Shown here one piece after another: positions 1 to 64,000 of a DNA stretch of 64,000 bases. The notes under the pieces were generated by a model. The model was given only the letters and a program-made list of their open reading frames with translations, was not told where the DNA came from and did not search any database. The translations under genes were made by a program, and so were the position numbers. Location: the NCBI RefSeq assembly GCF_001887355.1, contig NZ_MPIN01000002.1, positions 620,001 through 684,000 on the forward strand, read 5' to 3'. This stretch comes from Cystobacter ferrugineus (GTDB lineage Bacteria > Myxococcota > Myxococcia > Myxococcales > Myxococcaceae). Positions within the stretch are counted from its first letter, which is position 1, and the number at the start of each line of letters is the position of its first letter.

Positions 1-617
1 GCGAGATTCTTCCCACTGGCCGCATCCGCCAGATGGTCCAGAGTGGTGCCTTCGCCCTTGAAGTCCTTGCCGCCGGGCAGCTTGCCCTGGAAGAGCATCT
101 TCTGGAGCGCCAGCAATCCCGTGCTCCTTTGAGGGTCCTCGTTGATGCTGCGCCTCACTTCCAGGTACTTCTTGCGGTCGCTCTCCGAGAGCTTCTTGAG
201 CTCCTCCCTTTCCAGCTTCAGGTTGTCCTTCACGTGGCTGGCCGCGACGTGACTCTCGGTATTGTCGATGGAAGTTGGATCCTCCCCGTCGTGCTGGACC
301 ACCCAGTCATCGCCTCGCTGCGTGAACCCCCTGGGGTTGAGCACCTCGTCCGCTCTGCGCAAGGCCTCTTCCTTGGTCTTGGGCTCGTTCTCGTACATTT
401 TGGGGATCAGGTTGGGATCCGTGAATAATGTCGATGCGGTGGTGCGGTCGAACGACGAGTCCGTTCCGTGGCCTGGCTTCTGCTTGGGCTCGGGCTTCTT
501 CGCGGAGGCCTCGGGCGTGGGCGCCCCCTGTTTGGCAACGGGCGCGTGGGGCTCGGTCTCCTTGGGCTTGGGTGGGGTGTACACCGGGGCGCTGCGGACG
601 GTTCTGACGGAGATCAT
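1..617 (-). CDS. Hypothetical protein, 3' end beyond window
   Basis: The minus-strand frame from ATG at 617 stays open to the window edge, giving about 205 residues. The first 50 or so residues are a Pro/Lys/Ala-rich, probably disordered segment. The rest is charged and probably helical. I chose this frame because it has sensible codon use and a folded-looking composition, while the other open frames here are Arg/Pro/Gly-rich or shadows. No signal peptide is visible. I do not recognise the family. The gene is followed upstream by 386 bases without a gene, so it probably has its own promoter. Confidence 0.55.
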   Translation of the reverse strand, partial: MISVRTVRSAPVYTPPKPKETEPHAPVAKQGAPTPEASAKKPEPKQKPGHGTDSSFDRTTASTLFTDPNLIPKMYENEPKTKEEALRRADEVLNPRGFTQRGDDWVVQHDGEDPTSIDNTESHVAASHVKDNLKLEREELKKLSESDRKKYLEVRRSINEDPQRSTGLLALQKMLFQGKLPGGKDFKGEGTTLDHLADAASGKNL

Positions 618-1003
618 GCCGAGCCTGCCTTGGGGACACTCTCGGTGCGGGAGGTCCGAGAGGGAGTTATCGGGAGGACACCGTATTAGTATAGGTTTTG
701 TTTGAAATACATCCCCCTGCCGGTAATTCCATGCACGATCGGGCATTGAGAATTCAAGACAGTGGTTGTTTGTGAATTCTCACGGGGTGAAATGAAGAGG
801 GTTGGATTTATGGGTTTTACTAGGAAGGCAGGCGCGCCCTTTTCAGTGACCGCGCCGGATTGGAGGCGGAGACGGGGCGGCATCAGCACTCTCGAAATGG
901 AACTGCCTCCTGCTCGTGGGTTGCACGCGCGGGAGGCAGCAAGCGGTGAGTCACGCCGGATTCCTATGGATTCGTCGTGACGGGCACCCGGCCTTTTCTT
1001 CGT
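618..1003. other. Intergenic region with inverted repeat
   Basis: No convincing gene is seen in these 386 bases between the BMP-protein stop and the next minus-strand start. They must hold the terminator of the transporter operon and the promoter of the leftmost gene. A 9-bp perfect inverted repeat (GAGAATTCA at 748-756, TGAATTCTC at 773-781) stands in an AT-richer patch. A 72-codon plus-strand frame at 762-980 has no clear composition bias and is not called. Confidence 0.5.
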
Positions 1004-2155
1004 CTATTTGGGCTCGTCGGCCACCGGGCCGGTGACGCCGGGGGCCACCCACTGCATCTGGTTGAGCTCCTCCTTCGTCAGCGTCTTGCCCGCGGGCACG
1101 CGCGTGGCGCCGTGGCGATCCTGGAGCGGGCCCGTGAAGGGATCGAAGCCGGGCTTGCTCGAGGACATGTCCTTGAGCAGCTCCTGCACCCGGTCATGCA
1201 CGGACACCTGCTTGCCGCCCACTGTCATCTGCGCCTTCTTCAGCGCGTCCACGAACTTGGGATTGATGGGCACTCCCGGCTGGCCGCCCATCTCCACCGC
1301 GCCCTCGCGCAGCAGCCACCAGTAGTCCACCTCCTGGAGCTTGCCCGGCGCGTACGTGCCGTTGCGCACCTTGCTCAGGAAGTCGATGTAGATCTTCTCC
1401 CAGTGCACCAGTTGTCCTGACACCACGAAGTCCGGCGCGAAGCGCTGCATGGGCGAGTAGTGCGCGAAGGACGGCACCTTCTTGCGCCCCGCCACCTGCA
1501 CCACCGTGGCCGTGTCCTCGGTGAAGGCCAGCACGTCATTGCCCTCGGCCATCAGCGCCTCGGCCGCCTCGCGAGCCTTCACCGGGCTCACCCAGGCGCT
1601 GATCCACTTCACGTTCACCGTGGCCTGGGGATTCACCGCCCGCACGCCCATTGCGAACGCGGAGATGTGACGCTTCAGCTCGGGAATGGGGAAGGCGCCC
1701 ACGTAGCCTACCTTGCCGGTCTTCGTCAGCGCCCCCGCCATCAGACCGTTGAGGTAGTAGATTTGATAGAAGTCGGCCATGTAGGTGGCCATGTTGGGCG
1801 CCCGCTTGAAGCCCGTGGCGTGCGCGAACACCACCTTCGGGTACTTCCTGGCCGCCTCGAGCGTCTGATCCATGAAGCCGAAGCTCGTGGTGAACACCAC
1901 CTGGCAGCCGCCCTTCACCAGCCGATCGATGACGGGCAGCGCCTGGCCCTCGGGCACGGACTCCACGTACTGGGTCTCCAACCACGGCAGCGCCTTCATG
2001 GTCAGCTTGCGCGCCTCGTCGTGCGCATGGCTCCAGCCAATGTCTCCCACGGGCCCCACGTAGACGAAGCAGGCCTTGAGTTTCGCATCCTCCGCTCGCG
2101 CCGAGCCCGCCAGACTCAACGCCAGCAATACCAACCACAGCGCAGGTGACTTCAT
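1004..2155 (-). CDS. BMP-family ABC transporter substrate-binding protein
   Basis: This is a 383-residue periplasmic binding protein of the BMP/PnrA/Med family, which binds nucleosides or related compounds. The N-terminus is a clear Sec signal peptide ending SAR-A near residue 21, with no lipobox cysteine, so the protein is probably soluble in the periplasm. The mature part starts KACFVYVGPVGDIGWS, typical of the family, and later shows the GKVGYVGAFPIPE region of the first lobe. It is the last gene of the operon, 19 nt after the second permease, with which it matches the usual ATPase-permease-permease-binding protein set. The exact substrate is inferred from the family. Confidence 0.9.
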   Translation of the reverse strand: MKSPALWLVLLALSLAGSARAEDAKLKACFVYVGPVGDIGWSHAHDEARKLTMKALPWLETQYVESVPEGQALPVIDRLVKGGCQVVFTTSFGFMDQTLEAARKYPKVVFAHATGFKRAPNMATYMADFYQIYYLNGLMAGALTKTGKVGYVGAFPIPELKRHISAFAMGVRAVNPQATVNVKWISAWVSPVKAREAAEALMAEGNDVLAFTEDTATVVQVAGRKKVPSFAHYSPMQRFAPDFVVSGQLVHWEKIYIDFLSKVRNGTYAPGKLQEVDYWWLLREGAVEMGGQPGVPINPKFVDALKKAQMTVGGKQVSVHDRVQELLKDMSSSKPGFDPFTGPLQDRHGATRVPAGKTLTKEELNQMQWVAPGVTGPVADEPK

Positions 2156-2174
2156 CCGTGTTCTCCTTGTCTGA

Positions 2175-3038
2175 TTACCGCTCGCCCCGATGATAGGGTT
2201 TGCCCAGCGCCGCCGGCGCCGAGCCCTGGGTGCGTCGCAACCCCGCGAGCGCCAGCACCCCCACGACGAGCAGGTAGGGCATGGCCGCGAAGAGCTCGGT
2301 GGGCACCCGGCTCTGATCCTGGAGCCGGAACTGCAGGTAGTAGAGCAGTCCGAAGAAGAGGGAGCCGAGCACCGCGCGCAGGGGGCTCCACCCCACGAAG
2401 ATGACCAGGGCCACGGCGATCCACCCCAGGCCCGCCGTCATGCCGTCCGTCCACGCGGGACGGTAGGCCAGTGACAGGAACGCGCCGGCCAGTCCCGCCA
2501 GCGCTCCGCCGAAGGCCACCGCCAGGTAGCGCACCCCGCCCACGCTCACGCCCAGCACGTCCGCCGCCGCCGGGTTCTCTCCCACCGAGCGCAGCACCAG
2601 CCCCGGCCGCGTGGCGTACAGGAAGGCCCAGAGGCCCACGGCCAGCACTCCCGCCGCCACGGTGAAGGGCAGCTCGGGCGCGGGCTCCAGGAGGATGGCG
2701 CCCTCGTAGCGGTTGCCCAGCAGCCCCGACACGCCCAGCCCCAGCATCGTCAGCGCCAGCCCGGACACGTAGGCGTTGGCGCGCAGCGTGAGCGTCACGA
2801 ACCCATGCAGCAGCGCCGCCAGCGCTCCGGCCACCAGGGACAGCGCCACCGCGAGCCAAAGCGACTCCGTCTCCGTCGCCACGCTGAAGGCCGTCAGGGC
2901 CCCCAGCGCCATCATCCCCTCCACGCCCAGGTTCACCACGCCCGCCCGCTCGTTGACGAGCGTGCCCAGACACGCCAGCAGCAGCGGCGTGCCAAAGGAG
3001 AGCGCCCGGAGCAGCGCCTGGAGCATTTCGTCGATCAT
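2175..3038 (-). CDS. BMP-type ABC transporter permease 2
   Basis: This 287-residue integral membrane permease is of the NupQ/YufQ (branched-chain-like) type. The family signature NERAGVVNLGVEGMMALGA lies near residues 28-46 and is followed by about eight hydrophobic segments. The ATG at 3038 overlaps the stop of permease 1 (ATGA), and a good ribosome site, GAGGTGGGG, lies just upstream. The frame is open much further upstream, but that part is a shadow of permease 1. With permease 1 it should form the inner-membrane channel driven by the two-domain ATPase. Confidence 0.9.
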   Translation of the reverse strand: MIDEMLQALLRALSFGTPLLLACLGTLVNERAGVVNLGVEGMMALGALTAFSVATETESLWLAVALSLVAGALAALLHGFVTLTLRANAYVSGLALTMLGLGVSGLLGNRYEGAILLEPAPELPFTVAAGVLAVGLWAFLYATRPGLVLRSVGENPAAADVLGVSVGGVRYLAVAFGGALAGLAGAFLSLAYRPAWTDGMTAGLGWIAVALVIFVGWSPLRAVLGSLFFGLLYYLQFRLQDQSRVPTELFAAMPYLLVVGVLALAGLRRTQGSAPAALGKPYHRGER

Positions 3039-4090
3039 CGTCCCCACCTCACGCGGTAGCGCGCCAGGGCCTCGCCAGAGATGAGGCAGAACAACAACAC
3101 TCCACTGAAGACGTCGATGACCCGGAAGGGCATGTTGAAGCTGATCTTGAGCAGATCTCCTCCCGCGAGGATGACGCCCATGAGGGGCGCGGTGAGCAGC
3201 ACCAGCGCTGGGTGACCCCGGGCCAGCCACGCCACGATGATGGCGGTGAAGCCATAGCCGAGCGAGAGCTGGGTGGGATCCAACAGCCGGTGATGGATGC
3301 CGGCCACCTCGCCCACGCCCGCCAGCCCCGCGGCTCCGCCCGAGAGCAGGCCGGTGAGCAGTACCACCCGCTGCGTGGGCAGGCCCGCGTAGCGCGCCGC
3401 CCGGGGGCTCGCCCCCACCACGCGCAGCGCGTAGCCGAGGGACGTCCGCGTCAGCAGCACCTGCAAGGCCAGCGCGACCACCACCCCGAGCACCCCCGTG
3501 GGCCAGTGCACCAACGTCTCCCCCAGCACCGGGAGCGAGGCCGCGTCCGGGAAGGCGTCGGTATAGGTGTAGCCCTGCACCTGCTCTCCCCGCCACGGGC
3601 CACTGACGAGGTAGAGCACGAAGGAGCTGGCCACCGCGTTCAACATCAACGTGGTGAGGATCTCGTTCACGTCCACGCGCGAGCGCAGCCACGCGGCGGG
3701 CAGTGCCCACAGCCCTCCGGTCACCGCGCCCGCGAGGAACATGAGGGGCAGGCTCAGCGCCCCCGGCGGCAGGAAGAGCGCGACGGCCGTGCCCCCCACC
3801 GCGCCCATCAGGAGCTGCCCCTCCGCGCCGATGTTGAAGAACCCCACGCGGAAGGCCAGGGTGAGCCCGCCACCAATGAGCAGCAGGGGAAGGGTGCGGC
3901 GCAGGACCTCGGCCAGCCCCTGGCGCTCGCCCAGCGTGCCCTCCAGCAGCGCGCGGTAGACTTCCCACGGGCTCACGCCATACGCCGCGAAGACGCCTCC
4001 GGTCAGCGCGAACGCGACCACGCCCATGCCCAGGTACACCCCGAGCACCTTCGCCCGGCGGGGCCGGGGCTCCTGTTCCAGGCGGATCAC
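3035..4090 (-). CDS. BMP-type ABC transporter permease 1
   Basis: This 351-residue permease is of the NupP/YufP type. It has a short basic N-terminus, a first membrane segment at about residues 12-32, and the family core RVGFFNIGAEGQLLMGA near residues 80-96. Repeated hydrophobic helices and a conserved NEILTTLMLN stretch follow. The GTG start at 4090 overlaps the ATPase stop (GTGA), which implies translational coupling. The larger open frame upstream is only the ATPase shadow. Together with permease 2 it makes the heterodimeric membrane part of the importer. Confidence 0.9.
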   Translation of the reverse strand: MIRLEQEPRPRRAKVLGVYLGMGVVAFALTGGVFAAYGVSPWEVYRALLEGTLGERQGLAEVLRRTLPLLLIGGGLTLAFRVGFFNIGAEGQLLMGAVGGTAVALFLPPGALSLPLMFLAGAVTGGLWALPAAWLRSRVDVNEILTTLMLNAVASSFVLYLVSGPWRGEQVQGYTYTDAFPDAASLPVLGETLVHWPTGVLGVVVALALQVLLTRTSLGYALRVVGASPRAARYAGLPTQRVVLLTGLLSGGAAGLAGVGEVAGIHHRLLDPTQLSLGYGFTAIIVAWLARGHPALVLLTAPLMGVILAGGDLLKISFNMPFRVIDVFSGVLLFCLISGEALARYRVRWGR

Positions 4091-5595
4091 GCCGCGCCCT
4101 CCGTCGCCTGCGTCATCATCCGCCCGAGCCGCTCCACGTCCACCTCGCTCGCGGGCCAGGGCCCCCGCAGCTCGCCCTGGTAGAGCGCGGCCACGCGGTG
4201 CGAGAGCGTGAACAGCTCCTCGAGATCCTCCGTCACCAGCAGCACGGACATGCCTTCCTGGGCCCGCTCGATGAGCAGCCGGTGCACCCGCTCGGTGGCC
4301 CCGATGTCCACCCCGTAGGTGGGATGGACCGCGATGAGCAACCGGGGCGAGCCCGCCAGCTCCCGGGCAATCACCGCGCGCTGGATGTTGCCTCCGGACA
4401 GCAACCGCAGCGGGGTGCGCGGGCCCGGCGTGGCGATGCCATACGTCTGGATGATGTCGAGCGCCTCGCGTTCCATGCGCGCCCGGTCCAGCCAGGGACC
4501 GCGCCGCAGCGCCGTGTTCCACGTGCGCAGGGCGAGGTTCTCCGCCACGCTCAGCGAGGGCACCGTGCCGGCGGCGCGCTCCTCGGGGACATGGGCCACG
4601 CCCTGGGTGAACAGCTCCGCCGGGGACGTCGCTCGCGGGGGTTGTCCCTCGAAGCGCACCTGCCCCTGGTAGGGCCGCAGGCCCGTGAGCGCCTCCACGA
4701 GCTCGTGCTGGCCACTGCCCGCGACTCCCGCGATGCCGAGGATCTCCCCGGGTGCCAGCGAGAAGTGGATGTTCTTCACCGCTCGCGTCCCGCGATCCGA
4801 GCGGACCTCCAGGCCCTGGACCTCCAGCCGCACGCCCGGCCGGGGAGGAGCGAGCCGGGGCCGGGGCACCGCCTCGCGACCCAGCATCAACTTCACCAAC
4901 TGCTCCCGCGTCGTTTCCCGCGCGGATGCCTCGCCCACCTTGCGGCCCGCGCGCAGCACGGTGATGCGATCCGAGTGCGCGAGCACCTCATCCAGCTTGT
5001 GGCTGATGAAGAGGATGCCCACGCCCTGGCTCTTGAGCTGGGCGAGCTGCTGGAAGAGCGGCTCCACCTCCTGGGGGGTGAGCACGCTGGTGGGCTCGTC
5101 CAGGATGAGGACGCGGACGCCTCGCAGCAGCGCGCGGAGGATCTCCAGCCGCTGCTTCTCTCCGGCGGAGAGGTTCTCCACCCGGGTGTCGAGGTCCATC
5201 GGGAGGGGCTGGCCGGCGAGCCGCTCGTGCAGGGTGGCCCGCAGCCGGCGCCGGGTCATCAACCAGCCGCCGCGCAGACCGAGCGCCAGGTTCTCCGCCA
5301 CGGTGTGGCGCTCCACGAGCAGGGGATGTTGCGGCACCAGGGCGATTCCCCGTCGCAACGCCTGGGCGGGAGAGCCCATGCGCACGGGGCGCCCGTCGAC
5401 GAGGATCTCCCCCGAGTCCGGTGCATCCAGACCGTAGAGGATGTTCATCAACGTCGTCTTTCCCGCGCCGTTCTCGCCCAGCAGGGCATGCACCTCGCCC
5501 GCGTGGAGGTCGAGGCTGACGTGGTCGTTGGCGACGACGCCGGGAAAGCTTCGGGTGATGTTCGACAACCGGAGGAGCGGGGGGGACGTCTCCAT
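4087..5595 (-). CDS. BMP-type ABC transporter ATP-binding protein
   Basis: This 502-residue protein has two fused ABC domains, as in NupO/YufO and sugar-type importers. Domain 1 has Walker A GENGAGKTT (residues 40-48), signature LSAGEKQR and Walker B ILDEPTSVL. Domain 2 has GVAGSGQHE in place of a full Walker A, signature LSGGNIQRA and a degenerate Walker B with IAVHPT. This asymmetry is normal for the group. The ATG at 5595 is preferred: the frame is open for 53 more codons upstream, but that part lacks ABC character. It is the first gene of the operon, with a divergent control region at 5596-5775. Confidence 0.9.
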   Translation of the reverse strand: METSPPLLRLSNITRSFPGVVANDHVSLDLHAGEVHALLGENGAGKTTLMNILYGLDAPDSGEILVDGRPVRMGSPAQALRRGIALVPQHPLLVERHTVAENLALGLRGGWLMTRRRLRATLHERLAGQPLPMDLDTRVENLSAGEKQRLEILRALLRGVRVLILDEPTSVLTPQEVEPLFQQLAQLKSQGVGILFISHKLDEVLAHSDRITVLRAGRKVGEASARETTREQLVKLMLGREAVPRPRLAPPRPGVRLEVQGLEVRSDRGTRAVKNIHFSLAPGEILGIAGVAGSGQHELVEALTGLRPYQGQVRFEGQPPRATSPAELFTQGVAHVPEERAAGTVPSLSVAENLALRTWNTALRRGPWLDRARMEREALDIIQTYGIATPGPRTPLRLLSGGNIQRAVIARELAGSPRLLIAVHPTYGVDIGATERVHRLLIERAQEGMSVLLVTEDLEELFTLSHRVAALYQGELRGPWPASEVDVERLGRMMTQATEGAA

Positions 5596-5775
5596 GCGGG
5601 CCGCGAGCTTGCCACAGCGCACGGGCGCGCGGGTCGGGTTCACGCGCGAGCACGCGGAATGAGGTCGGCGGGGCTCCACATTCCCAGGGATTGAGACAGG
5701 GCTCGCGTGCTGTCCTCGTACGGGGCGGCATCGGCTCCCTGTCCACGTTCGCACTCATTCGGGACGGTGCATCCC

Positions 5776-6106
5776 ATGGGTGATTACTTCCAGACCATCG
5801 GGGACAAGGACGTGACCGAGGATGAGTCTTCGCGTATTGCCGAGAAAGTTCGGGAATGGCTCGCTTCTCGCCGCATCATCGAACCCAAACTCTCGGATTG
5901 CGCCTTGAGTGAGTCAGGGTATCGACTTTGCCTGTCCCAAATGTGGACAACCGGAGCGGCTGGTCGATTGGGGTGGGGAGTTCCCGTGGGGCTTTGGCAA
6001 TCTGGGTATTACCTTCTGGAACTGGCCGCCCTTATCGGAGCGTTTTGTGCGCGAGGTAACGGAGTTTTTGGGACACCGCGCGGTGCTCGTGCGCGGAGAT
6101 CCCTGA
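5776..6106 (+). pseudogene. Frameshifted small gene with CPKCG motif
   Basis: A good coding frame starts at ATG 5776 (MGDYFQTIGDKDVTEDES) and runs about 48 codons to a SESG tyrosine region near 5920. Sensible sequence then continues in the next frame: GIDFACPKCGQPERLVDWGG and on to TGA 6104-6106. The part after CPKCG is Trp/Phe-rich and looks like a real folded domain with half a zinc ribbon. The two parts join only through a +1 shift, from one inserted base or a loss of 3n+2 bases. I infer a degraded member of a myxobacterial hypothetical family, probably with an internal deletion. A sequencing error is possible. Confidence 0.55.
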
Positions 6107-6136
6107 CCCAAGGCTGTTGAGACCTCCCCGCCGCGC

Positions 6137-7288
6137 TTACTCCGGGCGGGCCACCTGGAGTTCCTGCCGTGAGGCCCAGGCGCGCAAGTCGTTGCGCTGA
6201 AGGGCCGCGGCCATGAGTTCCGGGAACAGGTCCGGCGTGCATGCGAAGGTGGGGATGCCCAGCGCCGCGAAGTGCGCGGCGTGATGCGGGTCATGCGAGG
6301 GCGTGCCCTGATCGCTCAACGCGAGCAGACACACGACCGTTACGCCGCTCTGGACGAGCGCGGCGGCCCGCTGAAGCATCCGCTGCGCATTACCCCCCTC
6401 ATACAAATCCGTGACGAGCACGAGGATGGTCTGCGCCGGGCGGGTGATGATCTGCTGACAGTACCCGAGTGCCTGGTCGATGTCCGTGCCCCCTCCGAGC
6501 TGGGTGCCGAACAGCAGATCCACCGGATCCGACAACTGCTCGCTCAGGTCCACCACCGCCGTGTCGAAGAGCACCATCTTCGTGGACACCGCCCGCAGGG
6601 ACGCGAGCACCGCGCCGAAGATGCTCGAGTAGACGACCGACGCCGCCATCGAGCCGCTCTGGTCGATGCACAGCACCACGTCCCGCAGGCTCGAGCGCTT
6701 GCGCCCGTGGCCCACCAGCTTGTCCACCACCACGCTCTTGCGCTCGGGCAGGTAGTTGCCCAGGTTGGCCCGCAGCGTCCGGTCCCAGTCGATCTCCGCG
6801 GCCCTCGGCCGGCGCGTGCGCGACGCCCGTGACAGCGCTCCCCGCACGGCCCGCTCGGTGGGGGCCCTCAGCCGCCGCTCCAGCTCGTCCACCACCTTGC
6901 GCACCACCCGGCGCGCCGTCTCCTTCGTCTTCTGGGGGATGACCTTGCGCAAGGACAAGAGCGTGGCCACGAGCTGCACGTCCGGCTCCACCGCCTCCAG
7001 CATCTCCGGCTGGAGCAACATCTCCGTCAGCCCGAGCCGCGCCATCGCATCCCCCTGCATGACGCGCACCACGGGCGCGGGGAAGTACTCGCGGATGTCC
7101 CCCAGCCAGCGCGCCACCTGCGGCGAGGACGCGCCGAGTCCCGCCTTGCGCTCGGAGTCGTACAGCGCCTCGAGGGTGCGATCCATGCGCTTCTCGGTCT
7201 CCCCCAGCGACACCCCCAGCGATTCCTGCGCCGGCTGCCCCAACACCAGCCGCCAGCGCTCCAGCCGCTCTTCATCCGAGGTTTTCAT
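6137..7288 (-). CDS. VWA-domain protein of MoxR/SWIM operon
   Basis: This 383-residue cytoplasmic protein has a helical N-terminal half (about 1-195) and a C-terminal von Willebrand A domain (about 200-360). The metal-site motif DQSGSM is at residues 209-214, with later MIDAS elements in the GGGTDID and VTDLYEGG segments. In MoxR-VWA systems the VWA partner binds clients through the metal site while the AAA ATPase remodels them. It is the last gene of a five-gene minus-strand operon, and its ATG at 7288 lies 17 nt inside the preceding gene. A basic linker (RRVVRKVV, RTRRPR) precedes the VWA domain. Confidence 0.85.
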   Translation of the reverse strand: MKTSDEERLERWRLVLGQPAQESLGVSLGETEKRMDRTLEALYDSERKAGLGASSPQVARWLGDIREYFPAPVVRVMQGDAMARLGLTEMLLQPEMLEAVEPDVQLVATLLSLRKVIPQKTKETARRVVRKVVDELERRLRAPTERAVRGALSRASRTRRPRAAEIDWDRTLRANLGNYLPERKSVVVDKLVGHGRKRSSLRDVVLCIDQSGSMAASVVYSSIFGAVLASLRAVSTKMVLFDTAVVDLSEQLSDPVDLLFGTQLGGGTDIDQALGYCQQIITRPAQTILVLVTDLYEGGNAQRMLQRAAALVQSGVTVVCLLALSDQGTPSHDPHHAAHFAALGIPTFACTPDLFPELMAAALQRNDLRAWASRQELQVARPE

Positions 7289-9500
7289 CGAGCCTCACTC
7301 CCAAGATGAGCGACAGCACGGGCAGCACCTGGGCCACGCGCTCGGGATCCAGATCGTCGGTCCTCACGCTCCGGGCCCCTCCCACCGCGGTGGCGGGCCG
7401 CCGGATGCGATCCGCCATGGCGCGCCGCTCGGCCGCTCCGAAGCGCGAGAACGCACGCCGCACCAGGGGAAGCTGCTCGACGAAGGTCTCCCGCGTGAGG
7501 CCGGAGAGCCAGCCGTCGAGCGCCGCCCATAGATCGTCACGGTGCAGCAGCAGCAGCGCGCTCCCGGTGACGAGCCCCTCCAGCCAGGCGGCCGCCTCGG
7601 CGGGGGGCACCGCCGGAGACAATGCCTTCCGGGCGAGCGGGCCCAGCGCGGCGTCCTCCACGTGGCCCATCTCCACCCGCAGCCGCAGCGCCGCACCGCG
7701 CAGCAGTCCGTGCACCGCGTCCCGTTGCACCAGCCCCTCCAGGGCGTGGGACCACTCCTCCAGGCGCTCCTTGTCCTCCAGCAGCACCATGGCGGCGTGC
7801 AGGGCGCTCAACTGGCCATGGCGCTCGCGCGCGGCGTCTTCATCCAACGCGACGCACGCCCCGGGCAACCCGATGAGGATGCGCTCGAGCAGCCCGTGGA
7901 TGATGGCGAGGATGGGCTCGGTGGGGGTTTCCCGGACGCTGCCATAGCGCACCGTGCGCACCAGGGGCGGGAAGGCCTCCATCAGCTTCGGCACGTCCGC
8001 CGAGCGCGTGGAGAGCTCCTGCACGTGGCCCAGCACGGTGTCGATGGACGCGGACAGCTCGGCGAGGAGGCTCGCCTCGAGCAGGGCCGTCAGCGTGTCC
8101 AGCTCCTTCGCCTCGGCGGCGCGGGCCCTCACCCGGCTCGTGGCCGCCGACTCCACCGTGTTGCCGAAGAGGCTCGCCTCCACGACGCGCACGGCCAGCT
8201 CGGGTTCCCACTTCACGCGCCAGTTCTCACGGAAGGTGCCCTTCGCGTTGCGCGTGTCGTCCTCGGGCGTGCCCCAGGGAATGTCGAGCAGCCGCAGCCG
8301 GTGCAAGAGCCGGCTCCGGCCCCGGTCGAGCTCCTTGCGCAAGTCCAACTCCTGGAGCTTGCTCTCGGACGTGGGCGGCAGGCGCAGCGACTTCTGCAGC
8401 GCGGCCAGATCCCTCGCGAGCGGCACCGCGGGCACGTCGGAGGGCACCTCTCCCAGGCCCGTGCCCACCTCCAACCGGTCGTGCACGAGCGCCAGCGGGG
8501 TCGCGTCCCCCTCGCACAGCACGCTGAGCGCGGCGTCGCGCAGCTCTCCCAACCCCACCGCGCTCCGCCCCCGCAGCGCCGCGAGCGCCTCGGCGAGCCG
8601 CACCGTCTCGATGACGCTCGCGGAGGACGCGTCCAGTCCCTCGCCGCGCAAGAGCTGCGCGATGCGTGCCGCCCAGGTGCTCACCGGCCGCTCGGGGGTG
8701 AGCCACAGGTGCGCATACCACCCGGGGGACTCCACGCCCGCCCCATACCCGCTGCGCCAGCCGAGCCGGTCATACGTCCAGGGAATCCACGTGGCCGCCA
8801 CCTTCGTCTTCGGCAGGCCCTTGAGCAGCGCGTCGTCCTCGCGCGCGGGCCTCGCCTGGACGAGGGCCGGGGCATGCCACGCGCCACACACGACGGCGAT
8901 CCGCTGGAAGCCCTCCTTCCTCGCCTGGCGGATGCAGCGCCGCATGTGCGCCTCGCGCAGGGCCTCGCGCGGGGGAATGTCACCCCCCACCTCGCGCACG
9001 GCCGTCATCGCCTCGAGCACGGCCTCGAAGACGCCCCGCGCGTCCTGGCGTTGCTCGATGAGCTGCTCCCACCATCCCTCGCTGTCCTCGTGGCCGGCCG
9101 CTCGCGCCAGTCCCGCCAGGGCATCCTCCCGGGGCGGCTCCGCCTTCTCCTGGGCCAGGGCCTCGGGGACGAGCTGGTGCGCCTGGGGCAGGTCGATGAA
9201 GCGCACGGGCAGCGAGCGCCCCAGGGCGTACTGAATGGCCTGCCACTCCGGGGAGAAGACGGCGAACGGGTAGAAGACGGCGTGCGCGGGCGTGTCGAGC
9301 GCGTAGACGAGCAGCGCCACCGGCGGCTTCATCCCGGCCTGGGCCGCGAGCGGCAGGAGCTCGTCCGCGTCGGGAGGGCCCTCGATGAGCACCACGTCGG
9401 GTTGGAGCGCTTCCAGCGCGGAGCGCACGCCGCGCGCGCTGCCGGGCCCATGGTGCCGCACGCCGAGCACATGAACGCCCGCGCCCGGCTCCGCGCTCAC
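7272..9500 (-). CDS. DUF5682-like protein of MoxR/VWA operon
   Basis: This is a 742-residue protein with no signal peptide. The N-terminal region carries VLGVRHHGPGSARGV, then VVLIEGPPDADEL, and later VVCGAWHAPALV near residue 210. I recognise this as the DUF5682 family that accompanies MoxR and VWA genes. The His-rich start, the acidic EGPPDA loop and the later GAWHA motif recall TraB/TIKI/ChaN-like hydrolase folds. That link is my inference, not an established activity. The C-terminal 400 residues are helical and Leu/Ala-rich, like a scaffold. The GTG start at 9500 overlaps the MoxR stop (GTGA). Confidence 0.75.
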   Translation of the reverse strand: MSAEPGAGVHVLGVRHHGPGSARGVRSALEALQPDVVLIEGPPDADELLPLAAQAGMKPPVALLVYALDTPAHAVFYPFAVFSPEWQAIQYALGRSLPVRFIDLPQAHQLVPEALAQEKAEPPREDALAGLARAAGHEDSEGWWEQLIEQRQDARGVFEAVLEAMTAVREVGGDIPPREALREAHMRRCIRQARKEGFQRIAVVCGAWHAPALVQARPAREDDALLKGLPKTKVAATWIPWTYDRLGWRSGYGAGVESPGWYAHLWLTPERPVSTWAARIAQLLRGEGLDASSASVIETVRLAEALAALRGRSAVGLGELRDAALSVLCEGDATPLALVHDRLEVGTGLGEVPSDVPAVPLARDLAALQKSLRLPPTSESKLQELDLRKELDRGRSRLLHRLRLLDIPWGTPEDDTRNAKGTFRENWRVKWEPELAVRVVEASLFGNTVESAATSRVRARAAEAKELDTLTALLEASLLAELSASIDTVLGHVQELSTRSADVPKLMEAFPPLVRTVRYGSVRETPTEPILAIIHGLLERILIGLPGACVALDEDAARERHGQLSALHAAMVLLEDKERLEEWSHALEGLVQRDAVHGLLRGAALRLRVEMGHVEDAALGPLARKALSPAVPPAEAAAWLEGLVTGSALLLLHRDDLWAALDGWLSGLTRETFVEQLPLVRRAFSRFGAAERRAMADRIRRPATAVGGARSVRTDDLDPERVAQVLPVLSLILGVRLDENLG

Positions 9501-10582
9501 AGGACCTCCATGCACGCGCGGTAGAGGTCCTTCCACCCCTCACGCTCCTTCACCACCGTCTTGAGGTACTCCAGCCACACCACCCGGTCCTGCACGGGAT
9601 CCTTCACGATGGCGCCCGTGAGGCCCGCGGCCAGGTCCGGAGCCCGGAGCACGCCGTCCCCGTAGTAGCCCGCCATGGCGAGGCCCCCGTTCATCACGGA
9701 GATGACCTCGGCCGTGGACAGCGCGCCCGAGGGCGTCTTGAGCTTCATCGTCCCATCCAGCGTCGCGCCGCCACGCAGCTCGCGGAAGAGGGTGACCACC
9801 CGGCGGATCTCCTCCAGCGCGGGTTTCTCCGCGGGCAGGGCCAGCGCGCGTCCCATCTCCGCCACGCGCTTCTCGACGATCTCCACCTCCTGCTCCAGCG
9901 AGTCGGGGGTGGGCAGCACCACGGTGTTGAAGCGGCGCAGCAGGGCGCTCGACAGCTCGTTCACGCCCCGGTCGCGGTTGTTCGCCGTGGCGATGACGTT
10001 GAAGCCCGCGCGGGCCTGCACCTCGCTGGACAGCTCTGGAACCGGGAGCGTCTTCTCGCTGAGCAGGGTGATGAGGGCGTCCTGCACCTCGCCCGGCATG
10101 CGCGTCAGCTCCTCGATGCGCGCGAGCTTCCCCTCGCGCATGGCGCGCATCACGGGGCTGGGCACCAGGGCCTTGTCCGAGGGGCCCTCGGCGAGCAGCC
10201 GCGCGTAGTTCCAGCCATAGCGCAGGGCCGCCTCGTCCGTGCCCGCCGTGCCTTGCACGAGCAGCGTCGAGTCCCCACAGATGGCGGCGGCCAGGTGCTC
10301 GCTCAGCCAGGACTTGGCGGTGCCGGGCACGCCGTAGAGCAGCAGGGCCCGGTCGGTGGCCAGCGTCGCCACGGCGATCTCCACCAGCCGCGCGTTGCCG
10401 ATGTACTTGGCGCTCACCCGGAAGCCGTCGGGCAGCGTGCCGCCGAGCAGGTAGAGGCGCACGGCCCAGGGCGAGAGCTTCCAGCCCGGGGGCTTGGGCC
10501 GGTCATCCGCCCGGGCGAGCGCGGCCAGTTCCTCGGCGTATTGCTGCTCGGCGTGCTGACGGAGAAGGGCGGTGGCGGTCAC
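9497..10582 (-). CDS. MoxR-family AAA ATPase
   Basis: This 361-residue ATPase has Walker A GVPGTAKSW (about residues 84-92), an EELTRMPGEVQDALITLLSE-like segment after Walker B, and sensor-1 NVIATANNRDRGVNELSSALLRRF. These are classic for the MoxR branch of AAA+. MoxR proteins act as chaperones that load metals or remodel complexes with a VWA partner, which is encoded two genes downstream. The GTG start at 10582 overlaps the previous stop (GTGA). The frame is open far upstream, but that part is a shadow of the DUF5691-like gene. Confidence 0.92.
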   Translation of the reverse strand: MTATALLRQHAEQQYAEELAALARADDRPKPPGWKLSPWAVRLYLLGGTLPDGFRVSAKYIGNARLVEIAVATLATDRALLLYGVPGTAKSWLSEHLAAAICGDSTLLVQGTAGTDEAALRYGWNYARLLAEGPSDKALVPSPVMRAMREGKLARIEELTRMPGEVQDALITLLSEKTLPVPELSSEVQARAGFNVIATANNRDRGVNELSSALLRRFNTVVLPTPDSLEQEVEIVEKRVAEMGRALALPAEKPALEEIRRVVTLFRELRGGATLDGTMKLKTPSGALSTAEVISVMNGGLAMAGYYGDGVLRAPDLAAGLTGAIVKDPVQDRVVWLEYLKTVVKEREGWKDLYRACMEVL

Positions 10583-12084
10583 GGTTTCAGCTCCTCGTGA
10601 AGGGTCCGGCAGAGCGAGACGCTCGTCTGGAAGCGATCGAGCTCCCGCTGCCAGGGGGACAGGGGGGTGGGCAGATGGAAGGGCTCGGCGGCGGCGGCGA
10701 GGCACTCCGCGGGCAGGATGAGCGCGGAGCGCGGGATGGAGGTGAACAAGGCCAGGGCGCGGTTCGTCGTGTCGTTCTGCTGACGAAGGGCCAGCAGCCA
10801 CGCCCGGGCGAGTTCCACCGGCCAGGGCGCGGGCGTCAGGGCGAGGGCGTGCTCCAGGCGGGGCAGGGCCTGCGCTCCACGGAGCACGCGCAGGGTATGC
10901 CCGGCGCGCTCCGAGGGAGGCAGGGCCTCGAACAGCGTGAACGCCAGGGACTCCGCGCGCTCGGGTGGGAGCACCTTGGGGTTCTGGCGAGCCCAGAAGT
11001 CGAGCAGGGCGGAGGCCCAATCCGGGGAAGCCCCCAGGCGCATCGCGTGGGCCCAGCCCTCCGAGAGCCCGATGCCGTCCTCGCTCCGCCCGGCGGCGGC
11101 GACGAGCTGCCCCGGCGTGGCGCCGAACGCACGCTCCCAGGTGGACAAGGGGAGCGCCGACAGGAGCCGCTGGAGCCAGTGCTCGCCCTGGCCGGTGCCG
11201 GCGGGCGGCTTGTCCAGACCATCGCGTTCGGCCTCGGTGTCCCACTTCTCGGGGAAGCGGACGCGGAGCGTCGCGGGCTGCTCCCAATGCAGCACCGCCC
11301 GGGCCCGCTCCTCCATTCGCCGCGCGAAGGCGGACGTGGGCAGCCGGGAGAGCAGCTCCCTGGCCACCTCGCGCACCCCGGCCGCGCGATCCTTGCGGCC
11401 CAGCTCCAGCAGGGGTTCGTCCTCCAGGGAGAGTCCCTGCTTCAGGCTGGAGAGGAACCGGGCGCGGTGCTCGCTCTTCTCCTGGGCGAAGGTGCCCTGG
11501 AGCCAGGCGCGGGCGCGGGTCGGATCCGTGAGCCGGGTCCGCTCGAGCACGGTGCGCCGCTCCTCGAAGGACCCCTCCGTCCACACGCGCTCGGCCTCCT
11601 CGGGAGAGGTGCTGGTGCCGGTCAGCACGGAGCGCCATTCGGGGTGGAGGCGGGCGAGCCACCGGCCCCGTTCGCCCAGCACCGGAACGATCGCCGCGCG
11701 CATCGGTCCTTTGAATCCGAGCATGCGGGGCAGCAGCTCCGGGGGAAGGCGGCGGCGCGCATGGGCCATCCGCTCGAGGATCGCGCCCAGCATCTCGGCG
11801 TCCGCAGTGGCCATGACCTCCACCAGGAGGGCGCTCACGCGGGGAGGGCAGACCTCCAGGGTGTCGGGCGGTGCCGCTTCCCCGGGCGCGCCGAGCTGGG
11901 ACAGACGGCCACCCGCGGCCCGCGCCACTCCCCGCGCTCCGGCCGCGAGCAGCACCCGCTTCTCCACGGACAGGGTGCTCAGGGCACGCGCCGTCTGGCC
12001 CTCCACGCCTCCCAGGGAGTCGAGCTCGGGCGCGTGGGCGGTGCCCAGGAACGCGAGACGCGTCAATGGATCCAGGTCGTTCAC
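10579..12084 (-). CDS. DUF5691-like helical repeat protein
   Basis: This 501-residue soluble protein is Leu/Arg/Trp-rich and made of short helices, suggesting an armadillo/HEAT-like scaffold. I identify it as DUF5691-like mainly from context: that family sits between SWIM zinc-finger and MoxR genes in many actinobacteria, cyanobacteria and myxobacteria. The start VNDLDPLTRLAFLGT is a GTG at 12084, overlapping the SWIM gene stop by GTGA. No catalytic motif is visible. It probably bridges the SWIM protein and the ATPase. Confidence 0.7.
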   Translation of the reverse strand: MNDLDPLTRLAFLGTAHAPELDSLGGVEGQTARALSTLSVEKRVLLAAGARGVARAAGGRLSQLGAPGEAAPPDTLEVCPPRVSALLVEVMATADAEMLGAILERMAHARRRLPPELLPRMLGFKGPMRAAIVPVLGERGRWLARLHPEWRSVLTGTSTSPEEAERVWTEGSFEERRTVLERTRLTDPTRARAWLQGTFAQEKSEHRARFLSSLKQGLSLEDEPLLELGRKDRAAGVREVARELLSRLPTSAFARRMEERARAVLHWEQPATLRVRFPEKWDTEAERDGLDKPPAGTGQGEHWLQRLLSALPLSTWERAFGATPGQLVAAAGRSEDGIGLSEGWAHAMRLGASPDWASALLDFWARQNPKVLPPERAESLAFTLFEALPPSERAGHTLRVLRGAQALPRLEHALALTPAPWPVELARAWLLALRQQNDTTNRALALFTSIPRSALILPAECLAAAAEPFHLPTPLSPWQRELDRFQTSVSLCRTLHEELKP

Positions 12085-13412
12085 CGCGCGCCTCCTCCCA
12101 GGGCGTACAGCGTTCCGTCCACGAGCACGCTCAGCGGACGCAGCCGTTCCCCATCCCATTCGCCGAACACGTCCACCGGGTGGCCACCCGACAGGGCCAG
12201 CAGCTTCCACTGGTCACACGGGCCGAGCCGGAGCGCCGAGCCCGTGGCGTCCTCCCGCAGCCACATCCGCTCCTCGTTCTCCAGCACGGGGACGACGCCG
12301 CCCAGCATCGTCGCCATGCGCTCCTGGAAGGGCTGCCGGGCCAGTTCCTCGGCGAAGCGCCGCTGGAGCGCGTCGAGCGTGAGCGAGGGCAGGGGGCCCG
12401 TCCAGGGCCGGAGGTCTCCCCGCCGCTCCAGGACCTTCGCCCGCTGGGGCGCCGCGCTCGGCCAGTACACGAGCTCCGCGTCGAAGGCGGTGCCCGGAAT
12501 GAGCTTCTCGGAGAACTGCCCGGAGGCCCCGACGGCGAACTGGAGGACGCGGGCCGTCCGGCCGTGGGTGGTGCCGAGCAGCCACGTGCGTTGCTCGCGC
12601 ACGTGCGCCGAGTCGTCCAGCTCCTGGCTGACGACGGCCCAGGTGTCCTGGAGGCGCTCGCCGCGGGCGAGGACGTCCTCGTCGCGCAGCGGGGCGCCCA
12701 CCCGCGCCTGGACATCCGCCGCGAGGGGCGCGGGAAGCTGCTCCATCTTCCGCCAGGCCTCGATGACGAGGGCGATCCGCCCGAGCCGCTCCACGAGGCG
12801 CCGGGGCTCGGGACGTCCCTCCAGCTCTCCCGCGAGCAGACGCAGTTGCGCCGCGAGGCCCGGGCTCTCCGCGTCCACCAGCCGCGCCGCCTGTTCATGC
12901 GCGGGCGCCGCCGTGTCGAGCCGGGCCAGTCCCCCGCGCACGAGGTCCTCCATCCACAGCCCCAGGGCCTCCATGCCCCGGGCCATGCGCTCCTGGCGCT
13001 CGGCGGTGCGCTTGGCCCGGGCCTTCGTGTCCACGGGGGCGGCGCCTTCCGCCGCGGGTGCCGCCTTCTTCGCCGCCTTGCGCTCGGCGGCGGCGGAGCG
13101 TTTGGCGAGCCACTCCTCCACCCAGGTGGGGGGAGTGGCCTGGGGCAGGCGCTCCGCGGCGAGCAGCAGCAGCAACCCGATGCAGTGCTTGCAGGGAATC
13201 TTGCGGCTGGGGCACGTGCACGACGGGGTGAGGTCCGACAGGTCGATGCGTACCTGGTACAGCGCGCTGCCCTGGCACTCGCCCCAGGCGGCGCGCTCGC
13301 CGCGGCCCAAGAGCTTCCACTCCCGCTCCCGCGCGAGCTTCTGGCCGGAGGCCGCCACGGAGGAGTCGGGCGCGAGCGCGAGGGCCTGTTCGGAGGTGAG
13401 GGGGGGAGCCAT
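12081..13412 (-). CDS. SWIM zinc-finger protein
   Basis: This 443-residue protein has the SWIM-type CxCx(n)CxH-like motif CTCPSRKIPCKHC near residues 64-76, in a context (GSALYQVRIDL, then GLLLLLA) typical of the family. SWIM domains bind nucleic acid or protein. An Ala/Lys-rich linker (about 105-140) follows, then a long helical C-terminal region. The ATG at 13412 was chosen: the frame is open 13 codons further up, but MAPPLTSEQALALAPD is the natural start. It is the first gene of the operon and diverges from the methyltransferase across 177 nt. Confidence 0.85.
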   Translation of the reverse strand: MAPPLTSEQALALAPDSSVAASGQKLAREREWKLLGRGERAAWGECQGSALYQVRIDLSDLTPSCTCPSRKIPCKHCIGLLLLLAAERLPQATPPTWVEEWLAKRSAAAERKAAKKAAPAAEGAAPVDTKARAKRTAERQERMARGMEALGLWMEDLVRGGLARLDTAAPAHEQAARLVDAESPGLAAQLRLLAGELEGRPEPRRLVERLGRIALVIEAWRKMEQLPAPLAADVQARVGAPLRDEDVLARGERLQDTWAVVSQELDDSAHVREQRTWLLGTTHGRTARVLQFAVGASGQFSEKLIPGTAFDAELVYWPSAAPQRAKVLERRGDLRPWTGPLPSLTLDALQRRFAEELARQPFQERMATMLGGVVPVLENEERMWLREDATGSALRLGPCDQWKLLALSGGHPVDVFGEWDGERLRPLSVLVDGTLYALGGGAR

Positions 13413-13589
13413 GGTCGTTGGTGCCGGAGAGCATAGCGGTTCGGGTGACACGGCGTGGAGCCGTCAATTTTTTGGACGCACTTCGGGTGCTACAGGATCG
13501 ATCAGACAAAAACAGGCTGGGAATTAGACGTAGCCGATTGTTGCGGCACATTGCCCCCCGTTACCGACGACCCCCCTGACGGAGGCGAG

Positions 13590-14474
13590 ATGTCCGCCGA
13601 AGCCGCAGCTCCTGTCCTGAAGCTCGTTCAGCCCACCCTGCGTGAAAGCCTCTACGCCAAGAGCGATGCGTACCGGCTCTACCAGGGGGACAGCCTCGCG
13701 CTGCTCGAGCAGTTCGAGCCGGGTACCTTCGACATGGTGTTCGCGGACCCGCCCTACTTCCTGTCCAACGGCGGCTTCACCTGCAAGAACGGCAAGCGCG
13801 CCGCGGTGAACAAGGGCGGCTGGGACGTGTCGCGCGGGGTGGAGGAGGACCATGCCTTCACCACCGCGTGGCTCAAGGCCTGCCAGCGCGTGCTCAAGCC
13901 CACCGGCAGCATCTGGGTGAGCGGCACCCAGCACGTCATCTTCTCCGTGGGCTTCGCCATGCAGAAGCTGGGCTACAAGCTGCTCAACACCGTCACCTGG
14001 TACAAGCCCAACGCGAGCCCCAACCTCGCCTGCCGCTACTTCACCCACTCCTCCGAGCTGCTCATCTGGGCGTCGCCCAAGCCGGCCGCGAAGCTCCAGC
14101 ACACCTTCAACTACGCGAAGATGAAGGCGGACAACGGCGGCAAGCAGATGCGCGACGTGTGGGCGCTGCCGCGCTCGGGTGAGGAGGAGTTGAACGCCGA
14201 CGAGTCCGGCCGCGTGTGGACGATGACGGCGCCGCGCAAGGAGGAGAAGGCGCACGGCAGCCACCCCACGCAGAAGCCGGTGTCGCTGCTCGAGCGCGTC
14301 ATCGAGGCGAGCACCCCCGAGGACGCGCTGGTGTTGGATCCCTTCAACGGCAGTGGCACCACGGGCGTGGCGGCGCTCAAGCTGGGCCGGCGCTACGTGG
14401 GCATCGACATGGACGAGAAGTACCTGTCGCTGTCCAAGAAGCGCCTGACCGAGGCCGAGCGCGCCACGCGCTGA
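13590..14474 (+). CDS. Orphan DpnA-like DNA adenine methyltransferase
   Basis: This 294-residue methyltransferase has catalytic DPPY at residues 53-56, before the SAM-binding DPFNGSGTTG (about 250-259). That is the beta-class order for N6-adenine or N4-cytosine enzymes. The stretches DPPYFLSNGGF, PNASPNLACRYFTHSSELL, GKQMRDVWALP and HPTQKPVSLLERVI match the M.DpnA type (GATC adenine) as I remember it. Start ATG 13590 has GGAGGCGAG just upstream; an in-frame extension to 13455 looks non-coding. No restriction enzyme gene is adjacent, so it is probably a solitary regulatory or protective methylase. The GATC target is an inference. Confidence 0.88.
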   Translation: MSAEAAAPVLKLVQPTLRESLYAKSDAYRLYQGDSLALLEQFEPGTFDMVFADPPYFLSNGGFTCKNGKRAAVNKGGWDVSRGVEEDHAFTTAWLKACQRVLKPTGSIWVSGTQHVIFSVGFAMQKLGYKLLNTVTWYKPNASPNLACRYFTHSSELLIWASPKPAAKLQHTFNYAKMKADNGGKQMRDVWALPRSGEEELNADESGRVWTMTAPRKEEKAHGSHPTQKPVSLLERVIEASTPEDALVLDPFNGSGTTGVAALKLGRRYVGIDMDEKYLSLSKKRLTEAERATR

Positions 14475-14478
14475 GCCC

Positions 14479-14901
14479 TCACTTCGTGACGAGTGGGAGG
14501 CTCTGTCCCTCCGGCGCGTGTTTCATCGCCACCGAGTTCATGCAGTAGCGCAGCCCCGTGGGCGGAGGGCCATCCGGGAAGACGTGTCCCAGGTGCCCAT
14601 CACACCGGCCGCATCTCACCTCGGTGCGCACCATCCCGTACGAGACGTCGCGATACTCCGCCACCGCGTCGGGTTTGAGCGGCTGGGTGAAGGAGGGCCA
14701 GCCCGTCCCGGACTCGAACTTCTCGCCCGACTTGAACAGCGGGTTGTTGCAGCCGGCGCAGACATACGTGCCGGGCTCCTTCGTGCCCAGGAAGCAGCCG
14801 CTTCCCGGCCGCTCGGTGCCGTGCTGGCGCAGCACCTGGTACTCCTGGGGATTCAGGCGCTTCTTCCATTCCTCGTCGCTCAGGACCAGTTTGTCACTCA
14901 T
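14479..14901 (-). CDS. msrB: Peptide-methionine (R)-S-oxide reductase
   Basis: MsrB reduces the R-epimer of methionine sulfoxide in proteins. The 140-residue protein has the two zinc CxxC pairs (CAGC and CGRC) and the active-site block [12 protein letters not shown] with catalytic cysteine. It also has the conserved GTGWPSF and [16 protein letters not shown] region. No signal peptide is present, so it is cytoplasmic. The start MSDKLVLSD at 14901 is chosen over an upstream open stretch of poor composition. It converges on the methyltransferase, with only 4 nt between stops. Confidence 0.95.
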
Positions 14902-15003
14902 GCGGGGATCCTGCTGTCCGGTCCTCCCGGGAGCAAGCCCATCGCATGCCCCCGGGCACATGTCCTCCCCGGTTGCCCCAGGTTCTGTTGGCTGCTCCCC
15001 AAG

Positions 15004-18000
15004 CTATCCCTCCTGCTCCAGGACCTTCTGGATTTGAGGCAGGGCGTAGGGCTTGGGCAGGACCACCACCCCCTGCAGGCGCGCGTCCGCGCCGACGAGC
15101 GCCGAGCTTCCGTGTCCCGAGGCGATGACGATCTTCATCCCGAGCTGGAGCCGGATGACTTCCCGGGCCAGCTCCACGCCCGACATGCCCGGCAGTGACA
15201 CATCGGTGAACAGCACGTCGAAGCGCTGGCGCTTGAGCACGCGGCTGGCCTCCTCCGCGCTCCCCACCGCCACCACGTCGTACCCCAAGAGGCCCATCAG
15301 CTCGAGCGCCGAGGTGCGGATGTCCTCATCGTCCTCCACCAGCAGCACCCGCAGGGGCGAAGGCCCTTCCGGACGGGGCGAGGCTTCGGGCGCTCGAGGC
15401 TTCTCGGGGGCGCGTGGGGGCGGCGGAGGCGTCTCCTGCCGTCGCGGGCGCTGGTTGAGCAGTTGCCGGAGCTTGCGCGCCAGGTCCTCCCGGCGGTGCG
15501 GCTTGCTCAACAGGTGGACCCCCGGGTCGAGCCGCCCTCCGTGCACGATGGCGTTCTCCGTGTACCCCGAGGTGAAGAGCACCTCGATTCCCGGCTGCAG
15601 GAGCCTGGCCTGCCGGGCCAGGTCGGTGCTGCGCACCGGGCCGGGCATCACCACGTCGGTGAACAGCAGATCCACCGGGAGGCCGCTCTGGATGATGGCC
15701 AGCGCCCCCTGGCCATCCGCGGCCTTGAGCACGCGGTAGCCCAGGTCCGTGAGGATCTCCACCACCGTGGCGCGCACCTCGGCGTCGTCCTCGACGACGA
15801 GGATGGTCTCGGTTCCTCCCTCCACGGGCCCCTCGGGGAGCTCGTCGAGAGGCATCTCGGCCTGGAAGACACGGGGCAGGTAGATCTTCAGCGTCGTGCC
15901 GTGACCCACCTCGCTGTAGATCTTCACGTGCCCGCCGCTCTGCTTGACGAAGCCATACACCATGCTCAGGCCCAGTCCCGTGCCGCGGCCCTCGGGCTTG
16001 GTGGTGAAGAACGGCTCGAAGGCGCGCTCGATGACCTCCGGGGGCATGCCGCCTCCGGTGTCGGAGACGGCCAGCAGCACGTAGGGCCCGGGCTTCACGT
16101 CCGGGTGCATCCGCGCGTAGCGCTCGTCGAGCCGGGCGTTGCTGACCTCGATGGTCAGCTTGCCCGACCTCTCCATGGCGTCCCGGGCGTTGATGGCCAG
16201 GTTGAGGATGACGTTCTCGAGCTGGTTGGGATCGACGGCCGTGTTCCACAGCCCGCCCGAGATGATGGTCTCCACCTCGACGTCCTCGCCCAGGGCGCGG
16301 CGCAGCAGCTCATCCATCCCGCGCACCAGCCGGCCCAGGTGGAGCACCACGGGGGTGAGGGGCTGCCGGCGGGCGAAGGCGAGCAGTTGCGAGGCGAGCC
16401 GGGCCCCACGTTCCACCGAGTGGATGGCGGTGCGCACACGGCGCATTCCCCGCTCGTTGCCCACCAGGTCGCGCTCCAGCAGTTGGAGGTTGCCCCCGAT
16501 GACCTGCAGCAGGTTGTTGAAGTCATGGGCCACGCCGCCGGTGAGCTTGCCCACCGCCTCCATCTTCTGGGACTGGCGCAGCTGCTCCTCGGTCTGCCGT
16601 TGGTCCGTGATGTCCCGCGCGGTGGAGTAGGTGATCCCCTCTTGTGGCATGGGGACCGCCTTCCAGGACAACAGCCGGTAGGTGCCGTCCTTGTGCCGCA
16701 GACGGTTCTCGAAACGCATGACGGGCTGGCCCTCGGACAGGTGCCGCCGTTCCGCCTGGGTCTTCTCGAGATCCTCGGGGTGCTCCAACCAGGCGGACGT
16801 CTTGCCCAACAGCTCCTCCGGCGCCCAGCCCATGAGGGTGGTCCACGCCGGGTTGACGCGCAGGAACCTGCCCTCGGCGTCCGACACCACCAGCAGATCC
16901 TGCGACACGGTCCAGACCCGGTCGAGCTCGCGCGTGCGCTCCGCGACACGCTGCTCCAGCGTCTCGTTGGCTTGCCGCAGTTGCGCCACGGCCCGTACGC
17001 GCTCACTCGCCGTCCGGACGCGATCGGCCACGTCGCGCAGGAAGTCGATGTCGTCCTGGCTCCACTGGCGCACCTGGTCGTCGTGAAGGTAGAGGAGCGC
17101 GACGAGGCGGCCTTGCTCCATCAGGGGCACGTTGAGCAGCGCCCGGATGCCGAGCACCCGCAGGTTGTCGGCGCCGGCACTCGTCCGCTCGTCGTTCTCG
17201 ATGTCCGGGATGGCGACGGTCTCGCCCCGCTTGAGCGCCTCGATGTAGACGCCATAGTCGGAGAAGCGGTGCAGGCCAGCCACGCTGAAGGTGTCGGAGC
17301 GGGAGATCCAGTCCCGCTCGATCTCCAGGTACTGCTGAGTGGCGTCGAACGTGCCGTATCCCGCGCGCAGGATGCCCAGCAGCCGTCCGACCCGCTCCAT
17401 GGCGGTACCCGCGATGTCGGCCGTGTCGGTCAGGTCGCGCAGCTTGTCTCCGATCTCGACGACGGCCGCCTGGCGCAGCTCGCCCTGTTTGCGCTCGTCG
17501 ATGTCCATCAGCAGGCCGGGAAAGCGCAGCGGCTGGCCGTCGGCGCCGAGCTCGCAGTGGCCGTTGGCCTCGATCCAGAAGAAGGGCCCTCCCCGGGTGC
17601 GGCGGACGCGGTACTCGCAGCGGTAGGGTCCACCCGTGTGCAGCGTGAGGCGCGTCTGCTCCTCGACACGGACGCGATCCTCGGGGTGGACGAATGCCCC
17701 GTACTCATCGATCGGCAACCCCCGGGCGGCCTGCTCCGGCGTGAGCTCGAAGGTCCGCGCGAACCGCTCGTCACCCGTGAGCAGACCGGCCGGGATGTTC
17801 CACACCCACGTGCCGAGCACCGAACCCGCGTTGAGCGCGATCTGGAGCCGCTCGTTGGTCTCGCGCAACCGGTCCTCGGCGGCCCGGCGCTCCGTCACGT
17901 CCTGCACGACACCGAGCAGCCGGAGGGGGTAGCCCTTCTCATCCCGGAGCATCTCGCTGCGCCGGGCAATCCACCGCACCTGTCCCGAACGGGCCTGGCG

Positions 18001-18744
18001 GATCCGGTACTCGGCCCGGGCGTTCACCCGGCCATGCTCGCGGAACTCCACGGTCGCGGCGTGGTGCAGATCCTCGGGGAGGAGCGTCTCCTCGATGGCC
18101 TCGGCGGGGGGATGCTCCGTCGACTCGATGCCATACAGCCGGCAGAACTCCGGCGTCACGGTCAACACACCGGTGCTCAGCTCCAGCGTGAACACGCCAA
18201 TCCCCCCGACTTCCTGCGCGAAGCGCAGATGCCGTTCCCGCTCGCGCAGGCGCTCCTCGGCCTCCCGGCGGGCGGTGATGTCCTGGGTGACGCAGATGGC
18301 GAACTTCGGATGGCCCCGCGCGTCCCGGGCGAGCGAGACGTGGTTGTTGACCCACACCACGGAGCCGTCGGGCCGCACGTTGCGCTTGTCCACGGAGTAG
18401 GGCTCGCCCGTCTCCAACAGCCTCCGCCACTGGGTGGCATGCGCCTCGCGATCGTCGGGATGCGTCAGGGATTGTTGGGAGCGGCCAATCACGTCCTCGA
18501 GCGCACGCCCGACGATGTCGCAGAAGCGCTGGTTGGCCATGACCAGCGTGCCGTCGAGCGCGCGCTGGGTGATGCCCACGCTCGCCTGGTTGACGAGCAT
18601 GTTCAGACGCTCCCGATCGTCTTCTCGCTGAGCCTCGCCCGGCTCCTGGGCGCCCCCCCGGTGGGGGATTCCAGGGGCCATGGGTGCTTCGTCTTCGACC
18701 TTCAACGAGGGCTCCAGACCAGGGGGAGGCGGACTCAGAGTCAT
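15004..18744 (-). CDS. Multi-PAS/GAF hybrid histidine kinase with two receivers
   Basis: This is a 1246-residue soluble hybrid kinase. Order: PAS1 (about 46-160), PAS2 (165-290), PAS3 (298-418), GAF (425-580), coiled coil, PAS4 (610-720), HisKA with phospho-His in AHDFNN (His740), HATPase (840-957, with [17 protein letters not shown] and GTGLGL), receiver 1 (Asp1030) and receiver 2 (Asp1181) after a Pro-rich linker. There are no membrane segments, so signals are cytoplasmic. Two C-terminal receivers suggest a phosphorelay to an unlinked regulator. No response-regulator output gene is adjacent. It diverges from the CHI-like gene. Confidence 0.92.
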
Positions 18745-19049
18745 AGGGGCGGGTGGACTCGCGCGAGGGCGCTTCGCAGAGAGTTGATGCTGGGGTCGGC
18801 CGCGTCACGCAACGACAAGCCCATTCCGCGCTCCTCCCCGACCCAGCGTCCTGGGCTTGGAGCGGATGTCGCGTGGCCCGCCCAGGGAGGGGGAACCATA
18901 GCACGGCCCATGTGCGCTCCCCGGCCAGTACCCTCTCCGCTCACCAGCGGACACTGACGGGGGGGCACGGCCACCCTTCTGGTTGGCGGCCCGGTCGCGG
19001 GTGTGCACCATGGACCCCACCTGTTGGTGGGGTGGCGAGGGGGTCGGAG
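18745..19049. promoter_or_regulatory. Divergent intergenic region
   Basis: These 305 bases separate the divergent hybrid kinase and CHI-like gene, so they must contain both promoters. I see no gene, no tRNA and no clear -35/-10 pair. A purine-rich stretch just before the plus-strand start (GAGG at 19037-19040, GGAG at 19046-19049) supplies its ribosome site. Confidence 0.4.
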
Positions 19050-19592
19050 ATGGTGCGCATGGGGTGGAAGCTCGCGGGAGCACTGACGGCGTTGCTGTTG
19101 AGCACGGGCGCGGCCCAGGCGCGGGAGTTCGCGGGGGTGCGGGTGCCCGAGGAAGTCACCCTGCAGGGCAGGCAACTGTCGCTGGCCCACGTGGAACTGC
19201 ATCAGATGTTCTTCTTCAAGGTCTACGTCTGGTCGCTCTACTTCGAGCATCCGCCGCGGGCGAAGGACGAGGCCATCTCCTCCAACTGCATCAAGCGCCT
19301 GCAACTGCGCTTCCTGCGCCATGTCACCCGGGAGCAGCTCGTGGATGCCTTCCGCGATGGCCTGGCCCGGAATGCCGCGCTGCGCCACTCTCCCCTGAGT
19401 GACGACCTGGAGCGGCTGCTCGGCTCGTTGAAGGACGTGCCCAAGGGCGGCGAGCTCACGCTCACCTACGTGCCGGGAGGCGGACTGCAGGTGGAGGGCG
19501 AGGCCACCCACGGTGTTCACATCGGGGGCAAGCCGTTCGCGGACGCGCTCTTCGTGTCCTGGCTGGAGAACCACCCCATCTTCGCGAACTGA
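19050..19592 (+). CDS. Exported chalcone isomerase-like protein
   Basis: This 180-residue protein has a Sec signal peptide (basic start, hydrophobic run LAGALTALLLST, then GAAQA-R). The mature part begins FAGVRVPEEVTLQGRQL and includes MFFFKVYVWSLYFEHP, typical of the chalcone-isomerase-like (Chalcone_3) family of periplasmic bacterial proteins. Those are usually non-catalytic lipid or ligand binders. ATG at 19050 or 19059 are both possible; each has a purine-rich site about 9 nt upstream. No flavonoid genes are nearby, so no pathway can be assigned. Confidence 0.75.
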   Translation: MVRMGWKLAGALTALLLSTGAAQAREFAGVRVPEEVTLQGRQLSLAHVELHQMFFFKVYVWSLYFEHPPRAKDEAISSNCIKRLQLRFLRHVTREQLVDAFRDGLARNAALRHSPLSDDLERLLGSLKDVPKGGELTLTYVPGGGLQVEGEATHGVHIGGKPFADALFVSWLENHPIFAN

Positions 19593-19613
19593 AGCAGGGG
19601 CGGGGGCTCCCCC

Positions 19614-20498
19614 TCAGTCCAGGAAGCGACGTTCCCAGCGGAGCAGCTCCTCGGGGGTGAATTCGTCCTTGATGTAGGACTCATGGTAGAGCCAGGGCTC
19701 GAGGACGCGCGCGAGTTCCCGGTACGCCGGGAGCGCGGGGGCCTGCCCGGTGTCTCCGGCATCAGGGCCGTCTCCCAAGGTGACGACGGCGCGTTCGTCA
19801 CCCAGTTCCCGCACGGTGGTTCCCGGAGAGGAGAGACGGGAGCGGAGCGCGCTCGCACCTCCCAGTTCCCCGAGCACCGGTGGGCCCAGGAAGTTCATCC
19901 AGTGGATGCCATTGATGCGAGTGCCCAGGTTCCAGGACAGGTGCCCGACCTCGGTCCTATCCATTCCAGGGTAGCTGGAGCACAGGGCTTGGAATCCAGG
20001 GGTTCTGCCCAGGCGATGGAGGGAGAGTCCCGCGTGTCCGGAGCAGAAGGGGAGGAAGGTGCCCAGTCCCAGGGCCAATTCCTGCACAGGGCCTGGGCCG
20101 TGCTCTTCCATGAACTCCGTTGGTAGCCAGAAGGCCATGGCGCACACTTCGCGCGGGAAGGCTGGATCTATCGTCCTTCCTCGATACTCGAACTGGTACC
20201 CGCTGATCGCATCGGGTCTATCCATCAACTCGACGATGCCGCCACCTTCGTCGCGGAGCTTGTGCTGCACACCCTCCCATCCCTTGTCGTCAAGTTCCCA
20301 GAAATCTCCGTGCTCATCCGGATACCAAGCTAGTGCTTTGGGTCCGACCGTGTGAAGGTAGAACTCCAGGGCTCGTCTGACGTGTTTCGCGATGTCCTGA
20401 TGAGAGAGCGAAAGATAAAAGCAGATGCTCAAGCTCTCCCGGAGGATGAGAGCACCCACTTTCGGATGGTGGATTCTGAGTCTGGGAATTGGAGGCAT
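19614..20498 (-). CDS. DUF3396/TsiV-like immunity protein, copy 1
   Basis: This 294-residue protein has no signal peptide. I recognise the DUF3396 (TsiV-type, type VI immunity) family from the ICFY segment near residue 25, ALAWYPDEHGD, the PREVCAMAFWLPTEFMEEHGP block, LPFCSGHAGLSLH and the late RSRLSSPGTTVRELG. It should neutralise the effector encoded just before it. The ATG at 20498 shares one base with the effector stop (TGATG), so the two are translationally coupled. Compared by hand with copy 2, about 31 of the first 112 residues differ but only about 9 of the last 182. Confidence 0.8.
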   Translation of the reverse strand: MPPIPRLRIHHPKVGALILRESLSICFYLSLSHQDIAKHVRRALEFYLHTVGPKALAWYPDEHGDFWELDDKGWEGVQHKLRDEGGGIVELMDRPDAISGYQFEYRGRTIDPAFPREVCAMAFWLPTEFMEEHGPGPVQELALGLGTFLPFCSGHAGLSLHRLGRTPGFQALCSSYPGMDRTEVGHLSWNLGTRINGIHWMNFLGPPVLGELGGASALRSRLSSPGTTVRELGDERAVVTLGDGPDAGDTGQAPALPAYRELARVLEPWLYHESYIKDEFTPEELLRWERRFLD

Positions 20499-21271
20499 CA
20501 GGGAACTCCCCAGATGGGTGCCACTCGGAATGCAGTCGCACCCAATGCCTGCTGGTACATGTCACCTTGGTTTTCAGGGTAGTGGGGATGCCCTTCGGGA
20601 TATTTGGTCCAAGAGGGACGGTTGGTCGAAGGACAAGGAAACTTGAAGTCGTAAACGGCCAGGGCTTCAAGAGGGTTTCCCGAGTGGATGACCACATCGG
20701 GAACGAGGGTGCCCTTGAGTGCCTCTCCACAATCTTGTTTCCGGAGTGCTCGGGCTTCTTCTCGGCTGACGAGTTTCGTGCTTCCAGTCTGCTTGTCGTA
20801 GCGATAGCGCTGCTCCAGGCTGAAGCGCCCAGGGAACAGGCGGTTGAATCGCTCCTGGACGCACTGGAGGGCCAATTGGTGCTTCTCGGAGCCCAGTTGC
20901 ATGGCGCGGGTCACCTTCTTGCCGCAAGGGTCCCATCCGGGCAGTTCCTCCTGGCACTGCTCGCGCGATGGCTTGTCACCGCCGAAGCGACGAAGGTTGA
21001 CCTGAAACTCCGCCTGCTCGGCGCATTCCACCAACTCTCGTTCGACTCGTGTTTTCATGTCGACCGGTAGCAGGCGGAGGGTGGCCGCGATGGAGGCTAT
21101 CTCGGCCGCACCCTTCGTGGCGGGCACGGCGGCTTCCTTGCCCGTCAGCAGGGCACAATAGGCCGCGTTCTGTCCGCAGGCGCTCGTGACGGAATCCGCG
21201 GAGTAGCCGGTCGAACCGAAGCCCAGAAGCGGACCCAAGAGGACAAGTCTCCCGAGGCGTTGGAACTTCAT
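20498..21271 (-). CDS. Predicted exported nuclease effector, copy 1
   Basis: This protein of about 257 residues has a signal peptide (MKFQRLGRLVLLGPLLGFGS, cut near SADS) and many cysteines in the mature part. The C-terminal motif VPDVVIHSGNPLEALAVYDFKF gives D then D-x-K spacing like PD-(D/E)xK nucleases. Toxic nuclease function is inferred from that motif and from the immunity gene directly downstream. No VgrG, PAAR or Rhs part is present, so the delivery route is unknown. Start is uncertain: ATG 21271 is shared by both copies, while GTG 21292 and ATG 21334 are also possible. Confidence 0.65.
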   Translation of the reverse strand: MKFQRLGRLVLLGPLLGFGSTGYSADSVTSACGQNAAYCALLTGKEAAVPATKGAAEIASIAATLRLLPVDMKTRVERELVECAEQAEFQVNLRRFGGDKPSREQCQEELPGWDPCGKKVTRAMQLGSEKHQLALQCVQERFNRLFPGRFSLEQRYRYDKQTGSTKLVSREEARALRKQDCGEALKGTLVPDVVIHSGNPLEALAVYDFKFPCPSTNRPSWTKYPEGHPHYPENQGDMYQQALGATAFRVAPIWGVP

Positions 21272-21378
21272 GGAAGAGCGGGTGATGTGCACGGGCAGGA
21301 TGTTCTCCCGGATGGGAATATCCGTCGAGGTCATGTGTGATCTACATCCCCTCTTCCGCAGCATGGGCGGGGCCTCAC

Positions 21379-22263
21379 TCAGTCGAGGAAGCGACGTTCC
21401 CAGTGGAGCATCTCCTCGGGGGTGAATTCGTCCTTGATGTAGGACTCATGGTAGAGCCAGGGCTCGAGGACGCGCGCGAGTTCCCGGTACGCCGGGAGCG
21501 CGGGGCACTGTCCGGTGTCACCAGCATCGGGAGCCTCGCCCAGGGTGACGACGGCGCGTTCTTCTCCCAGTTCCCGCACGGTGGTTCCCGGAGAGGAGAG
21601 ACGGGAGCGGAGCGCGCTCGCACCGCCCAGCTCCCCGAGCACCGGTGGGCCCAGGAAGTTCATCCAGTGGGTGCCATTGATGCGAGTGCCCAGGTTCCAG
21701 GACAGGTGCCCGACCTCGGTCCTATCCATTCCAGGGTAGCTGGAGCACAGGGCTTGGAATCCAGGGGTTCTGCCCAGGCGATGGAGGGAGAGTCCCGCGT
21801 GTCCGGAGCAGAAGGGGAGGAAGGTGCCCAGTCCCAGGGCCAATTCCTGCACACGGCCCGGACCGTGCTCTTCCATGTACTCGGTCGGTAGCCAGAAGGC
21901 CATGGCGCACACTTCGCGTGGGAAGGACGGGTCCACCTGTCCTCCCCAGTATTCGAGCCGGTACTCACTGACCGCATCGGGCCTATCCGTCAAATCGACA
22001 ATGCCTCCGCCTTCATCGCGGAGTTTGTTCTGAATGTGCGCCCAACCCTTGTCGTCAAGTTCCCACAGGTCTCCGCGCTCATCCGGATACCAGGCCAGTG
22101 CATTTGGGCCGACCGCGAGAAGATAGAACTCCAGGGCATGTCTGATGTGTTTCGCGATGTCCTGATGAGAATGCGAAAAATAGAAGCAGATGCTCAAGCT
22201 CTCCCGGAGAAGAAGCGCCCCCGTTTCCGGAAGGTGGATTCTGAGCTTGGGAGGTGGGTGCAT
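21379..22263 (-). CDS. DUF3396/TsiV-like immunity protein, copy 2
   Basis: This is the 294-residue paralogue of the immunity gene at 19614-20498, with the same length and family blocks. The first 112 residues are clearly diverged (for example HPPPK for PPIPR, WGGQVDPSF for RGRTIDPAF), while residues after about 115 are almost identical. The ATG at 22263 shares one base with the stop of effector 2 (TAATG). It presumably protects against effector 2. Whether it cross-protects against effector 1 cannot be told from sequence. Confidence 0.8.
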   Translation of the reverse strand: MHPPPKLRIHLPETGALLLRESLSICFYFSHSHQDIAKHIRHALEFYLLAVGPNALAWYPDERGDLWELDDKGWAHIQNKLRDEGGGIVDLTDRPDAVSEYRLEYWGGQVDPSFPREVCAMAFWLPTEYMEEHGPGRVQELALGLGTFLPFCSGHAGLSLHRLGRTPGFQALCSSYPGMDRTEVGHLSWNLGTRINGTHWMNFLGPPVLGELGGASALRSRLSSPGTTVRELGEERAVVTLGEAPDAGDTGQCPALPAYRELARVLEPWLYHESYIKDEFTPEEMLHWERRFLD

Positions 22264-23012
22264 TAGCGGATTCTCCAGATGGGAGCCACCCGGAAGGCTG
22301 CCGCACCCAATGCCTGTTCGTACATTTTTCCTTGGTTTCTAGGATGGTGGGGATGTTCTTGGGGATATTCGGTCCAAGTGGGAGGATTGCTCGAAGGACA
22401 AGGAAATTTGAAGTCGTAAACGGCCAGGGCTTCAAGAGGGTTTCCCGAGTGGATGACCACATCGGGAACGAGGGTGCCCTTGAGTTCCTCTCCACAATCT
22501 TTTTTCCGGAGTGCTCGGGCTTCTTCTTGGCTGACGAGTTTCGTGCTTCCAGTCTGCTTGTCGTAGCGATAGCGCTGCTCCAGGCTGAAGCGCCCAGGGA
22601 ACAGGCGGTTGAATCGCTCCTGGACGCACTGGAGGGCCAATTGGTGTTTCTCGGAGCCCAGTTGCATGGCGCGGGTCACCTTCTTGCCACAAGGGTCCCA
22701 TCCGGGCAGTTCCTCCCGGCACTGCTCGCGTGATGGCTTGTCACCGCCGAAGCGACGAAGGTTGACCTGAAACTCCGCCTGCTCTGCGCATTCCACCAAC
22801 TCTCGTTCGACTCGCGCTTTCATGTCGACCGGCAGCAGGCGGAGGGTGGCCGCGATGGAGGCTATCACGGCGGTCTCCTTGCCCGTCAGCAGGGCACAAT
22901 AGGCCGCGTTCTGTCCGCAGGCGCTCGTGACGGAATCCGCGGAGTAGCCGGTCGAACCGAAGCCCAGGAGCGGACCCAAGAGGACAAGTCTCCCGAGGCG
23001 TTGGAACTTCAT
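22263..23012 (-). CDS. Predicted exported nuclease effector, copy 2
   Basis: This paralogue of about 249 residues shares the signal peptide, cysteines and the VPDVVIHSGN...YDFKFPC nuclease-like motif of copy 1. It lacks an 8-residue stretch after LLTGKE. Over the first 200 or so residues I count only about 6 substitutions, but about 14 in the last 42 residues (after FPCPS). Diversity is therefore concentrated at the C-terminus, next to the diverged half of the immunity gene. Start ATG 23012 is chosen as in copy 1; GTG 23033 is the furthest possible start because an in-frame TGA lies upstream. Confidence 0.65.
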   Translation of the reverse strand: MKFQRLGRLVLLGPLLGFGSTGYSADSVTSACGQNAAYCALLTGKETAVIASIAATLRLLPVDMKARVERELVECAEQAEFQVNLRRFGGDKPSREQCREELPGWDPCGKKVTRAMQLGSEKHQLALQCVQERFNRLFPGRFSLEQRYRYDKQTGSTKLVSQEEARALRKKDCGEELKGTLVPDVVIHSGNPLEALAVYDFKFPCPSSNPPTWTEYPQEHPHHPRNQGKMYEQALGAAAFRVAPIWRIR

Positions 23013-23130
23013 GGAAGAGCGAGTGATGTGCACGGGCAGGATGTTCTCCCGGATGGGAATATCCGTCGAGAAGATCCGCGATCTTCATTCGCTCTTGTGT
23101 GGATGACGGGTGGCGTTTGATAAAGGATTG

Positions 23131-24426
23131 CTAGGTGTCGCCCCAGGTGAAGCCGGTGCCCAGGGTGAAGGAGATGCCGCTCGCCCACGGGCCCGGGGAC
23201 GGGGAGAAGAGCCGGTATTGGGCTTCCGCGCTGAGCGACAACCTTGTGCCCAACTGGGTGTGCAGGCGCAGGCCCACCGGAAGCTCCGGACGGGGCGCCC
23301 CGCCGAGGAAGGACAGGCCACCGCCCGCCGTGGCGCGCAGATCAAATCCCTTCGCGTAGCCCAGCCGAGCCGCCCACAGCGGCGGAGAGAGCACGGACAG
23401 CGTCCAGCAGCCTCCCCCGCCCGCCAGGAGCGGAGCGCTCAATGTCTGGGCATAACTGGCCGACAGGGCCATGGCCCATGGCAGGGGAAGCAGCGCCCGC
23501 GCGCCGGCCACCGGCGTGGCACCCCGCGGGGACGTCAGGGCTCCTCCCATCACCTCCAAGGCGAGCGCGGGCGAGGGGGCCCACTGGGCGCGCATGACCT
23601 GCTGGCGCTCCCGGGCCAGGGTGGTGAGCCGCTTCGTCGCCCACACGAGGAAGGCGCGCGAGTAGGCCATGGCCGCCTCCGCCCGCCCGTTCACGAAGTC
23701 CTCGTACACGGCGGGGTCCACCTTCCACTCGCGCTCCTTCCAGCGCACCCGCGCCGCTCCGAAGGCGTTGCCCACCGCGCCATAGCCGCCGAACACGCCG
23801 GGATCGGCGTGGGCCGGCTCGGCCCAGAACGCGCTCCAGGGAATGTTGCCGTCCACCACCGGCAGCGCGCCCGTGCGCACCAGCTTCAGCGTCTCTTCCG
23901 CCAGGGCGAGCTGCGCCTCGTCGCCGGACATCGGCGGGATGTCGATCCGAGGCCCATGGGCCAGGGTCTCCGGCGCGATCGCCCGCTGCTCGAAGCGATC
24001 CGTCAGCCCGTGCATCACCGGCACCACGTGCGGCGGCGACGCCATGTCCTGGATGTGGTGCACCAGGTGCCCCACGCGGCCGAATGCCTGGACCAGGTCC
24101 CCATGGCTCGCGGCCTCCTCGGCCTCCTGCCACAGGGCCCGCACGCGCGCCGACGAGTCCTTGCGAAAGGCCATGTCGAGCGACTGGCCCGGGTGGAAGA
24201 AGTGGTTCCACCCGGTCCACTTCACGTGCAGGTTCAGGTCCTCGTCCCGGCTGCCCGCCACCACGAGGGCGCGGTGCGCCGCGAGCTCGGGCAGGCCGTC
24301 CGACGCGACCGCCGCGTCGATGGAGGCGTGCGTCAGCGCCTCGTGATTCGGCACCGAGAAGGCCTTCGCGAGCGAGGGGAGCAGGACCGTGGCCAGCAGG
24401 AGCGGGAGGAGTCGGGGCGCGGGCAT
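23131..24426 (-). CDS. Zinc-dependent phospholipase C-like protein with possible beta-barrel tail
   Basis: This 431-residue exported protein has a signal peptide (MPAPRLLPLLLATVLLPSLAKA). The first 260 residues carry histidine motifs of the zinc phospholipase C/S1-P1 nuclease fold: FSVPNHEALTHASI, NHFFHPGQS and VGHLVHHIQDMASPPHV. The last 150 residues alternate polar and aromatic or glycine residues (SASYAQTL, LRATAGGGLSFLGG, LRLHTQLG, EAQYRLF, FTLGTGFTW), as in outer-membrane beta-strands. That suggests an enzyme domain tethered to the outer membrane. The substrate (phospholipid or nucleic acid) is open. It diverges from katE. Confidence 0.7.
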   Translation of the reverse strand: MPAPRLLPLLLATVLLPSLAKAFSVPNHEALTHASIDAAVASDGLPELAAHRALVVAGSRDEDLNLHVKWTGWNHFFHPGQSLDMAFRKDSSARVRALWQEAEEAASHGDLVQAFGRVGHLVHHIQDMASPPHVVPVMHGLTDRFEQRAIAPETLAHGPRIDIPPMSGDEAQLALAEETLKLVRTGALPVVDGNIPWSAFWAEPAHADPGVFGGYGAVGNAFGAARVRWKEREWKVDPAVYEDFVNGRAEAAMAYSRAFLVWATKRLTTLARERQQVMRAQWAPSPALALEVMGGALTSPRGATPVAGARALLPLPWAMALSASYAQTLSAPLLAGGGGCWTLSVLSPPLWAARLGYAKGFDLRATAGGGLSFLGGAPRPELPVGLRLHTQLGTRLSLSAEAQYRLFSPSPGPWASGISFTLGTGFTWGDT

Positions 24427-24639
24427 GGGGAGGCGTGATGCTACCGCGACCGGTTCCTTCTATTTCAGGGGGGTGGCGGGATGCGGGCGCCTGCCCGGTT
24501 GCCAGGCGATGCTTTCCACGCGACAGGTTCGCCGCGAGCTCCGTTCTCCAATGGGCACACCCGGGTGAGGTTTCCGTGAAGCGCTCGCTTCCCCTCCTGC
24601 CGATGCCTATCCGGGCGGGGGACTCCCAGGAGAACGCAC
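24427..24639. promoter_or_regulatory. Divergent region upstream of katE
   Basis: These 213 bases lie between the divergent PLC-like gene and katE. The katE ribosome site AGGAGA sits 8 nt before its TTG start. No recognisable OxyR-type operator or clean promoter hexamers could be picked out by eye. Confidence 0.35.
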
Positions 24640-26754
<2,115 letters not shown>

Positions 26755-26849
26755 GCCGGAGCCCTCCAGGCGGGAAGGCGGGGTTGTCGTACCCATTGGG
26801 TATTCTTCCCAGCTAGCTACCCATAGAGGGGTGGCTGGGGGGAATTCCC

Positions 26850-28217
26850 ATGAAACTGTGCTGCACGGCTGTGATGCTGGTTCTCCTCGTTGGGTGTGGC
26901 ACTGCCTCCCGGGTCGTGCGCCTGGACACGGGCCAGACCGACCCCCTCGTCTTCACCCCTCGTTCTGGCGCCAGGCCGGTGGCACTGGGCAACGGCGAGT
27001 TCAAGAAGGCCATGTCGGATCTGGCTCGGGATGTGCGGCCCCCCACTCGGCCCCAGGAAGCAGCGCGGCGGCTGTTGGAAGTGGAGGCACGGAGCGGTTC
27101 GTACACGTACGAGACACCCAGCCGCCGCATCACGCCACTCAATCCGGGCGAGCACCTGGAGGGGCAGTCAACGACGGCGGTGGTGGAGTTGACGCGCGAC
27201 TACTTACGCTGGTGCGAGCGTACTGGCAGGCCCGGGGACTGTCTGCGCCTGTTGACGGAAAGCCCCACCATCAGTGGGGATGGCCGTTTTGCCTTGGCCC
27301 TGGCTCTCGCCAAGGGCTCCGTGCTGGACGAGATGCTGGAAGCGTTCAAGGACATGGCCGACCCACACGCCATGGTGGCGGCGGTCCTCTGGACCTGGAC
27401 CACGTACATGCTCCTCGTCTCCCTTCCCGACGTGACGGTCTCGAAGGGCCTCGCGGCCGTGATGACCGCCACGATCATTTCCTACGTGGGCGTCGATACC
27501 TTCTGGGGCCTCGTCGTGGGCTTCAAACGGCTGATGGACGAGGCGGACCGGGCCACCACGTTCAACGAGCTGCGCGAGGCGGGCGAGCGGTACGGCAAGC
27601 TCATGGGCCGCAACGCGGCGCGAGCGTTCGCCATGCTGGCCATGGCGGCCATCGGCAACACGGCGCCGGGGCTGGCCGCGAAGGTGCCGAAGCTGCCCGG
27701 CTCGATGCAGGCGGCCGTACAAGCCGAGACGCAGGTGGGCATCCGTCTCGCGGCGGTGGGGGAAGTGGAGTCGGTCGCAGTGAGTGCCGAGACCGTCACC
27801 ATCGCCCTGGCGCCGGGCGCGGTGGCGATGACGGCACAGGGCCCGAGCAGTGGCGGTAATCAGAAAAAGGACATTGTCATCCCCGACGGAAGAGCGAAGC
27901 ACATCTTCCGCGATGCGCCAGGTCATCTTCGTGACACCCCTACCAATAGGCAATTGCTACAAGAGGTGGCGGCGGATGAATCAGCGAAACTTGGGACAGA
28001 TAAATTCGGGAACGAGTGGTTCGCGAGAACAAACCCGAATGGGACGCAAGTGTGGGTGCAAGTGCGTCATGGTGAGCTCATCAACGGTGGATTGAATCAA
28101 GTTCCAAATGGGTCTATCCGCTCCTTCAAAACCTTGAGATTGACATGGAAGACAAGATCACGATCAAGGAAGCATACACGGCGATGTACGCCTACCTTAA
28201 AATGCTCTACGACATGA
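26850..28217 (+). CDS. SitA5-like polymorphic toxin lipoprotein, 3' end frameshifted
   Basis: This 455-residue lipoprotein has lipobox LVGCG. Residues 20-340 match what I know of the SitA5 toxin scaffold (VVRLDTGQTDPLVF, LTRDYLRWCERTGRPGDCLRLL, VESVAVSAETVTIAL) passed between cells by TraA/B outer-membrane exchange. The C-terminal toxin module starts near RAKHIFRDAPGHL and has DKFGNEWFART and GGLNQVP. After GGLNQVP the frame becomes Arg/Lys-rich and overlaps the next gene by 73 nt. In the +1 frame GLSAPSKP ends at TGA 28135-28137, just before the immunity ATG. I infer a small indel near 28104-28110 that altered the toxin end. Confidence 0.75.
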   Translation: MKLCCTAVMLVLLVGCGTASRVVRLDTGQTDPLVFTPRSGARPVALGNGEFKKAMSDLARDVRPPTRPQEAARRLLEVEARSGSYTYETPSRRITPLNPGEHLEGQSTTAVVELTRDYLRWCERTGRPGDCLRLLTESPTISGDGRFALALALAKGSVLDEMLEAFKDMADPHAMVAAVLWTWTTYMLLVSLPDVTVSKGLAAVMTATIISYVGVDTFWGLVVGFKRLMDEADRATTFNELREAGERYGKLMGRNAARAFAMLAMAAIGNTAPGLAAKVPKLPGSMQAAVQAETQVGIRLAAVGEVESVAVSAETVTIALAPGAVAMTAQGPSSGGNQKKDIVIPDGRAKHIFRDAPGHLRDTPTNRQLLQEVAADESAKLGTDKFGNEWFARTNPNGTQVWVQVRHGELINGGLNQVPNGSIRSFKTLRLTWKTRSRSRKHTRRCTPTLKCSTT

Positions 28218-28372
28218 CAGGCTCGGACGACTTGGGCGGTTTTCTAGGCAGCATGTCGCTGCTCGAAGACGGTACGCCTGCGGATCCCGGGGTCTGGGAC
28301 GATTGGATGCGCGCCGTACAGCAGGCAAGGCACGGTCAAGTCGATCTGACCCTGGGACGCCCTGATGAGTGA
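28145..28372 (+). CDS. Small immunity protein of the SitA5 locus
   Basis: This 75-residue acidic protein begins MEDKITIKEAYTAMYAYL and contains SDDLGGFLGSMSLLEDGTPADPGVWDDW. That matches a common small immunity family found after polymorphic toxins, as I recall it. It has no signal sequence. ATG 28145 lies 7 nt after the inferred original toxin stop at 28137. Its own stop overlaps the next frame by ATGAGTGA. It should block the SitA toxin domain in kin cells. Confidence 0.7.
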   Translation: MEDKITIKEAYTAMYAYLKMLYDMTGSDDLGGFLGSMSLLEDGTPADPGVWDDWMRAVQQARHGQVDLTLGRPDE

Positions 28373-28748
28373 GAACCACCTGCCTGATGGTTCCGGTTCT
28401 CAGGAGATCTTGTGGCTCCGTGCAAAGGGAGGGGATGAAGTGCAGTGACTCGTCGCCGTGGCCGCCCTCGGCATGTGTCGTGCGTTGGTCACAAGCGCGC
28501 TCAGCCCTGACTATGCCTGTCACCGTCTCTTCGGACCGGCCCTGCTGGCGCGACTCGACCAACTCGACGCGCACCCCGCGCTTCGTCACGCCATCCAACT
28601 GGCCACCGAGCTTGAAGACGTGGCTGACATCATCCCAGACAAATTGGCCAAATCCATCGCAGAGGTTGAATCCGAACTCCTGAAGGCTCTGGCGGAGCTC
28701 GCTCCGGTCGGCCTTTCTGGCGAGAAGTGGCTGGTGCGGGCCCCGTGA
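28365..28748 (+). pseudogene. Third gene of the SitA5 locus with in-frame TGA
   Basis: The frame opens at ATG 28365, overlapping the immunity stop, and reads MSENHLPDGSGSQEILWLRAKGGDEVQ. It then hits TGA at 28446-28448 and continues without another stop as LVAVAALGMCRALVTSAL to 28748. The sequence on both sides has the same helical, Leu/Ala-rich style (about 127 codons in all), so a single nonsense change (for example CGA to TGA) is the simplest reading. Reinitiation at GTG 28458 could still make about 96 residues. The family is not recognised; from its place it may be an accessory immunity protein. Confidence 0.5.
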
Positions 28749-28895
28749 GGAGCCAGCTTTCCGACCTGCGACGGGTGGCAGTTGCCTTGTTCCTCCACGG
28801 ACGCGCCGCTGGCCCCACTCCAGAGGGGAACCGATCCCCGCGAGTGCCCCACCGATCCGGGCGGCGGGGCTTCCCGCCCCAGCGGGAGAGGCGCG

Positions 28896-29258
28896 CTAGA
28901 AGCGTCGGCCGTCGACCGGTTGGGGCTTGAGGGCGGCGAGGTCCACGTCCTCCAGGCACCGCACGTTGATGGCGTACATCCGCTTGCCATCCGGCGTGGT
29001 CCCGGTGGCGAACGACTCCACGCCGCACTCCGGGCAGAACAGGTGGTGGATGACCTTCTTGTTGAACTGGTAGTCGGTGAGCGCCTTTTCGTCACCCTTC
29101 TGGAGGACGAACTGCTCGGGGGGCACGAAGGTGAGCAGCATTCCCCGCTTCTGGCAGATGCTGCAGTTGCAGGAGATGACGTTGTCCAGGTTCGCGCTCA
29201 CTTCGTACGCGACCTTCCCGCAGTGACAGCCGCCCGTGTACTTCTTCAATTCCGACAT
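28896..29258 (-). CDS. GFA/CENP-V family zinc protein
   Basis: This 120-residue protein has the GFA zinc-binding pattern: GGCHCGKVAYEV, CNCSICQKRG and FCPECG. Members include glutathione-dependent formaldehyde-activating enzymes and many proteins of unknown role. Start MSELKKYTGG at 29258 has GGAG 8 nt upstream. It is a single gene, cytoplasmic, with the substrate not predictable. Confidence 0.85.
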   Translation of the reverse strand: MSELKKYTGGCHCGKVAYEVSANLDNVISCNCSICQKRGMLLTFVPPEQFVLQKGDEKALTDYQFNKKVIHHLFCPECGVESFATGTTPDGKRMYAINVRCLEDVDLAALKPQPVDGRRF

Positions 29259-29370
29259 GTGGAGGTCTCCAGACGTGACGTGGACCCATGCTCCCCGCGT
29301 GGTGCGAGGGGCACGTCCGGCTCGCACGATGGCACACCTCCTCTGGCGGGTGGTGTTGGGATGAAGGGGC

Positions 29371-30459
29371 TCACGCCCGGCGCAGGGTGATGATGGCCAA
29401 TTCCGCCGGAGCGCCCAGCCGCACCGGCGGCCCGGTGGTGCCCGCGCCGCGGTTCACGTACAGCCACGAGCGGCCCTGCCGGTAGAGCCCCGCCGTCCAC
29501 CGGCTGATGAACCGGGCCAGCGACAGGCCGCGCACGCCCGGCACCGCGAGCTGTCCGCCGTGGGTGTGCCCCGAGAGGGTCAGCTCGACCTGGTGGGCCT
29601 GGGCCTGGGGGAACAGGTTGGGGTCATGCGCGAGCAGCACCGTGGGCACCCCGTCCGGCCGGGCCGCGAGGGCTCGCCGCAGGTCGTGGCGCGAGGTCCA
29701 GGTGTCGTCCACCCCCGCGACGTACAGCCGCGCGTTGCCCCGCTCCACCACCACGCCGCGGTTGCGCAGCACGGTCAGGCCATGTCGCTCCAGCGAATGG
29801 ACGAAGCGCTCCCCGTCCGTGAAGTAGTCGTGGTTGCCCATGCAGGCGAACACGCCGTCCCGGGCACGCAGCCCACCGAGCGCCCGGGAGACCGCCTCGA
29901 CATGCGAGGAGCCCTGGGTGATGAGGTCTCCCGTGACGGACATCAGGTCGACGTCAAGGGCATTGAGGCGGGCGACCCAGGTGGCCACGCGGCTCTCGGG
30001 GACATAGGGGCCGCAGTGCACGTCGGAGATCTGCCCGATGCGATAGCCGTCCAGTTCGGGGGCGAGCCCTTCCACACGCACCTCGAGCCTCCGCAGCCGG
30101 GGCCGGCCGAGCACCGAGTGCGCCCCCGCGGCGAGCGCCAGGACGCCACAGGCACCCCAGACCCAGGCGCGGGGCAGGCCCGCGTGGATGGCCAGCGAGG
30201 CGGGAAGCAGGAGCACGCCGAACACCAGGCATGCCGTCCACCAGCCCAGCGTCAGGTAGGCCATGCGCGCGGGGCTCGTGGACTGCCAGGGCGTCTGCAG
30301 GTGGCGCAGATAGGGGAGCGACACCAGCACCGCCCCCAGCGCCGGCAGGGGCGAGTGGGTGACCACGCAGGCCCACAGCACCGCGGGGAGCTGGATCAGG
30401 GCGACGAAGAGGATCGTGAGGACCTGGAGTCGGCCCAGGGAGGGGGGAGCGCGGGACAT
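29371..30459 (-). CDS. Membrane-anchored metallophosphoesterase
   Basis: This 362-residue protein has four to five hydrophobic segments in the first 125 residues and then a calcineurin-like phosphoesterase domain. The metal motifs are present: QISDVHCGP, VTGDLI, MGNHDYF and SGHTHGGQ. This is the YkuE-like arrangement, whose members act on phospho-lipid or nucleotide substrates at the membrane. ATG 30459 is the start of the plausible protein; the upstream open region is a shadow of the kinase. It lies 43 nt after the sensor kinase stop and may be co-transcribed with it. Confidence 0.88.
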   Translation of the reverse strand: MSRAPPSLGRLQVLTILFVALIQLPAVLWACVVTHSPLPALGAVLVSLPYLRHLQTPWQSTSPARMAYLTLGWWTACLVFGVLLLPASLAIHAGLPRAWVWGACGVLALAAGAHSVLGRPRLRRLEVRVEGLAPELDGYRIGQISDVHCGPYVPESRVATWVARLNALDVDLMSVTGDLITQGSSHVEAVSRALGGLRARDGVFACMGNHDYFTDGERFVHSLERHGLTVLRNRGVVVERGNARLYVAGVDDTWTSRHDLRRALAARPDGVPTVLLAHDPNLFPQAQAHQVELTLSGHTHGGQLAVPGVRGLSLARFISRWTAGLYRQGRSWLYVNRGAGTTGPPVRLGAPAELAIITLRRA

Positions 30460-30502
30460 GGACCCCCCATGTCTAACGCACGCGCGCGGGGAGTGCTGGA
30501 AC

Positions 30503-33244
30503 TCAGGCGTTGGCGTGCCGCCTGCCCTCCACCCCGTGCAGGGGGAGGCTGAAGCAGAACGTGGTGCCCTCGCCGGGGGTACTTTCCAGCCAGATGCGGC
30601 CGCCATGCGCCTCGATGATGCGCGAGCTCAGGTGCAGCCCCAGTCCGGCCATGCCCGCGTAGCCTGGCGCTCCGGAAGGCAGGGGCTCGTAGAGCGGCTC
30701 GAAGACATGGGGTTGGCGCTCGGGGGGAATGCCGGGGCCGTGGTCGTGGACCGACACCACGGCCTCGTTGCCCGCGCACCCCAGCCGGACCTCGATGGGC
30801 CGGGCGGGCGGTGAGTAGCGCAGGGCGTTCTCCAGCAGGTGGGCCAGCACCTCGCCCATGCGCTGGCGGTCCGCCTCGATGATGGGCGTCTCCTCGGCGA
30901 CGAGGTGGATGGGGTGTTCCGTGCTGCGCGACAGGCTGGCGACGTGCTCGGCCAGCAGGGCGCGCAGGTCCACCCGGTCCCGCTCCAGCTTCGTCAGGCC
31001 CGGTGTCATCCGCAGGGCCGTGAACAGGTGCTCCACGAGCCGTCCCAGCCGCCGGGCCCCCCGGGAGATGGCGGCGAGTCCCTTGCGCTGGCGCTCGGAG
31101 CCCGGCTCCTTCCAGGTGAGGATGTCCGCCCACGTCTGGAGCGTGGTCACCGGCGTCTTCAGCTCGTGGGCCGCCGCCGACATGAACTCCTCGCGCAGCC
31201 GCAGGGCCTCGCGTACCTCCTGGAACAGCCGGGCCTTCTCGATGGCCACCGCGACGAGCTGGCCCACGGTGGTGTGGAACTCGCGCTCGCTCGTGGACAG
31301 ATCCAACGGCTCCCGGGAGAAGCTCGCCAGGACGCCCACCATCCGCCCGCGCGAGTGCAGGGGGATGAGCACCACGCTGGCGAAGCCCTCCCGCTTCGCC
31401 AGCGCGTGGCCCGGGAAGCACACGTCTCCGCCCCCCTGGGCGTCGATGAGCTGGATCGCCTCGTCCTGGACGGCTCCGGGGGGGAGCTCGCACGGGGTCA
31501 GCTCCTCCACGTCCTCGCGGCTCGTCGACGAGAAGCCATGAGCGGCCACCCGGGTGAAGCGCGAGGGATCCGGATGCGCCAGCCACAGCCCGACGGCATC
31601 CGCGCCCAGCGCCTGGCGGCACTGCTCGCTGGCCACGGAGGTGATGCGTTCGAACTCCACCTCGCGCACCAGGGCCTGCCCGATGCGGGCCAGGGCCTGC
31701 TCTCGCGCCAGGAGCCGGGTCCGCTCCTCCTCGATCTTCTTGCGTCCGGTGATGTCGTGGAGGACGACCTCGCCGAGGATGATCCGCCCGGTGGCGTCGC
31801 GTACCGGGGCCCCGTTGACGCTCATGAGGTACTCCTCGCCCGTGAGCGAGCACATGCGCAGCTCCAGGTCCGAGAAGGTCTCTCCCCGCAGCGCGCGCAC
31901 CAGGGGCAGTTCCTCCAGGGAGAGGGGACGGCCGTCGGCATGGCGGATCCTCGAGCGCTGGAGGTGGTCGGCCAGGTGCATGTCCAGATGGGAGCGATCC
32001 TCGGCGCTCAGCAGCCGCAGCCCGGCGGGGTTGGCGTCGAACAACCGCCCATCCGGACTGGCCAGGAGGATGGCATCCGGCACGCTGGCGATGATGGCGG
32101 CGAGTTGCCGGGCATGGTCCTCGGCCTCGGCGCGCAGGGCATCCACCTCGCGCTGGCGTTGGGCGATGTGGGTGGCCATCTGGTTGAAGGCCTCGCCGAG
32201 CTCCTCCATTTCGTCGCCCGTCTGGATGTGGACGCGCCGGGCCATGTCCCCCTGGCCCAGGGCGTGGGCGAGCGCCTGGAGCTGACGCACGGGCCGCGTC
32301 TGACGGCGCGACAGCACCACGGCCAGCATGCCGCTGAACAGCGCGATGCCGATGACGGCGCCCAGCTTCAGGTACAGCCGCTGGGTGAGCGGGGCCATCG
32401 CGGACTCGCGCGAGGCCATCACCCCCACGGCCCAGTCGTAGCGGGGCGTGGGCACGAAGGCCCCCAGGATGTCTTCCTGGGTGAGGGGGTCCGTGGCCTG
32501 GTCGATCCGCATGGCGCGGCCCTCGAGCGCCGCGCGCAGCGGGGGGAACGAGGCGAAGGCCAGGCCGCGCTCGAAGGGCAGGGTGGGGGAGTGGGTGTGG
32601 AAGGCCAGCCGGCCGGCGGGGTCCACCAGGAGGATCTCCTGTTGGGAGTGGTGCCGGGCGGAGAGATAGCGCTGGGCCAGCAGGTGGGTCTCCATCACCA
32701 CGTCCACCACGCCCATGGGTTGTCCCCGAGCGTCGCGGATCGGCACGGCGACGATCAGCCCCGCGCGCACGGGCCGCCGCAGCTCGAGCACCTCCGAGAC
32801 GACGGGCGTGTTGGTGGCCATCACCTTCTGGAAGTAGGGCCGGTCTCCAATCCAGAGCCGGGGCTCGGCGGGCATCTCCGGGTCTCCCCAGCCGCGGTTG
32901 CGGCCCTGGGCGTCGTAGACCCCGACCGAGCTGAAGCGGGTGTGGTGCCCGGTGAGTTGCAGCAGGTGCGCATCCAACAGCTTGGGGTTGAGCGTGCGCA
33001 CGAGGGGATCATTGGCCAGCGCCCAGCCCAGATCGATCGCCGCCTCGAAGGACTCGGTGACCTGCACGGCGACGGCATGGGCCGTGAGGCGCTGCGCGTC
33101 CAGGAGCGTCTTGCGCGTCATCCGCGCGTCCTCGACGAGATCCACGCTCAGTAAAACCATCACCGGCAGCAGTACCGCGGCGGAGGCGAGCAACAGCTTG
33201 CGCTGGAAGGTCAGGCGCAACGGAGCGCCGGGGACGGTTCGCAC
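30503..33244 (-). CDS. Membrane sensor histidine kinase (dCache-HAMP-PAS-GAF)
   Basis: This is a 913-residue kinase. A first membrane segment (about 16-35) leads to a periplasmic sensor (40-290) of dCache type with DRPYFQKVMATNTPVVSEV. A second segment (292-312), HAMP (314-366), PAS (380-500) and GAF (520-670) follow. HisKA has His693 in AAHELKTP, and HATPase (about 790-905) has NALRYSPP, DHGPGIP and GLGLHLSS. The start is a GTG at 33244, without a strong ribosome site, so it could be slightly off. No cognate regulator is adjacent. Confidence 0.9.
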   Translation of the reverse strand: MRTVPGAPLRLTFQRKLLLASAAVLLPVMVLLSVDLVEDARMTRKTLLDAQRLTAHAVAVQVTESFEAAIDLGWALANDPLVRTLNPKLLDAHLLQLTGHHTRFSSVGVYDAQGRNRGWGDPEMPAEPRLWIGDRPYFQKVMATNTPVVSEVLELRRPVRAGLIVAVPIRDARGQPMGVVDVVMETHLLAQRYLSARHHSQQEILLVDPAGRLAFHTHSPTLPFERGLAFASFPPLRAALEGRAMRIDQATDPLTQEDILGAFVPTPRYDWAVGVMASRESAMAPLTQRLYLKLGAVIGIALFSGMLAVVLSRRQTRPVRQLQALAHALGQGDMARRVHIQTGDEMEELGEAFNQMATHIAQRQREVDALRAEAEDHARQLAAIIASVPDAILLASPDGRLFDANPAGLRLLSAEDRSHLDMHLADHLQRSRIRHADGRPLSLEELPLVRALRGETFSDLELRMCSLTGEEYLMSVNGAPVRDATGRIILGEVVLHDITGRKKIEEERTRLLAREQALARIGQALVREVEFERITSVASEQCRQALGADAVGLWLAHPDPSRFTRVAAHGFSSTSREDVEELTPCELPPGAVQDEAIQLIDAQGGGDVCFPGHALAKREGFASVVLIPLHSRGRMVGVLASFSREPLDLSTSEREFHTTVGQLVAVAIEKARLFQEVREALRLREEFMSAAAHELKTPVTTLQTWADILTWKEPGSERQRKGLAAISRGARRLGRLVEHLFTALRMTPGLTKLERDRVDLRALLAEHVASLSRSTEHPIHLVAEETPIIEADRQRMGEVLAHLLENALRYSPPARPIEVRLGCAGNEAVVSVHDHGPGIPPERQPHVFEPLYEPLPSGAPGYAGMAGLGLHLSSRIIEAHGGRIWLESTPGEGTTFCFSLPLHGVEGRRHANA

Positions 33245-33515
33245 CCATTCACAACCCCATGTGTTCCCTCCCCTCGTCCCTGGCCTTTCCGGGGCGCTTC
33301 CGGAGCAGGCGGGCCGCCGACCCCAGGCCCAGGGAAGTAAGAGAATCCAGGGCTGCCTTCCGGGTCAAAAAACCCGTTTTCAGAGGGGGAACCCACGTAT
33401 GTCCACTGGCGAACAGCTTCATTCTTTTAAGTTTTACTCGATTTTCCAATAAGACACCTTGCGCCTGCCCTGGCAGTCAAGATGGAGCCAGGCCCGACAT
33501 CTGCGAGGAGTTTCA

Positions 33516-34856
33516 ATGAGCTCGAGACTGTGGAAGACGCTGGGAATGCGCGGGTTGCTGACGGTGGGAATGGGGGGCGTGCTGCTGGGCGCCGGAGCCT
33601 GTGGTGGCGCCGCGCAGGAGCCCGCTGACCAGGTCACCGAGACCCAGGCGCGCCCGCTCGCGGCGGCGCCCATCGGGCAGACGATCTGGCTCAAGGCGTG
33701 CTCGACCCAGAAGTACGTGTCGGCGGACAAGAACATCAGCGCGGACGCACCCCTGGTGGCCGACCGTGCCGCCGCGGCGGGCTGGGAGCAGTTCCAGGTG
33801 GGTGACGCGGGCAACGGCTACATCACGCTGCGCGTGGCCGAGACGGGCCAGTACGTGTCGGCGGACACGAACCTGGGCGGCAAGCTCGTGGCCAACCGCG
33901 CGAGCGCGAGCGACTGGGAGCACTTCCAGTGGGTGGACTACGGCAATGGCTCCATCGGCTTGAAGGCCCGGAGCAACGGCCTGTTCGTGACCTCGGACCT
34001 GAACCAGGGCGCCGCGGGGCCGCTGGTGGCCAGCCGCGCGGCCTCGGGCGGGTGCTGGGAGTCCTTCTCGTGGGCCTCCGTGGGCGGTGGTGGCGGCAAC
34101 CCGGGTGGCAACTGGGTGCAGATCTGGAGCGACGAGTTCGACGGCACCAGCATCAACACGTCCAACTGGGCCTATGTCACCAACATCCACGTGAACAACG
34201 AGCAGCAGCAGTACACGACCTCGTCGGAGAACGTGCAGGTCAGCAACGGCACCCTCAAGCTCATCGCCCGCTACAAGCCGACCAACGGCTACCCGTACAC
34301 CTCGGGCCGTCTGGAGAGCGCGGGCAAGCGCGAGTTCGCACACGGCCGCATCGAGGCGCGCATCAAGCTGCCGGTGGGCCCCGGGCTGTGGCCGGCGTTC
34401 TGGCTGCTCGGCAATGACATCGCGACCAACCCCTGGCCGAGCTGTGGTGAGCTCGACATCATGGAGAACGTGGGCTACGGCGACTGGACGTCGGGCGCGC
34501 TGCATGGCCCCGGCTACTCGGGCAACACGCCCATCAACAGCCGCTTCTACCCGAACTCGTCCGTGAGCAACTGGCACGTGTACCGCACCGAGTACTCCCC
34601 CACGGACATCAAATGGTACATCGACGACGTGCTGGTGAAGACCACGCTCAAGTCCGAGGTCACGCGCTACGGCAACTGGGTGTACGACAAGCCGTACTAC
34701 ATCATCCTCAACCTGGCGGTGGGTGGCACCTATCCGCAGGGCGTCAACGGCGCCACCTACCCGTACCCCGGCGTGCCGCAGTCCACGGCGGACCTCATCC
34801 GCAACACGCCCCAGGTCATGGAAGTCGACTGGGTGCGCGCCTACCAGTGGCGGTAG
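33516..34856 (+). CDS. GH16 beta-glucanase lipoprotein with fascin-like trefoil
   Basis: This 446-residue exported protein has a hydrophobic leader with Cys in GAGACGG, so it may be lipid-anchored. Residues 50-195 hold three similar units (YVSADKN, YVSADTN, LFVTSDLN, each followed by a W-E/W-x-F motif), which makes a fascin-type beta-trefoil, probably a glycan-binding module. After a Gly-rich linker comes a GH16 domain with catalytic CGELDIMENVG, as in laminarinases and beta-1,3-glucanases. Start ATG 33516 follows GAGGAG by 5 nt. It probably attacks fungal or algal beta-glucan, fitting a predator or saprophyte. Confidence 0.92.
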   Translation: MSSRLWKTLGMRGLLTVGMGGVLLGAGACGGAAQEPADQVTETQARPLAAAPIGQTIWLKACSTQKYVSADKNISADAPLVADRAAAAGWEQFQVGDAGNGYITLRVAETGQYVSADTNLGGKLVANRASASDWEHFQWVDYGNGSIGLKARSNGLFVTSDLNQGAAGPLVASRAASGGCWESFSWASVGGGGGNPGGNWVQIWSDEFDGTSINTSNWAYVTNIHVNNEQQQYTTSSENVQVSNGTLKLIARYKPTNGYPYTSGRLESAGKREFAHGRIEARIKLPVGPGLWPAFWLLGNDIATNPWPSCGELDIMENVGYGDWTSGALHGPGYSGNTPINSRFYPNSSVSNWHVYRTEYSPTDIKWYIDDVLVKTTLKSEVTRYGNWVYDKPYYIILNLAVGGTYPQGVNGATYPYPGVPQSTADLIRNTPQVMEVDWVRAYQWR

Positions 34857-34902
34857 CGGATAGGAGCGCGTCCGACGCTCCGTTCCTCGACTGAAGCGTC
34901 CT

Positions 34903-34964
34903 CACTTGCCGGTCCTTCCGCTCGTGCACATGTGGTGCACGGGCAGTGAAGGCACCGGCAAGTG
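34903..34964 (+). terminator. Long hairpin between GH16 and FG-GAP genes
   Basis: A 62-nt imperfect palindrome has an outer perfect 11-bp stem (CACTTGCCGGT with ACCGGCAAGTG), then CCTTC/GAAGG pairing with a small bulge, and an inner GTGCAC/GTGCAC stem around ATGTG. It ends 18 nt before the next start codon, and its foot is followed by CGTTTC rather than a long T run. It may be a terminator for the glucanase, an attenuator in the leader of the FG-GAP gene, or a palindromic repeat element. Confidence 0.5.
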
Positions 34965-34982
34965 CGTTTCGGGAGGGGACGG

Positions 34983-37423
34983 ATGGGGACGCGGATTGGC
35001 CTGATGGCGGGCGTGGGGTTGTGTCTGGCGTGTGGGGTGGTGTTGCCTGGTGCGGACATCCCGGGGCTCCCGGGTGGGCTGAAGCCTCCTCCCCGGCCGG
35101 GCCCGCCGTCGACGCCCTCGCCGGGAGAAGCCCCCGAGGAACCGCCCGACGTGGGTGTGGGCACGCCGCCCGAGCTGCCCACGGACCCTCCCTCCGAGCC
35201 CCCTCCGGCTCCGGGCGGCGGCGACGCGCGTGGGCGGTGGCTGCGCGCTTCCTTCTACGCGGGGGTGTCCCCCGAGGGCCTGGCGGTCGGTGACTTCAAC
35301 GGGGATGGCGCGCCAGACGCGGCCATCAACGCGGGGGGGCGCAACTACAGCAGTGAGTATGTCCCTCGGACGGGGGAGTTCCTGCTGCTGCGCAACGACG
35401 GAGCGGGGCGCCTCGCTCCGGCCGCGGAACCATTCCGTCTGACGAGCTCCGGGCGCATCGTGGCGGGTGACGCCAATGGGGATGGCCACCTGGACGCGCT
35501 CGTGGGCACCCTCTTCGGCCTCCGGATCCTGCTGGGTCAGGGGGACGGCTCCTTCGTGGAGCATGCGTTGCCGTGGTCTTCCACCGACGGCATCGTCTCG
35601 AGCCTGGGCCTGTGGCCCTCGGCCTCGGGTCCCTCCACGCTCTGGACCCTGGGCAATCATGAGGGTCGCCCCGCGGGTATGGCGGGCTTCTTCATGCTGC
35701 GCCCCTCGGGAATGGGCACGTGGAGTTCCAGGTCCCTGACGCTGACCCTGCATGACACCGACTACCCGGTGGTGTACGGGACCGACTCGGGACGGGCGGC
35801 GGCGATCGCGGACTTCAACGAGGATGGCCTCCCGGATGTGGCATTCAACGGCGCCCAGGGCCATGGGTGGCGCGCGCATGTCCTCCTGGGCACCGCCTTG
35901 GGCCATGTCCAGCCGTCGGGTGAGTTCCCCACGTCGCGGTTCTTCCGCCACGTGTACGCCGCGGACTTCAATCGGGACGGGCATGTGGATCTGCTCGGCG
36001 CCGGGGACTCCTTCCTGGAGCTGTTCCTGGGCAACGGGCACGGGGGTTTCTCCGAGGGGCACCTTCAGGACCTCTCCTCCGTGGCGGAGGATGCCGCCGT
36101 GGTGGACTTCGACGGAGATGGCGCCCAGGACGTGGTGGCCCTGCACGGCTCGACGTCGGAGGTGTCTCTGTTCCGGGGCAAGGGCGATGGAACGCTCGTG
36201 GCTCACGGCCGTCTGACGGTGGGCCGGCGTCCGCGCGCCGCAGCCGTGGCGGACCTGGACCGCGATGGCGAGGTGGAGCTTCTGGTGGCCGAGGCGGATG
36301 ACAACACGGTGTCCGTGTACACGGTGCCTCCCGAGCCCTGGTCCCCACCGGCTGTCGCCACCGCGTGTCCCCTGGACCTTCAAGCCATTTCCATCGAGGA
36401 GACCGTGTCGCCGGTGGCTCGTTTCCAGGTGGGACAGGCGACCTCGCCCGCCATGACGGTGGGGGATTTCGATGGAGATGGCCGGAGGGATCTCGCGCTC
36501 GCGCAAGGGGCGTCCGGCTGGTGTTGAACCGGGGAGATGGAACGTTCACCACCCGGGATGTCCCGGACACCTCCAGCGTGACCAGCCTGGCCGCGGGCGA
36601 CTTCGACGGGGATGGACGCGTGGACCTCGCCGTCATCTCGAGCGGGTCGCCGGTGTACGTCTTGTGGAACGACCCGGAGGGACATTTCGAGGCGCGTACG
36701 GCCCTGGGGTTCTCCGATGCGCACGGTTTGCGGGCCGGGGACTTCAACGCGGATGGTCGCATGGATCTGGTGGCGTCCTTCGCCGGGGGTTGTCTGGGGA
36801 GGGCGAGCCGGTTCACCAACCTGGGCCAGCGCACCTTCCGCGAGGACGTGTTGACGGACCACAACCCCGAGCCGGATGACCGGTGCCCGGGCTCGAGCGC
36901 GGCGCTGGCCGGGGACTTCAATGCAGACGGCACGCTGGACCTGGTCCACACCACGCTGGGTATCAACCTCAACCCCACCGCGAAGGATGGCACCACGCTG
37001 CCGGGCCATGGGTTCGATTCGGCCCCCTTCAGGAATGAAGCCTGGGGCGTGGACGCGGATGGTGATGGCAGGCTGGACGTGGTGAACCGTGTGCGTCCCT
37101 CGGTGGCGGAGGTGCGGTTCTATCCGGGAGATGGGCATGGCACGCTGGGAGCCCCGTTCACCTGCGCGCTGCCTCCTCTCGGTCGGCTGCTCACCTGGGA
37201 AGACGTGAATGGCGATGGCCGCGCCGATGTCGTCGCCGAAACACAAGACGGCCAGGGGCTCTGGCTGGCGTTGGGCTCCGGCCAGGGCAAGTGGAGCACG
37301 TGGCGCTACCCGCTGGGCGGCGCGGTGACGTGGGCGCGCGCGGTGGACCTGGTGGGGGATGCCCGCCCCGAGCTCGTCGTGCTGATGGGCTCGGGGGAGC
37401 TGAGGGCGCTGCCAACGCCGTGA
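34983..37423 (+). pseudogene. FG-GAP repeat lipoprotein, frameshifted
   Basis: The protein starts at ATG 34983 (ribosome site GGGAGGGG) with a leader ending in LACG. A Pro-rich stalk (about 30-85) and repeated DFNxDGxxD calcium-binding blades of the FG-GAP/VCBS propeller type follow. The first frame ends at TGA 36525-36527. Identical-style repeats (LNRGDGTF, GDFDGDGRVDLAV) continue in the -1 frame from about 36513 to the stop at 37423. A one-base loss in the GGGGCG run near 36510-36515 would explain it. The whole would be about 813 residues with roughly a dozen repeats. Assembly error is a real alternative. Confidence 0.75.
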
Positions 37424-37424
37424 C

Positions 37425-39179
37425 TCAGGTGCGCTGGAGGATGGACTCGACCGCCGCCCGGGCGATGGGGTGATAGCGCTCGGCATGGTCCTGGTAGAGC
37501 TGCCGCGCGCGCGCCTTGCCCTCGGGGGTCTTCACCAGCGCGCCATAGAGGGGCTTGAGGTACTTCATCCGGCCCACCTCGCCGAGGAAGGTCGCGGTGC
37601 GCTCCCAGGCGGGCTCCCAGCCCGAGCGCAGCGCCACCGTGAGCCAGGCCACCAGCACCTCCGCGTTGCCGCTCCGGGTGAGGTGGAAGCGCTCGTCCAG
37701 CTCGCGCAGCGTCTGGCGTGGCGTCTGCGCGGGCAGCCGATCGATGTAGAGATGCCACTCGGCCGGGGTCCAGTCCTTCACGTCCTCGGCGGAGGGCACC
37801 TGTCCCGTGAAGCGCGCCAGGGCCGCGAGCCGCTCGGAGTGGGCCGTGGGCGCGCCCGGGGGAATGCCCGGCCGACTCAGGTAGGCCTCCGCGTCCACCT
37901 TCGCCAGCGCGCCCGGCAGGCGCCGCTCCACGAAGGCGGTGAACTCCTCGGTGGTGAGCGCCTGGAAGCGGTGCGCCTGGAGGTAGTCGCGCAGGAAGCC
38001 GTCGAAGGCGTCGCGGCCCACCGCGTCCTCCAGGGCGCGCAGCAAGAGGTAGCCCTTCTCATACGGCACGTTCGAGAAGGCCTCGTCCGGATCCACCCCC
38101 GTCAGGTGGGTGCGCAGGCACGTGAGCTGCGGGTGCTCCTTGAAGTGCAGGAGGGTTTCTTGCAGCGCGCCCCGGCCCAGGGTGGCGTGCAGCGCCGCCA
38201 CGTCCTTGCCGTAGAGCGCCTCCACGATGCGCCGCTCGGCGAAGACGGTGAAGCCCTCGTTGAGCCAGAAGTGCTCGGCGGATGCATTGGTGACGAGGTT
38301 GCCCGTCCACGAGTGCGCCAGCTCGTGCGCCACCACCGACACCAGGCTCTTGTCCCCGGCGAGCAGGGTCGGGGTGAGGAAGGTCAGGCGCGGGTTCTCC
38401 ATGCCGCCGTAGGGGAACGAGGGCGGCATCGTCAGCAGATCGAACCGCTCCCAGTCATACGGGCCGAAGAGCGCCTCGGCCGTGCGCAGCATGGCGTCCA
38501 CGTCCTCGAACTCGGCGGCGGCGCGCTCGAGCACCTCGGGCTCGGCCCACACGCGCGAGCGCGGCCCCAGCTCCTTGGAGGCAATCCGCCCCACCGCGAA
38601 CGCCAGCAGGTAGGGAGGAATGGGTTGGGGCATCTCGTAGCGCTCCACCGCCTCCTCTCCCTTTTCCTCGCGCCCGACGAAGCCCGCGGCCATCACCGCC
38701 CTGAGCTCGCGGGGCACGGTGAGCTCCGCCTCGTAACGGATGCGCAGCCGCGGCGTGTCCTGCAGCGGCACCACCGAGCGCGCGTGGATGGCCTGGCACT
38801 GGCTGAAGAGGTACGGCGCCTGGCCTCCCGCCGTCTGCGCCGGCGTGAGCCACTGCAGGGCGCTCGCTCCAGGCGAGGTGCGGTAGCGCACCGTCAATTG
38901 CTTCACACCCGGACGCAGCTCCACGCGCAGGCGGCTGCCCAGGATGGGTTCCGGAGGTGACACGAGAAACGACAGGGGCCGGCCCTCTCCATCCACCACC
39001 GACTCCACGTCCAGCTCCCGGGTGTCCAGGTCCAACGGCCCCGCGGACGCCTCCTTCAACGTGAGGGTCGCCTCGGCGTGAAGCCGCCGGGACGGGAAGT
39101 CCACGCGCGCCTTCCAGGTGAGGTGCTCGGTCTCGGGTTGGGTGTCTTCGTTGTACGAGTGCGGATCGCGTCGGGCCAT
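37425..39179 (-). CDS. M1 family metallo-aminopeptidase
   Basis: This 584-residue zinc aminopeptidase is of the leukotriene-A4-hydrolase/M1 type. It has an N-terminal beta domain, the exopeptidase motif GGMEN at residues 258-262, zinc ligands HELAHSW (His285, His289) and NEG (Glu308), and a helical C-terminal domain. It has no signal peptide, so it is probably cytoplasmic. Start MARRDPHSYNEDTQPETEH at 39179 is preferred to an upstream start. It ends 1 nt from the FG-GAP stop on the other strand. Confidence 0.92.
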   Translation of the reverse strand: MARRDPHSYNEDTQPETEHLTWKARVDFPSRRLHAEATLTLKEASAGPLDLDTRELDVESVVDGEGRPLSFLVSPPEPILGSRLRVELRPGVKQLTVRYRTSPGASALQWLTPAQTAGGQAPYLFSQCQAIHARSVVPLQDTPRLRIRYEAELTVPRELRAVMAAGFVGREEKGEEAVERYEMPQPIPPYLLAFAVGRIASKELGPRSRVWAEPEVLERAAAEFEDVDAMLRTAEALFGPYDWERFDLLTMPPSFPYGGMENPRLTFLTPTLLAGDKSLVSVVAHELAHSWTGNLVTNASAEHFWLNEGFTVFAERRIVEALYGKDVAALHATLGRGALQETLLHFKEHPQLTCLRTHLTGVDPDEAFSNVPYEKGYLLLRALEDAVGRDAFDGFLRDYLQAHRFQALTTEEFTAFVERRLPGALAKVDAEAYLSRPGIPPGAPTAHSERLAALARFTGQVPSAEDVKDWTPAEWHLYIDRLPAQTPRQTLRELDERFHLTRSGNAEVLVAWLTVALRSGWEPAWERTATFLGEVGRMKYLKPLYGALVKTPEGKARARQLYQDHAERYHPIARAAVESILQRT

Positions 39180-39297
39180 GGGGACACACCTTACCCTCCA
39201 CGCCTCCACAGAGGGGGCCTCAACGGGCGATTGACTTTTGAATCAACCGGCGCGATGTCTCCCGCCAATCCTTTTTCCTGATTGGGAGCCTCATTCG

Positions 39298-41688
39298 ATG
39301 ACGATGCGGATCCGCAAAGTGGCAGTGCTGGGCGCGGGAGTGATGGGCAGTGGCATCGCCGCGCACCTGGCCAACTCGGGTGTTCGCGCTCTCCTCCTGG
39401 ACATCGTGCCGCCCAAGGCGGCGCCCGGCGAGGACACGGCCTCCAAGGCGTTTCGCAACAAGTTCACGCTGGGCGCCCTGGCCAACCTGCGCAAGCAGAA
39501 GCCCAGCCCCATCACCACCGAGCAGGCGCTGGGCGCGCTGGAGATCGGCAACCTCGAGGACGACATCGGGCGCATCGCCGAGTGTGACTGGGTCATCGAG
39601 GTGGTGAAGGAGGACCTGGCCGTCAAGCAGGCCCTGTTCGCCAAGGTGGAGCAGCACGCGCGCAAGGACGCCATCATCAGCTCCAACACCTCGGGCCTGT
39701 CCATCAAGGGCATGCTGGAGGGCCGCGGCCCCGAGTTCCGCAAGCGCTTCCTCGTCACGCACTTCTTCAACCCCGTGCGCTACATGAAGCTGCTGGAGCT
39801 CGTCGCGGGCCCGGAGACGTCGCCCGAGGTGATGAAGACGATCCACCAGTTCGGCGAGGAGGTGCTCGGCAAGGGCGTGGTGTACGGCAAGGACACCACC
39901 AACTTCATCGCCAACCGCATCGGCACCTACGGGATGATGCGGGTGCTCGCGGACATGCAGAAGGCGGAGCTGACCATCGAGGAGGTGGACAAGATCTTCG
40001 GCCCCGCCATGGGCCGCCCCAAGTCGGCCGTGTTCCGCACCGCGGACATCGTGGGCCTGGACACCTTCAGCCACGTGGCCAAGAACTGCTACGACACGCT
40101 CGCGCACGATGAAGAGCGCGAGGTGTTCGCCGCCCCCGACTTCCTCAAGAAGATGGTGGAGAAGGGGATGCTGGGCGACAAGACCGGCGGCGGCTTCTAC
40201 AAGAAGGACAAGGCCTCGGGTGGCAAGGACATCCTCGCGCTGGACCTGAAGACGTTCGAGTACCGGCCCCAGGGCAAGGTGCGCTACGAGTCGCTGGGCG
40301 CGGCCAAGGACGTGGAGGACGTGCGCGAGCGCGTGGCCACGGTGATGCGCGGCCAGGACAAGGCGGCGAAGTTCGCCGAGCGCGTCACGCTGGACACGCT
40401 CGCCTACGCGAGCCGCCGCATTCCGGAGATCGCCGACGACGTGGTCAACGTGGACGGCGCCATGCGCTGGGGCTTCGGCTGGGACCTGGGGCCCTTCGAG
40501 ACCTGGGATGCCTTCGGCGTGAAGCAGGGCGTGGAGCGCATGAAGGAGCTGGGCCTCAAGCCCGCCGCGTGGGTGGAGGAGATGCTGGCCGCGGGCCGCA
40601 CGTCCTTCTACGGCGTGGAGAACGGCAAGGACACCTACTGGGACATCCCCAGCAAGTCCGTGAAGACCGTGCCGCAGAGCCCGCGCACCCAGCGCGTGGA
40701 GTACCTCAAGCGCGGCAACAAGAAGATCTCCGGCAACGACAGCGCCACCCTCTGGGACATGGGCGATGGCGTGACGCTGCTCGAGTTCCACTCGAAGATG
40801 AACTCCATCGACGACGGCATCATCGAGATGATGAACACCGCGCTCGATGAGACGGAGAAGAACTTCCGCGGCCTGGTGGTGGGCAACGACGGCGGCAACT
40901 TCTCCGCCGGCGCCAACATCTTCTCCATGCTGTGGGCGGCCAAGGCCGGCGAGTTCGAGACGCTGCGCAAGATGGCGGGCGCGCTGCAGGCGGCCAACCA
41001 GCGCATGCGCTACAGCCCGGTGCCCGTGGTGACGGCGCCCTTCAACCTGACGCTCGGCGGCGGCGCCGAGGTGGCCCTGGGCGGCAACGCCATCCAGGCC
41101 TCGAGCGAGCTGTACATGGGCCTCGTCGAGGTGGGCGTGGGCCTCATCCCCGGCGGCGGCGGCACCATGATGTTCCTGCGCAATGTCATGGGCGCGTACG
41201 CGGCGGACAAGGACTTCGATCCCTTCCCCTTCATCAAGAAGGTGTTCCTCACCATCGGCACCGCCAAGGTGGGCACCAGCGCCGAGGAAGCGCGCGAGAT
41301 GGGCTTCCTGACCGCGGCGGATGGCATCAGCGCCAACCGGGACTTCCTGTTGTCGGACGCCAAGCAGCGGGTGATTGGCATGGCCAACGCGGGCTTCCGC
41401 GCGCCGCGCCCCACGCGCTTCCGCCTGCCCGGGCCCAGCGGCTACGCCACCATCGACATGATGCTCTACGACATGGAGCTCAACGGCCAGGTGTCCGCCC
41501 ACGACCGGAAGATCGCCCAGAAGCTCGCCCGGGTGATCACCGGCGGAGACACCAGCCCCTCCGTCCTGCTGTCCGAGGAGCGCGTCCTGGAGCTGGAGCT
41601 GGAGGCGTTCCTGAGCCTCGCGGGCGAGGAGAAGACGCAGGACCGGCTGCAGTACATGCTCGAGAAGGGCAAGCCGCTGCGCAACTGA
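39298..41688 (+). CDS. fadN: 3-hydroxyacyl-CoA dehydrogenase / enoyl-CoA hydratase
   Basis: This 796-residue bifunctional beta-oxidation enzyme has the dehydrogenase part first: NAD Rossmann motif VLGAGVMGSGIAAHLANSG (about 9-27) and SSNTSGLSI. The crotonase-type hydratase part comes last (about 500-720), with GNDGGNFSAGANI and LTLGGGAEVALGG as oxyanion-hole loops. This order matches FadN rather than FadB/FadJ. Start ATG 39298, with GGGAG about 10 nt upstream; the second ATG at 39304 is also possible. fadA follows after 87 nt, and together they do the last three steps of the cycle. Confidence 0.9.
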   Translation: MTMRIRKVAVLGAGVMGSGIAAHLANSGVRALLLDIVPPKAAPGEDTASKAFRNKFTLGALANLRKQKPSPITTEQALGALEIGNLEDDIGRIAECDWVIEVVKEDLAVKQALFAKVEQHARKDAIISSNTSGLSIKGMLEGRGPEFRKRFLVTHFFNPVRYMKLLELVAGPETSPEVMKTIHQFGEEVLGKGVVYGKDTTNFIANRIGTYGMMRVLADMQKAELTIEEVDKIFGPAMGRPKSAVFRTADIVGLDTFSHVAKNCYDTLAHDEEREVFAAPDFLKKMVEKGMLGDKTGGGFYKKDKASGGKDILALDLKTFEYRPQGKVRYESLGAAKDVEDVRERVATVMRGQDKAAKFAERVTLDTLAYASRRIPEIADDVVNVDGAMRWGFGWDLGPFETWDAFGVKQGVERMKELGLKPAAWVEEMLAAGRTSFYGVENGKDTYWDIPSKSVKTVPQSPRTQRVEYLKRGNKKISGNDSATLWDMGDGVTLLEFHSKMNSIDDGIIEMMNTALDETEKNFRGLVVGNDGGNFSAGANIFSMLWAAKAGEFETLRKMAGALQAANQRMRYSPVPVVTAPFNLTLGGGAEVALGGNAIQASSELYMGLVEVGVGLIPGGGGTMMFLRNVMGAYAADKDFDPFPFIKKVFLTIGTAKVGTSAEEAREMGFLTAADGISANRDFLLSDAKQRVIGMANAGFRAPRPTRFRLPGPSGYATIDMMLYDMELNGQVSAHDRKIAQKLARVITGGDTSPSVLLSEERVLELELEAFLSLAGEEKTQDRLQYMLEKGKPLRN

Positions 41689-41775
41689 GGCGGCGGCGTT
41701 ACGGGAAGTCCCACGTCATCCAGTTTTCAAGCATTCAAGGCCCGGGGGTCGCTCCCCGGGCGAGGAGACAGACAG

Positions 41776-42948
<1,173 letters not shown>

Positions 42949-42977
42949 TTCTCTGTTGCCCGACGTGCGATGCCCCA

Positions 42978-43020
42978 CGGCCCTTCCTGGCAATCCAGGA
43001 GGGGCCGTGGTGTTTTCCGG
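42978..43020 (+). terminator. Terminator hairpin, left direct repeat of sit6 cassette
   Basis: This 43-bp element contains a 12-bp stem (GGCCCTTCCTGG with CCAGGAGGGGCC, one G-T pair), a 4-nt loop and a trailing GTGGTGTTTTCC. It lies 30 nt after the fadA stop, so it should terminate fadN-fadA. The same 43 bp with one mismatch recurs at 44553-44595 after sitI6. Confidence 0.7.
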
Positions 43021-43093
43021 GCGCCCGTCAACTTCACTTCGTCGTTCCTCGAAGAACACCTGCCATCGATCTTGGAGCGGTAGGCTGGGCCGG

Positions 43094-43786
43094 ATGAACG
43101 GCCTGCGTTACTGGGGATGCGGTCTTTCCGTGCTCTACGTCCTGCTGGGCGCTTGCGTCACCACGCCTGTCCCTGCGCAGCGGGAGGGCTTGGCGCCCAC
43201 GCCTATGGTCTCGTGGGAAGAGGCCCGAGGAGACCCGGCGTGTGTCATTCCCGCCTGCGACGAGGCGCGCTGTACGCTCTGGCGCTGTCAGACGCTGGAG
43301 GAAGAAGGCGCCGCGTCCGTGGTGTTGGCACGAGGCACGGTGGGTCTTCGTCCGCCCCCGATGGCCCATCCCGGCCGTTGGTGGGGACGTACTCTGGCCG
43401 CGCCCACGGGCGTGGAACCCGTCTTCGAGATTCCCTGGCACCACTGGAACACCCGCGGCCAGTTCGCGCGTAAGGAGCGTTCCCTTTCCTGCATCCCGCC
43501 GCCAGAGCCCCTCGAGAAACACCACATCTTCCCTCAACAACCAGAGTTGGTGAACTGGTTCAAGCTCAAGCAAATCGACATCCACGCCTACACCATTCCC
43601 CTCCCCAGAAGCTTCCACGCGGGGCTTCACAGTGGTGGTCCACAAGGAGGACAGTGGAATCAGGCCTGGAGGGAATTCCGAAAGGAAAATATAGGAGCAA
43701 CCCAGGAGGAGATCTGGCAGTTCGCGTTCACACTCATGTCGAGATTCGGTGTGAATGCTCAATTCGTGCCCTATTACTGCCGTTGA
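43094..43786 (+). CDS. sitA6: SitA6-like polymorphic toxin lipoprotein
   Basis: This 230-residue lipoprotein has lipobox VLLGAC. It looks like the myxobacterial paralogous family TIGR02269 (SitA6): CVIPACDEARCTLWRC, PWHHWNTRGQFARKERSLSC and a C-terminal DUF2380 module with EKHHIFPQ, SFHAGLHSGG, WNQAWREF and IWQFAFTLMSRF. The paired histidines suggest a His-Me/HNH-like nuclease toxin. SitA proteins are transferred to neighbouring cells through TraA/B outer-membrane exchange and kill non-immune partners. ATG 43094; sitI6 begins 24 nt after its stop. Confidence 0.85.
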   Translation: MNGLRYWGCGLSVLYVLLGACVTTPVPAQREGLAPTPMVSWEEARGDPACVIPACDEARCTLWRCQTLEEEGAASVVLARGTVGLRPPPMAHPGRWWGRTLAAPTGVEPVFEIPWHHWNTRGQFARKERSLSCIPPPEPLEKHHIFPQQPELVNWFKLKQIDIHAYTIPLPRSFHAGLHSGGPQGGQWNQAWREFRKENIGATQEEIWQFAFTLMSRFGVNAQFVPYYCR

Positions 43787-43810
43787 CAAAGGCGGCCGGA
43801 GCATCCGGAA

Positions 43811-44527
43811 GTGCGCTACTTCATCATCGAGGAAGACAAGGCGGCAGGCTACACGGGCTCCATCGACGGCACTCACAAGTGGGGACTCCCAGGTGTTTTT
43901 CGTTGTCCCACCTGCCAGTCTACCTGGGGCGATAACTCCAGAGCATATCCCTCGGTGGACCTCACTCCAGTGGCTTCGCTCGCCGATTTCGAGGAGGTGC
44001 GCGCCGAGCCCATCGAAGAGTATGAACGCTTGTGCGCGCTGGTCCGTCCCCTGCTCCCTCCAGACGCTCTGCCGGAACCAGGAATGTCGTTAGGACCCCT
44101 CGTGGGGCGAGCAACGGGGCGCTTTGGAGCGCTTTCATCTCCTTGGCCATGGTGGCTGTTGCTTCAACGTGAGGCCCTCGAAAAGCTCCAGGCCGAGGGA
44201 GTTCGAGGGCTCAAGGGTTGCCCTCATCAACTCCACTTCCACCAGCGCCAGCCCCCCGAGTTGCTCGAACTGGAGTTTCTCGACGCGGGCCGTCTGCATC
44301 CAGACTGCCTGCCACCCGACCGCAAGCCGCCTTGCGCTCGCTGCGGTCGTGAAAGGCGGACCTTACCCAAGAGCCGGTTGCTGGACGCCTCCACGATTCC
44401 CGTTCACCTCGACCTGTTCAGGTTGGTGGACTTCTCCACCGTCATTGTCTGCACCGAGCGCTTCGTCGACGCCTGCCAGCGACTGAGCCTGGATGGCGTC
44501 GCCTTCCATGCTCTCCCGGTACGATGA
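43811..44527 (+). CDS. sitI6: SitI6-like double-CXXCG immunity protein
   Basis: This 238-residue protein is of the myxobacterial double-CXXCG paralogous family (TIGR02264-like). The first zinc pair is FRCPTCQSTWG near residue 31, the second PPCARCGRERR near residue 178. It shows the usual start MRYFIIEED and the ending FSTVIVCTERFVDACQRL. It should protect the cell from SitA6. The start is GTG 43811 with GGAG 9 nt upstream. It has no signal peptide, as expected for immunity in the recipient cytoplasm. Its stop is followed within 26 nt by the second copy of the 43-bp terminator repeat. Confidence 0.85.
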   Translation: MRYFIIEEDKAAGYTGSIDGTHKWGLPGVFRCPTCQSTWGDNSRAYPSVDLTPVASLADFEEVRAEPIEEYERLCALVRPLLPPDALPEPGMSLGPLVGRATGRFGALSSPWPWWLLLQREALEKLQAEGVRGLKGCPHQLHFHQRQPPELLELEFLDAGRLHPDCLPPDRKPPCARCGRERRTLPKSRLLDASTIPVHLDLFRLVDFSTVIVCTERFVDACQRLSLDGVAFHALPVR

Positions 44528-44552
44528 GTTCTCGCTGTTATCTGCTTCCCTG

Positions 44553-44595
44553 CGGCCCTTCCTGGCATTCCAGGAGGGGCCGTGGTGTTTTCCGG
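44553..44595 (+). terminator. Terminator hairpin, right direct repeat of sit6 cassette
   Basis: This is the second copy of the 43-bp element at 42978-43020, differing at one loop base. It lies after sitI6 and ends only 3 nt before the ATG of the P1 peptidase, so that gene has almost no leader of its own outside the repeat. Confidence 0.7.
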
Positions 44596-44598
44596 CTC

Positions 44599-45852
44599 AT
44601 GAACCTCCGCGTCTTCGTCCCTTTGGCCGCGCTGTTCCTGCTGGGTCTTTCCCCGAGTCCCTCGAAGGAGGACACCGCTCCCCGGAAGCCCCGGGCGCGC
44701 GAGCTGGGCATCACCTTCGGTGGCCAGGCGGGCCCGCTCGATGCGATCACCGACGTGCCCGGGGTGGAGGTGGGTCAGACAACGCTCGTCTCCGGCGAGG
44801 GCAAGCTCCGGGTGGGCAAGGGCCCGGTGCGCACGGGGGTTACCGCGGTGCTGCCTCGGGGCCGGGCCCGGCTGGCCGAATCCGTGTTCGCCGCCACCTA
44901 CGCCCTCAACGGCAATGGCGAGATGACGGGTACGCATTGGGTGAACGAGTCGGGTCTGCTCGCGGGTCCCCTCATGTTGACCAACACCAACAGCGTGGGG
45001 GTGGTGCGCGACGCGGTGGTGTCCTGGGGCGTCCAGCATGGCGCGGCGTGGGAGCTGGCCCTGCCGGTGGTGGCGGAGACCTATGACGGCCTCCTCAATG
45101 ACATCGATGGGTTCCACGTGAAGGCGGAGCATGCCGTGCGGGCTATCGACGGAGCGCGCGGGGGGCCGGTGGCCGAGGGGAACGTGGGCGGCGGCACGGG
45201 GATGATCTGCCACGGCTTCAAGGGAGGGATTGGAACGGCCTCGCGCCGGCTGCCCGTTTCGCTCGGGGGCTACACCCTCGGCGTGCTGGTGCAGTGCAAC
45301 TACGGCAGCCGCTCCCGCTTCTCGGTGGAGGGGGTTCCGGTGGGTGAGGAGATCAAGGATCTCTTGCCCTGTCACACGGGGAACGAGGCGCCTTCCTCCG
45401 CGTTCACCAAGGATTTGAAGCCCTGCGCCCAGAGAGCGGAAGTCACCCCCCGCGCCGTGTCCGAGGGCCTGGGCTCCATCATCGTGCTGGTGGCCACGGA
45501 TGCGCCGCTGCTGCCTCATCAGTTGGGCCGCATCGCCCGCCGCGTGCCGCTGGCCATCGGGAAGATGGGAGGACTGGGCGAGGACTCCTCGGGCGACATC
45601 TTCCTGGCCTTCTCCACCCAGCCGGCGAAGCCGCCCGCCGGGAGCCGGGTGGCCGAGGTGGGCTTCCTGGACAACGAGCACCTCAACCCGCTCTTCGAGG
45701 CGACGGTGCAGGCCACACAGGAGGCCATCCTCAATGCCTTGCTCGCCGCGGAAACCCAGACAGGGGCGGATGGCGTTCGCGTGTTCGCCCTGCCGCATGA
45801 CCGGCTCACCGAGGCCTTGCGCAAGTACGGACGACTGCCGCCCGTGCGTTAG
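44599..45852 (+). CDS. P1 family peptidase (DmpA-like)
   Basis: This 417-residue exported N-terminal-nucleophile hydrolase is of the DmpA/L-aminopeptidase D-esterase type. The leader MNLRVFVPLAALFLLGLS suggests export. Family blocks: LDAITDVPGVEVGQ, NGNGEMTGTHWVNESGLL, NVGGGTGMICHGFKGG, and the self-cleavage site GLGSIIVLVATDAPL, where Ser293 becomes the new N-terminal nucleophile. Start ATG 44599 sits 3 nt after the terminator repeat and lacks an obvious ribosome site. It may be leaderless, or its promoter may lie in the repeat. Confidence 0.88.
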   Translation: MNLRVFVPLAALFLLGLSPSPSKEDTAPRKPRARELGITFGGQAGPLDAITDVPGVEVGQTTLVSGEGKLRVGKGPVRTGVTAVLPRGRARLAESVFAATYALNGNGEMTGTHWVNESGLLAGPLMLTNTNSVGVVRDAVVSWGVQHGAAWELALPVVAETYDGLLNDIDGFHVKAEHAVRAIDGARGGPVAEGNVGGGTGMICHGFKGGIGTASRRLPVSLGGYTLGVLVQCNYGSRSRFSVEGVPVGEEIKDLLPCHTGNEAPSSAFTKDLKPCAQRAEVTPRAVSEGLGSIIVLVATDAPLLPHQLGRIARRVPLAIGKMGGLGEDSSGDIFLAFSTQPAKPPAGSRVAEVGFLDNEHLNPLFEATVQATQEAILNALLAAETQTGADGVRVFALPHDRLTEALRKYGRLPPVR

Positions 45853-45880
45853 GGATTGAGCCTCGACGCCGGATGGAGCG

Positions 45881-47902
45881 TCAGGGGCTCGTACCGTAGA
45901 ACTCCGCCGTCGCCAGGTAGCCCGTGTTGCTGTCTCCCCCCGAGACAAGCACCTTGCCGTTGGCGAGCAGCGTCGCCTGGTGCCAGGCGCGCGTCGTGGT
46001 CATGGAACCGGCGGAGCTCCAGGTGCCGGTGGCTGGATCGTACACCTCCGATGTCTCCATGTAGCCGCCGCTGTTGAGTCCCCCGAGGATGAGCACCTTG
46101 CCATCGCGCAGCCGTGCCTCCTGATGCAGGTAGCGCTTGGAGACGAGAGAACCGGTGGCGCTCCAGGTGCCCGTGGCCGGGTCATACACCTCTGCTGTCG
46201 CCAGGTAGCCACTGGTGCCATTGGCTCCCCCCGCGACGAGCACCTTGCCGTTGAAGAGCAGCGTCGCCGTATGTTCGTAGCGCGCGGCGGTCATGGCTGG
46301 GAGAGGGCTCCATTGGTCCGTGGCCGGGTCGTACTCCTCCACCGTCGACAGGTAGCCACCGCTGTTGACTCCTCCCGTGACGAGCACCTTGCCATCGGGC
46401 AGCAGCGTCGCCCGATGTTCATGGCGCGCCGAGGTCATGGAGCCGGTGGCGCTCCAGGTGCCCGAGGCCGGGTCATACACCTCCGCCGTCGCCAGGTAGT
46501 TCCCCGTGTGTCCTCCCGAGACGAGCACCTTGCCATCGGGCAGCAGCGTCGCCTGATGCCAGGCGCGCGGTGCCGCCAGGGCGCCGGTGGGACTCCAGGT
46601 GCCCGAGGCCGGGTCGTACAGCTCCGACGACGCCGTGTATCCACTGTTGCCGCGCCCCCCCACGACGAGCACCTTGCCACCGGGCAGCAGTGTCGCCGAG
46701 TGCAGGTAGCGTCCCGAGAGCATGGATGTCGTGGGGCTCCACTTGCCCGAGGCCGGGTCGTACAGCTCCGACGAGGCCGTGATGCCGCCGTTGCCGTTAC
46801 CCCCCGCGACGAGCACCTTGCCACCGGGCAGCAGCGTCGCCGTGTGCGAGTAGCGTGACGTGGCCATGGAGCCCGTCGCGTGCCAACTCGCGGGGGTGCC
46901 CCAGATGGGGCTCTTGGAGACGCACAACGCCAGACTGCCCGTGTTCTGCCCACCCCGGCCGTCCTTCACCGTCACGTTCAACTGGCAGTTGTTGCAGGCC
47001 GCGGTGGGCAGGTCCGAGGGCGTGAAGGTCGTGCTGGCGGTGCTCGCGTTCGTGAATCCGCCCGCACACGTGGCGCTCCACTGATAGCTCAGGCTGTCGC
47101 CATCCGTGTCGGTAGCCGAGACGGACAGCGTCGTCTGCTGTCCCACGTCCAGCCAGGATTGGGAGGAGGTGAGAGCCACCACCCTGGGTGCGGAGTTGAA
47201 GCCCACCTTCACCTCGGCCGCTCCGCTGCCCGCCGACACCGTCACCGTGAGGCTCACGGTAAGGGCCGCGCCGCGCGAGTCGCTCACCGTGAGCGACAGG
47301 TTCACCGGGGCTTGGAAGGAGGGCGCCGTCCAGGTGGTGCTCGCCTGGGTGGGGGCGGAGAAGCTGCCCGAGGCGGCCGTCCAGGCGTAGCTCACGGTAT
47401 CGCCTGGGTTGGGGTCATGGGCGCTCACCGACAGGGAGACCGTGCCGCCCGGGGCCACGGTGGTGGGATTGGCCACCAGGGAGTCGACGACGGGCGCCTC
47501 GTTGGTGAAGGGAGGGGGGATGGAGACGTCCTGGAGGGTGAGGGTCACCAGGCCAGTGGCTCCCGCGGTGACGGTGACGTCCTCGGCGCGGCCCTCGTAG
47601 CGCAAGGTGTTGGAGGCGGTGAAGGCTTGGGCCAGGAAGGTGCGGTGCTCTCCCGCTGGGATGTCGCCGATCACGCCGCCCCAGGTGCCATCGGTGAGCA
47701 CCAGGTCGGTGGACAGCGAGGCCATGTCGGAGCTGGAGACGGTAACGGTGACACGCGAGATGTCACCCTGCACGGCCGAGGGCGTGGCGATGGCCAGCCG
47801 CATCGAGCCGGTGGGGGACACGTTGGAGGGAGGGGGGCTGCCACAGCCGGCGAGCAACGCCAGCACGAGTGGAAGGAGCGCGGAGAGACGCAGCGGAGAC
47901 AC
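45881..47902 (-). CDS. Kelch-repeat lipoprotein with Ig/PKD-like domains
   Basis: This 673-residue surface lipoprotein has lipobox LLAGCG. Residues 30-130 are a beta domain. Two Ig/PKD-like domains follow (about 135-360, with DPNPGDTVSYAW and DTDGDSLSYQW). Six to seven kelch blades of about 49 residues (HTATLLPGGKVLVAGG, ELYDPASGTWSPTGSM) run from about 375 to the end. The near-identical blades suggest expansion by duplication. Start GTG 47902 has AAGGAAG upstream. It probably binds or senses surface glycans; no enzyme motif is seen. Confidence 0.88.
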   Translation of the reverse strand: MSPLRLSALLPLVLALLAGCGSPPPSNVSPTGSMRLAIATPSAVQGDISRVTVTVSSSDMASLSTDLVLTDGTWGGVIGDIPAGEHRTFLAQAFTASNTLRYEGRAEDVTVTAGATGLVTLTLQDVSIPPPFTNEAPVVDSLVANPTTVAPGGTVSLSVSAHDPNPGDTVSYAWTAASGSFSAPTQASTTWTAPSFQAPVNLSLTVSDSRGAALTVSLTVTVSAGSGAAEVKVGFNSAPRVVALTSSQSWLDVGQQTTLSVSATDTDGDSLSYQWSATCAGGFTNASTASTTFTPSDLPTAACNNCQLNVTVKDGRGGQNTGSLALCVSKSPIWGTPASWHATGSMATSRYSHTATLLPGGKVLVAGGNGNGGITASSELYDPASGKWSPTTSMLSGRYLHSATLLPGGKVLVVGGRGNSGYTASSELYDPASGTWSPTGALAAPRAWHQATLLPDGKVLVSGGHTGNYLATAEVYDPASGTWSATGSMTSARHEHRATLLPDGKVLVTGGVNSGGYLSTVEEYDPATDQWSPLPAMTAARYEHTATLLFNGKVLVAGGANGTSGYLATAEVYDPATGTWSATGSLVSKRYLHQEARLRDGKVLILGGLNSGGYMETSEVYDPATGTWSSAGSMTTTRAWHQATLLANGKVLVSGGDSNTGYLATAEFYGTSP

Positions 47903-47997
47903 GGGACTTCCTTGTCTGGGAAAAAGGCCACACGCGAGGTGGCTCCGCGCGCAGTGTAGACCAGCCCACCTCCGCTTGTTCAGGGGCGACGCGCCCG

Positions 47998-48378
47998 TCA
48001 CCAGCCTCCGTAGGGGACGGTGATGGCCTCCATGAAGTGACCCGAGGGATCCTGGAAGTAGACCCCTCGGCCCCCGTCGTGGGTGTTGATCTCACCGGGG
48101 TGCTGGCCGTGCGGGTCGGCCCAGTGCTCGATCCCGCGCTCGCGGATCTTGGATATCAGCGCGTCGAACACGTCGTCCGATACGAGGAACGCATAGTGCT
48201 GGCCGGGGAAGTCGGCGCTGGATTCGATGTAGTCGAGCGACACCCCGTCATCCAGCTTGACTGCCTGGAAGGGCCCGAAGGGTTGCGGCTCGGGCAGCCC
48301 GAGGAGCTCGGCGAGGAATCGCGCGGAGCGCACCTTGTCCTTCGCGGCGATGATCGTGTGGTTGAAACGGACGGTCAT
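47998..48378 (-). CDS. VOC family (glyoxalase-fold) protein
   Basis: This 126-residue single VOC domain starts MTVRFNHTIIAAKDK. It has a metal-ligand-like His at NHT, a conserved FLAELLGLPEP, and the C-terminal GRGVYFQDPSGHFMEAIT typical of the glyoxalase/bleomycin-resistance fold. It is probably a dioxygenase-like or resistance-type enzyme, with the substrate unknown. The upstream open frame is discarded because the VOC fold begins at this ATG. Confidence 0.85.
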   Translation of the reverse strand: MTVRFNHTIIAAKDKVRSARFLAELLGLPEPQPFGPFQAVKLDDGVSLDYIESSADFPGQHYAFLVSDDVFDALISKIRERGIEHWADPHGQHPGEINTHDGGRGVYFQDPSGHFMEAITVPYGGW

Positions 48379-48617
48379 GGATGGGTCCTTTTTGGCGAGC
48401 ACCTCCATGCCACTGGATGGCCCGCCAGCGTCACGGGGTGCATGCTTCGAGCCCAGCCGCGCACGGAGAAGAGGATGCCTTCCGCGTGCATCAGCCGGAC
48501 CTGGTGCCTGAAGACGCGGGCCCAGAACGACAGCGTCGTCAGCAGCATGACGAGTCCCGAGCACTCTCCGTTGGTGGCGCGTTCACCCGGGGTGGGGCCC
48601 TGTCGGGGTCGCCTGGC

Positions 48618-48944
48618 TCAGTTGCGCGGGCTCGTGGCGTTGGTCTGTGGCGCGCTCCGCTGGGCCACCGATGCTGCCTCCTCCTCCTCCACGGCGATGA
48701 TCTCGCCTCCCACCGCGGTCGACACCGCGCCAGTCGAGACCTTCATCTCCGAGTCCTTCGGCTCGCACACGCACCCGGCGGAGTTCCTGATGATGACCAC
48801 CCCGGTCAACTTCATGCCCAGCTCCTCGCAGTTCGTGACGCACTCCGTGGCGCGCTCCTTCGGTACCTTGGTGTAGGCGGCCGGCGTCGTTGTCAGACAA
48901 CCCGTGGACAGCAGACAGCACAGCATCGCAAGCGTGTGGCGCAT
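48618..48944 (-). CDS. Small lipoprotein, unknown function
   Basis: This 108-residue lipoprotein has lipobox LLSTGC and start MRHTLAMLCC. The mature part has four further cysteines (CVTNC, CVC) around EELGMKLTGVVIIRNSAGC, so disulfides are likely. An acidic run EEEEA lies in the C-terminal tail. ATG 48944 is preceded by GGGGGA. I do not recognise the family; similar small Cys-containing lipoproteins are frequent in myxobacteria. Confidence 0.75.
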   Translation of the reverse strand: MRHTLAMLCCLLSTGCLTTTPAAYTKVPKERATECVTNCEELGMKLTGVVIIRNSAGCVCEPKDSEMKVSTGAVSTAVGGEIIAVEEEEAASVAQRSAPQTNATSPRN

Positions 48945-49039
48945 CGTGAGTCCCCCTGGGTAGTGGTGGAGGCTCTCGCTTCTGCTCGGGCGTGGACGCC
49001 TTGTCAATGTCCTTGCCCCCCTGTGTCCGTTCCTCCGCG

Positions 49040-49894
49040 TCAGGAGTGAGGGCCCGCGGACAGCATCATCTTCCTCCATCGCCGCCGCGCTCCCGCCACC
49101 AGCAGGCGCTGGTAGAGGGTGGGCAGCAGGCGCTGCAACAGGTCGATGACCACGGCGTCCGTGCCAATGAGCAGGCGCCGCCGGTTCTTGTGGATGGCGG
49201 AGAGGATGTCGGACGCGGCGCGCTCGGGCGTGGTGGAGAAGAGCTTCTCGAAGTCCGCGGAGGAGTCCGGCCCCACCCAGCCCTTGCGGGGGATGCTCCG
49301 GGCGCTCCGGGCGATGTTGGTCTTGATGCCGCCCGGGTGCACGCACGTGACGCCAATGGGGAGTCCCTCGACCTCCAGCTCCTGGCGCAGCGCCTCGGTG
49401 AAGCCCTTCACGGCGAACTTCGCGGCGTTGTAGGCCGCCTGGGTCGGCACGGCGATGAGCCCGAAGACGCTCGAGATGTTGACGATGTGGCCCTCTCCCG
49501 CCGCCTTGAGGTGCGGCAGGAAGGCCTTGGTGCCGTGCACCACGCCCCAGAAGTTGATGTTCATGAGCCACTCGAAGTCCTCGTATCGGGTGTCTTCGAT
49601 GGTGGCGCCCAGGGCGACCCCGGCGTTGTTGATGACGAGGTGGACCGCGCCCAGCTCCCGCGCCACCTCGTCGGCCCAGGCGTGCACCGCTTCCCGGTGG
49701 GCGACGTCCACTCGCGCCGTGTGCACCTGCACACCGTGGCCCCGGCACTTCTCCGCCGTCTGGGCGAGGCCCTGCTCGTTCACGTCGGAGAGCGCCACAT
49801 GGCAGCCGTTGCGCGCGAGCAGCTCGGCCGTCGCGCGGCCGATTCCCGAACCCGCGCCCGTGATGGCCGCGACCCTTCCCTTCACCGACTTCAT
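49040..49894 (-). CDS. Short-chain dehydrogenase/reductase
   Basis: This 284-residue classical SDR has cofactor motif TGAGSGIG (about 12-19), NNAG, catalytic Ser in NISS and YNAAK as the YxxxK. It ends with an extended C-terminal helix region typical of SDRs acting on lipophilic substrates. It starts 38 nt after the P450 stop on the same strand, so the two are probably co-transcribed and may act in sequence on one compound. Confidence 0.9.
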   Translation of the reverse strand: MKSVKGRVAAITGAGSGIGRATAELLARNGCHVALSDVNEQGLAQTAEKCRGHGVQVHTARVDVAHREAVHAWADEVARELGAVHLVINNAGVALGATIEDTRYEDFEWLMNINFWGVVHGTKAFLPHLKAAGEGHIVNISSVFGLIAVPTQAAYNAAKFAVKGFTEALRQELEVEGLPIGVTCVHPGGIKTNIARSARSIPRKGWVGPDSSADFEKLFSTTPERAASDILSAIHKNRRRLLIGTDAVVIDLLQRLLPTLYQRLLVAGARRRWRKMMLSAGPHS

Positions 49895-49932
49895 GGGCTG
49901 ACTCCGCTTGGGTGTGGTGTGTTCCCGCCTGC

Positions 49933-51165
49933 CTACCACCGGACGTGCAGCGAGGAGAACCCGCGGAACGCCAGGCTGTGGTGCTTGACGGGCGTGTGCT
50001 CCTCGTCCAGGCGCAGGCCGGGCAGCCGCTGGAGCAGCAGCTCGAGGGCGATCTCCAGCTCGCGGCGGGCCAGGCCGGACCCGATGCACTGGTGAGGACC
50101 GAACCCGAAGCCCAGGTGCCGCGTCTGCGTCCTGTCCCGGGTGATGTCGAACCGGTCCGGTTCGGAGAACACCTCCGGGTCGCGGTTGGCGGCGCCCAGG
50201 GCGAACATCACGTGCGAGCCCTTGGGGATCGTCTGTCCGCGCAGCTCGAAGTCCTCCACCGCGAAGCGGCCGATGAAGGGCACCGCCGGGTTGAAGCGGA
50301 CGCTCTCCTCGATGGTCGAGTCGAGCAGTCCGGGGTTGTCCCTCAGCGCCTGCAACTGGTCGGGATGGGTCAGCAGATCATGCACGCAGTTGCTGAACTG
50401 GTCCGTGGTGGTGGTGTGTCCGGCGAAGATCAGCAGCAGGGCGTTGGCCACCACCTCCTCCGTCGACAGCTTGCCCTCCTCCTCGGCGCTCACCATCTGG
50501 CTGATGACGTCCGCGCCCGGCGCGCTCCGGCGCTCCTCGACGATTCCCGTCAGGTAGCCACTGAACGCCATCATCGCCCGGTTGACCTCCTGGACGAGCA
50601 CCCCCATGTCCGCGTCCGGCGCGGGGCTGGAGAAGTCGGCGATGGGCTTGGACCACGCGCGGAAGCGCTCGCGATCCTCCACCGGGATGCCCAGCAGCTC
50701 GGCGATGACGAGCGGGGGCAGCTCGTAGGAGATCTCCTTCACCAGATCCATCTGGCCTCGCGCGCTCACCCGCTCCAGGAGCTGCTCCATCGTGCGGCGG
50801 ATGGCGGGCCGCCATTTGTCGAGCGACTGGGCGGTGAAGCCCGGGTTCATGTTGCGGCGCAGCCGGATGTGCTCGGTGCCATCCTTCATGAACACCTGAT
50901 TGCGGATGATCTTCATGAAGCCCTGGATGCTGGCCGGGCCGAGGCTCTGCACCTGGTGCTCGAAGAACGCCGTCCGGTTGGCGCTCAGGCGCGGATCGCG
51001 AAAGCCCGCCATCACGTCCTCGTGGCGGGAGACGAGCCAGGTATGGATGGGCTCCGCCCAGTACACGGGTGCGCGGCGCTGGAGCTCCCGGTAGAACGCA
51101 ACGGGGTCCGCGAGGTTCTGGGGACTGACGGGATTGAGATCGACCGGCACGGCAGTAGGCGTCAT
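49933..51165 (-). CDS. Cytochrome P450
   Basis: This 410-residue bacterial class-I P450 has I-helix AGHTTTTDQ (oxygen activation, about 248-256), ExxR as ESVR (287-290) and haem-binding FGFGPHQCIGSGLAR with ligand Cys360. Like most soluble bacterial P450s it has no membrane anchor. Start MTPTAVPVDLN at 51165 is chosen; ATG 51174 is possible. No ferredoxin gene is adjacent. The SDR just downstream suggests a two-step oxidation of a small molecule. Confidence 0.93.
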   Translation of the reverse strand: MTPTAVPVDLNPVSPQNLADPVAFYRELQRRAPVYWAEPIHTWLVSRHEDVMAGFRDPRLSANRTAFFEHQVQSLGPASIQGFMKIIRNQVFMKDGTEHIRLRRNMNPGFTAQSLDKWRPAIRRTMEQLLERVSARGQMDLVKEISYELPPLVIAELLGIPVEDRERFRAWSKPIADFSSPAPDADMGVLVQEVNRAMMAFSGYLTGIVEERRSAPGADVISQMVSAEEEGKLSTEEVVANALLLIFAGHTTTTDQFSNCVHDLLTHPDQLQALRDNPGLLDSTIEESVRFNPAVPFIGRFAVEDFELRGQTIPKGSHVMFALGAANRDPEVFSEPDRFDITRDRTQTRHLGFGFGPHQCIGSGLARRELEIALELLLQRLPGLRLDEEHTPVKHHSLAFRGFSSLHVRW

Positions 51166-51361
51166 GCGCCCCATGTTAACCGCATACGCCGCTCGGGTCC
51201 GGATTCCAGATGGTCTGAAAGCCTCCAGTGGGCATGCAATCCCTTTCACGCGGAGAGCCGGGCAATCAATGGAAGACGGGCCCCATGAGGATTTCACGTC
51301 TAGTCAATATCGCGTGACGCTCCGAGTGGCTCCGCGCGATAGTCCCGCGCGGGAGGCATGG
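51166..51361. promoter_or_regulatory. Divergent promoter region
   Basis: These 196 bases separate the divergent P450 and esterase genes and should hold both promoters. A GGGAGG lies just before the esterase start. No operator-like repeat stands out. Confidence 0.35.
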
Positions 51362-52507
51362 ATGAATCTCGCGCGCTGGTTGTGGTTGCCGCTCGTCCTC
51401 GGCATGGCTGGATGTGAGCCTTTCGCACCCTGGTACGATTTCCCCGCGAATGACAGCCGGTTGCAGTTCATCGGACGCATGGACTTCTCCACTTCGGATG
51501 GGCCGACCTATGCGCACCCGGGCACCACCATCCGTTTTCGCTGTGATTGCACCGGTGTGGACGTGGCCTTCGAGGACAAGGGCAAGGGCGGTGACGAGCA
51601 CACCAACTTCGTCAACATCCTCGTGGATGGCGAGCATGCGGCCAAGGTCGAGCTCCGGCGCGAGGGGGGCATGATCCGGGGCGCGCGGGCCCTGCCTCCT
51701 GGCGAGCACGTCATCGAGATCGTCAAGCGGACCGAGTCCTATGCCGGCAACATCCGCTTCCTGGGCGTCAGCCTCCAGGGCAGCCTGTTGGATCCACCCC
51801 CCCGGCTCGAGCGGCGCATGGAGTTCATCGGCGACTCCATCACCTGCGGCTATGGCAATGAGGTGCGCATCCACGCTCCGACCTACACCGAGCCCAACAC
51901 CGGCTACCACGCGAAGAACGAGGACATCTCCAAGGCCTATGGCTCGCTGCTGGGCCGCAGGTACAACGCCGAGGTGGTCACCACCTGCATCTCGGGCATG
52001 GGCGTCTACCGCAACCTGAATGGCTCGACAGGGGAGAAGGCCTTTCCCAACCTCTACCGGCGCATCTACCCCGGTCAGGACAAGCCGCTCTGGGACACCT
52101 CGCTCTTCGTGCCCGAGGTCATCGTCATCAACCTGGGCAACAATGACTTCAACGTGCGCGATGAGACGAAGATGCCGAGCGCCCCTCCCGCCAAGCCCTT
52201 CAAGGACGCCTACAAGGCCTTCGTCCAGCAGCTACGCGGGTACTATCCCCATGCGAAGATCGTCTGCACCATCGGCCCGCTGATGAACGACAACTATCCC
52301 GCGGGGCGCAAGCACTGGACGCTCATCCAGAAGTTCGTCTCCGAGATGGTGGACTCCATCCGCGAGGAGGGAGACTCGAATGTCCATTACTTCGCCTATA
52401 CCCCCGTCATGACCGACCCCTACGGGGAGGACTGGCACCCCACGGCCGAGGTCCATGCGGCGATGGCCGACGAGCTGGGCGCCTTCCTCGACGCCAACGT
52501 GTTCTGA
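51362..52507 (+). CDS. CE2-like SGNH esterase lipoprotein
   Basis: This 381-residue lipoprotein has lipobox GMAGC. The first 145 residues are a jelly-roll beta domain (LQFIGRMDFSTSDGPTYAHPGTTIRFRC). The rest is an SGNH hydrolase with GDSITCGYG (Ser159), GNND and the C-terminal DWHPTAEVH (Asp/His). This combination is that of carbohydrate esterase family 2, acetyl-xylan or glucomannan deacetylases. ATG 51362 follows GGGAGGC. It fits, with the GH16 enzyme, a polysaccharide-degrading lifestyle. Confidence 0.88.
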   Translation: MNLARWLWLPLVLGMAGCEPFAPWYDFPANDSRLQFIGRMDFSTSDGPTYAHPGTTIRFRCDCTGVDVAFEDKGKGGDEHTNFVNILVDGEHAAKVELRREGGMIRGARALPPGEHVIEIVKRTESYAGNIRFLGVSLQGSLLDPPPRLERRMEFIGDSITCGYGNEVRIHAPTYTEPNTGYHAKNEDISKAYGSLLGRRYNAEVVTTCISGMGVYRNLNGSTGEKAFPNLYRRIYPGQDKPLWDTSLFVPEVIVINLGNNDFNVRDETKMPSAPPAKPFKDAYKAFVQQLRGYYPHAKIVCTIGPLMNDNYPAGRKHWTLIQKFVSEMVDSIREEGDSNVHYFAYTPVMTDPYGEDWHPTAEVHAAMADELGAFLDANVF

Positions 52508-52657
52508 CCGCTCCTTCCATACCCGTGGCTCCCCCGGTCCGGTCGAATATTGGGATGCCGACCATCGCCGCGATTCGGCCGGCTCTCTGGTCAGCGGCGG
52601 GCAAGCCATGTATGAAGCGCGCCCCGGGCGCGAGGGTCTGGCGCCCGAGAGGACGTC

Positions 52658-52957
52658 ATGAAGGCTGCGGAGGTCATCGTCTTCGAGGGGGCCGATCCCC
52701 GGGAGTTCTCGCGCGTGGATGCCATTGCCCGGGAACGCGCCGTGGAGGGCCTCTCCGACTACCCCGGCTTCAAGAGCATGACCGTCTTCGAGGACTCCTC
52801 TCTCGGAACGATCCACCTCATCTTGACGTTCGCCACGGAGTACGACCGCCTGGAGACGAACCCGGCGATCGAGCAGATCTCACGTGTCGTGGCCCTCGCC
52901 CTGGGCGCCAGGACGGTGCGTCGCTTCGGGTGCCCCGTGTTCAGGGCGCGGAAATGA
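52658..52957 (+). CDS. Small ABM-like protein
   Basis: This 99-residue protein is compact, with a beta-alpha pattern (AEVIVFEGADPREFSRVDAIARERAV, YPGFKSMTVFED, GTIHLILTFATE). It resembles the antibiotic-biosynthesis-monooxygenase/ferredoxin-like fold, but I cannot name the family. ATG 52658 has GAGAGGA upstream. It may be co-transcribed with the SnoaL-like gene starting 39 nt later. Confidence 0.65.
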   Translation: MKAAEVIVFEGADPREFSRVDAIARERAVEGLSDYPGFKSMTVFEDSSLGTIHLILTFATEYDRLETNPAIEQISRVVALALGARTVRRFGCPVFRARK

Positions 52958-52996
52958 TGAGTCCCAACGAATGTGAGTCTTTTCCAGGAGCCCCCC

Positions 52997-53434
52997 ATGA
53001 GCCAGTCCGAGCAGGGAACGCTGGGTGAGCGCTGGAGCCGTGCGCTCGAGACGCTCTTCCGGGAGCGCGAGCCGGCGCTGCCCGCCTTCCTGTCCCTCTA
53101 CGACGAGCACATCCAGTTCCAGGATCCACTCCAGCGCGTCTCCGGACTGGCCGCCTATGCCGAGCTCAACCGGCGCTTCCTGGCCCGGGCCCGCCGGATA
53201 GAGATTTCCGTGGAGGAGATGGCCGAGCAGGAGGGACGCCTCTTCGCGTCCTGGCGGATGCATTTCGCACCGCGCCTCGGGCCGGAGCTCACCCTGGAGG
53301 GGGTCAGCCACCTGCGGGTGCGCGAGGGGCGCATCGTCTACCAGAGGGATCACTTCGACGTCGCGGGAGGCGTGGCCTCGGCGGTGCCTGGACTGTCCGC
53401 TCTCTACCGGGCGGTGCTCACCCGGGTGACGTGA
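52997..53434 (+). CDS. SnoaL/NTF2-like protein
   Basis: This 145-residue single-domain protein has the cone-shaped NTF2 fold pattern. A helix start (ERWSRALETLF) leads to FLSLYDEHIQFQDPLQRVSGLAAYAELNRRF, then long strands ending VREGRIVYQRDHFDV. The FQDP...G motif is typical of SnoaL-like polyketide cyclase/isomerase relatives. Start ATG 52997 is 6 nt after AGGAG. Substrate unknown. Confidence 0.8.
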   Translation: MSQSEQGTLGERWSRALETLFREREPALPAFLSLYDEHIQFQDPLQRVSGLAAYAELNRRFLARARRIEISVEEMAEQEGRLFASWRMHFAPRLGPELTLEGVSHLRVREGRIVYQRDHFDVAGGVASAVPGLSALYRAVLTRVT

Positions 53435-53459
53435 ACAGCGGGGGAGGGGGCGCGCCGGC

Positions 53460-54791
53460 TCAGAGAGGCTGGAGTTCCCGGGGGCGTCCGTGGTGGAGCT
53501 GTTCGCCCGCGGGCCCGCACAGGTAGCGCGTGAAGAGGTCCACGATGGTGCCCCGCCGGTTCGTGTCCACCACGTAGTAGCGCGCCTCGGATGGGGGCGT
53601 GCCGGGGAAGATGACGGGGTAGGCGTAGGCGGACCGGTTCGGCTCGTGGGTGACGTCCCGCATGCCCATGCGCGCCTCGAAGTCCGCCCAGTTACCGCCC
53701 TCGGGCAGCATCGGGAAGGAATCGTGGCCCCGGCCGCCCGGCAGCGCGGTGAGCGTCATCCTCAACTGGCCCGGCCGCACGGCGCCCAGCAGGGAGTGGA
53801 GGACCGGGTGGGTGAAGATGCTGGGCCGTTGCAGCACCAGTGCCTGCTCCTGCACGGCGATGAGCAGGTTGCCCTCGTGTACGAGGTGCCGGCGGCAGGA
53901 CTCGAGCACCAGTTGACGGCCACGGGACACCCGCGGGTCACGCGCCAGCAGGCCCACCAGGCACGCCTCGTGGTAGAGCGCGAAGCCCGCCTGGAGGTAG
54001 CCCTGGGGATCCTCCAGCGCTCCGGTGGCGATGACTTCCTGGAGCGCCACCCGTCCGTCACGCCCCGCGGACTCGGCTCGCAGGAAGACGTCGAAGGCGA
54101 AGCCCACCCGGTGGTACATCTCCGTGTTGCCTTCCACCAGCCCGTCGCGCGCCGCCCATCCCATCCGCCGCAACTCGGGCAACAGGCTCGCCAGCCGGTG
54201 GGCATCGGCCAGCAGCGCCGCTCCCGTCCGGACGCCGTCCACCAACCCCTGGACGACGCTGGTGAGCGCGGACAGCAGACCGTCCTGGCTCGCGAGCGCG
54301 AGCAGCGAGCGGCTCAGGCGCAACCGCCGCGTGTACGTGCCTCCGCCGGGCCCCAGGTGGCTGAGGCTCAGCATCGTCTCGAGGATGCGGATCCACGAGC
54401 CCGCCTCGCGCGCGGCGTACTTGCCGAAGGTCACCCAGGTCGACAGCAGGGGAGCGCCGAGGTAGCGCGCCATGTGGACGTCGAGGGCCTGATAGGTGGC
54501 GATGGTGTGGGCATTGGCTCGCACTCCGCACATGCCGCCGCGCTCCGGTGTCCATTGGCGGGCCCGCCGCAGCTCCACGATGGGGACGCCGGGGTAGCTG
54601 AAGCGCTCGCGGGACGGGCCGGGGTGGGTGCGCGCCACCTCGCCCAGGCCGAGCCCCATCAGCTCGGGCAGCACCGAGGTGGCGCGGTGTACCGCGTGGG
54701 GCGAGGGGGAATCGCAAGCGGCTCCCGGCCCCGCTTCCCAGGACAGGGAATCGTGCCAGGCGCCGGGGGGAGAGCCGGGCCGGGTGTTCAA
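53460..54791 (-). CDS. Hypothetical protein, large helical
   Basis: This is a soluble protein of about 440 residues, rich in Leu/Arg/Ala, with a conserved-looking core (MARYLGAPLLSTWVTFGKY, MYHRVGFAFDVFL, CRRHLVHEGNLLIAVQEQ) and an ending YVVDTNRRGTIVDLFTRYL. I do not recognise the family. The start is uncertain: the frame is open to 54878, but codon use becomes coding-like only from about 54791 (TTG) or 54659 (ATG). The earlier part overlaps a short integrase-like remnant. It is in tandem with amrS upstream. Confidence 0.6.
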   Translation of the reverse strand: MNTRPGSPPGAWHDSLSWEAGPGAACDSPSPHAVHRATSVLPELMGLGLGEVARTHPGPSRERFSYPGVPIVELRRARQWTPERGGMCGVRANAHTIATYQALDVHMARYLGAPLLSTWVTFGKYAAREAGSWIRILETMLSLSHLGPGGGTYTRRLRLSRSLLALASQDGLLSALTSVVQGLVDGVRTGAALLADAHRLASLLPELRRMGWAARDGLVEGNTEMYHRVGFAFDVFLRAESAGRDGRVALQEVIATGALEDPQGYLQAGFALYHEACLVGLLARDPRVSRGRQLVLESCRRHLVHEGNLLIAVQEQALVLQRPSIFTHPVLHSLLGAVRPGQLRMTLTALPGGRGHDSFPMLPEGGNWADFEARMGMRDVTHEPNRSAYAYPVIFPGTPPSEARYYVVDTNRRGTIVDLFTRYLCGPAGEQLHHGRPRELQPL

Positions 54792-54878
54792 TCGAGGAGC
54801 GCCTTCTCGGGGATGCCGCGTCCTCTCCCTAATAACGTCAAGGCCCCTCTCATTTCCAGGGGCACGTCCTCGAAGCAA

Positions 54879-54901
54879 CCCGTCAGGAGTGCATGGCGGA
54901 T
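54879..54901. repeat. 23-bp repeat shared with the integrase gene
   Basis: These 23 bp, overlapping the last base of the amrS stop codon, are identical and in the same orientation to 57899-57921 inside the integrase gene. Read on the minus strand they give IRHALLTG, the same peptide as in the integrase, and similar sequence (CFEDVP) follows. I infer a fragment of a related integrase gene left by an earlier event. Confidence 0.6.
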
Positions 54902-55980
54902 CAGGGATTGCCCACCGCTACCGGGCGGCGGCGGCGACCGGAGTCCCCCGGCCTGGCGTCGAAGTGGCCCGGCACCCTCGCTCCGCAGTCCGGGCATCGG
55001 CCCTCCGCCGTGAGCCGGTATTGCAGCATGTCGTACCAATCCCTCACGATGAGGGCCGCACCGCAATCCGGACACAGCGTCGTCTCGCCCGAGGGATCGT
55101 GTGTGTTGCCTGTGTAGACGTACCGCAGCCCCACCTCGCGCGCGAGGTCCCTCGCCCTGCGCAGGGTCTCGGGCGGGGTCGGCGGAATGTCCCGCAGCTT
55201 GTAGTCCGGATGGAACGCCGTGAAGTGCAGCGGCACGTCCGGGCCGAGGTGCTCCATCAGCCACTGGCTCATCGCCTCCACTTCCGCGTCCGAGTCGTTC
55301 TTCCCGGGGATCAGCAGCGTCGTGATCTCCAACCACACCTTCGTTTCGTGGTGGAGGTACTCGAGCGTCTCCAGCACCGGCGCGAGGTGCGCGGCCGTGA
55401 GCTGGAAGTAGAACTCCTCGGTGAAGGCCTTCAGGTCCACGTTCGCCGCGTCCATCTTCGCGTAGAACTCGCGGCGCGGCTCGGCGTGCATGTAACCCGC
55501 CGTCACCGCCACCGTCTGGATGCCGCGCGCATGGCAGGCGTCCGCCACGTCCATGGCGTACTCGGCGAAGATGACCGGGTCGTTGTACGTGAAGGCCACG
55601 CTCTGGCACCCGTACGCCTCCGCCGCTCGCGCGATGGCCTCGGGCGTCGCCTCGTCGGTGAGCCGGTCCATCTCGCGCGACTTGGAGATGTCCCAGTTCT
55701 GGCAGAAGCGGCACGCCAGGTTGCACCCCGCCGTCCCGAAGGACAGCACGCTGCTGCCCGGATGAAAGTGCGCCAGAGGCTTCTTCTCGATGGGGTCCAC
55801 GCAGAACCCCGACGAGCGCCCGTGCGTCGTCAGCACCATCCTGTCGCCCGTGCGCTGCCGCACGAAGCACATGCCCCGCTGGCCCTCGTGCAGCTTGCAG
55901 TCGCGCGGACACAGGTCGCACTGGATGCGCCCATCCACCAGCTCATGCCACCAGCGCGCGGGATGTTCGCTCTCTTGCAT
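54901..55980 (-). CDS. amrS: AmmeMemoRadiSam-system radical SAM enzyme
   Basis: This 359-residue radical SAM protein has an N-terminal zinc-like set CDLCPRDCKL...GMC and the cluster motif CNLACRFC (Cys86, Cys90, Cys93). It has the typical QNWDISK and DLKAFTEEFY strings, and a C-terminal zinc ribbon (CPDCGAAL, CPDCGARV). I recognise this as AmrS, earlier called pyruvate-formate-lyase-activating-like. Its partners AmrA (AMMECR1) and AmrB (Memo) are not in the window. Start ATG 55980 has GGGAGGGAG upstream. Confidence 0.88.
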   Translation of the reverse strand: MQESEHPARWWHELVDGRIQCDLCPRDCKLHEGQRGMCFVRQRTGDRMVLTTHGRSSGFCVDPIEKKPLAHFHPGSSVLSFGTAGCNLACRFCQNWDISKSREMDRLTDEATPEAIARAAEAYGCQSVAFTYNDPVIFAEYAMDVADACHARGIQTVAVTAGYMHAEPRREFYAKMDAANVDLKAFTEEFYFQLTAAHLAPVLETLEYLHHETKVWLEITTLLIPGKNDSDAEVEAMSQWLMEHLGPDVPLHFTAFHPDYKLRDIPPTPPETLRRARDLAREVGLRYVYTGNTHDPSGETTLCPDCGAALIVRDWYDMLQYRLTAEGRCPDCGARVPGHFDARPGDSGRRRRPVAVGNP

Positions 55981-56141
55981 GTCTCCCTCCCGGTGAGGCG
56001 GGAGTCTCCCGCCGGTCAACAGAGAGGAAACACGGGGTGGAGCGGGCACCCGTTCCGCCTTGCTCCACTCCTCCGGGGCCGGGCCGTCGGGCGGCCAGGG
56101 CTTCTACCCCGGCTGCTCCGGCCCTCGGGTTCCGGGGAGGC

Positions 56142-56609
56142 CTACGGCTGCACCGGAGTCTGCTCCCAGGGTCGGGTGCGCAGCACGTCCTCGATGAAGG
56201 CCAGGTGCCGCTGCTCGTCCATGTAGTTGCGCTCGATGATGGCGCGGGCCTCGGGGCTCCATTCCTCGTTCAGCGCGTTGCGGTAGCTGCGGTTGGTGAG
56301 GTTTTCGTTGCCCCGCATCGCCTGCAGTGCCGCCTCGGTGCCCATCATCGAGGTCACCGCCGTGAAGCCCTTGAGGATGAAGCCCTTCGCGTCCGGTTTC
56401 TGCCTCGGTGTGCCGCCCAGTGTCCTCACCACCTGCGACAGGTCCCGGATGTGCCGCTCATGGTCCTGCTGGAACTCCCGCAGGTTCATCCGCAGGGACT
56501 CCACGTCGATGCGGTTGATGGCCGCCTCGTAGGCCCCCACCGCGTCGATATCCAGCGCGATGAGGTCATTGAGCCGCTCGAGCATCCTGTTCAGGTCCAT
56601 CGCCGCCAT
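56142..56609 (-). CDS. Ferritin-like four-helix protein
   Basis: This 155-residue protein is of the ferritin-like DUF2383/PA2169 type. The helical pattern NDLIALDIDAVGAYEAAINR, FQQDHERHIRDLSQV, GTEAALQAMRGNENLTNRSY and YMDEQRHLAFIEDVL carries the Glu and ExxH-like residues of a carboxylate-bridged di-iron site. It may be a stress or metal-handling protein. The start at 56609 has an excellent AGGAGGA 5 nt away. Confidence 0.75.
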   Translation of the reverse strand: MAAMDLNRMLERLNDLIALDIDAVGAYEAAINRIDVESLRMNLREFQQDHERHIRDLSQVVRTLGGTPRQKPDAKGFILKGFTAVTSMMGTEAALQAMRGNENLTNRSYRNALNEEWSPEARAIIERNYMDEQRHLAFIEDVLRTRPWEQTPVQP

Positions 56610-56770
56610 GCCGTCCTCCTCCTGACTCCGCGCGGGGAATTCCGCGCCGCCGAAAGTTGGGGCGGAGGGTGGGGGGCCTCAAGCGGCCCTGGAGGACACG
56701 TCCCTTCGTCCTGGATGAGGCTCGCGCGGCGAGGGAGCAGGCCAGGCGTTGCTTCCATGTGGGCTTTCCT

Positions 56771-56800
56771 TGTTCACGGGTTCGAATCCCGTCGGGGACA
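56771..56800 (+). other. tRNA 3'-end remnant, likely attachment site
   Basis: A T-arm (ACGGG TTCGAAT CCCGT, 56776-56792) is followed by seven bases CGGGGAC that would be the 3' strand of an acceptor stem, plus a discriminator A at 56800. No matching 5' half (GTCCCCG and a D-arm) lies 70-95 bases upstream, so this is only the 3' third of a tRNA. It lies 69 bases before the end of the integrase gene, a typical place for an att site of a tRNA-targeting tyrosine integrase. Confidence 0.7.
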
Positions 56801-56809
56801 ACCTGGAAG

Positions 56810-56846
56810 GCCCAGCAATCTCAAGGGGTTGCTGGGCTTTTCTTTT
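56810..56846 (+). terminator. Intrinsic terminator after tRNA remnant
   Basis: A perfect 9-bp stem, GCCCAGCAA with TTGCTGGGC, has a 10-nt loop and is followed by TTTTCTTTT. It points on the plus strand, as expected for the terminator of the lost tRNA gene. It could also end read-through towards the integrase. Confidence 0.8.
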
Positions 56847-56868
56847 GTCCCTGGTTCATCATGTGCCC

Positions 56869-58080
56869 TCAGTGTGCCCCTCCGGCGTCTCTGGCCGGTG
56901 CGGCGTGGAGCTGGGGCACAGGCCGGTCGAGTTGCTGCACCGCGCTCTCCCGAGCCTCTGGCGCAAGGTGGGCGTAGCGCATGGTCATCTCGATGGTCGC
57001 GTGGCCCATCAGTTCCTGGATGACCTTGAGCGGAACGCCCCTCATGGCGAGGTGGCTGCCGTAGGTGTGCCGCAGGTCGTGCCAAGTAACGAACCCCTGC
57101 TCGCGCGTGATGCCCGCTCGGCTCAGTGCCCGCTCCAGGCGGTGTTCGGTCATGCCAGCGGTAAGCGGCTGGCCGCCCTCCTGGCAGAACACGTAAGGGC
57201 CGCGCAGGTGCCGGTGTCCCTTGAGCGCGTCCACTGCCGAGCCCGGCAGGTCCACCGTTCTTTCCCGTCCACCCTTCGGCAGCCCCGTCACACCCTGCCA
57301 GATGGTACGCCGGACCTTGAGCTTGCCGCGCTGCAAGTCCACGTCGCCCCACTGGAGCCCGATCAGCTCCCCATGCCGCAGCCCAGTCTTGAGCGCCAAC
57401 AGGATCAACGTTCGCCACTCCGGCTCGGCGGCGTCGATCAGGTGCTCGGCCTCCTCGAAGGTGAGGAAATCAAAGGGGGGCTTCTCCGTCTTGAATAGCT
57501 TCACGCGCGGCACATGAGCGATGACGCCCTGTTCCTGTGCCAGTGCGAGCAGCTTGTGCAGCACGGCGAGCGCATTATTGATGGACTTGAGGCTTAGCAG
57601 CTTCACCCCGGAGCCCTTGCGCTTGCGGAGAGATGCCCGCGTGGGGGCTTCCTTCCGGGCGCGGGCGCGTGACAGTTTCTTGCGCATGGCTGCTTTGAAA
57701 TCCTCGATCTCCGCAGGACCGATTGAGTCCAGAGCCATGTTCCCGAAAGCGGGGAGCAAGTGGTCGTCAAGGATTTGCCGTTTGGCGACGACACTGGAGT
57801 GCTTGTTATTGTTTTCGCTGTACGTGATGAACCGCGGAACGAAGTCCCCGAGAGTGGGAACTCGGCCCGGCTCGTTTTGCTTCTCCTTTCCGAAGGACCC
57901 CGTCAGGAGTGCATGGCGGATTTGACGCTCGTACTCCTCAGCGCCGCGACGGGTGTTGATAGGCGATGCCTTGCGGACTCGCTCCACCCTCCCGCTCGGG
58001 TGCTGGTACTTCACGTCAACCCACCACGCCTCTTGCACCTTGCCCTCCTTCTTCTTCCACTTCCGCAGTCTGACGCTCAT
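56869..58080 (-). CDS. Tyrosine recombinase (integrase)
   Basis: This 403-residue phage-type integrase has an N-terminal arm-binding AP2-like region (1-60), a core-binding SAM-like domain (about 70-190) and a catalytic domain. Catalytic residues are Arg235 (GLRHGEL), Lys269, His334 and Arg337 (HDLRHTYGSH), His360 (GHAT) and nucleophile Tyr369 (MRYAHL). All are intact, so it may be active. ATG 58080 overlaps the stop of the excisionase-like gene (ATGA). Its 3' end faces the tRNA remnant, marking the left border of the island. Confidence 0.95.
   Translation of the reverse strand: MSVRLRKWKKKEGKVQEAWWVDVKYQHPSGRVERVRKASPINTRRGAEEYERQIRHALLTGSFGKEKQNEPGRVPTLGDFVPRFITYSENNNKHSSVVAKRQILDDHLLPAFGNMALDSIGPAEIEDFKAAMRKKLSRARARKEAPTRASLRKRKGSGVKLLSLKSINNALAVLHKLLALAQEQGVIAHVPRVKLFKTEKPPFDFLTFEEAEHLIDAAEPEWRTLILLALKTGLRHGELIGLQWGDVDLQRGKLKVRRTIWQGVTGLPKGGRERTVDLPGSAVDALKGHRHLRGPYVFCQEGGQPLTAGMTEHRLERALSRAGITREQGFVTWHDLRHTYGSHLAMRGVPLKVIQELMGHATIEMTMRYAHLAPEARESAVQQLDRPVPQLHAAPARDAGGAH
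57899..57921. repeat. 23-bp repeat inside integrase gene
   Basis: This segment of the integrase coding sequence (residues about 54-61, IRHALLTG) is identical to 54879-54901, just after amrS, 3.02 kb away in the same orientation. Confidence 0.6.
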
Positions 58081-58331
58081 CGCTTCTCTCCGAGCGCAGG
58101 ACCGCTGTTACCCGGCGACCAGCCTACCAGAACACTGCGGCGGATGCGGATGGATCGACCGATGTGGAGAACGCCCGGCACGAGGCCCCGTTTTACGGAC
58201 TCGTAGAGCGTCTTACGGTTCACGCGCAGGCGTGCTGCGGCTTCATCGACCGTCAGGAATTCGGGGGCGTTGGAGCCCGCTTCGGAGGGCGTGGGCAGGC
58301 TCGGAGCTGGTGGCAAGGTGGGCTTTTCCAC
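58077..58331 (-). CDS. Excisionase-like helix-turn-helix protein
   Basis: This protein of about 84 residues has FLTVDEAAARLRVNRKTLYESVKRGLVPGVLHIGRSIRIRR, the winged MerR/excisionase-type DNA-binding pattern. In such elements it directs excision or regulates int. It overlaps the integrase start by 4 nt. The start is uncertain: GTG 58331 is listed, while the frame continues up to a TTG at 58400 that lies inside a run of TTGAC repeats. A Pro-rich N-terminus precedes the HTH. Confidence 0.8.
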   Translation of the reverse strand: MEKPTLPPAPSLPTPSEAGSNAPEFLTVDEAAARLRVNRKTLYESVKRGLVPGVLHIGRSIRIRRSVLVGWSPGNSGPALGEKR

Positions 58332-58393
58332 AGAGCCTAAATGGGTGCGGATTCTTGACGTGGCCCAGGCAAGCAGTGGCAGCGGAACGGCGG

Positions 58394-58742
58394 GTGTCAA
58401 TCGTCAAGCGTCAATTGGGCTGATCCAACAATCCTATAGCCCTATACCTCATGTGTACCCATATATCCCTATATGCTACTCCTACATGAGCTTTTTCTAT
58501 AGGAGTTTATAGATACAAGGCTTGACGGCTTGACAGCGTGACACCTTGCCGGGACTGGGGGCTTGGTGCCTTGAACGGCAGGCAGCCTCGCCGGGGAGAA
58601 GTGGCTCACGTCATGCGGCTTTGAGCTAGTTTCCTAAACCTCCATAGTCTTCCACCTCATATATGTATATATATTCTCCTATGCTACACGACCTTCTTCG
58701 TATGGGGTTTATAGACTCAGGTCGTGACGGCTTGATCGCGTG
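58394..58742. promoter_or_regulatory. AT-rich control region with repeats upstream of xis-int
   Basis: At the xis side the minus strand has three heptads, TTGACGC, TTGACGA, TTGACAC (58394-58414). Two related AT-rich blocks of about 90-95 bp follow (58446-58540 and 58654-58742). Each begins ACCTCAT, passes through TATATG/TATGCTAC and GTTTATAGA, and ends GTGACGGCTTGA- or TTGACGGCTTGA-like with GCGTG. Short inverted repeats (CCTATAG/CTATAGG, CTCATGT/ACATGAG) lie in the first. Possible roles are arm sites for the integrase, a promoter/operator, or an origin. Confidence 0.5.
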
Positions 58743-59822
58743 CCAGTGCTAGCGTTTCCCTCGGTGTGCCGCGCCTGGAAGGACACCCCCCCGGCAAGCT
58801 TTTCCGATGCGGGGCCGCTCTCAACCTTGCTCGGAGGTCGCACACGCTCAGAAAATTTCCGAAAAATCTCGCGGGCTCGGTTGGGTTTTACCGTCCGTCC
58901 CCCCCCCAAAATCTTGCCGAAACTGCCCCCGTAACCGACTGGATGCCGCTGGGTCGGCTACGGGCGAGCAGGCACACCCCGACACGCTCCACCGTCCCCG
59001 GTGCCGTTGCTCGCGTCCAAGTGCCTTCCCACAGTTCCGCGCGTCGGTTGCTGTTCCCCCCTAGAGTCCGCCGCAGGACCGCCGCGCCGTTTCTCGTGCG
59101 CCCCGCCCCCAACAAGTCCCGGGGCATCGGCTACGGCGATCCTGGAGCCCGCCAAAGGCCCGCCGTGCCGCTTCTCGCGTCCAGGTCGCCAACGCCACCG
59201 AGCGCACCGACTGCGGCGCTCCTGGGGCCCTCCACGGCCTCGCGAAGCCCTGCTTGTGACCCCTTGCCGATGGACCCCGAGCTTTTTTGGCTGCCGTTAC
59301 CCACCTGGAGCCCGCCAGAGGCCCGCCCCGCTGTTTCTCGCGTCCAGGTGGCCCTCACAGCCCCGAGCATGAGCTGCGGCGCTCCTGGAGCCCTCCACGC
59401 GCCCCCCCCGTTCGCACCGTGGCTGCCTCTCCTCGGGTGCCGCTCACCGGCCCGAGCTGCCGGTGCGCGCGGTCGTGTTAATGCGTCCGATGTCATGCCT
59501 ATCCGCACACTAAGCGTCCGAGCTTCGGCAGCAACACTGCTCACAGGGGCGGGGCACGGGTTGGCAAGTCTTGGGGGCAGGGGGAACCGTGGCCGCGCTC
59601 GCCTGCTCGCCCAGGTGGAGGGGAGCCAGAGGGTGCACTACTAATTCGGTTTAGCACTCGAAGGCAGAGAGAGGCCGCCAGCATCCCACACTCTCTCAAG
59701 TGGGGATGGGAGCAGGACGGCTCGCGTGAAGATCCCTGTCCGGTCGGCTGGTGGGCAGAGTGGCGCTAAAGGGCCGAAGGGGGCTGGGCAGAAAGGAGTC
59801 AGGACGGTGAACCGGGTGTGCT
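58743..59822. other. GC-rich gene-poor stretch with degenerate repeats
   Basis: No frame here looks like a real protein; the longest plus-strand frame (58766-59644) is Pro/Arg/Ala-rich, low-complexity and lacks a ribosome site. Between about 59070 and 59400 an imperfect repeat recurs: GAGCCCGCCA-AGGCCCGCC then TTCTCGCGTCCAGGT near 59144 and again near 59309, followed 60-65 bp on by GCGGCGCTCC and CCCTCCACG. A shorter, more diverged version lies near 59070. The stretch may be decayed sequence or a non-coding RNA; I cannot tell. Confidence 0.45.
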
Positions 59823-61067
59823 ATGGAATTTCCTCAAGAGTATCAGGCACTCACATCCGCACCTATGGATCATACCCCGCTCTCAGAATCCACCTTCTGT
59901 GCTCTGTGCCCCAACCCTCTCGACGGTTCCGACGAGCACATCCTCCTGAGCGCATTGGGAGGGCGTCTACACTCGCGAAAGGTCATCTGCTCTGGCTGCA
60001 ACACCAAGCTGTACAGCACTACCCTGGATAGCGAACTGGCGTCTGCCCTGGGGTACTTCATCACGGTCCTGAATGTACTGCCCGGTCGTGGGGGCGAGCC
60101 CCCTCCTTTCCGAGGTGTGCAGATGCAGGACGGGACTCCGGTCGCTTTGCAGCCAGGTGGTCTGCCGGTCCTCTCCAAACTCCAGTACTCGCAGGAGACG
60201 CTGCCAGACGGGAAAACGCATGTCTCCATCAACGTGGGCGATCCGTTCTTGGGCAAGCCGCTTCGGAACACGCTTGAGGGTGTGGCGCGCAAGGCCAACA
60301 AGACTCCTGAGGAGCTTCTCCAGGGTCTCACGTTGGAGCGCACCTCCGAGTACGCCGACTTCAAGGTGAGTATCTCCCTCGGAGATCCTGCCCATCTCAG
60401 AGCCATTGCAAAAATGGGCATTACCTATGCTGCCTATCACCTGGGCACCGACATCGTGCGGGAACCACAGTTCGAGACCATCCGCACCTTCGTCACTTCG
60501 GGCGTCGGCGAGGACCTTCACTTGGTGAGCAATGCGAATGCCAATGTCTTCCCAACTCTACAGGACCTGCACGCTCAAGAGCCGCCCTTTCATAGGCTGT
60601 TCCTCTCCTGTAATCCGGACACAGGCGTAGTGTCTTTCTTCGTAGATCTCTTCGGGGCCTTCTGCTTCAGCGTCCTCTTGAGCAAGCAGTGGTCGGGACC
60701 GAGGTTCGCTGCGGCTTACAGTCAGGACCCGCTCAAAGGAGGGCGAATGGAATCCTTCGACTTGGCGCCAAACAGTGCAACGGTTGCAGAGTTCCTCGAC
60801 CGCAAGTTCGACACGAACTCGTTCCAGCAGCGCTTCAACCAACTACTGGCCTTCACCGACAAACACCAGCGCGATGCCGCATTGCGCAATGTAGTGGAGC
60901 GGACCGTCAAGGAAGTTCAGCAGGCGATCGCCGACGGCATGAGCGAAGAGGATGCAAAGAAGGTCCTCTCAGCACTTATCGGCCAGCGCGTGGCCGATCA
61001 CATCTTTCGTATCCCGACGCGCACACCCGTTACAATAGCTGAGATCCTTGGGAAAAAGCGCAAATAG
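59823..61067 (+). CDS. HNH-type endonuclease-like protein
   Basis: This 414-residue cytoplasmic protein's N-terminus holds a zinc/HNH-like module: CALC, then DEHILLSALGG, then ICSGCN at about residues 26-60. It resembles HNH_5-type proteins, in which the EHI/EHIL histidine is catalytic. The following 350 residues are mixed alpha/beta and unrecognised, ending in a basic GKKRK tail. ATG 59823 has only a weak ribosome site. Codon use is less GC3-rich than in core genes, which suggests transfer with the island. A defence or effector nuclease role is inferred from the module and location. Confidence 0.65.
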   Translation: MEFPQEYQALTSAPMDHTPLSESTFCALCPNPLDGSDEHILLSALGGRLHSRKVICSGCNTKLYSTTLDSELASALGYFITVLNVLPGRGGEPPPFRGVQMQDGTPVALQPGGLPVLSKLQYSQETLPDGKTHVSINVGDPFLGKPLRNTLEGVARKANKTPEELLQGLTLERTSEYADFKVSISLGDPAHLRAIAKMGITYAAYHLGTDIVREPQFETIRTFVTSGVGEDLHLVSNANANVFPTLQDLHAQEPPFHRLFLSCNPDTGVVSFFVDLFGAFCFSVLLSKQWSGPRFAAAYSQDPLKGGRMESFDLAPNSATVAEFLDRKFDTNSFQQRFNQLLAFTDKHQRDAALRNVVERTVKEVQQAIADGMSEEDAKKVLSALIGQRVADHIFRIPTRTPVTIAEILGKKRK

Positions 61068-61498
61068 ACCCGCTCCGCCCCGAACATGGCTGTGAGTACA
61101 AGGAGACGTTTCAGCTTACCAGCACCTAGTTGGCTCTTTGAGGGCTCTCCCCTGTCGGGTTCCATCCGGGTTGGAGGACTCGCTGGAGCGGCAAGTTCAA
61201 TACGCCACTAACTGGGGGAGAGCCACCAATGGAGGAATCTCGCAAGTAGGTTTGAGCCAGAGTTTCGCGCACGAGTCGACAGCGTCAATTAGCAGTTGCC
61301 AGAGGTCCCACCCCCGTGCCGTGCTCCTGGGTAGAACGGCCTGGGCTGGCGTGTGCCTCCAGCGGTGCGCGTCAAGGGACCTATCGAACCTCACGTTCTG
61401 CCCCTCGGCAGGACGGTTACAGCTTCTTCGAGCAAAGCTGGGATTGCGTTGTGGCGCCAAGGACCATCCTCAGGTATGGTGATGGTGTGAGGTGACAT
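61068..61498. other. Intergenic region without recognisable gene
   Basis: These 431 bases between two island genes show no convincing coding frame. A 114-codon plus-strand frame at 61138-61482 is Ser/Arg/Cys-rich and lacks a ribosome site. The last ten bases contain GAGGTGA (61489-61495), the ribosome site of the following gene. Confidence 0.45.
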
Positions 61499-62791
61499 AT
61501 TACTCTTTCATCAGAACAACTCCTAGCCCTTCACGAAGCTGTGCTCGCCACGTTCTCGCGGTCTGAGTGGCAGCAGCTTGGTCTCATTAGCGGAGAGTCG
61601 GACTACATCGGCTCTCACGACCGACTCCTACGCAGCCTGGACTTCAACGATGAAGATTATTCCGGCCATGCCTTGAGAGCGATCAAGCGGATCGCTGAAG
61701 GCAAAGGCGGGGCATGGGCATTTCTTCAGATCCCCCAGCTCAGAAACTGGCTGGCCCAAGAAAAGCCTGCGATTCTGCCTGCACTTGAGCATCTTTCGAC
61801 ACAAGTTCCCCCTCAATTAGTCTCCAATGCAGGGCAGCTTTTGGCTCTGGCCGAAGGAGTCAAACAAACATTCAAAGAGGATGATTGGCTTAAGCTGGGC
61901 ATTATTTCATCCTTTGCTGATAAAATCGAACATCATCCACGTCTCCTTAGGAGCCTGCGCTTTGGGGATCCTGACTACGAAGGTTGCGTCATGGAGATCC
62001 TTGGGATGATGGAAAAGCAGAGCAAGCCCGTGCAGGAAATCCTCGGTGGGTTTCAAAAGTTACGAGATTGGCTGTCTGAAAATCACCCAGACATAGCACG
62101 GTCTTTGTGGGCATCGGCTGAGCGTGCTAATGCCAATGTTTCTCCCCAGCCCAATCTCGGGAATCCACAATTTCCCCCGACATTGCCGGGTGCATCACAA
62201 GCATCGCCAAGCCACTTCGACCCAGTGCCGAGAGAGCAAACGCAATTGTTTTCAACCGAGCCTTCGCTCTCCAGTTTGCTGGCGACAGTGCAGGCAGTTG
62301 CTGTGGGGACCGAAAATGCCACAGCCTACCATCGAGCAGTCGAACAACTATTGTCGACGCTGTTTGCTCCAGGCCTTTCTGAGCCGACCATAGAAGATCG
62401 CCTGCATGAAGGGCGCAAGCGTGTTGATATTACTTATGTAAACCGAGACGCTCACGGCTTTTTCCGGTGGATTACGGATCATTACCCGCCAGCGCCATAC
62501 ATCTACGTGGAGTGCAAGAACTACAGTGCGGATCCTGGAAATCCTGAACTAGATCAGCTTACTGGGCGGTTTTCCCCCAAGAGAGGAAGGGTTGGGTTGC
62601 TCATTTGTCGGAGTTTCACCAACAAAGATCTCTTTATAAAGCGCTGCCATGACTCAGCCCTAGATGACCGTGGTTTTGTAATTCCTCTGGACGATTCAGA
62701 TTTGGCTAATTTGGTTAATGCAAAATTGCATGAGGGCGATGATGGGGTGGTCCGCACCTTGAGGTCGAGGTGGGCTCGTCTTGTCAAGTGA
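61499..62791 (+). CDS. PD-(D/E)xK nuclease with duplicated helical domain
   Basis: The protein has about 430 residues. Two helical repeats of about 95 residues align: QLLALHEAVLATF...LGLIS...RLLRSLDFNDEDYSG, then QLLALAEGVKQTF...LGIIS...RLLRSLRFGDPDYEG. After a Pro/Ser/Gln linker (about 210-250), the C-terminal domain has RKRVDITYVN and YIYVECKNYS, a restriction-endonuclease-like D...ExK site. The duplicated part resembles effector-associated adaptor domains of conflict systems. The first repeat begins before the first GTG (61541). The only start candidate after TGA 61493 is ATT 61499, with GAGGTGA 3 nt upstream. GTG 61541 is the fallback. Confidence 0.7.
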   Translation: MTLSSEQLLALHEAVLATFSRSEWQQLGLISGESDYIGSHDRLLRSLDFNDEDYSGHALRAIKRIAEGKGGAWAFLQIPQLRNWLAQEKPAILPALEHLSTQVPPQLVSNAGQLLALAEGVKQTFKEDDWLKLGIISSFADKIEHHPRLLRSLRFGDPDYEGCVMEILGMMEKQSKPVQEILGGFQKLRDWLSENHPDIARSLWASAERANANVSPQPNLGNPQFPPTLPGASQASPSHFDPVPREQTQLFSTEPSLSSLLATVQAVAVGTENATAYHRAVEQLLSTLFAPGLSEPTIEDRLHEGRKRVDITYVNRDAHGFFRWITDHYPPAPYIYVECKNYSADPGNPELDQLTGRFSPKRGRVGLLICRSFTNKDLFIKRCHDSALDDRGFVIPLDDSDLANLVNAKLHEGDDGVVRTLRSRWARLVK

Positions 62792-62981
62792 CACTCAATG
62801 CCGCCTGCGCTTCTGACGGGAAGCTGCTGGCTGCCCCGCTGCCCTGCACACTCCCGGCAGGAGTCAGGGCAACCCGCTCAAGCCGCTACGCACACGTCCT
62901 GACGTCCTGGTCAGCCCCCCCCCCCCCCCTGCGCGAAGCAAAGCGGCAGCGGCGCAGGGGTGGGTGAGCCGAGCAAGCGCG
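62792..62981. other. Convergent intergenic region with C15 tract and hairpin
   Basis: Between convergent genes lies a run of 15 C (62915-62929). It partly overlaps an inverted repeat, CCCTGCGC (62927-62934) with GCGCAGGG (62952-62959). The hairpin may be a bidirectional terminator. The homopolymer is prone to length change and to sequencing error. Confidence 0.5.
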
Positions 62982-63470
62982 TCACCGGAACGCATCAACG
63001 ATAAACGCGGCTGCGACAGATCCTTCGAGGATGGCGGTTCCAGGCTTGGACTCGGGCAGCTTCCGCATCTGGTCATAGCCGAGCCGTGCCACCGCACAGA
63101 GGGGAACTTTCTCGCCCGTTGGTGACTGCGCTTCGTAGTACCGGATCACAACTTGGGGACCGCTCGTCCAGACCTGCCCATACAGGCGGCTCGTCGCCGC
63201 GAACGGGCCGAACTCCTCCCTTGTGACACTCTCAATGGGTCCATCGTAGAATGTGACGCGTCGGCTCTCTGTCTGGTTCGCGTCGAGATCCACCAATACG
63301 CTGTCCCCAACGCGCAGTCCCATGTAGCGCATCGCCTTCTTTGACTCCTCCGGGCACTCCTGTGGACTCGGACTGCCGTCGGGGCGCAGTGCTACGCCGC
63401 TCCCGATGCAGCCGGTCGAGAAGGCGAGCAGGGCGGTAGAGGTGAGCAAGAGAGTTCTAGCGGTGTGCAT
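62982..63470 (-). CDS. Myxobacterial lipoprotein next to DUF2381 gene
   Basis: This 162-residue lipoprotein has start MHTARTLLLTSTALLAFSTGC and a clear lipobox (STGC). The mature part is beta-rich (GDSVLVDLDANQTESRRVTFYDG, QVVIRYYEAQSPTGEKVPLCAVARLG) and ends with a hydrophobic SVAAAFIVDAF. I recall this type beside DUF2381 genes in myxobacteria, but its function is unknown. ATG 63470 has GAGG 8 nt upstream. It begins 11 nt after the DUF2381 stop, so the two form an operon. Confidence 0.75.
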   Translation of the reverse strand: MHTARTLLLTSTALLAFSTGCIGSGVALRPDGSPSPQECPEESKKAMRYMGLRVGDSVLVDLDANQTESRRVTFYDGPIESVTREEFGPFAATSRLYGQVWTSGPQVVIRYYEAQSPTGEKVPLCAVARLGYDQMRKLPESKPGTAILEGSVAAAFIVDAFR

Positions 63471-63481
63471 GGCCGACACCT

Positions 63482-64000
63482 CTACTTCCGAATCAGCGTG
63501 TGTTCCATCCTCACGTAAACTTGAAGCAGGCCATCGCCACGGAAAATCTGGAGGGCGAGATCGGAGAGCTGTCCGTCGTCAGTCTGAAAGGCTCTCTTGT
63601 CCACTACAACCGCGATCCTTCCTGTTTCCCCCTCGACGATGCTGCTTCGGTCCATGCGAAGCGCGAAAGGCCGAAGCGTGTAGTGGGTGAAGTCACGGGT
63701 CAGGTAGGCACCATCGAACTTCCAGGGCTCGCCGTAATGGGTGTTCTTCAAGGTGACGAGTGCTGCCGCTTTGCCAGGGCCTTCGAAGACTTCGACGACC
63801 ATGTCCATGTCCTGATTTTTTGGCCGGTAGACCAACCTGCGGCGAAACGGCGTTTTCTTTACCTGCCCGTTCGCGAGCAGCGTCGCGTAGGCGTGGTCGA
63901 TGGAGTTTTCTTCCTGCTTGAGCCGCTCGTTCTCCTCGTTCAGTTTGTGCTCTCGCTTGAGCGAGTCATAAAGGCCCGAGAGGACCGCGTTGTAACTGTC
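63482..64000 (-). CDS. DUF2381 family protein, 5' end beyond window
   Basis: The frame is open from the right edge to a stop at 63482 and gives the C-terminal 172 residues. A charged coiled-coil-like part (SLKREHKLNEENERLKQEENS) leads into TLLANGQVKKTPF. A beta domain follows with VYRPKNQDMDMVVEVFEGPGKAAALVTLKNTHYGEPW, then RMDRSSIVEGETGRIAVVVDK and a final DLALQIFRGDGLLQVYVRMEHT. This is the myxobacterial DUF2381 (TIGR02268-like) paralogous family of exported proteins; its role is not established. The start and any signal peptide lie outside the window. Confidence 0.8.
   Translation of the reverse strand, partial: DSYNAVLSGLYDSLKREHKLNEENERLKQEENSIDHAYATLLANGQVKKTPFRRRLVYRPKNQDMDMVVEVFEGPGKAAALVTLKNTHYGEPWKFDGAYLTRDFTHYTLRPFALRMDRSSIVEGETGRIAVVVDKRAFQTDDGQLSDLALQIFRGDGLLQVYVRMEHTLIRK

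Follow-up and report, generated by a model that had tools for sequence, protein, structure and literature searches.

What shared task do five overlapping genes perform that lie on the minus strand, at 13412-6137, of a 64,000-nucleotide stretch (the window) of the 12 Mb Cystobacter ferrugineus genome? Their order in the window sequence is SWIM-DUF5691-MoxR-DUF5682-VWA, and Pfam assigns a family to all five proteins, as follows.

12081..13412, minus strand: SWIM gene, 443 aa, ATG start (Pfam SWIM, 5e-7)
10579..12084, minus strand: DUF5691 gene, 501 aa, GTG start (PF18944, 2e-115)
9497..10582, minus strand: MoxR AAA+ ATPase gene, 361 aa, GTG start (AAA_5, 4e-38)
7272..9500, minus strand: DUF5682 gene, 742 aa, GTG start (PF18934, 2e-261)
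6137..7288, minus strand: VWA_CoxE-like gene, 383 aa, ATG start (PF05762 [VWA_CoxE], 3e-50)

Coordinates, strand and families all match the preliminary description of this DNA, which recognized a five-gene operon whose junctions comprise three GTGA overlaps and a single one of 17 nt. The three 4-nt stop/start overlaps appear as TCAC (= GTGA) on the plus strand, at 12081-12084, 10579-10582 and 9497-9500; the DUF5682 and VWA genes overlap by 17 nt (7272-7288), and inspection of the sequence places a GGAGG/GAGG-like ribosome site just upstream of each of the four internal starts. Short gene overlaps are frequent in bacterial operons. The fixed stoichiometry that had been read into these overlaps is rejected, because overlap lengths vary among relatives (the publicly annotated Rhizobium cassette has overlaps of 4, 8 and 11 nt and one 3-nt gap) and because Streptomyces splits the operon: in five actinobacterial loci, SWIM-DUF5691 is divergent from MoxR-DUF5682-VWA, i.e., the cassette forms two transcripts. 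The overlapping genes suggest translational coupling only and do not fix stoichiometry.

Genes for a divergent N4/N6 DNA methyltransferase (13590-14474) and MsrB lie beside the operon, at 13590-14961. Both are kept in three congeners and missing at the loci of three relatives from other genera, and the methyltransferase was therefore rejected as an operon partner and treated as neighborhood only. Elsewhere in the window, 15004-18744 encodes a large hybrid histidine kinase that combines several PAS domains with a GAF domain and receiver domains, and the G+C content of 60001-64000 (approximately 0.57, versus 0.63 to 0.74 in the remainder) makes foreign DNA possible there.

A genome collection was scanned with a DUF5682 alignment, and the 80 loci closest to the window, a non-random sample, were retained. 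Gene content was called with iterated profiles inside each fetched stretch, several incomplete loci ending at contig edges. All five genes were present in 63 of the 80 loci and on the same strand in 58. The cassette spans approximately ten phyla: Chloroflexota, Cyanobacteriota, Bacteroidota, Planctomycetota, Pseudomonadota, Actinomycetota, Armatimonadota, Verrucomicrobiota and Deinococcota, together with a deltaproteobacterial metagenome-assembled genome (MAG). In Deinococcus taeanensis and Rhizobium sp. K102, public annotation, which is independent of our own profiles, has the identical five-gene order. Such recurrence across phyla and in independent annotation is far beyond what chance would produce, and the cassette is, by these comparisons, real and ancient. 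The order of the genes was also checked in close relatives and is conserved rather than scattered. Clustering of flanking genes returned, as recurrent neighbors, only generic ABC transporter ATPases and histidine kinases, synteny blocks of Streptomyces and a DUF4132 gene. One Thermomicrobiales locus (L038, 5900-9010) has two additional open frames, on the same strand, separating MoxR from DUF5682.

Within the Myxococcota, presence is patchy (61 of 193 genomes). DUF5691 scored above the cutoff in 14 of the 193, which are exactly those with a window-type DUF5682; these 14 genomes are related and so do not represent independent co-occurrence events. A sister set of genes, yehLMPQ, is found in 5162 of 5426 Escherichia coli genomes (95%), where it is chromosomal and nearly always single copy. 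The earlier suggestion that such clusters recur in developmentally complex bacteria therefore holds in part, as Deinococcus, Comamonas, Delftia and Rhizobium carry the cassette too and nearly all E. coli genomes have the yeh type. The only “phage” record with a DUF5682 gene is an unverified faecal scaffold (L208; MT835988.1), which may be bacterial DNA, and no verified phage genome carrying the cassette was found.

Three subtypes can be distinguished. Type A is the window layout, SWIM-DUF5691-MoxR-DUF5682-VWA; type B has the arrangement seen in E. coli, where WGR/DUF4132 genes lie upstream of yehL-yehM-yehP-yehQ; and type C, found in relatives from the family and order of the window's host, consists of MoxR-DUF5682-VWA and then a SWIM protein of approximately 970 aa, which, in the one member scanned, ends in HEAT repeats (HEAT_2, 2.8e-21). 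The subtypes split in a DUF5682 tree built by a quick method, in which long branches leave deep placement unsure. The host genome contains a second, full operon of type B (L004, 4443-16200), encoding a WGR-DUF4132 protein, MoxR, DUF5682, VWA and a two-finger SWIM protein. In four type A loci of Chitinophagaceae, a DUF4132 gene directly follows the VWA gene, and in locus L095 a DUF4132/HEAT gene (11412-14417) lies within the cassette, between DUF5682 and VWA; two of the three DUF4132 proteins scanned from these loci match HEAT_2. These matches and that of the type C protein therefore suggest that every subtype joins one HEAT-like element (DUF5691, SWIM-HEAT or DUF4132) to a MoxR/DUF5682/VWA/SWIM core.

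Adjacent cassette genes are also fused. SWIM and DUF5691 form a single frame in Planctomycetota (L054, 4782-7742), Actinomycetota (L093, 5083-7938) and Pseudomonadota (L061, 4967-7762), and DUF5682 and VWA form a single frame in locus L120 (7237-11805). Along with the type C SWIM-HEAT protein, these fusions are the best in silico evidence for contacts and support a probable physical association of the products. Conserved order, perfect co-occurrence and gene fusions agree with the initial view of the five genes as one functional unit.

The window MoxR is, by sequence comparison, a YehL-clade ATPase. It is 43% identical to E. coli YehL over 349 aa, and in the tree it forms one clade with 13 other cassette MoxR proteins and YehL (support, 100/97), outside which fall RavA and the MoxR paralogues of its own genome. 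YehL is named as one of seven MoxR subfamilies (PMC3893208). The linked VWA, DUF5682 (YehM) and SWIM (YehQ) genes expected of a YehL-subfamily operon are present at the window locus; the upstream WGR-DUF4132 gene of the E. coli layout is absent, with DUF5691 in its stead, and is present in the second copy. The P-loop (G.PGTAK) is conserved in cassette MoxR proteins and intact in that of the window. The MIDAS of the VWA protein is likewise intact (D209-x-S-x-S, T268 and D294), with these residues kept in at least 97% of 104 relatives. A chaperone-like MoxR-VWA pair, as proposed at the outset, is supported, its ATP-dependent hexameric activity being putative. Characterized pairs work on dedicated complexes (PMC13036017 and PMC3893208), and in NorQD a VWA finger enters the AAA+ pore for ATP-driven remodeling that leads to iron insertion (PMC13036017).

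The DUF5682 protein carries the candidate active site. Its AF2 model, built with 48 relatives (pLDDT, 90.5), contains an alpha/beta domain (residues 1-221) and an alpha-solenoid (approximately residues 398-742). The TraB/ChaN-like His motifs remarked on earlier proved robust, as RHH.P and G..H are unchanged in all 48 diverse relatives. Across these sequences, which include all three subtypes, R15, H16, H17, P19, E40, P42, R182, G206 and H209 are invariant, and G13 is found in 45. In the model, H16/H17, E40 and H209 directly follow strands 8-14, 36-39 and 200-206, which are the positions expected for the catalytic His, Glu and His that TIKI enzymes combine with a shared basic residue (PMC6254334). 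DUF5682 has the TIKI/TraB/ChaN signature: G-x-x-H following strand 1, E following strand 2, and Arg plus G-x-x-H near the last core strand. TraB relatives fetched from Myxococcota have invariant G9, H12, E38, E139, R213, G236 and H239. The window protein is only 25% identical to YehM, yet the catalytic motifs are common to both, the YehM equivalents being GIRHHSP, LIEGP and GGWH. In the fusion of locus L120, the first motif reads PIAHASP, so that R15 and H17 are lost, while H16, E40 (ELPVD, as in TraB) and GxxH are kept.

With hhalign, DUF5682 aligned to TraB at an E value of 7e-4 (probability, 27%), with the first two motifs aligned, and to ChaN at 1e-3 (22%) over 169 columns, where it is the first and the last motif that fall in register; control profiles without relationship gave 0.1 to 0.3%, and the positive control, TraB versus ChaN, gave 94.5%. 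ChaN was the most frequent subthreshold Pfam relative of DUF5682, at best 0.022 and in 3 of 48 sequences. A VIA structural comparison matched residues 1-216 to HopBA1 (5t09; Z 7.6, rmsd 4.3, 149 residues aligned), a TIKI member (PMC6254334), and residues 6-221 to 7w5z_E (Z 9.5), both Z scores being rated middling by the tool. The N-terminal domain surfaced in this comparison only; the C-terminal solenoid takes up most structural-match rows of the model, Foldseek gave no match at an E value of 0.001 or better, and a PDB sequence-profile search with DUF5682 or the SWIM protein returned nothing useful. The N-terminal domain is probably TIKI-like, an assignment limited by the subthreshold profile scores and middling structural Z scores. 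It shares the GxxH, E, R and GxxH signature and the strand order of the TIKI/TraB/ChaN/erythromycin esterase superfamily but differs in having RHH in place of one His, a fused alpha-solenoid and only subthreshold profile similarity. Catalysis, presumably hydrolysis of an amide or ester, is less certain than the fold, and some TIKI-fold proteins are without the catalytic set (PMC6254334).

The two remaining proteins are candidate adaptors. In the SWIM protein, the zinc finger residues C65-x-C67 … C74-x-H76 (C65, C67, C74 and H76) are invariant in 42 relatives, and the AF2 model (pLDDT, 92.8) consists of the SWIM finger, a helical linker and predicted tandem OB folds (approximately residues 245-434). 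Residues 3-113 match ZSWIM8 with a Z of 8.9, clearly above the next row, and for residues 245-434 the top rows are mostly OB or HIN proteins (Z, 5 to 6.3), including RPA70 and MNDA as tandem pairs. LEF-3 matched the OB region at 8e-4; Pfam gave no OB match on the SWIM proteins except Phage_base_V, in 2 of 42 at 0.09. The C-terminal half is predicted to hold tandem OB folds, which lends structural plausibility to the nucleic acid binding first suggested for this protein, while binding itself remains putative. DUF5691 is HEAT-like and a probable scaffold: HEAT_2 matched 13 of 40 members (best, 1.4e-5) and HEAT matched 6, the window's own DUF5691 having no match at an E value of 0.1, and a profile search of the PDB gave short, weak matches, including alphaRep.

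The reading that we prefer, with a probability of roughly 0.45, is that the operon encodes a YehL-type AAA+ machine in which the MoxR-VWA pair is the motor of a TIKI-like hydrolase, itself brought to nucleic acid or nucleoprotein by a SWIM/OB-HEAT adaptor. The parts are supported by sequence and models, and from them we infer the activity, substrate and complex. The five proteins would assemble into one complex, with the SWIM/OB and HEAT proteins acting as its adaptor on nucleic acid or nucleoprotein. The VWA MIDAS would capture an acidic peptide belonging to the client (or to DUF5682), a MoxR hexamer would use ATP to remodel the captured client, and DUF5682 could then hydrolyze an amide or ester bond in the client so presented. 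Against this reading, the searches yielded no homologue that has been solved or tested biochemically, the Streptomyces cassette is in two transcripts, and OB folds may bind proteins or sugars instead of nucleic acid. A role in stress or DNA damage is only a lead: in Deinococcus radiodurans, the WGR/DUF4132 proteins DR2173 and DRA0166 are upregulated on DdrO depletion (PMC8533742), which hints at a DNA damage link for the DUF4132-associated forms only.

The main rival, which we consider somewhat unlikely, is that MoxR-VWA is a maturation chaperone of the NorQ-NorD, CoxD-CoxE or RavA-ViaA kind, inserting metal into or activating DUF5682 or another metalloprotein, with the SWIM/OB and HEAT proteins as assembly factors rather than nucleic acid adaptors. 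Like the window operon, NorQ-NorD, RavA-ViaA, CoxD-CoxE and CbbQ-CbbO have a MoxR ATPase gene linked to that of a MIDAS-bearing VWA protein; the window MoxR belongs to a different clade, from which RavA is excluded with support, and the operon adds hydrolase-like, SWIM/OB and HEAT subunits. In favor of the rival, the window VWA is CoxE-like, the dedicated complexes served by known pairs and the iron insertion driven by NorQD offer precedents, the His and Glu residues of DUF5682 could bind metal, and the DUF5682-VWA fusion fits a client-chaperone link. Against it, SWIM/OB or HEAT partners are not mentioned for characterized maturation pairs in the accessible parts of the sources, the adaptor genes are conserved in the cassette as much as the motor, and the TIKI enzyme VvRRSP is metal independent (PMC6254334). 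An even less likely alternative takes DUF5682 to be a nonenzymatic ligand binder with a ChaN-like fold, e.g., for haem, in an operon serving as a stress or metal sensor or a transcription regulator. ChaN, the recurrent Pfam relative, is annotated for haem-binding uptake in the Tiki superfamily, and a link to molybdate use was once drawn for the YehI/YehH relatives (DUF4132/WGR), as cited in PMC8533742. We regard this as the least probable of the readings, since the full putative catalytic set (H, E, R and GxxH) is invariant, not a ligand subset, and no DNA-binding transcription factor domain was found by Pfam in the five proteins.

An anti-phage or conflict system with DUF5682 as effector is also improbable. 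MoxR-vWA pairs form the core of the ternary conflict systems found in many multicellular bacteria (PMC7159879), which, like the window operon, add further conserved proteins to that core, and the patchy distribution in Myxococcota would suit such a role. The third components and fused effectors differ, however, and the bpMoxR match is below the cutoff. Pfam found no VMAP, iSTAND, FtsH or beta-propeller partner and no VWA-fused effector among the five proteins, and PADLOC gave weak matches only (PDC-S62 on the SWIM region; IetA/mad8 on the ATPase). The chromosomal, single-copy sister genes of nearly every E. coli genome and the lack of a verified phage genome with the cassette are further points against it. 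A defense system is thus disfavored by both the PADLOC result and the distribution.

Part of this system has been named before. The YehL MoxR subfamily and the E. coli genes have names and the families are in Pfam as DUFs, but they are functionally unstudied; a literature search, with most subscription journals outside it, found no paper on DUF5682 or DUF5691 and apparently only passing mentions of yehLMPQ. The MoxR, DUF5682, VWA and SWIM genes are common to yehL-yehM-yehP-yehQ and the window operon. The E. coli locus has the WGR-DUF4132 genes yehF/yehH/yehI upstream, for which the window operon has no counterpart, whereas the latter starts with SWIM-DUF5691, has one SWIM finger and encodes its HEAT-like protein separately. 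New here are the predicted TIKI/TraB/ChaN-like N-terminal domain and alpha-solenoid of DUF5682, the predicted tandem OB folds of the SWIM protein and the HEAT-like nature of DUF5691.

A bolder form of the preferred reading, which we consider doubtful, is that the cassettes constitute a new class of protease or esterase, powered by an AAA+ ATPase and without relationship to Clp, Lon and FtsH: MoxR-VWA would feed a TIKI-fold His/Glu hydrolase, SWIM/tandem-OB on a HEAT scaffold would recruit it to nucleic acid or nucleoprotein, and the three subtypes would swap the HEAT element (DUF5691, SWIM-HEAT or WGR-DUF4132). In an operon that spans about ten phyla and whose E. coli form is nearly universal in that species, a likely active site, a likely nucleic acid adaptor and a HEAT scaffold have now been named, which makes an anonymous conserved cassette testable by point mutants in E. 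coli. If the bolder form is true, this protease or esterase class would be spread over bacteria as different as E. coli, myxobacteria, streptomycetes and cyanobacteria.
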